Source: Verrucomicrobiota bacterium
GTDB taxonomy: Bacteria; Verrucomicrobiota; Verrucomicrobiia; Opitutales; Opitutaceae
Direction: 5' to 3'
NCBI GenBank assembly: GCA_003402695.1
Contig: QQNC01000003.1
Span: forward strand, 1-41,506
DNA length: 41,506 nucleotides
Shown here: positions 1-41,506 of the stretch, one piece after another
How the letters are laid out: each line of letters starts with the position of its first letter
Position numbering within the stretch: position 1 is the stretch's first letter
Translations under genes and position numbers: made by a program
The notes under the pieces: generated by a model
The model's database searches: none
Told to the model about the DNA's origin: nothing
The model's input: the letters and a program-made list of their open reading frames with translations, nothing else

Positions 1-205
1 CAGTGCCTTGTGATGTGTTTTGCCAGGCTGCGGCGGCGAAAAGGGCAACGGCGTGGACCAGCTGGTAGCGGGCGGCGGTCTCCCACGCGGTGGTCATGCC
101 CCGTTCCAACAGGGTTTCACGGAGGGCATGGGCGCCAAAGGCTCCCAAGGCGACGCCAGTGAAGCCCAGGAGTCCGGCGGCAATGAGGGTGGGGCGGTGG
201 TTCAT
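1..205 (-). CDS. DUF423 family small membrane protein, N-terminal part
   Basis: This gene runs off the left edge, so only about the first 68 residues are present. The start is the ATG whose complement is at 203-205. The N-terminus is a hydrophobic segment followed by GVALGAFGAHAL and, further on, WETAARYQLVHAVAL. This matches the DUF423 (E. coli YgdD) signature, in which a GAFGAH motif follows the first membrane helix and a YQxxHA motif opens the second. Family members are inner-membrane proteins of about 120-130 residues with no established function. It is divergent from rplM, and the 145 bases between them must hold both promoters. The family call is firm; nothing can be said about function. 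Confidence 0.8.
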   Translation of the reverse strand, partial: MNHRPTLIAAGLLGFTGVALGAFGAHALRETLLERGMTTAWETAARYQLVHAVALFAAAAWQNTSQGT

Positions 206-307
206 GGCAAGTGGCTGCAACGCTCGCACATCCGGAGGTCAAAACAAGGCTGCTCTTGCCGGGCAAACCGGCTCCGGTGGGACGTTATTTGCCTCCGAAA
301 ACGAAGG

Positions 308-336
308 TTGACACACCTCGGCGAAACTTTTGTTCT
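308..336 (+). promoter_or_regulatory. possible sigma70-type promoter for rplM-rpsI
   Basis: A perfect TTGACA box lies at 308-313. With 17 bases of spacing the -10 hexamer is TGTTCT at 331-336, a poor match (3 of 6). Transcription would start only about 8-10 bases before the rplM ATG at 351, an unusually short leader. The -35 match may be chance, so the real promoter could lie elsewhere in 206-350. Confidence 0.25.
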
Positions 337-350
337 TGGCCTCTTTTCCC

Positions 351-779
351 ATGAAAACCTTCCTCGCCAGCAAGGAGACGATCCAGTCCAAGTGGCATCT
401 TATTGATGCCGAAAGCGTCGTTCTCGGCCGTCTCGCGGTCAAAGCCGCCAACCTTATTCGTGGTCGTCACAAGGCGTCCTACACCCCGACCGTTGATACC
501 GGCGACCATGTCGTCATCATCAATGCCGAGAAGGTCGCCGTGACCGGCAAGAAGGAGCAGCAGAACGAGTACATGTTCTTCTCCGGCTTCGTCGGCGGCG
601 AGAGCTACCGCAAGCTCTCCCTGCAGCGCCAGCGCCATCCCGAGTTCATCCTCGAGCACGCCGTCAAGGGCATGCTCCCGAAGAACCGCATCGCCGCCAA
701 GATGCTGACCAAGCTTCACGTGTTCGCCGGCCCGAAGCACACGCACGAGGCCCAGAATCCCGTCAAGACCACCGTCTGA
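351..779 (+). CDS. rplM: 50S ribosomal protein L13
   Basis: L13 is an early-assembling protein of the large ribosomal subunit that binds 23S rRNA. The 142-residue product equals the E. coli length. It opens with [20 protein letters not shown], parallel to E. coli MKTF...W.VVDA, and contains [18 protein letters not shown] and the [19 protein letters not shown] block typical of the family. An in-frame ATG 21 bases upstream (330) would add MFLASFP; the start at 351 is preferred because it gives the family N-terminus. There is no Shine-Dalgarno motif. rpsI begins 2 bases after the stop, giving the widely conserved rplM-rpsI operon. Confidence 0.97.
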
Positions 780-781
780 AC

Positions 782-1180
782 ATGACCACCGCCACCAACA
801 TTTTCCTCGGCACCGGCCGTCGCAAAACCTCCACCGCCCGCGTCCGCCTGTCCGAAGGCACCGGCAAGCTCACGGCCAACGGCCGGAGCTTTGAGAGCTA
901 CTTCTCCCACGAGAATTTCGCCAAGCAGGCCTACGCCCCGCTGAACACCGTCGAACTCCGCGAGAAAATTGACGTGACCGTCAATGTCGCCGGCGGCGGC
1001 GTCGCCGGCCAGGCCGGGGCGGTCGCCCACGGCATCGCCCGCGCCCTGCAGAAGCTGAATCCGGAGCTGCGCGCCGCCCTCAAGAAGGCCGGCCACATCA
1101 CCCGCGATCCCCGCGAAAAAGAGCGCAAAAAGCCCGGCCAGCCCGGCGCCCGCAAGCGCTTCCAGTTCTCGAAGCGTTAA
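782..1180 (+). CDS. rpsI: 30S ribosomal protein S9
   Basis: S9 sits in the head of the small subunit, with its basic C-terminal tail reaching toward the P-site tRNA. The product is 132 residues (E. coli 130). Near the N-terminus it has [14 protein letters not shown], in the middle the [23 protein letters not shown] block, and at the end the basic tail [14 protein letters not shown] with the invariant terminal KR. Second gene of the L13-S9 operon, followed by a strong intrinsic terminator at 1203-1234. Confidence 0.97.
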
Positions 1181-1202
1181 TCCGCCCGAGTCCTTTTCCC
1201 CC

Positions 1203-1234
1203 ACCGCCGACGTCCCGTACGTCGGCGGTTTTTT
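1203..1234 (+). terminator. intrinsic terminator of rplM-rpsI
   Basis: CCGCCGACGT (1204-1213) pairs perfectly with ACGTCGGCGG (1219-1228) across a 5-base loop and is followed by six T (1229-1234). It lies 23 bases after the rpsI stop. Confidence 0.92.
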
Positions 1235-1593
1235 GTGCCACGATTTCTGGCTCTGGATTTACGAACTCTAATCCGCCGGCGGTTTGATCGGAGGTAACCG
1301 AGGGAACGACGGAGGATAACGGGTGCTCCTTTCCCTCGCTTTCCTCCTGTTCAAATTTCGTCTCAGGGGTCTGGGTTTGCCTCGTGGTCTGCCGGGTTTA
1401 CCCGGTCAAAGCTCCGGTCTAACCCGCCAGCGCAGGGTTGGTTTTCGCGGCGGGGTCGGGTCTAATCCGGGCCGCTTGATCCTAGGACAAACCGCTTCAT
1501 TTTGTCATAAATCCCGGTTGGCCTATTGTCTGCTATGCGGAAGGGAGACTTACCCGCTTCTTGGGGGTCTTTGCTCCTAAACCAAACCACAAC
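1235..1593. other. 359-base intergenic region without a recognisable gene
   Basis: No convincing coding sequence is seen on either strand. The stretch 1380-1480 is rich in short related words (CCGGGTTTACCCGG at 1392-1405, then ggtctaacccgcc and gggtctaatccggg), which may be a decayed repeat. The last 100 bases probably hold the promoter and leader of the porin gene. Confidence 0.5.
1502..1529 (+). promoter_or_regulatory. possible promoter of the TorF-like porin gene
   Basis: TTGTCA (1502-1507) and TATTGT (1524-1529) are separated by 16 bases and lie in the only clearly AT-richer part of this gap, about 65 bases before the ATG. The match is reasonable but not decisive. Confidence 0.35.
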
Positions 1594-2391
1594 ATGTCCC
1601 AGAAAACCAACGTAGTCATGACTTGTGCCGCTCTCCTTTTGGGAGCGTTGTCCGCCAGCGGTCAGACCGCCACCGCCCCGGCTCCCGCCGCTCCCACCGC
1701 GTCTTGGATCGTCACGCCGGCCTTTGCCTCGCAGTACATGTTCCGCGGCGCTCGCCTGAGTGGACCCTCGTTCGAACCCACCGTCGAATTCGACTACGAC
1801 ACCGTCGCCGTGGGCGTTTGGGCCAACTTCCCGATCGCCGACAAGGTCGTCGGCCAGTCGGATCCGGAGTATGATGTCTATGGTTCGTACACCATCGCGG
1901 TGAACGACAGCTTCAGCGTCGTCCCCGGCTTCACGTGGTACAACTACCCGCGCGCTCCCAGCGCCAACGGTTTCTTCAAGGCGACGTTTGAGCCGAGCTT
2001 GGCTTTCAACTACACCGTCGCGGGCATCAAGTTCACGCCGAAGTTCTACTATGATGTCGTGCTTAACGGGCCGACGCTGGAACTGTCCGCCAGCCTGGCG
2101 CTGCCACTGAAGGATCTCGGCACCGAGCTGGATTTCATCGGCACGGTCGGCACCTTCAAGTGGAAGACCGCCGCGGATAACACCTTCCCGGACCTCAAAA
2201 ACTATGGGAATTACTTCCTCGTCGGGGTGTCCGTGCCGTTCGCCCTCACCTCCGCCTCCAAGATCGTCGTCGGGGTCGCCTACACCAAGGGCAGCGACAA
2301 CTACTTCAAGCAGTCCGGTTCGCCGAAGGTGAAAAACACCGCGGCCGTCGGCCGCGGCGTGGTCACCGTCAGCTACGCGTACACCTTCTGA
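1594..2391 (+). CDS. TorF-family putative outer-membrane porin
   Basis: The product is 265 residues. It starts with a signal peptide (MSQKTNVVMTCAALLLGALSASG) followed by a short Ala/Pro-rich linker. The mature part has alternating aromatic and polar residues typical of beta strands, including TPAFASQYMFRGARL near its start, the hallmark of the TorF/Gcw_chp family, then VGVWANFPI and DPEYDVYGSYTIAVNDSFSV, ending VTVSYAYTF with a C-terminal aromatic residue as in outer-membrane barrels. Substrate is unknown. The ATG at 1594 was chosen because it gives a clean signal peptide; TTG at 1561 and ATG at 1618 are alternatives. It stands alone, with a terminator just downstream. Confidence 0.82.
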   Translation: MSQKTNVVMTCAALLLGALSASGQTATAPAPAAPTASWIVTPAFASQYMFRGARLSGPSFEPTVEFDYDTVAVGVWANFPIADKVVGQSDPEYDVYGSYTIAVNDSFSVVPGFTWYNYPRAPSANGFFKATFEPSLAFNYTVAGIKFTPKFYYDVVLNGPTLELSASLALPLKDLGTELDFIGTVGTFKWKTAADNTFPDLKNYGNYFLVGVSVPFALTSASKIVVGVAYTKGSDNYFKQSGSPKVKNTAAVGRGVVTVSYAYTF

Positions 2392-2415
2392 TTTAGGCTT
2401 CAGCCTCGTTGTAGG

Positions 2416-2456
2416 AACCGCCCGCACCGTCCTGGTGCGGGCGGTTTTGTTTTTTG
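2416..2456 (+). terminator. intrinsic terminator of the porin gene
   Basis: AACCGCCCGCACC (2416-2428) pairs perfectly with GGTGCGGGCGGTT (2434-2446) around a 5-base loop and is followed by a T-rich run (TTGTTTTTT). It lies 24 bases after the stop. Confidence 0.92.
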
Positions 2457-2477
2457 GGGCAGGCAGGTGGGGCCTTT

Positions 2478-2507
2478 GTAGGTCGGGCTTTACGCCCGAC
2501 CTGCGAC
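2478..2507. repeat. REP-like palindrome, family A (single copy)
   Basis: GTAGGTCGGGCTTTACGCCC followed by GACCTGCGAC. GGTCGGGC pairs with GCCCGACC around a TTTAC loop. The same sequence recurs at 6565-6629, 11275-11335, 20328-20391 and 40942-41003, always between genes. Confidence 0.85.
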
Positions 2508-2639
2508 AAATCTGGATCGAAAATCCTGCTGGATTCCCCGCACGTCCTGCGCGACTGTGCCCGGTCAAGAAGCGTTGTCCTCCGGGCACGCAATTGAACT
2601 TCGATCCGCGCCAACTTTCCTCCGCAGTATAACAACTCA

Positions 2640-3593
2640 ATGAAAACCAAGGTCTTCGTCGATGGCGAGGCCGGCACCACTGGACTAGAAATCCGGGAGC
2701 GCCTCGCGCTGCGTTCGGATATTGCGGTCATCCAAATCGACCCGGCTCGCCGCAAGGACGCCTCAGCGCGGGCCGAATGCTTGAATGCGGCCGATATCGC
2801 TTTTCTCTGCCTGCCCGACGATGCCGCGCGCGAATCGGCCGCATTGGTCCAGAATCCCCGGACCTGCGTCATTGATGCGTCTACCGCACATCGGTCGGAT
2901 CCCCACTGGGCCTACGGCGTGCCCGAGTTGTCGCCGGGTTATCGGGCCGCGCTGCGCACCGGCAAGCGCATCGCCAACCCTGGCTGCCATGCCACCGGTT
3001 TCGTCCTCGCGATCCGGCCGCTGGTCCAACGCGGAATCATCCCGGCCGACTTCGTGCTCCCGTGCCTTTCGCTCACCGGTTATAGCGGCGGAGGCAAGAA
3101 ACTCATAGCGTCTTACAACCAATCGCCGCTTCCGGCGTCCTTGCAGAGCCCGCGGCCCTATGCGCTCGGACTGCGTCACAAGCATCTGCCCGAGATGACG
3201 GCGCACACCGGCCTGACTTCGTCGCCCGTTTTTGTGCCGGTCGTCGCTAATTTTTACCGGGGGCTGCTCCTTACGTTCCCCCTCGCGCTCGGCCAGTTTC
3301 CCTCCCGGCCGCAGCCGGCGGAGCTGCATCGAATCCTCGCTGAAACGTATGCCAGCGAGAAATTTGTCCGTGTGCTCCCGTTCGCCGACGAATCGATCCT
3401 GGATGATGAATCTTTCGATCTTCAGGCGTGCAACGGCACCAACCGCTGCGACATCGCCTTGTTTGCGGATGGGGAACGTACAGCCCTGATGGTGCGCCTG
3501 GACAATCTTGGCAAAGGTGCTTCCGGTGCCGCGATCCAGTGCATGAATCTCCACCTCGGCTTGGATGAAGGCGTGGGCTTGAAAGCTGAATAG
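2640..3593 (+). CDS. argC: N-acetyl-gamma-glutamyl-phosphate reductase (short, type 2)
   Basis: ArgC reduces N-acetylglutamyl phosphate to the semialdehyde with NADPH, the third step to ornithine. The 317-residue protein starts with an NADP-binding segment, VFVDGEAGTTGLEI (residues 5-18). The catalytic cysteine is C116 in ANPGCHATG, and the substrate-loop region SLTGYSGGGKK follows. The GEAGTTGLEI start and length near 310 mark the shorter type-2 group rather than the roughly 340-residue enterobacterial form. It is the first gene of a block holding argJ, argB, argD, argF and argG, but is separated from them by two polyamine genes and an esterase. The start lacks a Shine-Dalgarno motif. Confidence 0.95.
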   Translation: MKTKVFVDGEAGTTGLEIRERLALRSDIAVIQIDPARRKDASARAECLNAADIAFLCLPDDAARESAALVQNPRTCVIDASTAHRSDPHWAYGVPELSPGYRAALRTGKRIANPGCHATGFVLAIRPLVQRGIIPADFVLPCLSLTGYSGGGKKLIASYNQSPLPASLQSPRPYALGLRHKHLPEMTAHTGLTSSPVFVPVVANFYRGLLLTFPLALGQFPSRPQPAELHRILAETYASEKFVRVLPFADESILDDESFDLQACNGTNRCDIALFADGERTALMVRLDNLGKGASGAAIQCMNLHLGLDEGVGLKAE

Positions 3594-3662
3594 CCGAGGG
3601 CCCGTCGCGGCCTTCGCGCGGATGGTTCGCGGTGGCAGGGCGGAGCGATTGCTTGCGGAAGG

Positions 3663-3753
3663 GGATGAGTGACAATCCGGTGACGCTACCGGTGCGCCCT
3701 TTCGTTCTGAAAACCTGCTTGTCAGCTGCGGGTGAATCCCGCACTTCTCATCC
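3663..3753 (+). ncRNA. candidate structured leader RNA of homospermidine synthase
   Basis: A nested three-helix fold is visible directly. The outer stem GGATGAG (3663-3669) pairs with CTCATCC (3747-3753). It continues into TGACAA (3670-3675) paired with TTGTCA (3719-3724). The 3' side of the junction carries a perfect hairpin, TGCGGG (3727-3732) with CCCGCA (3738-3743) around TGAAT. Inside is another hairpin, CCGGT (3677-3681) with ACCGG (3688-3692). A further hairpin, GCGGGA (3785-3790) with TCCCGC (3798-3803), lies between this element and the ATG at 3836. I compared it by memory with cobalamin, SAM, TPP, lysine, glycine, THF and guanidine riboswitches and found no match. It could be a cis-regulatory RNA or a structured intergenic repeat. 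Confidence 0.45.
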
Positions 3754-3835
3754 TTCAAAACTGTGAACGGCGCGGAAAATTAACGCGGGATACATCGTCC
3801 CGCTCCGCCCTTCTTCCCGTCAACGCCCGCGCATC

Positions 3836-5287
3836 ATGATCGAATTCAAAAACAAAGTCCTCTTCGTCGGTTACGGCGCGGTTGCCGAGTGCACCCTGCC
3901 CATTCTTTTCCGCCACATCAAGGTGCCGGCGAAGAACGTCACGATCATGGATTTCGAGAACCGCACGGAGAAGCTGAAGCCGTGGACCAAGAAGGGCGTC
4001 CGCTTCGTGCGCGACCGCGTGACCGAGGAGAACATGGGCAAGTTGCTCAAAAAGTACGTCGGCCAGGGTGACATCCTCATCGACCTCGCCTGGAACATCG
4101 ACGCCCTCGAGATCCTGCAGTGGTGCCGGGACAACGGCGTGATGTACATCAACACGTCCACCGAGCTCTGGGATCCCTACAAGACCGGCTCCCACCCGAC
4201 GGAAAAGACCCTCTACCACCGCCACATGAACCTGCGGCGCATGCTGAAGACGTGGAAGACCAAGGGCGCGACGGCCGTCATCGAGCACGGCGCCAACCCC
4301 GGCCTCATCTCGCATTTTGTGAAGCAGGGCCTTCTCGACATCGGCAAGAAGCTGATCGCCGACAAGAAGGTGAAGGGCGCCGCCGCCAAGAAGATCGCGA
4401 AGCTCAGCGAAGCCGGTTCGTTCAACGAGCTCGCCCAGGCCCTCGGCGTGAAGGTCATCCACTGCTCCGAGCGTGACACCCAGATCACCAACCAGCCCAA
4501 GCAGGTGGACGAGTTTGTGAACACCTGGTCCATCGAGGGCTTCCGCGAGGAAGGCACCACGACCTCCGAGCTCGGCTGGGGCACGCACGAGAAGACGCTC
4601 CCGCAGTACGCCTACACCCACAAGGAAGGCCCGAAGAATCAGATCTGCATCGCGCGCATGGGCATCAACACTTGGGTGCGTTCGTACGTCCCGGGCTGGG
4701 ACATCCAGGGCATGGTCGTCCGCCATGGCGAGGCGTTCACCATCTCCGACAAGCTCACGGTCTGGAAGAACGGCAAGGCCGTCTACCGCCCGACGATGCA
4801 CTACGCTTACTGCCCCTGCGACGAGGCCATCTCCTCGCTGCACGAGATGCGCGGCTACAATTACAAGCTAAACGTCAACCAGCGCATCATGAATGACGAG
4901 ATCACCAGCGGCGCCGACGTCCTCGGCGCGCTGATCATGGGCCACCCCTACAAGTCGTGGTGGGTCGGCAGCGACCTCAGCATCGAGGAGTCCCGCCGCC
5001 TCGTCCCGCACCAGAACGCGACAACGATGCAGGTGGCGATCTCCGTCACTGCCGCGCTCATGTGGATGATTAAGAACCCGCTGGAGAGCGTCCGCGTCGC
5101 CGATGACCTCCCGCACGACTTCATCCTCAAGGTTTCCAAGCCCTACCTCGGCAAGTGGATCTCGAAGCCGTACGACTGGACGCCGCTGAAGAACCGCGAC
5201 ACGACCTTCGACAAGTTCGCCAAGCCGGACCTCGACCCGAAGGATCCGTGGCAGTTCAAGAACTTCCTCATCTCCGACGCCGGTTGA
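3836..5287 (+). CDS. hss: homospermidine synthase (saccharopine dehydrogenase-like fold)
   Basis: The family joins two putrescines, using NAD+ transiently, to give homospermidine and ammonia. The 483-residue protein starts with a Rossmann segment VLFVGYGAVAEC (residues 8-19) and carries TAVIEHGANPGLISHFVKQ (146-164), closely matching the TAV..HGANPGMVSWFVKQ block of bacterial homospermidine synthases. Length agrees with that family (about 480) and is longer than carboxynorspermidine dehydrogenase (about 400), the main alternative. Ornithine decarboxylase, which supplies putrescine, follows 94 bases later. A strongly folded leader precedes it and may regulate it. Family is well supported; exact product polyamine is inferred. 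Confidence 0.85.
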   Translation: MIEFKNKVLFVGYGAVAECTLPILFRHIKVPAKNVTIMDFENRTEKLKPWTKKGVRFVRDRVTEENMGKLLKKYVGQGDILIDLAWNIDALEILQWCRDNGVMYINTSTELWDPYKTGSHPTEKTLYHRHMNLRRMLKTWKTKGATAVIEHGANPGLISHFVKQGLLDIGKKLIADKKVKGAAAKKIAKLSEAGSFNELAQALGVKVIHCSERDTQITNQPKQVDEFVNTWSIEGFREEGTTTSELGWGTHEKTLPQYAYTHKEGPKNQICIARMGINTWVRSYVPGWDIQGMVVRHGEAFTISDKLTVWKNGKAVYRPTMHYAYCPCDEAISSLHEMRGYNYKLNVNQRIMNDEITSGADVLGALIMGHPYKSWWVGSDLSIEESRRLVPHQNATTMQVAISVTAALMWMIKNPLESVRVADDLPHDFILKVSKPYLGKWISKPYDWTPLKNRDTTFDKFAKPDLDPKDPWQFKNFLISDAG

Positions 5288-5296
5288 TGAGGGGTT

Positions 5297-5367
5297 GCCC
5301 ACGGAAAACACGGAAACGATCTTTCCGGACTCAGTTTTCCGTGTATTCCGTGTGTTCCGTGGGCCCA
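5297..5367. repeat. intergenic inverted repeat, family D (ccgtgtgttccgtgggc type)
   Basis: The left arm GCCCACGGAAAACACGGAAA is mirrored by the right arm TTCCGTGTGTTCCGTGGGC around a spacer of about 30 bases. A second copy lies at 18934-19009. It fills the whole gap between homospermidine synthase and the decarboxylase and ends 14 bases before the ATG. Confidence 0.85.
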
Positions 5368-5381
5368 TTCTCCTGATCTAA

Positions 5382-6521
5382 ATGCTCTCCAAATCCCTCC
5401 TGCAGAAACTCGCTCGGAAGCACGGCACGCCGCTCTTCGTCATCGATCACGACGAGTTGCGGGAGAACTACCGCCAGTTCCGCAAGTACCTGCCGCGCGT
5501 GCAGGCTTACTTCGCGGTGAAGGCGAACTCCGACCCGGCGATCGTCCGCACGCTGTACAAGGAAGGCTCGAGCTTCGACGTCGCGTCGATGCCGGAGTTC
5601 AAGATCGTCCACGAAAACATCAAGCACCTGTCCGCGAAGCAGCGGCAGGAGTGGATCTGGGACAAGATCATCTACGCCAACCCCACGAAGCCGGCGGATA
5701 CGCTCGAGAAGCTGAACAAGTACAAGCCGCTCGTCACCTTCGACAGCTTCGAGGAGATCAAGAAAATCAAGAAGTACGCCCCGAACGCCGGGCTCGCGCT
5801 GCGCCTGCAGGTGCCGAACACCGGCGCGATGGTTGAGCTGTCGTCCAAGTTCGGCGCGGCGCCGGGCGAGGCGGTCGACATGATCCTCGCGGCGGACAAG
5901 GCCGGACTGACGGTCGAGGGCATCAGCTTCCACGTCGGCAGCCAGACGACTAATTTCGACAACTACGTCCAGTCGCTGAACCTCACCGCCAGCGTCTTCA
6001 AGGAAGCCAAAGACCGCGGCTACACGAAGATGAACCTGATCGACATCGGTGGCGGCTTCCCCGCGCCGTATGACGCCAGCGTGAAGCCGTTCAAGGAACT
6101 CGCGAAGGTGATCAACACCGAGATTGACCGGCTCTTCCCGAAGGACATCCAGATCCTGGCCGAGCCGGGCCGCTACATGGTGGCGTCCGCGGGCTACGCG
6201 GTCTCGAAGGTCATCGGCAAGGCCGTCCGCGGCGGCAAGATGTGCTATTACATCAACGATGGCGTGTACCACACGTACTCCGGCGTGATTTTCGACCACT
6301 GCAAATATCCGATCAAGGCGTTTAAGGGCGGACCGACGCAGATGTGCTCCGTCTTCGGCCCGACCTGTGACGCGCTCGACGTGGTCTCGATGGCGGAAAA
6401 CCTCCCCGACCTCGAGCGCGACGACTTCGTGTACAGCGTGAACATCGGCGCGTACAGCCACGCCTCGGCGACGTATTTCAACGGCTTCCCGCCGGCGACG
6501 GTCTGTCACGTGAATCAGTAA
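5382..6521 (+). CDS. ornithine (possibly lysine/ornithine) decarboxylase, fold type III
   Basis: A PLP enzyme that removes CO2 from ornithine to give putrescine. In the 379-residue protein the PLP lysine is K47 in YFAVKANSD; HVGSQ (184-188), GGGFPAPYD (223-231), EPGR (261-264) and the active-site cysteine C329 in FGPTCDALD follow in order. GPTCDALD and NDGVYHTYSGVIFDH are typical of bacterial ornithine decarboxylases, not of carboxynorspermidine or diaminopimelate decarboxylases. Some relatives accept lysine as well, which cannot be excluded. Placement after homospermidine synthase and among arginine genes supports ornithine as substrate: it draws on the pool that ArgF uses. Start ATG 5382 has no Shine-Dalgarno motif. 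Confidence 0.88.
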   Translation: MLSKSLLQKLARKHGTPLFVIDHDELRENYRQFRKYLPRVQAYFAVKANSDPAIVRTLYKEGSSFDVASMPEFKIVHENIKHLSAKQRQEWIWDKIIYANPTKPADTLEKLNKYKPLVTFDSFEEIKKIKKYAPNAGLALRLQVPNTGAMVELSSKFGAAPGEAVDMILAADKAGLTVEGISFHVGSQTTNFDNYVQSLNLTASVFKEAKDRGYTKMNLIDIGGGFPAPYDASVKPFKELAKVINTEIDRLFPKDIQILAEPGRYMVASAGYAVSKVIGKAVRGGKMCYYINDGVYHTYSGVIFDHCKYPIKAFKGGPTQMCSVFGPTCDALDVVSMAENLPDLERDDFVYSVNIGAYSHASATYFNGFPPATVCHVNQ

Positions 6522-6522
6522 T

Positions 6523-6547
6523 GTAGGGCGGGATCGCTGATCCCGCC
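6523..6547. repeat. short intergenic palindrome, family B
   Basis: GGCGGGATC is followed by GCT and GATCCCGCC, a perfect 9-base stem. A related unit, GGGCGGATCTCTGACCCGCCC, lies at 33297-33320. It begins 1-2 bases after the decarboxylase stop and may help end transcription. Confidence 0.6.
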
Positions 6548-6564
6548 TCGATCGAACGATTTTC

Positions 6565-6629
6565 GTGGGTCGGGGTTTATCCCCGATATCTGCGGTTGGA
6601 ATATCGGGCGTAAAGCCCGACCTACGACA
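6565..6629. repeat. REP-like palindrome pair, family A
   Basis: Two family-A units face each other: gtgggtcggggtttatccccgat, a short spacer, then ATCGGGCGTAAAGCCCGACC followed by tacgac. The left unit has drifted with compensating changes (CGGGG/CCCCG), so the stem is preserved. Confidence 0.8.
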
Positions 6630-6674
6630 GGCAGTTGCGCTGTCGTATAATCCGGTTTCCGTCTCTGCCACCCC

Positions 6675-7412
6675 ATGAAACCCGCCTTCCAGCTCGATTC
6701 GCCGGAAACCGGGACCAAGTACTGGATCTTTGTCGCCGCGCCCGATGCGGCGCAGACCCCCGGGTCCTGGTCCACGGTGCTGTGCCTGGATGGCGACGAC
6801 CAGTTCGAGGCCGCGGTCGCGGCGTACCAAGCGCTCCGCCAGGCCGGTAAGATTCCGCCGCTGCTGCTGGTCGGAGTGGGGTACGGCGCGAGTTACGGCA
6901 AGGGCGCGAACCAGCGCGGACGTGACTACACGCCGACGGCGCATCCCTTTGAGCCCACCAGCGGCGGGGCGAAGCCGTTTTTGGATTTCCTCACCGCAAC
7001 ACTCTGGCCGGAACTCAAGCGACGCTACCCGGTGAAATCATCGCCGCGCGGGATTGCGGGTTACTCGCTGGGTTCACTGCTGGTGCTGTACGCGCTGTTT
7101 CAGGCGAAGCCGTTTTTCACCCACTATCTGGCCGGGGCCCCATCGGTGTGGTGGGACGACCGCCACATCCTGGGCCAGGCCCAGCGCCGGCGCGACCGCC
7201 AGGCCACCCTGCCGGCGCACCTCGCGCTCAGCGTGGGGGAGAAGGACTCGGAATCGATGACGGGCGATCTCGCTTTGCTGGAAGCCCAGCTCACGGCGAA
7301 ACCCTTCCAGGGCCTGCACTGGACCTCGCAGCGCTTTCCCGGGCGACACCACTTCAACGCCCTGCCGGATGTCTATCGCGCCGGGCTGGCGGCGCTGTTC
7401 GGTCAAATCTGA
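6675..7412 (+). CDS. alpha/beta-hydrolase of the esterase D / IroE-like family
   Basis: The 245-residue protein fits the putative esterase family (PF00756), which includes carbohydrate and siderophore esterases. The nucleophile elbow is GYSLGS (129-134, Ser131); the N-terminal strand TVLCLDGDDQFE and the segment LLLVGVGYG...RGRDYTPT (around 64-88) are typical of the family, where RxRDYTPT lines the active site. HH near residues 226-227 (FPGRHHFNAL) is the likely catalytic histidine. No signal peptide is seen, so it should be cytoplasmic. It interrupts the arginine gene block and is convergent with argJ; no metabolic link is evident. Substrate is unknown. Confidence 0.8.
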   Translation: MKPAFQLDSPETGTKYWIFVAAPDAAQTPGSWSTVLCLDGDDQFEAAVAAYQALRQAGKIPPLLLVGVGYGASYGKGANQRGRDYTPTAHPFEPTSGGAKPFLDFLTATLWPELKRRYPVKSSPRGIAGYSLGSLLVLYALFQAKPFFTHYLAGAPSVWWDDRHILGQAQRRRDRQATLPAHLALSVGEKDSESMTGDLALLEAQLTAKPFQGLHWTSQRFPGRHHFNALPDVYRAGLAALFGQI

Positions 7413-7417
7413 CGTAG

Positions 7418-7457
7418 GTTGCGCGCTTGCGCGCAACGTTGCACGCGAGCGTGCAAC
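7418..7457. repeat. double palindrome between convergent genes, likely bidirectional terminator
   Basis: Two perfect stems sit side by side: GTTGCGCGC/GCGCGCAAC (7418-7437) and GTTGCACGC/GCGTGCAAC (7438-7457), each with a 2-base centre. They can also pair with each other. The position between two convergent stop codons (7412 and 7468) suggests a transcription stop for both strands, although no long T run follows. Confidence 0.6.
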
Positions 7458-7467
7458 CTGCACGAAC

Positions 7468-8784
7468 CTAGCTGCGGTAGTCCGCGTTTTCGCTGACGTA
7501 TTCGTGCGTGAGGTCGCCGCCGAGGACGATCGCGGCGGCCGTGCCGCCGCCGAGGTCCACGTTGATCTCCACGCAGCGTTCGTGCGGCGGATAGTCGATA
7601 GGGGCGGTGAACACGCCGTCTTTGGGCGGGGCGCTCGCGTAGAGCTCGGCGCCCTTTAGGTGGGCGACGAGTGCCTTTTCCTTGTCGGGGTTCAGCTGAA
7701 ACACGCCGCCGGAGAAAATCTCGATGCCGCCCAGCGTGAGCTTGAGCTTCGACAAGTCCGTGTCGGGGGCGTGGGCGCCGACGTGTTTGCCGATGGCCTG
7801 GACGAGCCGGCCGACATTGGGATCATTGCCGGCGACAGCACACTTGAAGAGCGGGGCGTTGACGATCGCCTTGCCGAGGTCCCGGGCGAGTTCCGCGGTG
7901 GCGGCGCGCTGGACGGATACCCGGATCACATGGCGGACGCCCTCGCCGTTGCGCACGACATCCTCCGCGAGATCGCGGCAGACGGTGGTCAGCGCCTGCT
8001 CGAAGGCGGTGTGATCCACGCCGGAGACCTGGCCGGAGGACAGCAGCGCGACGGTGTCCGAGGTGCTGGTGTCGCTGTCCACGCTGATGGTGTTGAAGCT
8101 GGTATTGACGACCCGGGTGAGCATGGCGCGCAGCGTGGCGCGCGGGATGGCGATGTCGGTCAGCACGTAGACGAGCATCGTGGCCATGTTGGGCTCAATC
8201 ATGCCCGCGCCCTTGGCGATGCCGACGATGGAGCCGCCGCCGACGGTGGCGCGGCGGATTTTCGGGTAAAGATCGGTCGTCACGATGCCCTCCGCGGCGG
8301 GCAGGATGGAGCCGGGCGCGAGGGCCGCGGTGACCGAGGGCAGGGCGGTGATCATCGCCTCCACCGGCAGGCCCCAGCCGATGACGCCGGTGGAGCTGGG
8401 CAGGATCTGGCTGGCGCCGAGCTGCAGCAGCCGGGCGGTTTCCGCGCACACCCGCTCGGACGCCTCCACGCCGCCGGGGGCGCAGACGTTCGAGATCTTG
8501 TTGTTCACGATGATCGCACCGAGGGTGGCGGCGCCGAGCCGCTGGCGGCCGACGATGACCGGGGCGCCGGGAAAGGCGTTGCGCGTGAAGACCGCGGCGT
8601 AATCCGGCGTGGGCCGGTCGAGCGCGATGAGCGTGAGCGTCATCTTCGCGGGCTTGGGCGCCTCGCGCGGAACGAAATCAAAGCGCACCGTGCCGACGCG
8701 GAAGCCGGCGGGCAGGGCGCCCTCGGCGGCGAGCCAGGCGCGGTGGGCGGCGCGGGAAGCGAACGTGAGATTTGTGCTGGGCAC
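7468..8784 (-). CDS. argJ: bifunctional glutamate N-acetyltransferase / ornithine acetyltransferase
   Basis: ArgJ moves the acetyl group from N-acetylornithine to glutamate, giving ornithine and regenerating acetylglutamate; some members also use acetyl-CoA. The 438-residue protein has STGVIG (131-136, oxyanion hole) and KGAGMIEPNMATML (191-204), where autocleavage before Thr202 creates the two subunits and the nucleophile. It ends YVSENADYRS, the family C-terminus. The start is GTG (8782-8784). It is the only gene of the arginine block on the minus strand and is divergent from argB over 294 bases. With ArgJ, the cyclic acetyl route is available and no argA is needed; whether it is mono- or bifunctional cannot be read here. 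Confidence 0.95.
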   Translation of the reverse strand: MPSTNLTFASRAAHRAWLAAEGALPAGFRVGTVRFDFVPREAPKPAKMTLTLIALDRPTPDYAAVFTRNAFPGAPVIVGRQRLGAATLGAIIVNNKISNVCAPGGVEASERVCAETARLLQLGASQILPSSTGVIGWGLPVEAMITALPSVTAALAPGSILPAAEGIVTTDLYPKIRRATVGGGSIVGIAKGAGMIEPNMATMLVYVLTDIAIPRATLRAMLTRVVNTSFNTISVDSDTSTSDTVALLSSGQVSGVDHTAFEQALTTVCRDLAEDVVRNGEGVRHVIRVSVQRAATAELARDLGKAIVNAPLFKCAVAGNDPNVGRLVQAIGKHVGAHAPDTDLSKLKLTLGGIEIFSGGVFQLNPDKEKALVAHLKGAELYASAPPKDGVFTAPIDYPPHERCVEINVDLGGGTAAAIVLGGDLTHEYVSENADYRS

Positions 8785-9078
8785 GGAAAAGAAGTGCGCG
8801 GGCGGGGCCCCGGAGTGAAGCAGAATTTTGTTCTGTCATCGCGCGCCCGGGCCGCGGCGCGCGCCAATCCAGCGGAAATCCGGATAGATGGCTTCGGCAT
8901 TCCGTTGATGCGGGATTCCCCGCCATGACACCCAGCTGTAACGCGTGAAAATTTTTGTGGAAATGCGCCGCGGCTGTGCCTTATTTCTTTTTCCTGACTT
9001 CGCCCAAATCATCCCCGTGAGCACCGATCCTTTTTCCTCCGACCTTTCCGCGGCCCCGGGCCGCGCGCTTTAACCGCG
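8785..9078. promoter_or_regulatory. divergent argJ/argB intergenic region
   Basis: This region must hold promoters for argJ (minus) and argB (plus). The part near 8840-8870 is very GC-rich and palindromic (gcgcgcccgggccgcggcgcgc); 8937-8995 is AT-richer. I see no clear ARG-box (the TNTGAATWWWWATTCANW type) and no convincing hexamer pair. Confidence 0.4.
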
Positions 9079-9960
9079 ATGAATGTCGCTGAAATCACGG
9101 CGAAGGCCAAGGTGCTGATCGAGGCGCTGCCCTACATCCAGGACTTCCGGGGCTCGATCTTCGTGATCAAGTACGGCGGGAGCTTCATGGACGACCCCGA
9201 CCCGATCGCCCGCACGCGCGTGGCCTACGACATCGCGTTCCTCGCGGCGGCGGGCATCAGCGTCGTCGTCGTGCACGGCGGCGGCAAGGCCATCACCCGC
9301 GCCATGGAGTCCTCCGGCCTGAAGGCCAATTTCATCAACGGCCATCGGGTCACCGACGAGGCCACGATCGCCGTCGTGAAGAAGACGCTCGATGAGATCG
9401 TCAACAAGGACGTCTGCGACGCCATCAGCTCGGCCAAGGGCCGGCCAAAGGGCCTCCCGGGCGACACCGTGCTGGTCTGCGAGAAAATGACCAAAGACGA
9501 CAACGGCAACGCCGTGGACCTCGGCTATGTCGGCGATGTGACCGAGGTGAAGGTGAAACTCATCAAGAAGGAGATGGCGGACGGCTTCATTCCCGTCATC
9601 TCGCCCGTGGCCGAGGGCCTCGACGGCAAGCCCTATAATGTGAACGCCGACCTCGTGGCGGGCCGCGTCGCGAGTGCGCTGCGCGCTCGCCGGCTGGTTT
9701 ACATGAGCGACGTGCCCGGGCTGCTCGCCAACCCGGCGGACCCGGAGTCGTTGATTTCCACGCTCAAGATCAGCCAGGTCGATGACCTGAAGAAGAAGGG
9801 CGTCATCGACAAGGGCATGCGCCCGAAGGTCCAGAGCGCCATCCGCGCGCTCGAGGAAGGCGTGCAGCGCGTGCACTTCATCGACGGCCGCCTGCCCCAC
9901 AGCCTTCTGCTGGAGATCTTCACCCACAACGGCATCGGGACCGAGATCGTCCAAGGCTGA
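9079..9960 (+). CDS. argB: acetylglutamate kinase
   Basis: ArgB phosphorylates N-acetylglutamate with ATP, the second step to ornithine. The 293-residue protein of the amino-acid kinase fold begins with [13 protein letters not shown] (residues 27-39, with the phosphate-binding lysine), then [11 protein letters not shown], the substrate-binding [20 protein letters not shown] and the C-terminal [20 protein letters not shown]. The N-terminal extension before KYGG (about 28 residues) resembles arginine-inhibitable hexameric forms, so feedback inhibition by arginine is plausible but inferred. First plus-strand gene of the argB-argD-argF-argG run. Confidence 0.96.
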
Positions 9961-9963
9961 TGG

Positions 9964-10031
9964 CAATTTCGATTTTAGATTTTCGAGTTTCGATTCGTCT
10001 GATCTGAAATCGAAATTCGAAAAGCCAAAAT
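9964..10031. repeat. AT-rich inverted repeat, family C (ttcgattt / aaatcgaa)
   Basis: AATTTCGATTTTAGATTTTC at the left is mirrored by GAAATCGAAATTCGAAA at the right. It differs sharply in base composition from its GC-rich flanks. It ends 2 bases before the argD ATG. A second, longer copy is at 27246-27344. Confidence 0.82.
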
Positions 10032-10033
10032 TT

Positions 10034-11251
10034 ATGAATCCCGCCTCCATCGTCCGCACCAACACCGCCGAGCTCTACGACGCGAACGTGCTGAAGAATT
10101 ATTCCCGCGCGCCCCTCACGCTCGTGCGCGGCCGCGGCACGCAGGTCTGGGATGACGCGGGGAACAGCTACCTCGATTTCACGTCCGGCATCGCCGTTAG
10201 TGCGCTGGGCCACTGCCATCCCGACTGGGTGGCCGCGATCTCGCGCCAGGCCGGCGAGCTCATCCATGTCAGCAACCTCTTCCGCCATCCCAACCAGGGT
10301 GAGCTCGCGAAGCGCATTGTCGGTTACGCCGGCCCGGGCCGGGTGTTTTTCTGCAACAGCGGTGGCGAGGCCGACGAGGCGATGATCAAGCTCTCCCGGC
10401 TACACGGCGTCGCCAAGAGCGGCGAGGAGGGGAAATGCTTCAAGGTCATCTGCGCCCAGAACGCGTTTCACGGCCGCATGTTCGGCGGCATGAGCGCGAC
10501 GCCGCAGGAAAAGATCCAGAAGGGCTTCAAGCCGCTCGTGCCGGGCTTTGTTTTCGGCGAGCTGAACAACCTGCAGAGCTTTGCCGACCTGATCGATGAC
10601 CAGACCTCGGCCATCATGGTCGAGTCCATCCAGGGCGAGTCGGGGATCCATCCCTGCACGCCGGAATTTCTGCGTGGCCTGCGCCGGCTCTGTGACCAGC
10701 ACAACCTGCTCCTGCTGCTCGACGAAGTGCAGTGCGGGGTGGGGCGGACGGGCAAATTCTACGCGTTCGAGCATGCCGGCGTGCGGCCGGACGCCATCGC
10801 CATGGCCAAGGGGCTCGGCGGCGGGTTTCCCATCGGGGCGGTCTGGATCAGCGACCGCTACGCCGACCTGTTCACGCCGGGTTCGCACGGCACCACCTTT
10901 GGCGGCACGCCGCTCGCGTGTGCGGCCGGGCTGGCGGTGCTGGACGTGCTGGCGCGCGACAAGCTGCTCGAAAAAGTCACCGCGCTGAGCGGCCCCTGGA
11001 TCGAAGACTTTAATCAACTCTCGGCCGAGTTCCCGCAACAGCTCACCGGCGTCCGGGGCCGGGGCTTCCTCGTCGGCCTGCAATTTGCGTCCGACCCGGC
11101 GCCCTACCTGACGGCCCTGCGTGAGCGCGGCCTGCTGGTCGTCGGCGCGGGCGGGAACGCCATCCGCGTGCTGCCGCCGCTCATCGCGACGGCGGAGGAA
11201 CTGGCTCGTTCGGTGGAAATATTCCGGGAAGTCCTGAAAACCAAGGCCTGA
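10034..11251 (+). CDS. argD: acetylornithine aminotransferase
   Basis: ArgD transaminates N-acetylglutamate semialdehyde with glutamate to N-acetylornithine; relatives also act on succinyl-diaminopimelate. The 405-residue class-III PLP enzyme has SGIAVSALGHCHP (51-63), FFCNSGGEADEAMIKL (105-120), DEVQCGVGRTG (230-240) with the PLP-contacting Asp, and the Schiff-base lysine K259 in AMAKGLGGGFPIGA. The C-terminal GRGFLVGLQF and VLPPL segments are present. Assignment over ornithine or GABA aminotransferase rests on the neighbours argB and argF. Family C repeat sequence makes up its whole upstream gap. Confidence 0.94.
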   Translation: MNPASIVRTNTAELYDANVLKNYSRAPLTLVRGRGTQVWDDAGNSYLDFTSGIAVSALGHCHPDWVAAISRQAGELIHVSNLFRHPNQGELAKRIVGYAGPGRVFFCNSGGEADEAMIKLSRLHGVAKSGEEGKCFKVICAQNAFHGRMFGGMSATPQEKIQKGFKPLVPGFVFGELNNLQSFADLIDDQTSAIMVESIQGESGIHPCTPEFLRGLRRLCDQHNLLLLLDEVQCGVGRTGKFYAFEHAGVRPDAIAMAKGLGGGFPIGAVWISDRYADLFTPGSHGTTFGGTPLACAAGLAVLDVLARDKLLEKVTALSGPWIEDFNQLSAEFPQQLTGVRGRGFLVGLQFASDPAPYLTALRERGLLVVGAGGNAIRVLPPLIATAEELARSVEIFREVLKTKA

Positions 11252-11274
11252 GCTCTCCGAAATGTTTGGCTCGT

Positions 11275-11335
11275 TGGCCGGGCTTCACGCCCGATATCCG
11301 GAAATACCCCTCAGGGATCAACCCCGACCTACGGA
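11275..11335. repeat. REP-like palindrome pair, family A (diverged)
   Basis: GGCCGGGCTTCACGCCCGAT followed by a short spacer and a facing unit CAGGGATCAACCCCGACCTA. Compared with other copies both loops and stems have drifted. It lies in the 158-base gap between argD and argF. Confidence 0.72.
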
Positions 11336-11409
11336 CGGAATCCCCCCTTCACCGGACGCACTTTTCACTCGTGGAACGGCCGGCGGGAGGTATATATCTC
11401 CCGGCTTTC

Positions 11410-12357
11410 ATGAAGCATTTCATCAAGGAAACGGACTTTGCGGCCAACGAATTGCCGGGGCTCTTTGCCGCGGCGCGTCGTTTGAAGCAGAGCCGTGGCC
11501 AGCCGGCGGCGCCGGTGTTGGGCGGGCAGACGTGGGCGATGATCTTCGCCAAGTCGAGCACGCGCACCCGGGTCTCCTTCGAGGTCGGCATTCATGAGCT
11601 GGGCGGCAATCCCTTGTTCCTGAACAAGAATGACATCCAGTTTGGGCGGGGTGAGACCATCCAGGATACCGCCAAGGTGCTCTCACGCTTTGTGCATGGC
11701 CTGATCGTGCGGACGTATGACCACAAGGATGTGGTGGAGCTGACCAAGCACGCCACCGTGCCCGTGATCAACGCGCTGACCGATTTTCTGCACCCCTGCC
11801 AGATGTACACCGACGCCTTCACTGCGGCCGAGCGCTGGGCCGCCCCGGGCGGTGATCTCGTGGCGGCGCTGAAGGGCCGCAAGATCGCCTATCTCGGCGA
11901 CACGGCCTTCAACATGGCTAATTCGTGGATCCTCGGCGCAAGCCTGTTGGGGATGAAGATCTCGCTCGCCGGCCCGGCCGGTTATGCGCCGGGCAAAGAA
12001 ATCCAGGCCCAGCTTAAGGCGGAGGGCCGCGCGCTCGATTATCATTTCACCAGCGATCCCTACGAGGCGGTGAAGGACGCCGACATCGTCTACACCGACG
12101 TGTGGACGAGCATGGGTCAGGAAGAAGAGGCAGCGCAGCGGGTCGCGGATATGAAGCCCTACGCCGTGACGGCAAAGCTGTTTGCCGCGGCGAAGCGCGA
12201 CGCCCTGTTTATGCACTGCCTCCCGGCCCACGCCGGCGAGGAGGTCGAGCAGGCCGTGCTCGACAACCCGCGCTCGATCATCTTCGACCAGGCCGAGAAC
12301 CGCCTGCACATGCAGAAGGCCATCCTGGCGGCGCTGGCCCGGCCGGCACGGACCTGA
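11410..12357 (+). CDS. argF: ornithine carbamoyltransferase
   Basis: ArgF makes citrulline from ornithine and carbamoyl phosphate; the latter comes from carbamoyl-phosphate synthase, whose large subunit gene lies at 24009-27245. The 315-residue protein begins [16 protein letters not shown] (49-54) binds carbamoyl phosphate, HPCQ (128-131) follows, then the ornithine-side motif DVWTSMGQE (around 230-238) and MHCLPAH (268-274) with the catalytic cysteine. The SMG triplet separates it from aspartate carbamoyltransferase. ATG 11410 was chosen because it begins at the family N-terminus; a longer reading through the family A repeat is not credible. argG begins 25 bases after its stop. Confidence 0.95.
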
Positions 12358-12382
12358 ACCCACCCCTCTTCCCCTTTCTCCC

Positions 12383-13609
12383 ATGAAAATCGTCCTCGCA
12401 TACTCCGGCGGCCTCGACACGTCGGTCATCGTCAAGTGGCTGCGCGAAACCTACGACGCCGAAATCGTCACCTTCGCCGCCGACATCGGCCAGGAGGAGG
12501 AGCTCAAGGGCCTGCCGCAGAAGGCGCGCAAGACTGGGGCGTCGAAGCACTACACGCTCGATCTCGTCGAGGAATTCGCGCGCGACTTCATCTACCCGAT
12601 GATCCGCGCCAACGCGATTTACGAGGGCCAGTACTACCTCGGCACCTCGATCGCGCGCCCGCTGATCGCGAAGGCGCAGGTCGAGATCGCCCGGCGGGAA
12701 AAAGCCGACACGGTCGCGCACGGCGCCACCGGCAAGGGCAACGACCAGTGCCGTTTCGAACTCACCTACATGGCGCTGAACCCGCGCCTGCAGATCCTCG
12801 CCCCCTGGAAGCTCGAGAATTTCCGCAACGAGTTTCCCGGCCGCGCCGAGATGATCGCCTACTGCTCCGAGCACAAGATCCCCGTCGAGGCCTCGCTGAA
12901 GAAGCCGTACTCGATGGACCGCAATCTCCTCCATATTTCCTACGAGGCGGGCATCCTTGAGGATCCGTGGTTCGACCCGACGACCAAGGCGAACAAGGGC
13001 ATGTTCAAGCTTTCCGTCTCGCCGGAGGACGCGCCGAACAAGCCGGAATACGTCGAGCTCGATTTCGTGAAGGGCAACTGCGTCAGCGTGAACGGCCAGA
13101 AGCTCTCCCCCGCGGGCGTGCTCAAGGCCCTCAACAAGCTCGGGGGCAAGCACGGCATCGGCCGCGTGGACCTCGTCGAGAACCGTTTTGTCGGCATGAA
13201 GAGCCGGGGCGTGTACGAGACCCCGGGTGGCACGATCCTGATGCAGGCCCACCGCCAGGTGGAGTCGCTCACGATGGACCGCGAGGTCATGCACCTCCGC
13301 GACTCGCTCATCCCGAAATACGCCGAGCTGGTGTACTACGGGTTCTGGTTTGCCCCCGAGCGCGAGGCGCTGCAGGCGCTGGTGGACGAGAGCCAGAAGT
13401 ACGTCACCGGCACCGTCCGCCTCAAGCTCTACAAGGGCAACATCATCACCTGCGGCCGCAAGTCGAAGTACTCGCTCTACGACATGAAAATCGCGTCGAT
13501 GGAGGGCGTGAAGAGCTGGTACAACCAGACGGACGCGACCGGCTTCATCCGGCTGAACGGCCTGCGCCTCCGGGCGCGGAACCTCGCGCAGGGCGGCCCG
13601 AAGGTCTGA
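12383..13609 (+). CDS. argG: argininosuccinate synthase
   Basis: ArgG ligates citrulline and aspartate using ATP. The 408-residue product begins [20 protein letters not shown], with the PP-loop SGGLDTS at residues 8-14. Other family blocks are [15 protein letters not shown], the citrulline and aspartate-binding region, [12 protein letters not shown], and [26 protein letters not shown]. Length is normal. The start is preceded by a pyrimidine tract, CCCCTTTCTCCC, with no Shine-Dalgarno sequence. It is last in the arginine run; argH, needed to release arginine, is not in the window. Confidence 0.97.
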
Positions 13610-13610
13610 T

Positions 13611-13690
13611 CGCGAAAACGCGGAAGAGCGGAAATGCCGGGAAGCAGAATCCCGCTCCGCGCTTCCGTTCTTTCGCACCTCCGCGATCCC
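13611..13690. repeat. imperfect inverted repeat after argG, family H
   Basis: GATCGCGAAAACGCGGAAG and AGCGGAAATGCCGG on the left are mirrored imperfectly by GCGCTTCCGTTCTTTCGC and CTCCGCGATCC on the right. It starts at the argG stop. Only one copy is seen in this window, so its status as a dispersed family is inferred from its resemblance in layout to the others. Confidence 0.5.
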
Positions 13691-13710
13691 GCCCGGATGC
13701 ATCGGAGCAA

Positions 13711-13733
13711 GGGGCGCAGCCCGACTGCGCCCC
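13711..13733. terminator. strong GC hairpin between convergent argG and mlaD
   Basis: GGGGCGCAG (13711-13719) pairs perfectly with CTGCGCCCC (13725-13733) around a 5-base loop. It lies between two convergent genes, 17 bases past the mlaD stop. No T run follows on either strand, so termination is inferred from position only. Confidence 0.4.
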
Positions 13734-13750
13734 GGCGAAACCCGGTCAGT

Positions 13751-14749
13751 TCAGAACAGTGAGTTCGCGACGATGCCGACGGCGGTGATCGGGCCGGAGT
13801 CGCCGAGGCCATCGATGGCGCGGTCGGCCTTCTTGAGCGTACTCTGCGCGGTGTTGTAGAGCGTGTCGTCGTTAATGAGCTTGCCGAGCGTGCCCTCGCC
13901 CTTGGCGAGCTTGTCAGAGACGGCGCGGATGTTCGCGACGGAGGCCTTCAGGTTGTTGGCGGAGGCCTCGTCGTAGACCAGCGCCCCGAGGGTGCCCTTG
14001 CCGGACTTTATCTGGGCCATGACGGCCTGTGCGTCGGTGACGAAGGTCTTGGCTTCGGCGGCGGTGGACTTGATCTCGCTCACCGCGGCGACGAGTTCGT
14101 CGTGCAGGGCGGGGTCATTGATGAGTTTGCCGAGCGTGCCCTCGCCGCTGTTCAGCTTGGTGGTGATCTCCTGCAGGTTTGTCATCGTGGCGGTGATCTT
14201 CTCGCCGTTATCCGTGATGACCTTGTCGAGCTTCTGGAACAGGCCCGGTGACTTGCCGTCGCCGCTGATCGCGGTGCTGAACGAGCTGAAGGCCCCCTCG
14301 AGTTTCTGGCCGAGGTTGCCGATCTCGGACATGATGGTGTTGATGTCGGGCGTGGCCTGGGTGTGGATCTCGGACCCGGGGACGAGCGGCGCGGCGCCCG
14401 CGGTGCCGAGCTCGACGCCAATGTAATTCGTGCCGATGAGGCCGGCCATGACGATGCTCGCGGTGGAGTCCCCGGGGATCTGGATGTTGGGCTCGATCTG
14501 CAGGGTCGCCACGCCGCGGCGGTGGGTGAGATCGAGGTGGGTTTCCAAGACGGAGCCGATCGTGACGCCAGCCATGCGGACCTCGTCGCCCTTCTTGAGC
14601 TCCTTGAGGCTCTCGAAGCCGGCGATGAGCTTGTAGCCCTCGCTCTTGAAAATGCTCCCGCCGCTGAGGGTGGCGAACGTCACCCAGGTCAGGGCGAGTC
14701 CAAGGACGAAGAAAAGCCCGACGCGGGCGGTCTGTTGTGAGTTGTTCAT
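13751..14749 (-). CDS. mlaD: MlaD-family (MCE domain) substrate-binding lipid transport protein
   Basis: MCE proteins form membrane-anchored hexameric rings that pass lipids between the inner and outer membranes. The 332-residue protein has an N-terminal membrane anchor (about 9-29), an MCE domain (about 38-115, with LKKGDEVRMAGVTIGSV and GLIGTNYIGVELG), a linker, and a helical C-terminal region with three copies of a GxGTLGxLxxD unit at 201-212, 249-260 and 284-294. Such repeats occur in other long MCE proteins; E. coli MlaD (about 183 residues) lacks this tail. It is last in a four-gene operon with spacings of 1, 1 and 4 bases. A GGAGA upstream, inside mlaF, may be its ribosome site. Confidence 0.9.
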   Translation of the reverse strand: MNNSQQTARVGLFFVLGLALTWVTFATLSGGSIFKSEGYKLIAGFESLKELKKGDEVRMAGVTIGSVLETHLDLTHRRGVATLQIEPNIQIPGDSTASIVMAGLIGTNYIGVELGTAGAAPLVPGSEIHTQATPDINTIMSEIGNLGQKLEGAFSSFSTAISGDGKSPGLFQKLDKVITDNGEKITATMTNLQEITTKLNSGEGTLGKLINDPALHDELVAAVSEIKSTAAEAKTFVTDAQAVMAQIKSGKGTLGALVYDEASANNLKASVANIRAVSDKLAKGEGTLGKLINDDTLYNTAQSTLKKADRAIDGLGDSGPITAVGIVANSLF

Positions 14750-14753
14750 GGTG

Positions 14754-15560
14754 TCAGGTCTCCAATTGCTTAAAACGGGGGTGCTTGAGGTCGAACTTGG
14801 GCGCGAGGAAGTCGGCCACGATGGGGTCCTTGGGCTGTTTCAGCTCCGAGGGCGGGCCGAGGAAGATGAGCTTGCCGTCCATCAGGATGCCGACGCGGTC
14901 CGCGATGTTGAGGGCGAGATCGCGGTCGTGGGACACGACGATGGTGGTGACGCGGTACTCCTCGCGCAGGGAGGCGATGATTTCGCTGATGGTGGCCGAC
15001 ATCACCGGGTCGAGCTCGCTGGTGGGCTCGTCGTAGAGCATGAGCTGGGGCTCCATCACGAGGGCGCGGGCGATGGCGACGCGCTTCTTCATGCCGCCGG
15101 ACAGGTCGGCGGGGAATTTCTTCGCGGTGCCCTCGAGCGAGAGGATTTTCAGCGCGTGCATCACCTTTTGGCGGATGCCGGCCTCGTCGGCGAGGCGGTG
15201 CTCACGCGGGTAGAGCGCAAGGTTGTCGTAGACGCTGAGCGAGTTGAACAGCGCCCCCGACTGGAAGACCAGCGCCATGTGCACGCGCTCGCGCGTCACC
15301 TCCGAGGCGGCGTCATGGCCGTCCACAGTCACGCGGCCCGAGGTCGGCAGCTCGAGGCCGACGATATGCTTGAGCAGGACGCTCTTGCCCGAGCCGCTGG
15401 GGCCCATCAGCACGAAAATCTCGCCGGGCTGCACGGCGAAGGAAACGTCCTTGAGCACCTTGAGGCTGCCAAAATTCTTGGTCAGGTGCTCGACGGTGAC
15501 GCCGACCGCCGGGATCTCGACCTGCGTGAACGGATTGCGGGTGTGGGAGGTGCCGGACAT
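14754..15560 (-). CDS. mlaF: MlaF-family ABC transporter ATPase
   Basis: Cytoplasmic ATPase powering the MlaE permease. In the 268-residue protein, Walker A GPSGSGKS is at 53-60, the Q-loop glutamine at 100, the signature LSGGMKKR at 153-160, Walker B LMLYDEP with catalytic Glu178 at 173-179, and the switch histidine H211 in VVSHD. YDEPT in place of the usual LDEPT, and MKKR after the signature, are typical of the MlaF/Ttg2A group. It continues about 60 residues after the switch histidine. It starts 1 base after the mlaE stop. Confidence 0.93.
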   Translation of the reverse strand: MSGTSHTRNPFTQVEIPAVGVTVEHLTKNFGSLKVLKDVSFAVQPGEIFVLMGPSGSGKSVLLKHIVGLELPTSGRVTVDGHDAASEVTRERVHMALVFQSGALFNSLSVYDNLALYPREHRLADEAGIRQKVMHALKILSLEGTAKKFPADLSGGMKKRVAIARALVMEPQLMLYDEPTSELDPVMSATISEIIASLREEYRVTTIVVSHDRDLALNIADRVGILMDGKLIFLGPPSELKQPKDPIVADFLAPKFDLKHPRFKQLET

Positions 15561-15561
15561 G

Positions 15562-16314
15562 TTACGTGAGGATTTGCGTGACGAAATAATCGAGCACGAG
15601 GATGAGGATCAGGGAGACGACGACAGCGCGGGTGACGGAGGCGCCGATCTCGCGCGGGCCGCCGCGGGTGTTAAGGCCGATGTTGCAGCAGACGAGCACG
15701 ACTACGAAGCCGAAGATCTCCGCTTTGACCAAGCCGTTGAGCACATCCTTGAAATGCGTGTAGTGCCGCAGCACGGCAAAGTACGCCTCCGGCTCGATGC
15801 TGATGATCGCGGTGTATTTCGAGACGAGCGCGCCGCCGAACCAGCCGACCAGGTCGCCGATGAGCGCGAGCACCGGCACCATCACGAGCGAGGCGGCGAG
15901 GCGGGGCATCACGAGCATCCGGGCGGGAGGGATGTTCATCGTCACGAGGGCATCGACCTCCTGGTAGACCTTCATCGAGGCCAGCTCGGCGGCGATGGCG
16001 GAGCCGACGCGGCCGGCGACGAGGATGGCCACCATCACCGGGCCGAGCTCGCGGGCCATCGAGAGGCCGACGAGGGAGCCGATGAACTGCTGCGTGCCAA
16101 AATTCTGCATCGAATAGCCCGCCTGCAGCGCCAGCACACTGCCGATGAAGAAGCTCAGGATGGCGACGATCGGCAGCGTGGTGTAGCCGATCATGTAGCA
16201 CTGCTCGATGAAGCGCCCCCATTGCCGCGGCAGGGTGCCCGCGTAGCCAATGGAGCGGATCAGGAGCTGCAGGGTGCTGCCAAAACCCTCAAGGATGGCG
16301 GTGATTTGTTTCAT
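15562..16314 (-). CDS. mlaE: MlaE-family ABC transporter permease
   Basis: Inner-membrane permease of the MCE lipid transporter. The 250-residue protein has five or so hydrophobic segments and the diagnostic block ARELGPVMVAILVAGRVG (about 87-104) followed by AAELASMKVYQEVDAL, matching the MlaE/YrbE consensus around the coupling helix. Typical family length is about 255. It lies 1 base after the WP-repeat gene and 1 base before mlaF, so all four genes are almost certainly cotranscribed. Confidence 0.93.
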   Translation of the reverse strand: MKQITAILEGFGSTLQLLIRSIGYAGTLPRQWGRFIEQCYMIGYTTLPIVAILSFFIGSVLALQAGYSMQNFGTQQFIGSLVGLSMARELGPVMVAILVAGRVGSAIAAELASMKVYQEVDALVTMNIPPARMLVMPRLAASLVMVPVLALIGDLVGWFGGALVSKYTAIISIEPEAYFAVLRHYTHFKDVLNGLVKAEIFGFVVVLVCCNIGLNTRGGPREIGASVTRAVVVSLILILVLDYFVTQILT

Positions 16315-16315
16315 G

Positions 16316-17797
16316 TCAGAGGGCCGGAGGGGGAAGGTTGTTCACTTTGGGCGGGAAATCGAACCAGAACCAGTGGGAGCGCGGCTCGCCGGGGTCGCGT
16401 TTCCAGCCGAAGAGACCGTTGCCGAAGGCGACGCGTTTTGACTCGGGGCGCGAAGAGGTGCTGAACAGCGGGCCGAGATGAAACTCCTTTTCGTCGTACT
16501 CGTGGCGCCAGGTCACCGCCCGCCAGAGGAGCGACCAGCGCTTGTCGTCGGGCGCGCGCTGGTCGGAGCGGTAGAGTGCAAACAGGGGAGTCCATGTCTC
16601 GCGGACGGTGTCATTCTCGGGGAAAAACACGTCCAGGGGGCTGAACAGCTGGAACTGCCGGCGGCCCGCGCCATTGTCCCACTTGCTGAAGAACGGCCAG
16701 ACATGGGTGCGACCGGCGGGCGCCGCCGCGGGATTGGTCAGGCTCCGCTGCTCGAGGGACCAGTAGAGCAGGTAGAGGAACTGGGTCCGGGTCTGCGCCA
16801 CGCCGGAATCATCCCACTTCGCCCGGCGCACCAAGGGCCACAGGTACCAGGTCTTGTCCATGCCCTTGATCACCGAGTGCGTGTAGAATGGGCCCCAGCG
16901 GTTGACCAAGCGGTTGTCGCCCTCGCCCTGCACGAAAAACGGCCACAGGTAGCGCTGCTCGTGATAGCGATAGGGCAGCGTGCGGTCGGTGTAGCCGAAA
17001 AATGGCCAGACATAGTTTTCGTCCACGAATCCGTCGCGCCGCTCGTGGGTGTAGAATGGGATGAAGCCATGCTGCCGGGTCGGCGGCGTGCCGGCGGGGG
17101 CGTCCTCCGCAGGCTGGATCGTGTTGTTCCAGGCGAGCGGCCAGAGATAATAGGATTTGTGGAACCGTTCGGGCCGGTCGCGCCAACCGAACAGCGGCCA
17201 GAGCGCGAAGCCGGTTTCCCGGCCCCGGGTGGACTGGATGAACGGCCAGGGCGTGGAGGTCGTGACCGAGCCGTTTTTCTCCGATCGGAAATACAGCGGC
17301 CAGATCACCCAGGAGAGCTCGTCCTTGCCGAAGCGGTGCTTGATGTTCCCCGCGATGGGAAACAGGGCGCGGTAGGAGGTCTCCGGCGAACCGGTCTGCC
17401 GGGAAAACCAAAAGATCCACAGGTCAAAGGCCTTGGTCTGGTCCGTGGAGGCGGTCGCCTGCTGAGGTCCCGCTCCCGTGATGAGATTGAGCACCGTCCA
17501 CTTGTAGGTGTCGGAGTCCGCCCGGTAGGTGAAGACGGGATAAAGCACCGACGCCACCGTGGTCCGTCCGGCCGTATCCTTGGTTTGGACAAAAAAAGGC
17601 CGCACCCCGGACACCGTTCCGCCGTCGGGTCCGGGTTTTTGGAAGACCAGCGGACCGACGCTTTCCGACGAGGTGACATGGCCCGCGACGTCCACCTGGG
17701 CGACGTGAGCCGGCCAGAGATTGCGCTCCTCCGCCCCGGCCCGCGCACAGAGCGCGGCCAGGCAGCAGAAAACGGCAATCAGACGGGCAATAGGCAT
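16316..17797 (-). CDS. secreted WP-motif repeat protein heading the mlaEFD operon
   Basis: I do not recognise a named family. The 493-residue product has a signal peptide (MPIARLIAVFCCLAALCARAGA, cleaved near residue 22). The mature part carries many units of about 20-30 residues centred on (L/V/I)WP(L/F), for example IWPLYFRSEK, PWPFIQSTRG, LWPLFGWRDR, LWPLAWNN, VWPFFGYTDR, LWPFFVQGEG, LWPLVRRAKW and VWPFFSKWDN, with polar turns between. This pattern of short aromatic strands and charged turns suggests a beta-rich periplasmic or outer-membrane protein. Only 1 base separates it from mlaE, so a role as the outer partner of this lipid transporter is an attractive inference. No lipobox is seen, and the last residue is Leu, not Phe. 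Confidence 0.72.
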   Translation of the reverse strand: MPIARLIAVFCCLAALCARAGAEERNLWPAHVAQVDVAGHVTSSESVGPLVFQKPGPDGGTVSGVRPFFVQTKDTAGRTTVASVLYPVFTYRADSDTYKWTVLNLITGAGPQQATASTDQTKAFDLWIFWFSRQTGSPETSYRALFPIAGNIKHRFGKDELSWVIWPLYFRSEKNGSVTTSTPWPFIQSTRGRETGFALWPLFGWRDRPERFHKSYYLWPLAWNNTIQPAEDAPAGTPPTRQHGFIPFYTHERRDGFVDENYVWPFFGYTDRTLPYRYHEQRYLWPFFVQGEGDNRLVNRWGPFYTHSVIKGMDKTWYLWPLVRRAKWDDSGVAQTRTQFLYLLYWSLEQRSLTNPAAAPAGRTHVWPFFSKWDNGAGRRQFQLFSPLDVFFPENDTVRETWTPLFALYRSDQRAPDDKRWSLLWRAVTWRHEYDEKEFHLGPLFSTSSRPESKRVAFGNGLFGWKRDPGEPRSHWFWFDFPPKVNNLPPPAL

Positions 17798-17901
17798 GGA
17801 AACAGGTCGGAAAATGGACAGTCAGCGTTAGTGCTGGAAGGCGGGCGACTGTTCCGCCGAACGCGATGACATTTAACGGCCTACGTTGATATATTTCCCG
17901 T

Positions 17902-17938
17902 TCTGGCGCAAATTGTAAGTTGCAGTTTTGGCGCCAGA
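17902..17938. promoter_or_regulatory. inverted repeat upstream of the mla operon, possible operator
   Basis: TCTGGCGC (17902-17909) and GCGCCAGA (17931-17938) form a perfect 8-base inverted repeat with a 21-base, AT-richer centre. Read on the minus strand, TTACAA followed about 18 bases later by ATATAT forms a possible promoter overlapping the repeat, about 85-120 bases before the operon's first start codon. Confidence 0.35.
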
Positions 17939-17963
17939 TCGCCGCTCAAGGCCGTCCCGCAAC

Positions 17964-18920
17964 CTAAACCTCGAGACTTCCACCGGGAGCCAGCACGCGA
18001 AAGCTTTCCGCGGACAGCCCGGCCTCGGCCCGCGCCTGTTCCAACGCCTGGATCGGGTGCTCACGGCCCTCGTCCGTCAGTTGAAAGGTGCCCCAGTGCA
18101 TGGCCACGCTGTGGCGCGCGCCGCAGTCGCGGTGGGTCTGCACGGCCTCCGCTGGATTCATGTGCGCGGCCGACATGAACCAGCGGGGCTCGTAGGCCCC
18201 AATCGGGATGAGCGCGAGATGAGGCGCGCCGCAGCGGCGCGCGATGTCGCGGAAGAGGGTTTCATCATAACCTGAGTCGCCTAAAAACCACACCCGACGC
18301 GCCGCCGTGTGCAGATAAAATCCGCCCCATAGCCGCCGGTTGGTGCCGCCGGCGGAGCGCCGGCTCCAGTGGCGGGAGGGCGTGACGGTTACGGTGAGAT
18401 CCGGCGCCAGTTCGTGCGCCTGCCACCAGTCGAGTTGGACAATATTTTTTGCCCCCGCGCCCTTGAGCAGCGCGTGATGCCCGAGCGGCGCGACAAACAC
18501 CGGCTGGTGTTCACGCGCGAGCCGGCGCAACGACGGCAGGTCGCAGTGGTCGTAGTGATCGTGGCTCAGGAGCACCGTGTCGATTTTCGGCAGCGATTCA
18601 AAGGCCACTCCCGGCGCATGCACCCGGCGCGGCCCGGCCCAGCTTACGGGGCTGACGCGCGCGGAAAAAACCGGATCGGTCAGCAGGGTGTGGTGCGAGG
18701 TTTGGAGCAGGAAGGTCGCGTGATTGACCCAGGTGGCGGTGACGCTGTCGTCGGCCGGCGCCGGCGGCGGGAGCGCCGGGTCAATCTTCACCCATTGCGG
18801 CCAGCGCGCGGGCCGGCTGGAAAACTGCCAGCGCAGCACGTCGAGTACGCCGCGCTCTGCCGGCCCGCTGGGATTGAAAAAGGTTTTCCCGTTGAAGTGG
18901 TCGGAGACCGGCGGTGTCAT
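17964..18920 (-). CDS. metallo-beta-lactamase-fold hydrolase, NAPE-PLD-like
   Basis: The 318-residue protein has the metal-binding signature LLSHDHYDH (118-125; H120, H122, D124, H125), a strand ATWVNHATFLLQ with the family's histidine, LLTDPVFS, then FLGDSGYDE with the bridging aspartate and MHWGTFQL near the C-terminus. This order and the WAGPRR segment match the N-acyl-phosphatidylethanolamine phospholipase D-like group of MBL enzymes (UlaG relatives are shorter). Two metal ions are expected. Bacterial substrates for the group are mostly unknown; a lipid substrate is possible. No signal peptide. It is transcribed in the same direction as the mla operon but ends 166 bases before it. Confidence 0.88.
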   Translation of the reverse strand: MTPPVSDHFNGKTFFNPSGPAERGVLDVLRWQFSSRPARWPQWVKIDPALPPPAPADDSVTATWVNHATFLLQTSHHTLLTDPVFSARVSPVSWAGPRRVHAPGVAFESLPKIDTVLLSHDHYDHCDLPSLRRLAREHQPVFVAPLGHHALLKGAGAKNIVQLDWWQAHELAPDLTVTVTPSRHWSRRSAGGTNRRLWGGFYLHTAARRVWFLGDSGYDETLFRDIARRCGAPHLALIPIGAYEPRWFMSAAHMNPAEAVQTHRDCGARHSVAMHWGTFQLTDEGREHPIQALEQARAEAGLSAESFRVLAPGGSLEV

Positions 18921-18933
18921 GGCCGGTCGTTAT

Positions 18934-19009
18934 GGCCCACGGAACACACAGAATACACGGAAAAACCAGTGCCATGCTTGGAGTCCGCCTTCCGTGTGTT
19001 CCGTGGGCC
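18934..19009. repeat. intergenic inverted repeat, family D, second copy
   Basis: GGCCCACGGAACACACAGAA at the left is mirrored by TTCCGTGTGTTCCGTGGGCC at the right, with a spacer of about 30 bases. Arms match the copy at 5297-5367 closely while the spacers differ. It fills the gap between the divergent hydrolase and rsmD genes. Confidence 0.87.
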
Positions 19010-19038
19010 TACCTGCTTAAACAATTCAGAGGTGAACC

Positions 19039-19611
19039 ATGCGCATAAGCGGTGGTCAGGCCCGCGGTATTCCTCTCGTCGTCCCCAAGGGCGATGCCGT
19101 CCGTCCGGCGACGGACGGGATGCGGCAGGCAGCGTTTTCCAGCCTCGGCGGCTACGTCGTGGGCGCCCGGTTTCTCGACCTGTTCGCCGGCAGTGGGGCG
19201 TACGGACTCGAGGCGCTGAGCCGCGGGGCGGCCGGCGGGGTGTTCGTGGAGAAGAATTCGAAGGCCGCGGCGTGCGTCCGCCAGAATCTCGCGGCCGTGT
19301 GCAAGAGCCTCGGCCGCGACGAGGCCGGCGTGGAGGTGTTCCAGGCCGATGCGCTCACCGGGCCGTTGGGCGATGGCGTGCCGGATGTTGTGTTCATCGA
19401 TCCGCCCTACGAAATCATCCTCGAGGTGGCCCCGGCGCTGTTCGCGCGGTTGGGTGAACTGCTCGCACCGAAGCCCGATGCGCTGGTGGTCTTCGAGATG
19501 CCGGGTGAAATCGAACTCACCCCGCCGGGTTGGACGCTCCTGAAACGGCTCGGCAAGGGCATCCGCCAGCCGACCGTGGCGTTTTTCAGAGCAAGCCGAG
19601 CTTCGCCCTGA
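19039..19611 (+). CDS. rsmD: 16S rRNA (guanine966-N2)-methyltransferase
   Basis: RsmD methylates G966 of 16S rRNA with S-adenosylmethionine. The 190-residue protein begins MRISGGQARGIPLVVPKGDAVRPATDGMRQAAF in the family pattern. The SAM site is DLFAGSG (47-53) within FLDLFAGSGAYGLEALSRGA, and the catalytic motif is DPPY (121-124). It is one of the few genes here with a recognisable ribosome site (AGAGGTG, 7 or so bases before the ATG). Its last 26 bases overlap the 3' end of rsmE, which is encoded on the other strand. Confidence 0.93.
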   Translation: MRISGGQARGIPLVVPKGDAVRPATDGMRQAAFSSLGGYVVGARFLDLFAGSGAYGLEALSRGAAGGVFVEKNSKAAACVRQNLAAVCKSLGRDEAGVEVFQADALTGPLGDGVPDVVFIDPPYEIILEVAPALFARLGELLAPKPDALVVFEMPGEIELTPPGWTLLKRLGKGIRQPTVAFFRASRASP

Positions 19612-20299
19612 CGACCGCGAGCGCGGCGATCACGGCGGTCTCGGAACGCAGCACTCGCGGCCCGAGATGGGCGAAGGCAAAGCCGTTCGCGCGCAGCAGG
19701 TCCCGCTCGGCAGCCGACCAGCCGCGCTCGGGTCCGAACGCGAGCGCGACCGGTGACGCGAGGGTCACGGCCGAGAGCGCTTGCGGGGATTCGTAATTGT
19801 CGAGGGCGACCCGGGTCACGCCCGGGGGCAGGGCGGCGATCGCCGTGACGAGGGTCTGCCCGTGGGAGACGGCGGGCACCCGGGTGTCGAAGGCCTGCTC
19901 TGCGCCGGTGACGAGGTGGCGGCGCCATTCACCGGATGACCAGAGTGAGCTCTGGGCGTAACTGGCTTCACTTTTTTCTGCGCGGAAAAAATGCAGCGCC
20001 CCCGCGCCGAGGGCCGTGACCTCGCGGAGGATGTCGCGGGCGGTCTGCGGCCGCAGCAGGCCGATCAGCAGGGCGATGGGCTCCGGCGGCGGTGGGGCCG
20101 CGCCCCACGCAAAGGCCAGGGTCAGCGCCTGGTCCCCGATGGCCACGAGCGTGCCCTTGCCGCGCGGGCCGTTGATCAGGCCGGCATCGAACGTGTCACC
20201 GGGCGACCGGCGCAGCACGCCGAGCAGATGGGTCGCCCGCGGGTCCGTGCGCGGCAGCGGTACGGACAGCTCGGCGGGTTCGAAGAGGATAAGGTTCAC
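19586..20299 (-). CDS. rsmE: 16S rRNA (uracil1498-N3)-methyltransferase
   Basis: RsmE is a SPOUT methyltransferase acting on U1498 of 16S rRNA. The 237-residue reading starts at GTG (20297-20299), giving MNLILFEPAELSVPLPRTDP. The N-terminal PUA-like part contains RATHLLGVLRRSPGD; the knot domain ends with ALAFGPERGWSAAERDLL and LGPRVLRSETAVIAAL, the SAM-binding trefoil signature (GPEGG-like and LRxETA). Here the glycine-rich motif reads GPERG rather than GPEGG. A family A repeat lies just upstream, so a longer N-terminus is unlikely. Its stop lies within rsmD, tail to tail. Confidence 0.93.
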   Translation of the reverse strand: MNLILFEPAELSVPLPRTDPRATHLLGVLRRSPGDTFDAGLINGPRGKGTLVAIGDQALTLAFAWGAAPPPPEPIALLIGLLRPQTARDILREVTALGAGALHFFRAEKSEASYAQSSLWSSGEWRRHLVTGAEQAFDTRVPAVSHGQTLVTAIAALPPGVTRVALDNYESPQALSAVTLASPVALAFGPERGWSAAERDLLRANGFAFAHLGPRVLRSETAVIAALAVVRAKLGLL

Positions 20300-20327
20300 G
20301 CGCGTGGCGGGGGCTAGGTGGTCTGAT

Positions 20328-20391
20328 GCAGGTCGGGCTTTACGCCCGACCTTCAGCCACCGGATGTCGGGCGTAAAGCCTGACCTGCGAC
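20328..20391. repeat. REP-like palindrome pair, family A
   Basis: GCAGGTCGGGCTTTACGCCC begins a complete unit, then a spacer of about 14 bases, then TGTCGGGCGTAAAGCCTGAC and ctgcgac as the facing unit. The two units are inverted relative to each other, so the whole element is two-fold symmetric. It lies in the 5' region shared by divergent rsmE and the next gene. Confidence 0.88.
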
Positions 20392-20452
20392 GGACGCTGT
20401 GCCGGGACGATTGCAGATTGCGCCGGGAGAGTCGCGTCCTAAGTTCACCGGT

Positions 20453-21010
20453 ATGAGCTCCCTTGCGACGACGGCCCCGGATGGGGTCTTCAAGAAACTC
20501 ACGTTGCGTGACGCCACGGTGCTGCTTGCCCTGGCTTGGCTGGTCCCGTTTGCGGTGCATCTCCTGCCGTGGGCCGGGGAGCGTCCACTTGGCGCGTACC
20601 TTCTGCCGGTATTCTGGACGACGTTCATCGCGGGATATTTTTACGGCGTGGGGGCGGGCCTCCTCACCGGGTTGTTTTCGCCGGCAATCAACCTGCTCGT
20701 GACGGGCCTGCCGGCCTGGAAGTTTTTTGGCGGGATGAGCCTGGAACTGGTGGGGTTCGTCCTTTTCACCGCCTGGGCTATTCGCCAGGCACCGCGGTGC
20801 TGGCTGTTTGCCCCGCTGGGTTATCTCGTGGCGAAGACCGTCTCGGCGCTCCTGCTTTCGACGGCGACGGTGGTGGGGCGCCCCGATGCAGCGGGGTATT
20901 TTTTCGCCCACATGCTGAGTGGTGGCGCGGCGGGCCTCGTGGTGCTGACGCTGATCCACGGCCTGTTGGTGAAGTTTTATCCCAAGCCCAGCGTTCCGAC
21001 GAAGGTCTAG
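20453..21010 (+). CDS. small integral membrane protein, possibly an ECF transporter S-component
   Basis: The 185-residue product has about five to six hydrophobic segments: roughly 21-39, 46-64, 66-85, 95-111, 117-141 and 150-174. LGAYLLPVFWTTFIAGYFYG followed by GAGLLTGLFSPAINLLVTGLP resembles the first helices of substrate-specific (S) components of energy-coupling-factor transporters, which have a glycine-rich helix pair and similar size. No EcfA or EcfT genes are nearby, so it would use a shared energising module. The ATG at 20453 gives a short soluble N-terminus. The family guess is tentative; it could be an unrelated membrane protein. Confidence 0.5.
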   Translation: MSSLATTAPDGVFKKLTLRDATVLLALAWLVPFAVHLLPWAGERPLGAYLLPVFWTTFIAGYFYGVGAGLLTGLFSPAINLLVTGLPAWKFFGGMSLELVGFVLFTAWAIRQAPRCWLFAPLGYLVAKTVSALLLSTATVVGRPDAAGYFFAHMLSGGAAGLVVLTLIHGLLVKFYPKPSVPTKV

Positions 21011-21200
21011 CCGCTGCCGCCCGCCCAGCGCGCAACCTGCTCGGCGCGGAGTTGGAGCGCGGTGAACTGCCAGCCGGACCGCGCCCTGGTCGGCGGTAGG
21101 GTGAAGAACACCTGCTTCGCCAACGCTCGCGCCGATTTCGGCCTGAAATTGGACCCGGCCTTTCGCGGGGCCTGAGCCCGGCCAGTCGGGCCGCTAAAGC

Positions 21201-21274
21201 TGGAGCGGGTGGACGGAATCGAACCGACGATACCTCTTTGGAAGAGAGGAGTTTTACCACTAAACTACACCCGC
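21201..21274 (-). tRNA. tRNA-Gly (anticodon TCC)
   Basis: Read on the minus strand, the acceptor stem GCGGGTG pairs with CACCCGC, the D-arm is TAGTTTAGTGGTAAAAC, the anticodon arm CCTCT-CTTCCAA-AGAGG gives anticodon TCC, and the T-arm contains GGTTCGATTCC. The 71-base body has discriminator T and an encoded CCA (21201-21203). It decodes GGA. Confidence 0.96.
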
Positions 21275-21425
21275 GGTGCAGGGTCCGCAGCTTCGGGGGC
21301 AGGCGGAGAGGGGGTCAAGCCTGTGTTCAACGGCGCGCCAACTCCGGCAACTCGCAAGTTTTTTACCGCAAACGGCCGGAAATGAGGTTGCGGGGCGGGG
21401 GAGGGGGAGTTTGGCTGCTAGCAGC

Positions 21426-22619
21426 ATGGCCCTAATCACATCTGCATCAGGTCAATCCACGGGCGGGCTGCTCGACGGCTCACCAAAGAATCGTACCAAC
21501 CTGAAGACGGCGCAGACTTTAGCGAAGCTGAAGTCGCTCGAGAAAAAATCGAAGAGTTACAAGCTCCCCATGGGCGAGCTGGCCATTTTCACCCAGCAGC
21601 TGGCGTCGCTGCTCACCGCCGGCCTGCCCCTCGTGCAATGCCTCGAGGCCCTGCAGGATCAGACGGAAGACCAGTGCTTCCGCATCGTCATCCGCGACGT
21701 CCGCACGGACATCTCGTCCGGCAATTCCTTTTCCTCCGCCGTCCGGAAATTCCCGAACTCCTTCAACACCCTCTTCGTGTCCATGGTCGAGGCGGGCGAG
21801 GCGAGCGGCGGCCTGGCGGAAATCCTGATGAAGGTGGCCGGCTATTTCGAGGCCACGGTCAAGCTGACCAAGAAGGTGAAGTCCGCCATGACCTACCCGA
21901 TCGCGGTCATCGGCCTGGCGATCGCCTTGGTCAACGTCCTCCTGATCTTCGTGATCCCCGTGTTCGCGGCGATGTTCGCGGACTTCGGCGCCAAGCTGCC
22001 CGCGCCCACGCAGTTCCTCATCGATTTGTCCAACTTCATGAAGAACATGCCGCCCAAGATCGGCGGCTGGACCCTCGCCCTCGGCGCATGGGCGGTCTAC
22101 TATTTCGGCGGCAAGTACATCAAGACGCCCAACGGCCGCCGTCAGAAGGACAAGCTCCTCGTCCGGGCGCCCATCTTCGGCAACCTGGTGCACAAGATCG
22201 CCCTCTCCCGCTTCTGCCGCACCTACGCGACGCTCATCCGTTCCGGCGTGCCCATCCTGCGCACGCTCGAGATCGTGTCGAACGCCAGCAACAAGGTGCA
22301 GATCGAGGGCGCCTGCTCGGAAATCGCCAAGCACGTCAGCCAGGGCGGCCAGGTCTCCGAGGTGCTCGCCGCCAATTCCTTTTTCCCGCCCATGATGAAG
22401 CACATGGTCAAGGCCGGTGAGGCCACCGGCAACGTGGACGGCATGATGAGCAAGATCGCCGACTTTTATGACGTTGAGTGCGAGGCCACGGTCAGCGCGC
22501 TCACGTCGCTGATCGAGCCGATCCTCATCGTTTTCCTCGGCGTGGTGGTGGGCGGCATCGTCATGGCGATGTTCCTTCCGATCTTCCAACTCGGCGCGGT
22601 CGCGGGCGGCCTGCAATAA
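21426..22619 (+). CDS. type II secretion / type IV pilus inner-membrane protein (GspF/PilC family)
   Basis: The platform protein of type IV pilus and type II secretion machines contacts the assembly ATPase and pilin. The 397-residue protein has two T2SSF domains: the first begins LAIFTQQLASLLTAGLPLVQCLEAL (near residue 50), the second RFCRTYATLIRSGVPILRTLEIV (near 270). Three membrane helices are visible, two around 160-200 and 215-235 and one at the C-terminus (LIEPILIVFLGVVVGGIVMAMFLPIF). EAGEASGGL and KAGEATGNVD are paired family motifs. No pilB, pilT or pilin gene is near, so PilC versus GspF cannot be decided. The ATG at 21426 is chosen; upstream reading would run into the tRNA. Confidence 0.88.
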   Translation: MALITSASGQSTGGLLDGSPKNRTNLKTAQTLAKLKSLEKKSKSYKLPMGELAIFTQQLASLLTAGLPLVQCLEALQDQTEDQCFRIVIRDVRTDISSGNSFSSAVRKFPNSFNTLFVSMVEAGEASGGLAEILMKVAGYFEATVKLTKKVKSAMTYPIAVIGLAIALVNVLLIFVIPVFAAMFADFGAKLPAPTQFLIDLSNFMKNMPPKIGGWTLALGAWAVYYFGGKYIKTPNGRRQKDKLLVRAPIFGNLVHKIALSRFCRTYATLIRSGVPILRTLEIVSNASNKVQIEGACSEIAKHVSQGGQVSEVLAANSFFPPMMKHMVKAGEATGNVDGMMSKIADFYDVECEATVSALTSLIEPILIVFLGVVVGGIVMAMFLPIFQLGAVAGGLQ

Positions 22620-22673
22620 CCGCCCCGTCGCCGATTATTTTTGTCCCGCCCCCGGGCGGTCGCTTCGCCTTCC

Positions 22674-23930
22674 ATGCCTTCCGTCCTCATTGTCGACGAC
22701 CTTCTCTCGATCCACGAGATGCTCGAGGCGGTCATCCAGCCCACGGGCTTCGCCACGTCGTTCGCCACTGACGGGGAAAAGGCGCTCGTGCGCTACAAGA
22801 AGGAGAAGTTCGACCTGGTGCTCGCGGACATCGACATGAAGCCGATGGACGGCATCACCCTGCTCAAGCAGCTCAAGCTGTGGGACCCCAACTCCATCGT
22901 CATCATCATGACGGCCTACGCCTCCACCGAGAGCGCGGTGCAGGCGCTGAAGTTTGGCGCTTTTGACTACCTGCAGAAGCCGTTCCGCGTGGACGAGCTG
23001 ATCGCCACGCTGCGGCGCGGCATCGAGTTCAAGCAGTTCCAGAGCGAGCGGGCCCACACGGGACTCGCCCCGAGTGCGAAAGCCGAGGACATCGAGGGCC
23101 GGCTGACCGGCACGAGCCCGGTGATCAAGAAGCTCATCCAGCAGGTAAAGAAACTTTCCGCGGTGCGGTCCCCTGTCCTCCTTCAGGGCGAGAACGGCAC
23201 CGGGAAGGCCGCGGTGGCGGAGCTGCTCCATGCCGTGAGCGGAGCGGCGGATTCGCAGCTCGTGCGCGTGGACTGTTCGCTCAGCTCGGAGGCGAGTTTC
23301 CGCGAGGGGCTGCTGGGGGCGAATGGCGTGGGCGGCACCTGGGTGCACCAGGCCAAGACCGGCACGCTCTTCCTCCAGCACCTGCAATGCCTGTCCCTGC
23401 CCGTGCAGAAGGAACTCGTCGGCGTGCTGCGCAACACCGCGCAGGGCTTCCGCCTGATCTGTTCCACCACCGAGGACCTCGAAAAGCTGACCGACGAGGG
23501 CAAGTTTCATGACGAGCTGTTCTACCGGGTGGCCTCCCTGCCGGTGCAGATGCCCGCGCTGCGCGAACGGCCCGAGGACATCCCCCTGATCGTGAAAAAA
23601 TACGCCGGCCGGGCGGCGAATCCGCATTTCGATGCCAACACGGTCGAGTTCACGGATGACGCCATGGCGATGCTCACGGCCTACCACTGGCCGGGCAACC
23701 TGACCGAACTTTTCCAGGTGATTTCCAAGGTCGTCACCACGACTGAGACGCGCGTGGTCACCTTGGAGCAGCTGCCGCTGCGGCTGCGCGACCTGAAGCA
23801 TTGGCCGACGCTCGCGGAATACCTGGCCGGTCAGGAAAAGCAGTACATTGACCACGTCCTGCACACCACCCGGGACGACAAGGCCGCCGCCGCCAAGGTG
23901 CTGGGCGTCGACGAGGCCCGTCTCGGGTAG
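22674..23930 (+). CDS. degenerate NtrC-type response regulator
   Basis: The 418-residue protein has a receiver domain (1-118) with intact key residues: acidic pair D8/D9, phosphoacceptor D52 in LVLADIDMKPMDG, T80 and K102 in YLQKPF. The central AAA+ domain (about 143-375) keeps Walker A GENGTGKA (172-179) and the LRERPEDIPLI and WPGNLTEL blocks. However, the GAFTGA loop that contacts sigma54 is missing, and the Walker B region reads GTLFLQHL (230-237) instead of GTLFLDEI, losing the acidic pair. The C-terminal FIS-like helix-turn-helix stops early at LGVDEARLG. It probably cannot hydrolyse ATP or activate sigma54, and may act as a phospho-switch or partner protein. It follows the PilC-like gene by 54 bases. 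Confidence 0.85.
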   Translation: MPSVLIVDDLLSIHEMLEAVIQPTGFATSFATDGEKALVRYKKEKFDLVLADIDMKPMDGITLLKQLKLWDPNSIVIIMTAYASTESAVQALKFGAFDYLQKPFRVDELIATLRRGIEFKQFQSERAHTGLAPSAKAEDIEGRLTGTSPVIKKLIQQVKKLSAVRSPVLLQGENGTGKAAVAELLHAVSGAADSQLVRVDCSLSSEASFREGLLGANGVGGTWVHQAKTGTLFLQHLQCLSLPVQKELVGVLRNTAQGFRLICSTTEDLEKLTDEGKFHDELFYRVASLPVQMPALRERPEDIPLIVKKYAGRAANPHFDANTVEFTDDAMAMLTAYHWPGNLTELFQVISKVVTTTETRVVTLEQLPLRLRDLKHWPTLAEYLAGQEKQYIDHVLHTTRDDKAAAAKVLGVDEARLG

Positions 23931-24008
23931 CGCGGCATTTGACGCGGGGCGTGCTTTCCCGCTTGCCGCGCGTTTCGACGGTCTCAACTGTCACCGAAAT
24001 CTACGCGC

Positions 24009-27245
<3,237 letters not shown>

Positions 27246-27344
27246 TTTTCGAATTTCGATTGGCGATTTTCGATCTCAGAAAATCCCACTTGCTCGGTCG
27301 CCGCCTGAGGAATCGAAAATCGAGATTCGAAAATCGAAAATTCC
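27246..27344. repeat. AT-rich inverted repeat, family C, second copy
   Basis: ATTTTCGAATTTCGATTGGC and GATTTTCGAT at the left are mirrored by ATCGAAAATCGAGATTCGAA and AATCGAAAATT at the right, with a 40-base GC-rich centre. It starts at the carB stop and ends 3-4 bases before the next ATG, so it fills the gap completely. Shares arm sequence with 9964-10031. Confidence 0.87.
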
Positions 27345-27347
27345 ATC

Positions 27348-28319
27348 ATGCTCGCAGTCCGCATCCATGAAACCGGCGGCCCGGAAAAACTGCGGGTGGA
27401 CGACGTGCCCGTCCCGGCGCCCGGCGCGGGTGAACTTCGACTGCGGGTTGAGGCGGCGGGACTGAACTACATCGACATTTACAAGCGCAGCGGGCTCTAC
27501 GCCGTTCCGCTGCCGCACACGCTCGGGGGCGAGGCGGCCGGGATCGTGACCGCGGTGGGCGCGGGGGTGACGGATTTCAAGGTCGGCGACCATGTCGCCA
27601 GCCCCGCGGTGCTCGGCGCCTACGCGGCCGAGGCGCTCGCGCCGGCGGCGTCAACGGTGCGGGTGCCGGCGGGAGTCGGTTCGCCGCTCGCCGCGGCCGT
27701 GCTGCTGCAGGGCATGACGGCGCATTTTCTCGCCGGTGACACGTGCCCGCTCAAGCCGGGCGACACCGTGCTGGTGCACGCCGCGGCGGGTGGCGTGGGG
27801 CTGCTGCTCGTGCAGATCGCCAAGGCGCGCGGGGCGCGCGTGTTGGCGACCGTGGGCACCGAGGCCAAGGCGGAACTGGCCCGCGGCGCGGGGGCGGAAG
27901 CGGTCTGCGTCTACACGCGGGAGAATTTCACGGCCGCAGCGCGCGCGTTCACCGGCGGGCGCGGCGTGGATGTGGTTTACGACAGCGTGGGCAAGGACAC
28001 TTTTGAAGGCTCGCTCGCCAGCCTGCGGCCGCGCGGCCTGCTGGTATCATTTGGCAATGCCAGCGGGCCCGTGCCGCCGTTCGCCCCGCTGCTGCTCTCG
28101 CAGAACGGCTCGCTGTTTTTCACCCGTCCCTCGCTCCCCCATTACATTGCGACGCCCGCCGAGCTGCGGGCGCGCAGCGGCGACCTGTTCAAGTGGATCG
28201 CCGCCGGTTCGCTCCAGGTGCGCATTGGCGCGACGTTTCCCCTCACCGCGGCCGCGGACGCGCACCGCGCGCTGGAGGGCCGTGGGACGACGGGAAAAGT
28301 CCTGCTGCTCCCGGCGTGA
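27348..28319 (+). CDS. zinc-independent NADPH:quinone oxidoreductase (MDR superfamily)
   Basis: The 323-residue medium-chain reductase carries HETGGPEKLRVDDVPVP at the N-terminus, ELRLRVEAAGLNYIDIYKRSG typical of quinone reductases, and the nucleotide-binding HAAAGGVGLLLVQIAKARGA (about 145-164, AxxGGVG). The zinc-ligand cysteines of alcohol dehydrogenases are absent, which fits the QOR group. The C-terminal TTGKVLLLP is also typical. Expected reaction is NADPH-dependent reduction of quinones or related enones. Its start codon directly abuts a family C repeat, with no ribosome site. Confidence 0.9.
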   Translation: MLAVRIHETGGPEKLRVDDVPVPAPGAGELRLRVEAAGLNYIDIYKRSGLYAVPLPHTLGGEAAGIVTAVGAGVTDFKVGDHVASPAVLGAYAAEALAPAASTVRVPAGVGSPLAAAVLLQGMTAHFLAGDTCPLKPGDTVLVHAAAGGVGLLLVQIAKARGARVLATVGTEAKAELARGAGAEAVCVYTRENFTAAARAFTGGRGVDVVYDSVGKDTFEGSLASLRPRGLLVSFGNASGPVPPFAPLLLSQNGSLFFTRPSLPHYIATPAELRARSGDLFKWIAAGSLQVRIGATFPLTAAADAHRALEGRGTTGKVLLLPA

Positions 28320-28329
28320 CGGGGAGAAC

Positions 28330-28422
28330 GTGTTAAGGGTCAGACTTTAGGGGTGACGTTTATGACGACGAAGCTGCTCTGCTTTCAGCCACCTAACACT
28401 TAATACCTAACCCCTAACCCTC
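28330..28422. repeat. imperfect inverted repeat, family F (gggttaggtgtt type)
   Basis: GTGTTAAGGGTCAGACTTTA and GGGGTGACG at the left are partly mirrored by CACCTAACACTTAATACCTA and ACCCCTAACCCT at the right. Only one copy lies in the window. It ends 8 bases before the purU ATG. Confidence 0.55.
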
Positions 28423-28430
28423 CAGAACCC

Positions 28431-29285
28431 ATGTCCTCCCCCGTCACACTCATCGCCCTGTTGCACGGCCCCGACCGGCCCGGTCTTGTCGCCAAGGTGT
28501 CCGGTTGGATCTTCGAGCGCGGCGGCAACATCATGCACGCGGACCAGCATCACGACCGGGAGGCGGGCATCTTCTTTCAGCGCGTCGAGTGGGAAACCAA
28601 GGCCGGGGCCGAGGTGGCGGACGCCGCGGCGTTCCGCACTTTTGCCGCCGGGCTGGGCATGGCGGTGCAGGTCACGTCGTCGGCCAGCCGGCCGAAGGTG
28701 GTCATGTTTGTGTCGAAGGCGGAACACTGCTTCCACGACCTCGCGTTGCGCTGGCGCGAACGGGAATTTGCGGGCGAGCTGGTCGCGGTCATCGGCAACC
28801 ACGCCGACCTCGCGGACGTGGCGAAAACCTACGGGCTGCCGTTCCATCACATTCCCGTCACCGCGGAGACCAAGGCCGCTGCGGAGGCAAAGCAGCTGGC
28901 GCTGCTGCACGAACTCGGCGCCGAGCTCGTGGTGCTCGCGCGCTACATGCAGGTGCTGTCCGCGGATTTCCTGGAAAAAATCGGCCGGCCCGTGATCAAC
29001 ATCCATCACTCCTTCCTGCCCGCGTTCGCCGGCGGCAAGCCCTACCATCAGGCGCACGCCCGCGGCGTGAAGCTCATCGGCGCCACGGCGCATTACGCAA
29101 CGCGCGACCTCGACGAAGGCCCGATCATCCACCAGGACGTCGCCCGCGTGACGCACCGTCACGGGGTGGAAGACCTCATTCGCAAGGGCCGCGACCTCGA
29201 GAAGACGGTGCTCGCCCAGGCGGTCCGCTGGCACCTCGGCGGCCGCGTGCTGGTCTATGGGCACAAAACCGTCGTGTTCGACTAG
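28431..29285 (+). CDS. purU: formyltetrahydrofolate deformylase
   Basis: PurU hydrolyses 10-formyl-tetrahydrofolate to formate and tetrahydrofolate, balancing one-carbon pools and supplying formate for PurT. The 284-residue protein has an N-terminal ACT domain (about 5-80, beginning TLIALLHGPDRPGLVAKVSG and GGNIMHADQHHD) and a formyl-transferase domain with VVLARYMQVLS, the catalytic INIHHSFLPAFAGGKPY, KLIGATAHYAT and DEGPIIHQD. The N-H-D catalytic set is present. The ACT domain probably senses glycine or methionine, as in E. coli, but that is inferred. Confidence 0.96.
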   Translation: MSSPVTLIALLHGPDRPGLVAKVSGWIFERGGNIMHADQHHDREAGIFFQRVEWETKAGAEVADAAAFRTFAAGLGMAVQVTSSASRPKVVMFVSKAEHCFHDLALRWREREFAGELVAVIGNHADLADVAKTYGLPFHHIPVTAETKAAAEAKQLALLHELGAELVVLARYMQVLSADFLEKIGRPVINIHHSFLPAFAGGKPYHQAHARGVKLIGATAHYATRDLDEGPIIHQDVARVTHRHGVEDLIRKGRDLEKTVLAQAVRWHLGGRVLVYGHKTVVFD

Positions 29286-29304
29286 GCCGAGCGGAGCTCG
29301 GCGG

Positions 29305-29422
29305 GGGCAGGGAGCAGGGGGCCGGGAGCAAGGGGCAGGATTATTTCAAGTCGGCCTATGCGGGATTCAATCAGGCATGAGCATATGCTGAGATCCGACC
29401 TTCCTGCTCCTTGCCCCTGCTC
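29305..29422. repeat. inverted repeat, family G (gggagcaaggggcagga type)
   Basis: GGCAGGGAGCAGGGGGCC and GGGAGCAAGGGGCAGGA at 29306-29340 face TCCTGCTCCTTGCCCCTGCT at 29402-29421, about 60 bases apart. The left end is a tandem of two similar units. One copy only in this window. It lies between purU and the YfgM-like gene. Confidence 0.7.
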
Positions 29423-29497
29423 CGGCCGCAACGCGGCCTTTACACGCGGAGCGGGTTTTGCTCTCGTACATCTTCCATTCCCGCCACCCCTGTGCCC

Positions 29498-30226
29498 ATG
29501 ACCAAGCCGACCGCTCCTTCCGCTCCGAAATCCGCCGGTGATGACCGCAATCTGGTCGCCGTGGACGAAAACTACGTCGCCCTGACCTTCGAGGACCGGT
29601 TGCGTATTTTCTGGAAGAAGAACGGCAAGTCCGTGCTCGCCCTCGTGGTGATCGTGCTGCTCGCCATCGTGGCCAAGGGCGCGTGGGACTATCGCGCGGC
29701 GCAACAGGAAGTGGAACTGCAGCAGGATTACGCCGCGGCCACCACGCCCGCGCAGCTCAAAACCTTCGCCGCGGCGCATCCCGGCCATGTGCTCGCCGGC
29801 CTCGCGCGGCTCCGGCTCGCTGATGACGACTATGCGGCGGGTAAGTCCACTGAGGCGATTTACGGTTACGAGGCCGCCATTCCAGCCCTGCAGACGGGGC
29901 CGCTGGCCAGCCGGGCGCGGCTCGGCCTCGCGATGGCCAAGCTCCAGGGCGGCAAGACGGCGGAAGGGGAGGCGGCGCTAAAACAGCTCGCGTCCGATGC
30001 CACCGAGACAAAGGGCGTCCGCGTCGAAGCCAACTACCAGCTGGCAAGCCTCGCCAGCGTCGCCGGCCGGTCCGACGACGTGAAGAAATTTTCCGACCAG
30101 GTGATGGCAATCGACCCCACGAGCCCCTGGCTGCAGCGCACGCTGCTGCTGCGCGCGAGCCAGCCGATCGCCACGGCTCCGGTCAGTGCTACGCCGGCGG
30201 TGAAGTTCCCCGCTACGGGGAAATAA
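29498..30226 (+). CDS. YfgM-like membrane-anchored tetratricopeptide protein
   Basis: The 242-residue protein has a cytoplasmic N-terminus, one membrane helix (about 45-64, VLALVVIVLLAIVAKGAW) and a periplasmic helical-repeat domain (75-225). EDRLRIFWKKNGKSVLALVV before and inside the helix, and LARLRLADDDYAAGKSTEAI and RARLGLAMAKLQGGKTAEGEAALKQL within the repeats, fit the YfgM/TPR_21 type. In E. coli YfgM associates with the SecYEG translocon and PpiD in periplasmic chaperoning; a similar role is inferred here. Ends in a Pro/Ala-rich tail. An upstream reading would cross the family G repeat, so ATG 29498 is preferred. Confidence 0.72.
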   Translation: MTKPTAPSAPKSAGDDRNLVAVDENYVALTFEDRLRIFWKKNGKSVLALVVIVLLAIVAKGAWDYRAAQQEVELQQDYAAATTPAQLKTFAAAHPGHVLAGLARLRLADDDYAAGKSTEAIYGYEAAIPALQTGPLASRARLGLAMAKLQGGKTAEGEAALKQLASDATETKGVRVEANYQLASLASVAGRSDDVKKFSDQVMAIDPTSPWLQRTLLLRASQPIATAPVSATPAVKFPATGK

Positions 30227-30282
30227 AACCTGGGTTCGTTGCCGTTTGACGGGCGACACTCTCACGGCCGCATTCGGCAAAT

Positions 30283-30359
30283 TGGTCGGGGCGACAGGAT
30301 TCGAACCTGCGACCTCCTGGTCCCAAACCAGGCGCTCTACCAGGCTAAGCTACACCCCG
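30283..30359 (-). tRNA. tRNA-Pro (anticodon TGG)
   Basis: On the minus strand the acceptor stem CGGGGTG pairs with CGCCCCG (one T-G pair), the D-arm is TAGCTTAGCCTGGTAGAGC, the anticodon arm CCTGG-TTTGGGA-CCAGG gives anticodon TGG, and the T-arm has GGTTCGAATCC. Discriminator A is followed by an encoded CCA (30283-30285). It decodes CCA and probably other proline codons. A TTGACA box (30400-30405, minus strand) lies about 40 bases upstream, with a weak -10. Confidence 0.97.
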
Positions 30360-30555
30360 TACGCAAGAAGGGCGACAGGGGATGCCCGCCACCCCGGGGT
30401 GTCAATGCTATCTCCCGAAGTGGCGGGAGATCAGTGGCCGGTGACGAGTTTGTGACGGTTTATGTCATAACCGGGAGTCAGCCCGAAGGGGGCTGGCGTC
30501 TCACAACTTAGCGTGCGGTAGCGGGGTTAGCCCTGAAAGGGCCCTTCCGATTGTT

Positions 30556-30561
30556 TATAAT
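30556..30561 (+). promoter_or_regulatory. probable -10 box of the LysM protein gene
   Basis: A perfect TATAAT at 30556-30561 lies 56 bases before the ATG in a locally AT-rich stretch. The -35 region (CTGAAA, near 30533) is weak. Upstream, 30457-30472 (GGTTTATGTCATAACC) is nearly palindromic and could bind a regulator. Confidence 0.5.
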
Positions 30562-30616
30562 CTCTGCTTGCCACACCTCCCGATTCCGCTACTTGTCGGC
30601 ACCTAACCTCATATCT

Positions 30617-31135
30617 ATGGATACCATTTCCCGCGAAAATAACAGCATGCTGCCGATCGGTGGAGTCATCGTCGGCGTGATCGCTTTGGCCATCGGTGGC
30701 TACGGCGCCATCAAGGCCTCGAGCCTTCAAAAGAAAGTCGACGCGCAGGAGGAAAAGGTCGCCAAGATTGACGGTCTCGAGTCCCAGCTCGGCTCCGTGT
30801 CCGCCACCGCCGACAAATCGGCGAAGGACATCGGTTCACTTTCCCGCACCACGCAGGAGGCCTTCAACACGGTCGCCGCGGATCTCGGCAACATTCACGC
30901 CTCCCTCACCAAGCTCGAGGAATCCGCGAAGAAGCCCGCCGCTGCCGGCAAGGGTGGCCACGGTCCCGTCGTCGCCGGTCCCGGTGAATACGTGATTAAG
31001 GCCGGCGATACGTTCGCCAAGATCGGCCGCGCCAACGGCGGTTTTTCGGGCACGGAAGTCGCCTCGGTCAACCCCGATGTGAACCCGAGCAAGCTCAAGG
31101 TCGGCCAGAAGATCAAGCTGCCGCAGAAGAAGTGA
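30617..31135 (+). CDS. membrane-anchored coiled-coil LysM protein
   Basis: The 172-residue protein has a short N-terminus, a membrane helix (about 12-33, LPIGGVIVGVIALAIGGYGA), a predicted coiled coil (about 34-103, rich in K, E, S with heptad-like spacing), an Ala/Gly-rich hinge, and a C-terminal LysM domain (about 123-170: EYVIKAGDTFAKIGRANG ... VNPDVNPSKLKVGQKIKLP). LysM domains bind peptidoglycan, so the protein probably spans from the inner membrane to the cell wall. A start at ATG 30617 is supported by the TATAAT upstream. An intrinsic terminator follows the stop by 24 bases. Confidence 0.85.
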   Translation: MDTISRENNSMLPIGGVIVGVIALAIGGYGAIKASSLQKKVDAQEEKVAKIDGLESQLGSVSATADKSAKDIGSLSRTTQEAFNTVAADLGNIHASLTKLEESAKKPAAAGKGGHGPVVAGPGEYVIKAGDTFAKIGRANGGFSGTEVASVNPDVNPSKLKVGQKIKLPQKK

Positions 31136-31159
31136 GCCGCTGCTTCACTTAAAAATTTG

Positions 31160-31194
31160 TGCCTCCTCGCCCCCGTGGCAGGAGGCATTTTTTT
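31160..31194 (+). terminator. intrinsic terminator after the LysM gene, ending 7 bases before the Nudix start
   Basis: TGCCTCCT (31160-31167) pairs with AGGAGGCA (31180-31187) around a 12-base loop and is followed by seven T (31188-31194). The Nudix ATG is at 31202. Confidence 0.85.
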
Positions 31195-31201
31195 CGCCCC
31201 C

Positions 31202-31771
31202 ATGAATCCGTCCCACCCCGGCCCCGCGCGCTGGGAAAAACTCGCGGGCACGACACTGGCGTCGACGCGTGTGTTCGACCTGCAGAGCACGCGCTTCCGG
31301 CATCCGGGGCGCGCGGTGGAGCGCGACTTCGTGGTCATCCGTCCGCCGGACTGGGTGAACGTCCTCGCTCTCACGCCTGATCACCACCTCGTGCTGGTGA
31401 AGCAATTTCGCTTCGGCATCGACGGCTTCTCGCTCGAGATTCCGGGCGGCATGATGGAGGCGGGCGAAGATCCGGTGGCCACGGGCCTGCGCGAGTTGCG
31501 CGAGGAAACGGGGTTTGCCGGGACATCCGCGCGGCTGCTCGGCAGCGTGCATCCCAATCCCGCGATCCAAAGCAACCGCTGCCATTTCGTGCTGGTGGCG
31601 AATGCCGCCGCCTCGACGGCGCAGGACTGGGACACGGACGAGGAAATCGCGGTCACGACGCAACCGGTGGACGAGGTGCTGGCGCTCGCCCGCGCGGGCG
31701 GGATCACCCACGGGCTGGTGCTGGACGCACTGTTTTACTTCGAGCCGGTATGGCGAAAAATGAATGCTTGA
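31202..31771 (+). CDS. Nudix hydrolase, ADP-ribose pyrophosphatase-like
   Basis: The 189-residue protein has a complete Nudix box at residues 83-105 (G-x5-E-x7-RELREETGF), matching GX5EX7REUXEEXGU with every metal-binding residue present. LVLVKQFRFGIDGFSLEIPGG before the box is characteristic of ADP-ribose/NDP-sugar pyrophosphatases (NudF-like), in which VxQxR and ExPxG recognise the ribose side. Substrate is inferred. Its ATG sits 7 bases after the T run of a terminator, so its transcript must come through that terminator or start within it. Confidence 0.9.
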   Translation: MNPSHPGPARWEKLAGTTLASTRVFDLQSTRFRHPGRAVERDFVVIRPPDWVNVLALTPDHHLVLVKQFRFGIDGFSLEIPGGMMEAGEDPVATGLRELREETGFAGTSARLLGSVHPNPAIQSNRCHFVLVANAAASTAQDWDTDEEIAVTTQPVDEVLALARAGGITHGLVLDALFYFEPVWRKMNA

Positions 31772-31794
31772 GCATGCCAACTCTGAACCCTGTT

Positions 31795-31886
31795 TGTCAT
31801 TCCGAACGAAGGGAAGAATCCACTGGGATGGGAGCGAAGCCCGCGGCGCAATCTCACTGGATTCTTCGCTCCGCTCAGAATGACAA
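31795..31886. repeat. inverted repeat, family E (gtcattctgagcgaagcgaagaatcc type)
   Basis: TGTCATTCCGAACGAAGGGA then agaatccactggga on the left face TCTCACTGGATTCTTCGCTC and CGCTCAGAATGACA on the right. A second full copy is at 39757-39846 and a half copy at 41014-41035. This class of sequence is known from many unrelated bacterial genomes, where it often yields spurious translated peptides. Confidence 0.88.
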
Positions 31887-32028
31887 GGCATTCAGGCCGC
31901 CTGCCTGCAGGCCTTGGTCTGAAGCGCAAGCAAGCTCGCGGCCCACGAAATCACCGGCCAACGGTGCGATCTCCTCCGGCATTTGACTAAACCCCGCCCC
32001 CCGCTTACCTGACGCTCGCCCCGCCACC

Positions 32029-33291
32029 ATGTCCGTCCCCCAATTCGCCAACCTCCCCGAGGCCCTCGGCCCCGCCACCCCGGGCGGCCAGGTGCCGGCG
32101 TTGCTGGAGAGCGAGATTCGCAAGATTTACAAGCGGAGCCCATTGTACGGCCGGCGCTTCCCGCTGCACCCGGATCCGTTGAAATGGTCCTGCTACAGCG
32201 AGATCCCGGCGCTGTCGAAAAAGGAGATCATCGACCAGGGGCACCAGGCGTTTTTTGCCGATTACGCGGACGTGGACCGCGGCTTGCTGACGAAACGTTT
32301 TGAGTACGAGAGCACGGGCGGGACGACGCAGTCGCCGATGACCGTGATCATGGAGGAGGGCTGGTGGGACCGCCAGACCGAGAACGCGTACCGCGCCTCG
32401 CCGATTCTGCGCCAGTTTGTGGGCCGGCCGTACCGCAAGTGCGTCCTCGCGCCGGTGGGCTGCTCCAGTAACCTTTGCCCGTACGAGGACCACCCGTTTC
32501 CGCACCGCTATTTCAACGGCACGGTCTACCTGAACCTCTCGAGCGATCCGTTCGCGTTTCCCGAGGCGGAATGGGACCGCATTGTGCTCGAGCTGCAGGC
32601 GACGAAGCCCGAGGTGATCGAGGGCGAGCCGGTTTATCTCTCGCTGCTGGCGCGCGCGGTGCAGAAACGTGGCGTGAAGGCGCCGAGCATCAAGGCCGTG
32701 ATCCTGACCTACGGCAAGGCGAGCACCCAGCACGGCCGGCGCATCGCGGAGGTGTTTCCCGCGCCGCAGGTGGACCTCTATGGCTCGACCGAGGCGGGAT
32801 ACATATTCGTGGGCGAGGCGTTCAAGGACAATTCCCAGGCGATCGACGCCAACGCCTTTATTGAGCTGGTGCCGTGGCGCGCGGAGCTGCCGGGCGTGTT
32901 CCAGATCCACGTAACGACGCGCGACCGGGTGGCGATGCCGCTGCTGCGCTACCACACCGGCGACATCGTGCAGCAATTCCCGGCGGGCTTCCGCCTGCTG
33001 GGCCGCGAGGGCAACCTGTTTTTCCGGCCCGACGGCTCGCTGGTGTCGCCCACGGACATTGACGCGGCCCTGCCGGCGAATTTCGCCTGCTGGCATTACT
33101 CGCTCGTGCAGACGGCGGCCGACCGCTGGGATTTTCACTATGTCGCCGAAGAAAACGCGGACCATCGCGAGGTGGAGTTGGCGATCGCGGCCGTGCTGGG
33201 TGCGGGCGTGCGCGTGAACGCATTCCGCCGCCGCGTGCTTGCGCCCGCCGCGAGCGGCAAGTTCGCCCTCCTCAAGCCGCTGGTGCGGTAG
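32029..33291 (+). CDS. phenylacetate-CoA ligase-like (PaaK/CapK family) adenylate-forming enzyme
   Basis: The 420-residue protein belongs to the ANL superfamily. ATP-binding loop STGGTTQSP is at 95-103, YGSTEAG at 251-257 (adenine and substrate contacts), and RYHTGD at 307-312 with the ribose-binding aspartate. LSKKEII near 62-68 and the overall order follow PaaK. It is close to PaaK length (about 430). No phenylacetate-degradation genes surround it, and CapK-like members act in polysaccharide or lipid pathways, so the acyl substrate is unknown. It stands alone between two repeat elements. Confidence 0.82.
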   Translation: MSVPQFANLPEALGPATPGGQVPALLESEIRKIYKRSPLYGRRFPLHPDPLKWSCYSEIPALSKKEIIDQGHQAFFADYADVDRGLLTKRFEYESTGGTTQSPMTVIMEEGWWDRQTENAYRASPILRQFVGRPYRKCVLAPVGCSSNLCPYEDHPFPHRYFNGTVYLNLSSDPFAFPEAEWDRIVLELQATKPEVIEGEPVYLSLLARAVQKRGVKAPSIKAVILTYGKASTQHGRRIAEVFPAPQVDLYGSTEAGYIFVGEAFKDNSQAIDANAFIELVPWRAELPGVFQIHVTTRDRVAMPLLRYHTGDIVQQFPAGFRLLGREGNLFFRPDGSLVSPTDIDAALPANFACWHYSLVQTAADRWDFHYVAEENADHREVELAIAAVLGAGVRVNAFRRRVLAPAASGKFALLKPLVR

Positions 33292-33295
33292 GGGA

Positions 33296-33320
33296 GGTCG
33301 GGCGGATCTCTGACCCGCCC
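33296..33320. repeat. short palindrome, family B, second unit
   Basis: GGTCGGGCGGATCTCTGACC then CGCCC. GGGCGG and the reverse unit CCGCCC frame ATCTCTGA, as in the unit at 6523-6547. It starts 4 bases after the preceding stop codon. Confidence 0.45.
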
Positions 33321-33523
33321 TGTGGGTTGCGGGCGGGACCGTAACGTTGTGCGACCAGCGCGCGCCCCACGGCGATCAGGCGTGGCGCCCACGGCTTCTT
33401 AAAAAGGTTAGGCTCGCTTATAAGCCTGAACGAAATTCGCGGCCGCTACCGATAAACTTTACTTCCCGAGTTGGGTAGCTGAACGTCTGCGCGCCTGAAC
33501 CCCTTCCTCATCACGTCTTTGTC

Positions 33524-34291
33524 ATGAATCTTGCTGTCAGCATCTTCGGTTCCACCATCGGCCGGAAAATCATCATCGCGGCCACCGGCGTGATCTTGAT
33601 CGGATTCGCCGTCGGCCACCTGGTGGGCAACCTGCAAATCTTTGAAGAGGCTGACCGCATCAACGGCTACGGCGCGTTTCTCCACCAGCTCGGGCCGTTG
33701 CTCTGGGTCGCGCGGATCGTGCTGCTCGCGAGCGTCATCCTCCATATCTGGGCGGCCACGGTGCTGACGCTGGAAAACCATGCGGCCCGGCAGATCAAGT
33801 ACGGCGTGAAGCACACCATCCAGGCGACGCTGGCGTCGCGGATGATGCGCTGGACCGGCGTGGTGGTCCTGGCCTTCCTGCTTTACCACCTGGCGCATTT
33901 CACCCTCGGGTTCACCCAGGTCGCGACGTACAAGGAAAACCTCCCGCTTTACACCATGGTCGGCGACTATCGCGTCGCGGGCTTCCTCGCCGTCAAGAGC
34001 GGCACCCAGGTGCTCGACGTGCGCAGCATGGTCATCCTCGGCTTCTCGCAACCCGTGGTCTCCCTGTTCTACATCGTGGCGGTGGGGCTGCTGAGCTTTC
34101 ACCTGCTGCACGGCGCGGACAGCCTGTTCCAGACTTTCGGCTGGCGCTCGCAGAAATGGGCGGGCGCGCTCCGCAAGCTCGTCATCGTTTTCTGCGCCCT
34201 GTACTTCCTCGGCAACCTCGCCATCCCGGGCGCGGTGCTGCTCGGCAAAATCCCGGTGGCTGAGTCCGCCCGCGCCGCCGTCCGCCCCTAA
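33524..34291 (+). CDS. sdhC: succinate dehydrogenase/fumarate reductase cytochrome b558 subunit
   Basis: Membrane anchor that binds two haems b and passes electrons between SdhB and menaquinone. The 255-residue protein has five membrane helices with histidines suited to haem ligation: H32 (GHLVGN), H74 (ILHIW), H122/H125 (LLYHLAHF) and H193/H196 (SFHLLHG). Length and layout match the b558 single-anchor (type B) group found in Bacteroidota, Bacillus and Wolinella-like enzymes, not the SdhC/SdhD pair of proteobacteria. sdhA begins 8 bases after its stop. The longer TTG/other starts are not needed; ATG 33524 gives the usual N-terminus. Confidence 0.93.
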
Positions 34292-34299
34292 TTCCCGCC

Positions 34300-36222
34300 A
34301 TGGCCAAACTTGATTCCAAGATTCCCGCCGGTCCGCTCGCCGACAAGTGGCGCCGCCACAAGACGGAGATCAAGCTCGTCAACCCGGCCAACAAGCGGAA
34401 GTACGAGATCATCGTCGTCGGCGCCGGTCTCGCCGGCGCCTCGGCCTCGGCCACGCTCGCGGAGCTCGGCTACAAGGTGAAGAATTTCGTCTTTCACGAC
34501 AGCCCGCGCCGGGCCCATTCCATCGCCGCGCAGGGCGGCATCAACGCCGCGAAGAACTACCAGAACGACGGCGACTCGGTGTACCGGCTGTTCTACGACA
34601 CCCTCAAGGGCGGCGATTACCGTTCCCGCGAGGCGAATGTCCACCGCCTCGCCGAGGTTTCGGTCAATATCATCGACCAGTGCGTCGCGCAGGGCGTGCC
34701 GTTTGCCCGTGAGTACGGCGGGCTGCTCGCGAACCGCTCGTTCGGCGGCGCGCAGGTGAGCCGCACGTTTTACGCCCGCGGCCAGACCGGCCAGCAGCTC
34801 CTGCTGGGCGCCTATTCCGCCCTTTCGCGCATGATCGCGGCGGGAGGGGTCGAGATGCACACGAACAGCGAGATGCTCGACCTCGTCGTCGTGGACGGCC
34901 ATGCGAAGGGCATCATCGTGCGCAACCTGCTCACCGGTGAAATCGAGCGCTACGCGGCCGACGCGGTCATCCTCGCGACCGGCGGCTACGGCAACGTCTT
35001 CAACCTTTCCACCTACGCGCGCGGCTCCAACGTCACCGCCAGCTGGCGCGCCTACAAGCGCGGCGCGTGCTTTGCGAATCCCTGCTATACGCAGATCCAC
35101 CCGACATGCATCCCCGTCACCGGCGACTACCAGTCGAAGCTCACGCTCATGTCGGAGTCGCTGCGCAACGACGGCCGCATCTGGGCGCCGAAGCACCAGG
35201 CCGACCGCCTCAAGCCGCCCGCGAGCATCCCCGAGGCGGATCGCGACTATTATCTCGAGCGGATGTATCCGAGTTTCGGCAACCTCGCCCCGCGCGACAT
35301 TGCCTCGCGCGCCGCCAAGCGCGTGTGCGACGAGGGCCGCGGCGTCGGTGAGACCGGCCTGGGGGTTTACCTCGATTTTGCCGACGCGATCAAACGGCTC
35401 GGCGAACCCGTCGTCCGCGAGCGTTACGGCAACCTCTTCGACATCTACCACGAGATCACCGCGGAGAGCGCCTACCAGCAGCCGATGCGCATTTTCCCGG
35501 CCGTCCACTACACGATGGGCGGGCTCTGGGTGGATTATAACCTGATGTCGAACGTCCCCGGGCTCTTCGTCCTCGGCGAGGCGAACTTCTCCGATCACGG
35601 CGCAAACCGGCTCGGCGCCTCCGCGCTGATGCAGGGCCTCGCCGACGGCTATTTTGTCATTCCCTATACGATCGGCGATTATCTCGCCGGCCAGAAGCCC
35701 GGCGCGCGCCCGTCGATTGATGCGCCGGAGTTCAAGGCCGCGGCGGAAAACATCCGCGCGATGACGGAGCGTTTTCTGCAGATCAAGGGCAAGGAGACCG
35801 TCAGCCATTACCACAAGCGGCTCGGCAAGATCCTGTGGGAGCACTGCGGCATGGCGCGCACGCGCGCCAGCCTCGAGCAGGCGCTGAAGCTGATTCCGGC
35901 GCTGCGCGAGGAGTTCTGGGCGAACGTCACGGTGCCGGGCTCGGCGGCCACGCTCAACCAGTCGCTGGAGCAGGCCGGCCGCGTGGCGGACTTTATCGAG
36001 CTGGGCGAGCTGCTCTGCCTCGACGCACTCACGCGCGAGGAGAGCTGCGGCGGCCATTTCCGCGAGGAGCACCAGTATCCCGACGGCGAGTGCCAACGGG
36101 ATGACGAGAAGTTCGCGCACGTCGCCGCGTGGGAATTCCAGGGAGCGGGCAAGCCGCCGCTCCGCAACATCGAGCCGCTCAATTACGAGTTCACGAAGAT
36201 GAGCGTCCGCAACTACAAATAA
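34300..36222 (+). CDS. sdhA: succinate dehydrogenase/fumarate reductase flavoprotein subunit
   Basis: Catalytic subunit with covalent FAD, converting succinate and fumarate. The 640-residue protein has the FAD-binding [10 protein letters not shown] (41-50), the flavin-linked histidine H73 in [23 protein letters not shown], the active-site region [24 protein letters not shown], and [21 protein letters not shown]. Length matches the type-B enzymes of Bacteroidota and Chlamydiota-related phyla (about 640), larger than the E. coli subunit (588). Middle gene of sdhCAB. Direction of catalysis in the cell cannot be read from sequence. Confidence 0.96.
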
Positions 36223-36233
36223 CTTTCACCCCG

Positions 36234-37043
36234 ATGGTCGCCGAAACCAACAGCAACATGATCAGCATCACCCTCCGCGTCTGGCGGCAGGCGGGGCCGG
36301 ATGCGCCCGGAAAATTTGTCGACTATCCCGCGGCCAATCTGAGCACGCACATGTCGTTCCTCGAGATGCTCGACGTGGTGAACGACGGGCTGACGTTGAA
36401 GGGCGAGGAACCCATCGCGTTCGCCCACGACTGCCGCGAGGGCATCTGCGGCACCTGCTCGTGCACGATCAACGGCAAGGCCCACGGGCCCGGCCATGGG
36501 GTCGCCACCTGCCAGATCTACATGCGCGCCTTCCGCGACGGCGAAGTGATCGTGGTCGAGCCGTTCCGCGCGCGGGCGTTTCCGCTGGTCAAGGACCTCG
36601 TGGTGGACCGGTCGGCCTTTGACCAGATCATCCAGGCCGGCGGATTCATCAGCGTGCGCACCGGTGCCGCGCCCGATGCCAATTCCATTCCCGTGCCGAA
36701 GACGGACGCCGACCTCGCCATGGATGCGGCGGCCTGCATCGGCTGCGGCGCCTGTGTCGCCGCTTGCAAGAACGCCTCCGCGATGCTCTTCGTCGCCGCC
36801 AAGGTCTCGCAGCTCGGCCTGCTCCCGCAGGGCCAGCCGGAACGCGATTCGCGCGTGCTGGCCATGGTCAACACGATGGACGCCCTTGGCTTCGGCAGCT
36901 GCACCAACCAGTACGAGTGCAGCGCCGCCTGTCCGAAGACCATCAGCCACGATTTCATCGCGCGCCTGAACCGGGATTACCTGGCGGCCAGTGTCCGCTC
37001 CGCTTTCAAGCCCGTCTCTTCGGCCGCCGGAGGATCCGGCTAA
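36234..37043 (+). CDS. sdhB: succinate dehydrogenase/fumarate reductase iron-sulfur subunit
   Basis: Electron-transfer subunit with three iron-sulfur clusters. In the 269-residue reading the 2Fe-2S ligands are in [12 protein letters not shown] (C67, C72, C75) with C93 in ATCQI; the 4Fe-4S ligands are C168, C171, C174 and the distal C178 in [12 protein letters not shown]; the 3Fe-4S group is C223, C229 and C233 in [14 protein letters not shown] start at the ATG 24 bases downstream (36258, MISITLRVW) is equally possible. It lies 11 bases after sdhA and is followed by a strong terminator. Confidence 0.95.
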
Positions 37044-37078
37044 GTCACAAAATTGGAGACAGTTAGGCGATTTTATCA

Positions 37079-37108
37079 CGCCGCCCCATCCCGGGGCGGC
37101 GTTTTTTT
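37079..37108 (+). terminator. intrinsic terminator of sdhCAB
   Basis: CGCCGCCCC (37079-37087) pairs perfectly with GGGGCGGCG (37093-37101) around ATCCC, followed by seven T (37102-37108). It lies 36 bases after the sdhB stop. Confidence 0.95.
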
Positions 37109-37160
37109 CGTAACTTTCCGGAGACCCCCGTGTTTTCAGGGCAGCAACAATTTGAACACC

Positions 37161-37382
37161 ATGAAAACCCTTACCGCTCTCCTCGCCCTCGCCGCGCTCG
37201 CCGCGTTTGCCTTCTTCTTCCAATCCCTCGCCCTGGCCGGTTCACTGGTCTTCGGCGCCTGCCTCCTCAGCATCTTCCTCGCGGATTGCACCCGCACGAT
37301 CAAGCCGCTGGAAGCCCGCGCGACGGTGATGCAGTTTCCCCGGCCCGCCCGCCGGGCGACGGCTTTTGAACTGGCGGCCTGA
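37161..37382 (+). CDS. small hypothetical membrane protein (73 residues)
   Basis: Not recognised. The product begins MKTLTALLALAALAAFAFFF, with one long or two short membrane segments (about 5-23 and 25-42, ending FLADCTRTIKP), then a short basic tail with ARATVMQFPRPARRAT. It lies between two intrinsic terminators (37079-37108 and 37403-37439), so it is probably its own transcription unit, which supports it as a real gene. Translation has good codon-position bias in GC. No function can be proposed. Confidence 0.6.
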   Translation: MKTLTALLALAALAAFAFFFQSLALAGSLVFGACLLSIFLADCTRTIKPLEARATVMQFPRPARRATAFELAA

Positions 37383-37402
37383 TCACCGCCGGCTCGCACT
37401 GG

Positions 37403-37439
37403 AAGACGGTCCCCGCCTCTGGCGCGGACCGTCTTTTTA
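37403..37439 (+). terminator. intrinsic terminator after the 73-residue gene
   Basis: AAGACGGTCC (37403-37412) pairs perfectly with GGACCGTCTT (37426-37435), with a further CGC/GCG pairing inside the loop, and is followed by TTTTT. The leading AAGA could also serve the convergent lipoprotein gene weakly. Confidence 0.9.
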
Positions 37440-37442
37440 TTT

Positions 37443-37913
37443 TCAGCGGGCCGCTTGTTCGAGCCCGAGCAGCTCGACCTTGCCCTCGGCGGTGACCTTG
37501 ATCTGCACCTTGTCGTCGCCGTCGGTGTAATGCAGCACGGTCACCAGGCGGTAGGGGGCCTTGTCCGAGAAGGACAGGATCTGCCGCACCACGCCCGGAT
37601 TTTCGAGCGCGAGGGGCACGTCCAGATTGACACTGCCCATCGGCGGCAAGCCTACCGGCGTCAGGTTCTCCGTCTTGCCGACAAAGCGGTCGTTGAGGTA
37701 AAGCTCGTGGACCGTGCGGGTGAATCCGACCGCGGTCACATTTTCGCTCGCGAAATGCAGGGTCATGATCGCGCGGTTTTGCGGGGAGCCCTCGGCGTCG
37801 CGGAAGCCGGTCACGGTGACGGTGACGCCGGTGGCCTTGGGCGGGGTGGCGCAACTGGCCAGCAGTACGCCCGCCACAAGCAGGGAACCAAGGAGGAGGG
37901 AGGCCGTTTTCAT
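37443..37913 (-). CDS. LEA type 2 (WHy domain) family lipoprotein
   Basis: The 156-residue protein has a lipoprotein signal (MKTASLLLGSLLVAGVLLASC, lipid cysteine C21) followed by a domain of about 125 residues. The pattern ENVTAVGFTRTVHELYLNDRF, then GLPPMGSVNLDVPLALENPG and TAEGKVEL, fits the LEA-14/WHy beta-sandwich, which has VxxxxxxLxLNxxxxG followed by LPxxGxxxxxVPL. Function of bacterial members is unclear; stress or desiccation roles are suggested for plant relatives. Probably anchored in the outer membrane or inner membrane facing the periplasm. The start at 37913 is fixed by the signal peptide. Confidence 0.75.
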   Translation of the reverse strand: MKTASLLLGSLLVAGVLLASCATPPKATGVTVTVTGFRDAEGSPQNRAIMTLHFASENVTAVGFTRTVHELYLNDRFVGKTENLTPVGLPPMGSVNLDVPLALENPGVVRQILSFSDKAPYRLVTVLHYTDGDDKVQIKVTAEGKVELLGLEQAAR

Positions 37914-37980
37914 GGGTTGCGCCAACGGATGGCAGCCGGTCCCAAAAGTGCAAGACTGCCGAGCTTGACCCGCCCGGCGC

Positions 37981-38235
37981 TCAGAACACCGCCAAGGCCC
38001 GGACGCTCTCGAACGCGATCCAGACCCCGCCCCCGAGCAGCCCGACCATGAGGGCTTGCCGCAGCAGCTTGCGCCCGCGCAGCACGGTATCGTGAAAATG
38101 GGTGTCGAGCGGCTTCCGGTTGCACTCGACCAGGAAGCTCGCGAACCGCTGGTTGCGGCAGAGCCCCCGCGGCCCATCCATGACGCCCAGCCGGATGGCG
38201 GGACGGTGGAAGAGGTGTTGGACGACGCGCAACAT
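37981..38235 (-). CDS. small hypothetical membrane protein (84 residues)
   Basis: Not recognised. The product has a charged N-terminal part (MLRVVQHLFHRPAIRLGVMD, then CRNQRFASFLVECNRKPLD) and one C-terminal membrane helix (about 62-80, ALMVGLLGGGVWIAFESV). The layout suggests a tail-anchored cytoplasmic protein. It is 67 bases upstream of the lipoprotein gene in the same orientation, so the two may be cotranscribed. Other frames over the same bases give low-complexity Ser/Arg-rich peptides, which favours this frame. It is divergent from lysA. Confidence 0.55.
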   Translation of the reverse strand: MLRVVQHLFHRPAIRLGVMDGPRGLCRNQRFASFLVECNRKPLDTHFHDTVLRGRKLLRQALMVGLLGGGVWIAFESVRALAVF

Positions 38236-38325
38236 GGTGGGGATGCCATCACCGAAATTAGGGGTGGTTTTTTCAAGGGGAAACCCGCTAAGGTCGGTCT
38301 TTCACGAATTTTTTCCACGCTCCCC

Positions 38326-39630
38326 ATGCACCACTTCCACTACTCCGGCCAGGATCTGCACTGTGAATCGGCTGACCTCGCAGCCATTGCCAAGCTCTAC
38401 GGGACGCCGACTTACGTCTACAGCGCGGCCACCATGGCGGACAATTACCACCGTCTGCAGCGCAACCTGAGCGGCCTCGACCTGCAGATCTGCTTCGCGA
38501 TGAAGGCCAACTCCAACCTGGCCGTGATTCGGCACTTCGCGAACCTTGGGGCGGGCTTTGACCTCGTTTCCGGCGGCGAGCTGCGCCGGGTGCTGGCGGC
38601 GGGCGCGAAGGTGAACACCAGTGTCTTCGCCGGCGTCGGCAAGACCGAGGGCGAGATCAAGCTGGCCTTGGAAAGCGGCATTTATGCCTTCCACGTGGAG
38701 AGCGAGCCCGAGCTCGCCCGCATCAACCACGTAGCCGGCCAGCTGGGCGTCAAGGCGCCCATCGCGATCCGCATCAACCCGGACGTCGACGCACACACGC
38801 ACGCCAAGATCACCACGGGCAAGAGCGACAACAAGTTTGGCATCCCCCTGAAGCACGCCGCCGCCGCCTATGAGGCCGCGTCCAAGTTGAAGAATCTCCG
38901 CATCCGCGGGGTGCAGATGCACATCGGCTCGCAGCTCACCGAGGTCGGGCCGTTCGTCGAGGCGGTCAAGAAGGTCGCCGGCTTTGTCGCCGAGCTGAAG
39001 GCCACGTATGGCATCGAGTATTTCTCCATCGGCGGCGGCATGGGCATCGTTTATCGCGACGCGCTCGCGAGCGGACCGCAGTCCTGGTGGGACGCGCAGC
39101 CGGCCGACAAGCGTCCGTTGACCCCCGAACTTTACGGCGCGACCCTCACGCCGTTGCTGGCTCCGCTTGGGCTGAAGATCCTCCTCGAGCACGGCCGCTT
39201 CATGGTCGGTAACGCCGGTGTCCTTCTCGCGCGGGTCGAGCATCTCAAGCGGGGCGCCGGCAAGAATTTTCTCATCGTCGATGCGGCGATGAACGACCTC
39301 GTGCGGCCCGCGATGTACGAGTCCTTTCACGAAATCGTCCCGGTGCACCGCGACAGCTCGCGGCGCGCGCTGGTGGCGGATATCGTCGGCCCGATCTGCG
39401 AGAGCGGCGACTGCTTCGCCAAGGACCGGTCCATCCAGGAAGTGGGCGAGGGCGAGCTCGTCGCGCTTATGAGCGCGGGAGCCTACGGCTATGTCATGGC
39501 CAGCCGCTACAACACCCGCGGCATGCCCGCCGAGGTGATGGTCAGCGGCAGCGCCTTCGAGCTTGTGAACGTCCGCGAAACCTTCGAGTCCATGACCGCG
39601 GGCGAGAAGATCCCGGCATTCTTGAAGTAA
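38326..39630 (+). CDS. lysA: diaminopimelate decarboxylase
   Basis: LysA removes CO2 from meso-diaminopimelate to give lysine. The 434-residue PLP enzyme has the Schiff-base lysine K60 in CFAMKANSNLAVI, HIGSQ (199-203), the phosphate-binding GGGMG (236-240), and GPICESGD (355-362) with active-site C358, whose CESGD form is specific to diaminopimelate decarboxylase rather than ornithine decarboxylase (GPTCD). The usual EPGR motif reads EHGR (288-291). The ATG at 38326 gives the normal N-terminus; a reading from further upstream would enter the neighbouring gene. Divergent from the small membrane protein. Confidence 0.95.
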   Translation: MHHFHYSGQDLHCESADLAAIAKLYGTPTYVYSAATMADNYHRLQRNLSGLDLQICFAMKANSNLAVIRHFANLGAGFDLVSGGELRRVLAAGAKVNTSVFAGVGKTEGEIKLALESGIYAFHVESEPELARINHVAGQLGVKAPIAIRINPDVDAHTHAKITTGKSDNKFGIPLKHAAAAYEAASKLKNLRIRGVQMHIGSQLTEVGPFVEAVKKVAGFVAELKATYGIEYFSIGGGMGIVYRDALASGPQSWWDAQPADKRPLTPELYGATLTPLLAPLGLKILLEHGRFMVGNAGVLLARVEHLKRGAGKNFLIVDAAMNDLVRPAMYESFHEIVPVHRDSSRRALVADIVGPICESGDCFAKDRSIQEVGEGELVALMSAGAYGYVMASRYNTRGMPAEVMVSGSAFELVNVRETFESMTAGEKIPAFLK

Positions 39631-39647
39631 GGCCGTGATCTTGAGGT

Positions 39648-39751
39648 GGGCGGGCACGTCCCGGGGCCCGCATTTGCCACGCCCGATCAAAACTTGCGGG
39701 TCGTTCTGGCGGACTTGCTTCGCCCATGCGGGCACCGGGACGTGCCCGCCC
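39648..39751. repeat. long-arm inverted repeat, family I
   Basis: GGGCGGGCACGTCCCGG (39648-39664) and CCGGGACGTGCCCGCCC (39735-39751) are perfect 17-base inverted repeats 70 bases apart. The arms themselves contain the palindrome CGGGcACGTcCCG core. The family E repeat follows 5 bases later. Confidence 0.8.
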
Positions 39752-39756
39752 GCCTG

Positions 39757-39846
39757 GTCATTCTGAGCGCAGCGAATAATCCAGTGAGATTCCGCTGCCG
39801 GCTTCGACCCCATCCAACTGGATTCTTCGCTGCGCTCAGAATGACA
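39757..39846. repeat. inverted repeat, family E, second full copy
   Basis: GTCATTCTGAGCGCAGCGAA then taatccagtgagatt on the left face AACTGGATTCTTCGCTGCGC and TCAGAATGAC on the right. The arms match 31795-31886, including the ATCCAGTG/CACTGGAT inner part. Confidence 0.9.
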
Positions 39847-39917
39847 AACATTCGTAACCCGGCCTTCACGCAAAAATTGCCGTGCCGAATCCCGCAATCC
39901 GTGGTTAAATCGTTCCC

Positions 39918-40913
39918 ATGAAATTTGTGGTTGTTGGAGCCGGCGCCTGGGGCACGGCCTTTGCGCTGCACCTGGCGCGGGCCGGGCAGGCCGTCACGCT
40001 GGTGCCGCGCCGGGCCGAGCAGGCGCTCAGCCTCACGGCCGCGCGGGAAAACACCGATTATCTGCCGGGGGTGGCGCTGCCGCTCGAGCTGCACGTTGAC
40101 ACCAGCCTGGAGGCCGCGCTCGCCGGAGCGGAGGTCGTGCTGCTGGCGTGTCCTTCGCAGGCCTTGCGCGAAACCGGGGCGCGGGTTTGTGCCGCGCTCG
40201 GGGCGACGAAACCGCAGCTGGTGGTCAGCCTCGCCAAGGGGCTGGAACTGGGCACGCATTTGCGGCCGTCGCAGGTGATCGCCGAGGTGCTGCCGGGGAT
40301 CCCCGCCGCTTCGCTCACTGGTCCGACCAACGCTGCCGAGGTCGCCCGCGGGCTGCCTGCGGCGATGGTGCTGGCCGCGCCGGCCACTGCGACCTCGGTG
40401 GCTGAAGTCCAAGCGGCGCTCAGTGGGGCGACGCTGCGGGTTTACACCAGCGACGACCTGCCCGGCGTGGAATACGGCGGCAGTCTGAAAAATATCTACG
40501 CGATCGCCGCTGGCTGCTGCGACGGACTGAAACTCGGCGACAATTCCCGCGCGGCGCTGCTCACCCGTGCACTGGCCGAGATGGTGCGCGTTGGCGTGGC
40601 GCTCGGCGCGCGGCCGGAGACGTTTTACGGGCTCAGCGGCTTTGGCGACCTGATCGCGACCTGCCATGGCGCGTGGAGCCGCAACCGGCAGTTCGGCTTT
40701 GCCATTGGCGAGGGCCGCACCGTCGCGGAGCTGATGGCTCACCGCAAGACGGTCGTTGAGGGCTACAAGACCACGGAGTCATTTCATGGCCTCTGCGTGG
40801 AACGGAAGATCGACGCCCCCATCCTGCGCGAGATGCACGCGATCCTCTTCGAGGGGAAGGTCCCGGCGAGCGCGATCAAGGCGCTGATGACCCGCGGGCT
40901 GAAGCGGGAGTGA
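39918..40913 (+). CDS. gpsA: glycerol-3-phosphate dehydrogenase [NAD(P)+]
   Basis: GpsA reduces dihydroxyacetone phosphate to sn-glycerol 3-phosphate for phospholipid synthesis. The 331-residue protein starts MKFVVVGAGAWGTAFALHLA, with the nucleotide loop GAGAWGTAF at 7-15. The catalytic lysine is in EYGGSLKNIYAIAAG; LSGFGDLIATCHGAWSRNRQFG, VVEGYKTTESF and a C-terminal ILREMHAILFEG follow as in the family. Length is normal. It is monocistronic as far as can be seen, bounded by repeats on both sides. Confidence 0.96.
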   Translation: MKFVVVGAGAWGTAFALHLARAGQAVTLVPRRAEQALSLTAARENTDYLPGVALPLELHVDTSLEAALAGAEVVLLACPSQALRETGARVCAALGATKPQLVVSLAKGLELGTHLRPSQVIAEVLPGIPAASLTGPTNAAEVARGLPAAMVLAAPATATSVAEVQAALSGATLRVYTSDDLPGVEYGGSLKNIYAIAAGCCDGLKLGDNSRAALLTRALAEMVRVGVALGARPETFYGLSGFGDLIATCHGAWSRNRQFGFAIGEGRTVAELMAHRKTVVEGYKTTESFHGLCVERKIDAPILREMHAILFEGKVPASAIKALMTRGLKRE

Positions 40914-40941
40914 CGGGAGAGACGGACGGGCGGTGATTGTT

Positions 40942-41003
40942 GCAGGTCGGGTTTTACGCCCGACATGCGGAGCCGAATGTCGGGCGTAAAGCCCGACCTG
41001 CAG
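40942..41003. repeat. REP-like palindrome pair, family A
   Basis: GCAGGTCGGGTTTTACGCCC then gacatgcgg as the first unit, a short spacer, and TGTCGGGCGTAAAGCCCGAC then ctgcag as the facing unit. Nearly identical in layout to 20328-20391. Confidence 0.88.
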
Positions 41004-41013
41004 GATTGTCGTA

Positions 41014-41035
41014 CTTCGCTGCGCTCAGAATGACA
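41014..41035. repeat. half copy of the family E repeat
   Basis: CTTCGCTGCGCTCAGAATGA then ca equals the right arm of the family E element at 39757-39846; no left arm is present. It follows a family A pair by 10 bases, which suggests truncation. Confidence 0.7.
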
Positions 41036-41090
41036 TGGCTATGGCCGTGCTTGCCCTGCGCCGGCGAAACCGTTGAGTGTCCCGCGCCCT

Positions 41091-41506
41091 ATGATATCCC
41101 CCTCTGCTGCTGCGCTCGATCGGAAACACAAGCTTGTCGTCTTCGCCTCGTCGCTGGGCACGGTCTTCGAGTGGTACGACTTCTACATCTACGGCACGCT
41201 GGCCGCCTTCTTCGGGAAGCTGTTTTTCCCGCCGGGCAATGAGACCGCCGGGTTTCTCTCCAGCCTGGCGCTGTTCGGCGTGGGCTTTTCCGTCCGGCCG
41301 TTTGGCGCCCTGGTCTTCGGCCGCATCGGCGATCTCATTGGGCGGAAATACACGTTTCTCGTCACCATCGTGGTGATGGGCCTGGCCACGGCGCTGGTCG
41401 GGGTGCTGCCGACGTATGCCTCGATCGGATTCTGGGCCCCGGTGATTCTCGTCGTGCTGCGGCTGGCGCAGGGCCTGGCGCTCGGCGGGGAATACGGCGG
41501 CGCGGC
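41091..41506 (+). CDS. MFS transporter, metabolite:H+ symporter (MHS) type, N-terminal part
   Basis: The gene runs off the right edge after 138 codons. The first helix contains SLGTVFEWYDFYIYGTLAA, the hallmark of the MHS group (ProP, KgtP, ShiA relatives), and the loop between helices 2 and 3 has the conserved GRIGDLIGRKYTF form of the MFS DRxGRR motif. LRLAQGLALGGEYGGA in helix 4 is also diagnostic. The likely role is proton-coupled uptake of an organic acid or osmolyte; the substrate cannot be told from this part. ATG 41091 gives a short cytoplasmic N-terminus. Confidence 0.9.
   Translation, partial: MISPSAAALDRKHKLVVFASSLGTVFEWYDFYIYGTLAAFFGKLFFPPGNETAGFLSSLALFGVGFSVRPFGALVFGRIGDLIGRKYTFLVTIVVMGLATALVGVLPTYASIGFWAPVILVVLRLAQGLALGGEYGGA

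Follow-up and report, generated by a model that had tools for sequence, protein, structure and literature searches.

A protein of repeated Trp-Pro corners encoded at the head of an mlaE-mlaF-mlaD operon in Verrucomicrobiota

In Escherichia coli, MlaA extracts phospholipids from the outer membrane and MlaC ferries them to the inner-membrane MlaBDEF complex, as outlined in a 2023 survey according to which most diderm bacteria may rely on MlaEFD without MlaA and MlaC (PMC10665443). The MlaEFD system of Veillonella parvula is described there as having neither MlaA nor MlaC and as containing a long MlaD, in which an extended helical region is followed by a C-terminal beta-barrel of its own; the same source reports this barrel to be absent from the MlaD of PVC bacteria. 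A further arrangement is the Mpc system of Brucella, a chimera of Mla and Pqi described as combining a long MCE needle with a dedicated partner on the outer-membrane side (PMC12436622).

The locus described here lies in a stretch of 41,506 nucleotides (hereafter, the window) on contig QQNC01000003.1 of a Verrucomicrobiota bacterium from the Opitutaceae (GCA_003402695.1). As in the E. coli Mla system (MlaFEDB with MlaC and MlaA), mlaE, mlaF and mlaD are found in one operon, apparently together with a dedicated envelope component. The window's system differs from that of E. coli in its long MlaD, in the presence of an unrelated, predicted all-beta protein (the WP-corner protein, or WP) encoded by the 5'-most gene, and in the lack of MlaC and MlaA. 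The preliminary description had seen neither of the latter in the window, and this extends to the whole host genome (92% complete), where MlaC (PF05494) and MlaA (PF04333) have no match. The likeness to V. parvula comprises the missing MlaA and MlaC and the long MlaD with a helical region, whereas no beta-barrel is present in the low-confidence model of the window's MlaD and WP is a separate gene, of which the available text of the survey makes no mention (PMC10665443). The likeness to Mpc lies in the long MCE protein paired with a dedicated partner, which in Brucella is a PqiC-like lipoprotein, unlike WP (PMC12436622).

Gene order and neighbors of the WP-corner gene

The features of the locus, all on the reverse strand, are as follows:

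13751..14749 (-): mlaD, long type, 332 aa; Pfam PF02470 MlaD, 3.6e-13
13754..13795 (-): conserved MlaD C-terminal tail, GPITAVGxxxxxLF; alignment of 73 sequences
14754..15560 (-): mlaF, ATPase; Pfam PF00005 ABC_tran, 2.6e-35
15562..16314 (-): mlaE, permease; Pfam PF02405 MlaE, 3.7e-74
16316..17797 (-): WP-corner protein gene, ATG open reading frame of 493 aa; 5'-most gene of WP-mlaE-mlaF-mlaD
16403..17665 (-): repeat region, residues about 45 to 465, with 21 corner units of ~20 residues each; AlphaFold2, conservation and covariation
17729..17797 (-): putative signal peptide, residues about 1 to 23, with an AxA-type site and without a lipobox; by eye
17964..18920 (-): metallo-beta-lactamase-fold hydrolase; Pfam PF12706

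The Pfam matches place an MlaE permease, an ABC ATPase and an MCE-domain MlaD next to each other on one strand, which is the makeup of an MlaFED/MCE transporter. Among NCBIfam models, MlaE exceeds the cut-off of TIGR00056 (222.4 versus 212.2 bits), and the matches of MlaD to TIGR04430 and other MCE models are all below their cut-offs. By coordinates, one base separates WP from mlaE, one separates mlaE from mlaF, and four separate mlaF from mlaD, in agreement with the spacing and gene order given in the preliminary description. The latter spoke of a protein fused into the operon; the coordinates show instead that WP is a gene of its own within the operon and not a gene fusion. Inspected by eye, the N terminus of WP (MPIARLIAVFCCLAALCARAGA-EE) resembles a signal peptide, as had been noted before, and contains an AxA site. 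A lipobox-like pattern was found in 16 of 184 related open reading frames, within the first 60 residues counted from the first possible start.

A scan for promoters and terminators was uninformative, retrieving one promoter-like site, on the opposite strand (0.6 expected), and eight terminator-like sites (4.1 expected). The gene of the PF12706 hydrolase shares the strand of the WP gene, which it precedes by 166 bp. A relative of this hydrolase occurs at most 600 bp upstream of WP in 36 of the 74 loci with room for it, a count that includes two partial matches with implausible negative distances, and the association of the hydrolase with the WP gene is loose. It presumably resembles the NAPE-PLD-type phospholipase family, which would fit the lipid theme. 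Further along the window, an open reading frame at 21276-22619 (+) reads by eye like a GspF/PilC inner-membrane platform protein of type II secretion or type IV pili.

Repeats and predicted fold of the WP-corner protein

The preliminary description counted a dozen or more WP units, which is more than the nine literal WP pairs present; the broader pattern xP-[FLVIWM], which takes in most of these pairs, is found 17 times beyond the start methionine. The mature chain contains nine pairs; across 20,000 composition-preserving shuffles, the average is 2.4 and the highest count 10. Conservation of the corners is the stronger argument against chance. In the family alignment of 155 sequences, 21 corner units were marked, and the corner proline is kept in at least 93% of aligned residues at 17 of them; at the remaining four it reaches 82% at one and is never found at three. 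Averaged over the 21 corners, residues at -2, -1, +1 and +2 around the proline are hydrophobic or aromatic, with aromatic shares of 56% at -1 and 59% at +2, and positions six to seven residues away are 32 to 52% charged. This alternation suggests a ribbon with one hydrophobic and one charged edge.

WP has no match in Pfam (E ≤ 1), NCBIfam, PHROGs or the sequences of the PDB (phmmer and profile searches), and the Pfam comparison covered PF05494 (MlaC), PF04333 (MlaA), PF03886 (PqiC/ABC_trans_aux) and MORN. Ten distant relatives compared with Pfam gave no MORN match either; their only match, to the Cas9 bridge helix with an E value of 0.4, is meaningless.

The AlphaFold2 model of WP (mean pLDDT of 89.0, pTM of 0.73), obtained with an input alignment of 81 sequences from the window and the named genomes, presents 45 strands of four to eight residues, interrupted around residues 388 to 406 by a small insert that is helical. 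Couplings were calculated on 155 relatives (effective number, 137), which are partly the same sequences as those given to AlphaFold2. With corner positions picked from the alignment consensus ahead of the covariation test, the arch score at the corners is 0.59, and random positions score 0.25 ± 0.08 (p = 5e-5, 20,000 draws). Moving the corners by five residues lowers the score to ~0.05, and a second peak appears at a shift of 9 to 10 residues, the site of tight turns. The two peaks indicate a repeating unit of strand, WP corner, strand and tight turn. Model and covariation agree on a predicted meander of ~45 short antiparallel strands with the prolines at hairpin tips, and the elongated shape proposed in the preliminary description is consistent with it.

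The same description also offered a barrel-like shape, and an outer-membrane beta-barrel would make WP a lipid pore in the manner of LptD or TGD4, with the repeats as transmembrane strands. An all-beta, apparently secreted and aromatic-rich protein invites this reading, and structural alignment gave weak matches to OmpU (Z = 6.7 over 119 residues) and to VDAC and LptD (Z of about 4 to 6). The predicted strands, however, span only four to eight residues, charged positions recur six to seven residues on either side of each corner, and covariation puts hairpin turns at both the proline corners and the tight turns, with ~10 residues to a strand. These features argue against a barrel of this kind, which appears very improbable.

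In that alignment, a second look at the structural neighbors, TCP10/G-box (4bxr; Z = 9.1), OspA (8.0), MORN1 (7.8) and junctophilin (7.6) rank above the porins and VDAC (Z of 5 to 7), though the values are close. TCP10, OspA, MORN proteins and junctophilin are single-layer sheets or rows of short antiparallel hairpins. WP would share with TCP10/G-box, OspA and MORN (6t68, 7rw4) a hairpin-row sheet (Z of 7 to 9), and it differs from them in the conserved-proline WP corner and in having no Pfam or PDB sequence match. The likeness is weak, as these Z values are near the background stated for the tool and possibly reflect a mere common arrangement. A re-examination of MORN structures questions, in the part available, the lipid binding proposed for MORN (PMC7725318), so that the resemblance of WP to MORN says nothing about lipids. 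The top 50 Foldseek matches (IFT-A, teneurin, BamB and others) were discarded as repeat-driven, with TM-scores of 0.03 to 0.26 and RMSD values of ~14 to 38. The known unrelated enzyme fold that the preliminary description had named as evidence against its proposal did not appear, as the structure searches gave no clear enzyme-fold match.

Linkage with mlaE and relation to MlaC and MlaA

WP relatives were sought in the host's order (Opitutales, 177 genomes) and phylum (Verrucomicrobiota, 387 genomes). They occur in 59 genomes of the order, with one match each except for two genomes with two, and in 178 genomes of the phylum (query alignment of 22 members, E ≤ 0.001; a few of the 178 matches are close to this threshold). 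A scan of 84,980 species genomes retrieved 188 confirmed relatives, and the record titles of the best 80 name members of Verrucomicrobia or Opitutia/Opitutaceae. The neighborhoods of these best 80 of 188 all have mlaE as the next gene on the same strand. The gaps, estimated from the starts of BLAST matches, are at most 20 bp in 78 of the 80 and 123 bp at the largest, and the two genes overlap in 24, by 4 bases in 23 of them.

Within the order, WP and the WP-type mlaE share contig and strand in 53 of the 59 genomes, 4 to 1526 bp apart by match ends. Among the other six, two have the genes on different contigs (G012 and G008), and three have no WP-type mlaE match at E ≤ 1e-60 (G003, G015 and G148); for G003 and G148, an incomplete mlaE match extends as far as the contig end (L133 and L141), and for G015 it is the WP match that sits at the end of a contig. 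The sixth genome (G128) has a weak and partial WP match. In four loci of family f20 (L127, L128, L129 and L146), WP and mlaE are about 0.6 to 1.5 kb apart; mlaF was seen and no MlaD match was found nearby in L127, L128 and L146, and neither was found in L129. One of these loci contains a 198-aa open reading frame, of a kind not assigned, between the WP gene and mlaE (L146:2966-3562).

The linkage reaches far into the phylum. Among 20 distant members (WP matches with E values of 1e-83 to 3e-26), the order WP-mlaE-mlaF is present in 19, with mlaD detected in 18. The MlaE of these 19 genomes is only ~31 to 48% identical to that of the window and the order is nevertheless retained, which shows that the pairing was kept across deep divergence. 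The lone exception, L193, has no mla match within the fetched 3.5 to 4.2 kb on either side; its family member of 422 aa (L193:4216-5484) could be a paralogue serving a different function or belong to a dispersed operon. The preliminary description had let its proposal stand or fall with homologues lying near mla genes, and they adjoin mlaE nearly everywhere looked at (80/80, 53/59 and 19/20).

The association extends to the subtype of the permease. An MlaE match of some type is present in all 59 WP-containing genomes of the order, and close relatives of the window's MlaE (E ≤ 1e-60) occur in 55 genomes, all of which contain WP; the 118 genomes lacking WP contain no such relative at that threshold. 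In an MlaE tree of 67 rows, 16 permeases of the MlaC/MlaA type fall in one starred clade, three N-terminally extended permeases in another, and 48 WP-type permeases in two. The placement of MlaC-type and WP-type MlaE in different clades indicates that whole operons were exchanged, and the swapping of partners on one transporter was rejected on this ground. No history is drawn from the tree, given the two WP-type clades, a long-branch warning and a root that is arbitrary and serves the drawing only.

WP excludes MlaC completely in the order and partially in the phylum. Across the 177 genomes of the order, MlaC is found in 32, MlaA in 33 and WP in 59, and none of the 59 has either of the other two; for WP and MlaC, Fisher's exact test gives 5.5e-7 with shared ancestry ignored, the genome counts not being phylogenetically independent. 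Both WP and MlaC are missing from the remaining genomes of the order. The window's own family (f1, phylum sample) is divided into 27 genomes with WP and 10 without, nine of the latter having MlaC and one (G485) neither; two of the 27 have a weak MlaC match (46.6 bits, and 20.1 bits, under the cut-off), near which BLAST found no Mla relatives. Family f21 is also divided, and its genomes with MlaC are all WP negative. In the phylum, nine of the 178 WP-containing genomes have an MlaC match, two of them weak, against 21.6 expected (Fisher's test, 7e-5). Four of the nine carry MlaC in a separate, complete operon of mlaE, mlaF, short mlaD (147 aa), mlaC and mlaA (G264, G324, G355 and G484), three have mlaC and mlaA together with no mlaE in the fetched flank (G229, G317 and G414), and two have nothing Mla-like near the match (G306 and G500). 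The earlier suggestion that WP is the missing partner of MlaFED is supported by the linkage with mlaE as far as a dedicated partner is concerned; replacement of MlaC and MlaA agrees with the order and is less strict in the phylum.

Operon linkage and co-occurrence mean association and not lipid handling, and an elongated ribbon could be a scaffold. WP might accordingly be a regulator, an assembly factor or a peptidoglycan spacer without lipid contact, for instance one that guides MlaD through the peptidoglycan. The anticorrelation with MlaC and MlaA and the conserved hydrophobic edge better suit contact with lipid or membrane, and a regulatory or scaffolding role free of lipid contact appears improbable.

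MlaD length tracks the type of partner in the operons examined. It is 323 to 356 aa in 73 measured WP operons and 147 to 164 aa in six MlaC-bearing operons (L112, L114, L198, L200, L201 and L203); the open frames of the distant WP operons span 256 to 384 aa, with one of 460. The 2023 survey, as far as its text is available, restricts short MlaD to Proteobacteria (PMC10665443); contrary to this, short MlaD of 147 to 164 aa together with MlaC is also found within the window's phylum. The window's MlaD consists of a transmembrane helix, one MCE domain and ~195 residues of mainly predicted helix. Its model (pLDDT of 62.5, falling below 50 at residues 307 to 332) is too poor to be read beyond domain order, with helix predicted nearly to the end and no beta-barrel. 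The C-terminal tail has five positions that are invariant in the 73 sequences (P320, A323, G325, L331 and F332) and is a candidate docking or membrane-contact element. The host has a second MCE set (L120, G000:C20:3000-12000), composed of an extended MlaE of 375 aa, MlaF, a 333-aa MCE protein whose best NCBIfam match is PqiB, below the cut-off, and an ABC_trans_aux protein; its layout resembles that described for Brucella Mpc (PMC12436622).

These features of MlaD bear on the possibility that WP is a cap and anchor of MlaD, with lipids passing inside MlaD and none carried by WP. The length of MlaD, its long helical part and conserved tail, and the variation of its length with partner type would all fit, and a precedent is available in Brucella, where the PqiC-like lipoprotein is proposed, in the account at hand, to cap the long MpcD needle (PMC12436622). 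PqiC and MpcA are, however, lipoproteins of the PqiC kind, whereas inspection of WP by eye shows no lipobox and Pfam gives no match of that kind, and it is not evident why a simple cap should require ~45 strands and a hydrophobic edge running through the repeats. We regard this possibility as unlikely, though it is the main rival to the reading set out below.

A proposed role in lipid transport

The best reading of these data is that WP supplies the outer-membrane-side leg of the transporter, with a hydrophobic rail as the leading form of this idea. WP is probably, by a modest measure of confidence, the dedicated envelope component of a distinct Verrucomicrobiota Mla-type transporter, where it replaces MlaC and MlaA and offers such a rail. 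WP, MlaE, MlaF and the long MlaD would together form this one lipid transporter. WP would be exported and fold as a long ribbon of ~45 short antiparallel strands, in which each Trp/Phe-Pro-Leu/Phe corner forms one hairpin tip; with one tip per corner, the proposed ribbon would have a continuous aromatic and aliphatic edge and a charged edge. Acting beyond the long MlaD, toward the outer membrane, it would stand in for the shuttle MlaC as well as the outer-membrane lipoprotein MlaA, its edge serving as a rail for glycerophospholipids that links the MlaD ring with the outer membrane.

The linkage in the operon, the one-to-one occurrence with an MlaE subtype and the exclusion of MlaC and MlaA, as observed in the order, support this reading of WP as an envelope component. 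The hairpin signal at the corners and the hydrophobic positions around them speak for the ribbon. From these we infer the periplasmic location of WP, its binding to MlaD, its contact with lipid and the direction of transport. At 4.7 to 4.8 Å per strand, ~45 strands would extend over roughly 200 Å, near the width of the periplasm, which is a textbook estimate and not a measurement on the model. A bolder version, which we put forward tentatively and consider rather doubtful, is that WP represents a fold class new among bridge-like lipid transporters: a beta-ribbon that spans the periplasm, has a continuous Trp-Pro lipid rail and is coupled to an MCE ABC transporter. The known bridge-like lipid transfer proteins (VPS13, AsmA and LptA) are recognized by a continuous hydrophobic groove that binds lipid; in WP, a hydrophobic edge is seen at the level of sequence.

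The transporter core is known; in the literature searched, neither the WP partner family nor the rule of its pairing appears to have been described. No published account of the WP protein was found among the papers listed from full-text literature combining Mla or MCE with Verrucomicrobi- or PVC, judged by titles and the beginnings of abstracts and with subscription papers mostly outside its reach, and six terms for mla or lipid transport are absent from the paper on the essential genome of V. spinosum. The 2023 survey asks, in its available text, whether non-homologous proteins replace the missing components in the envelope systems of Veillonella (PMC10665443). WP is a concrete candidate for such a non-homologous replacement, widespread in one phylum. 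Its operon, its predicted topology and the conserved hydrophobic edge, which is open to mutation, give starting points, so that the question of how lipids travel to or from the outer membrane in these bacteria becomes amenable to routine gene deletion and pull-down.
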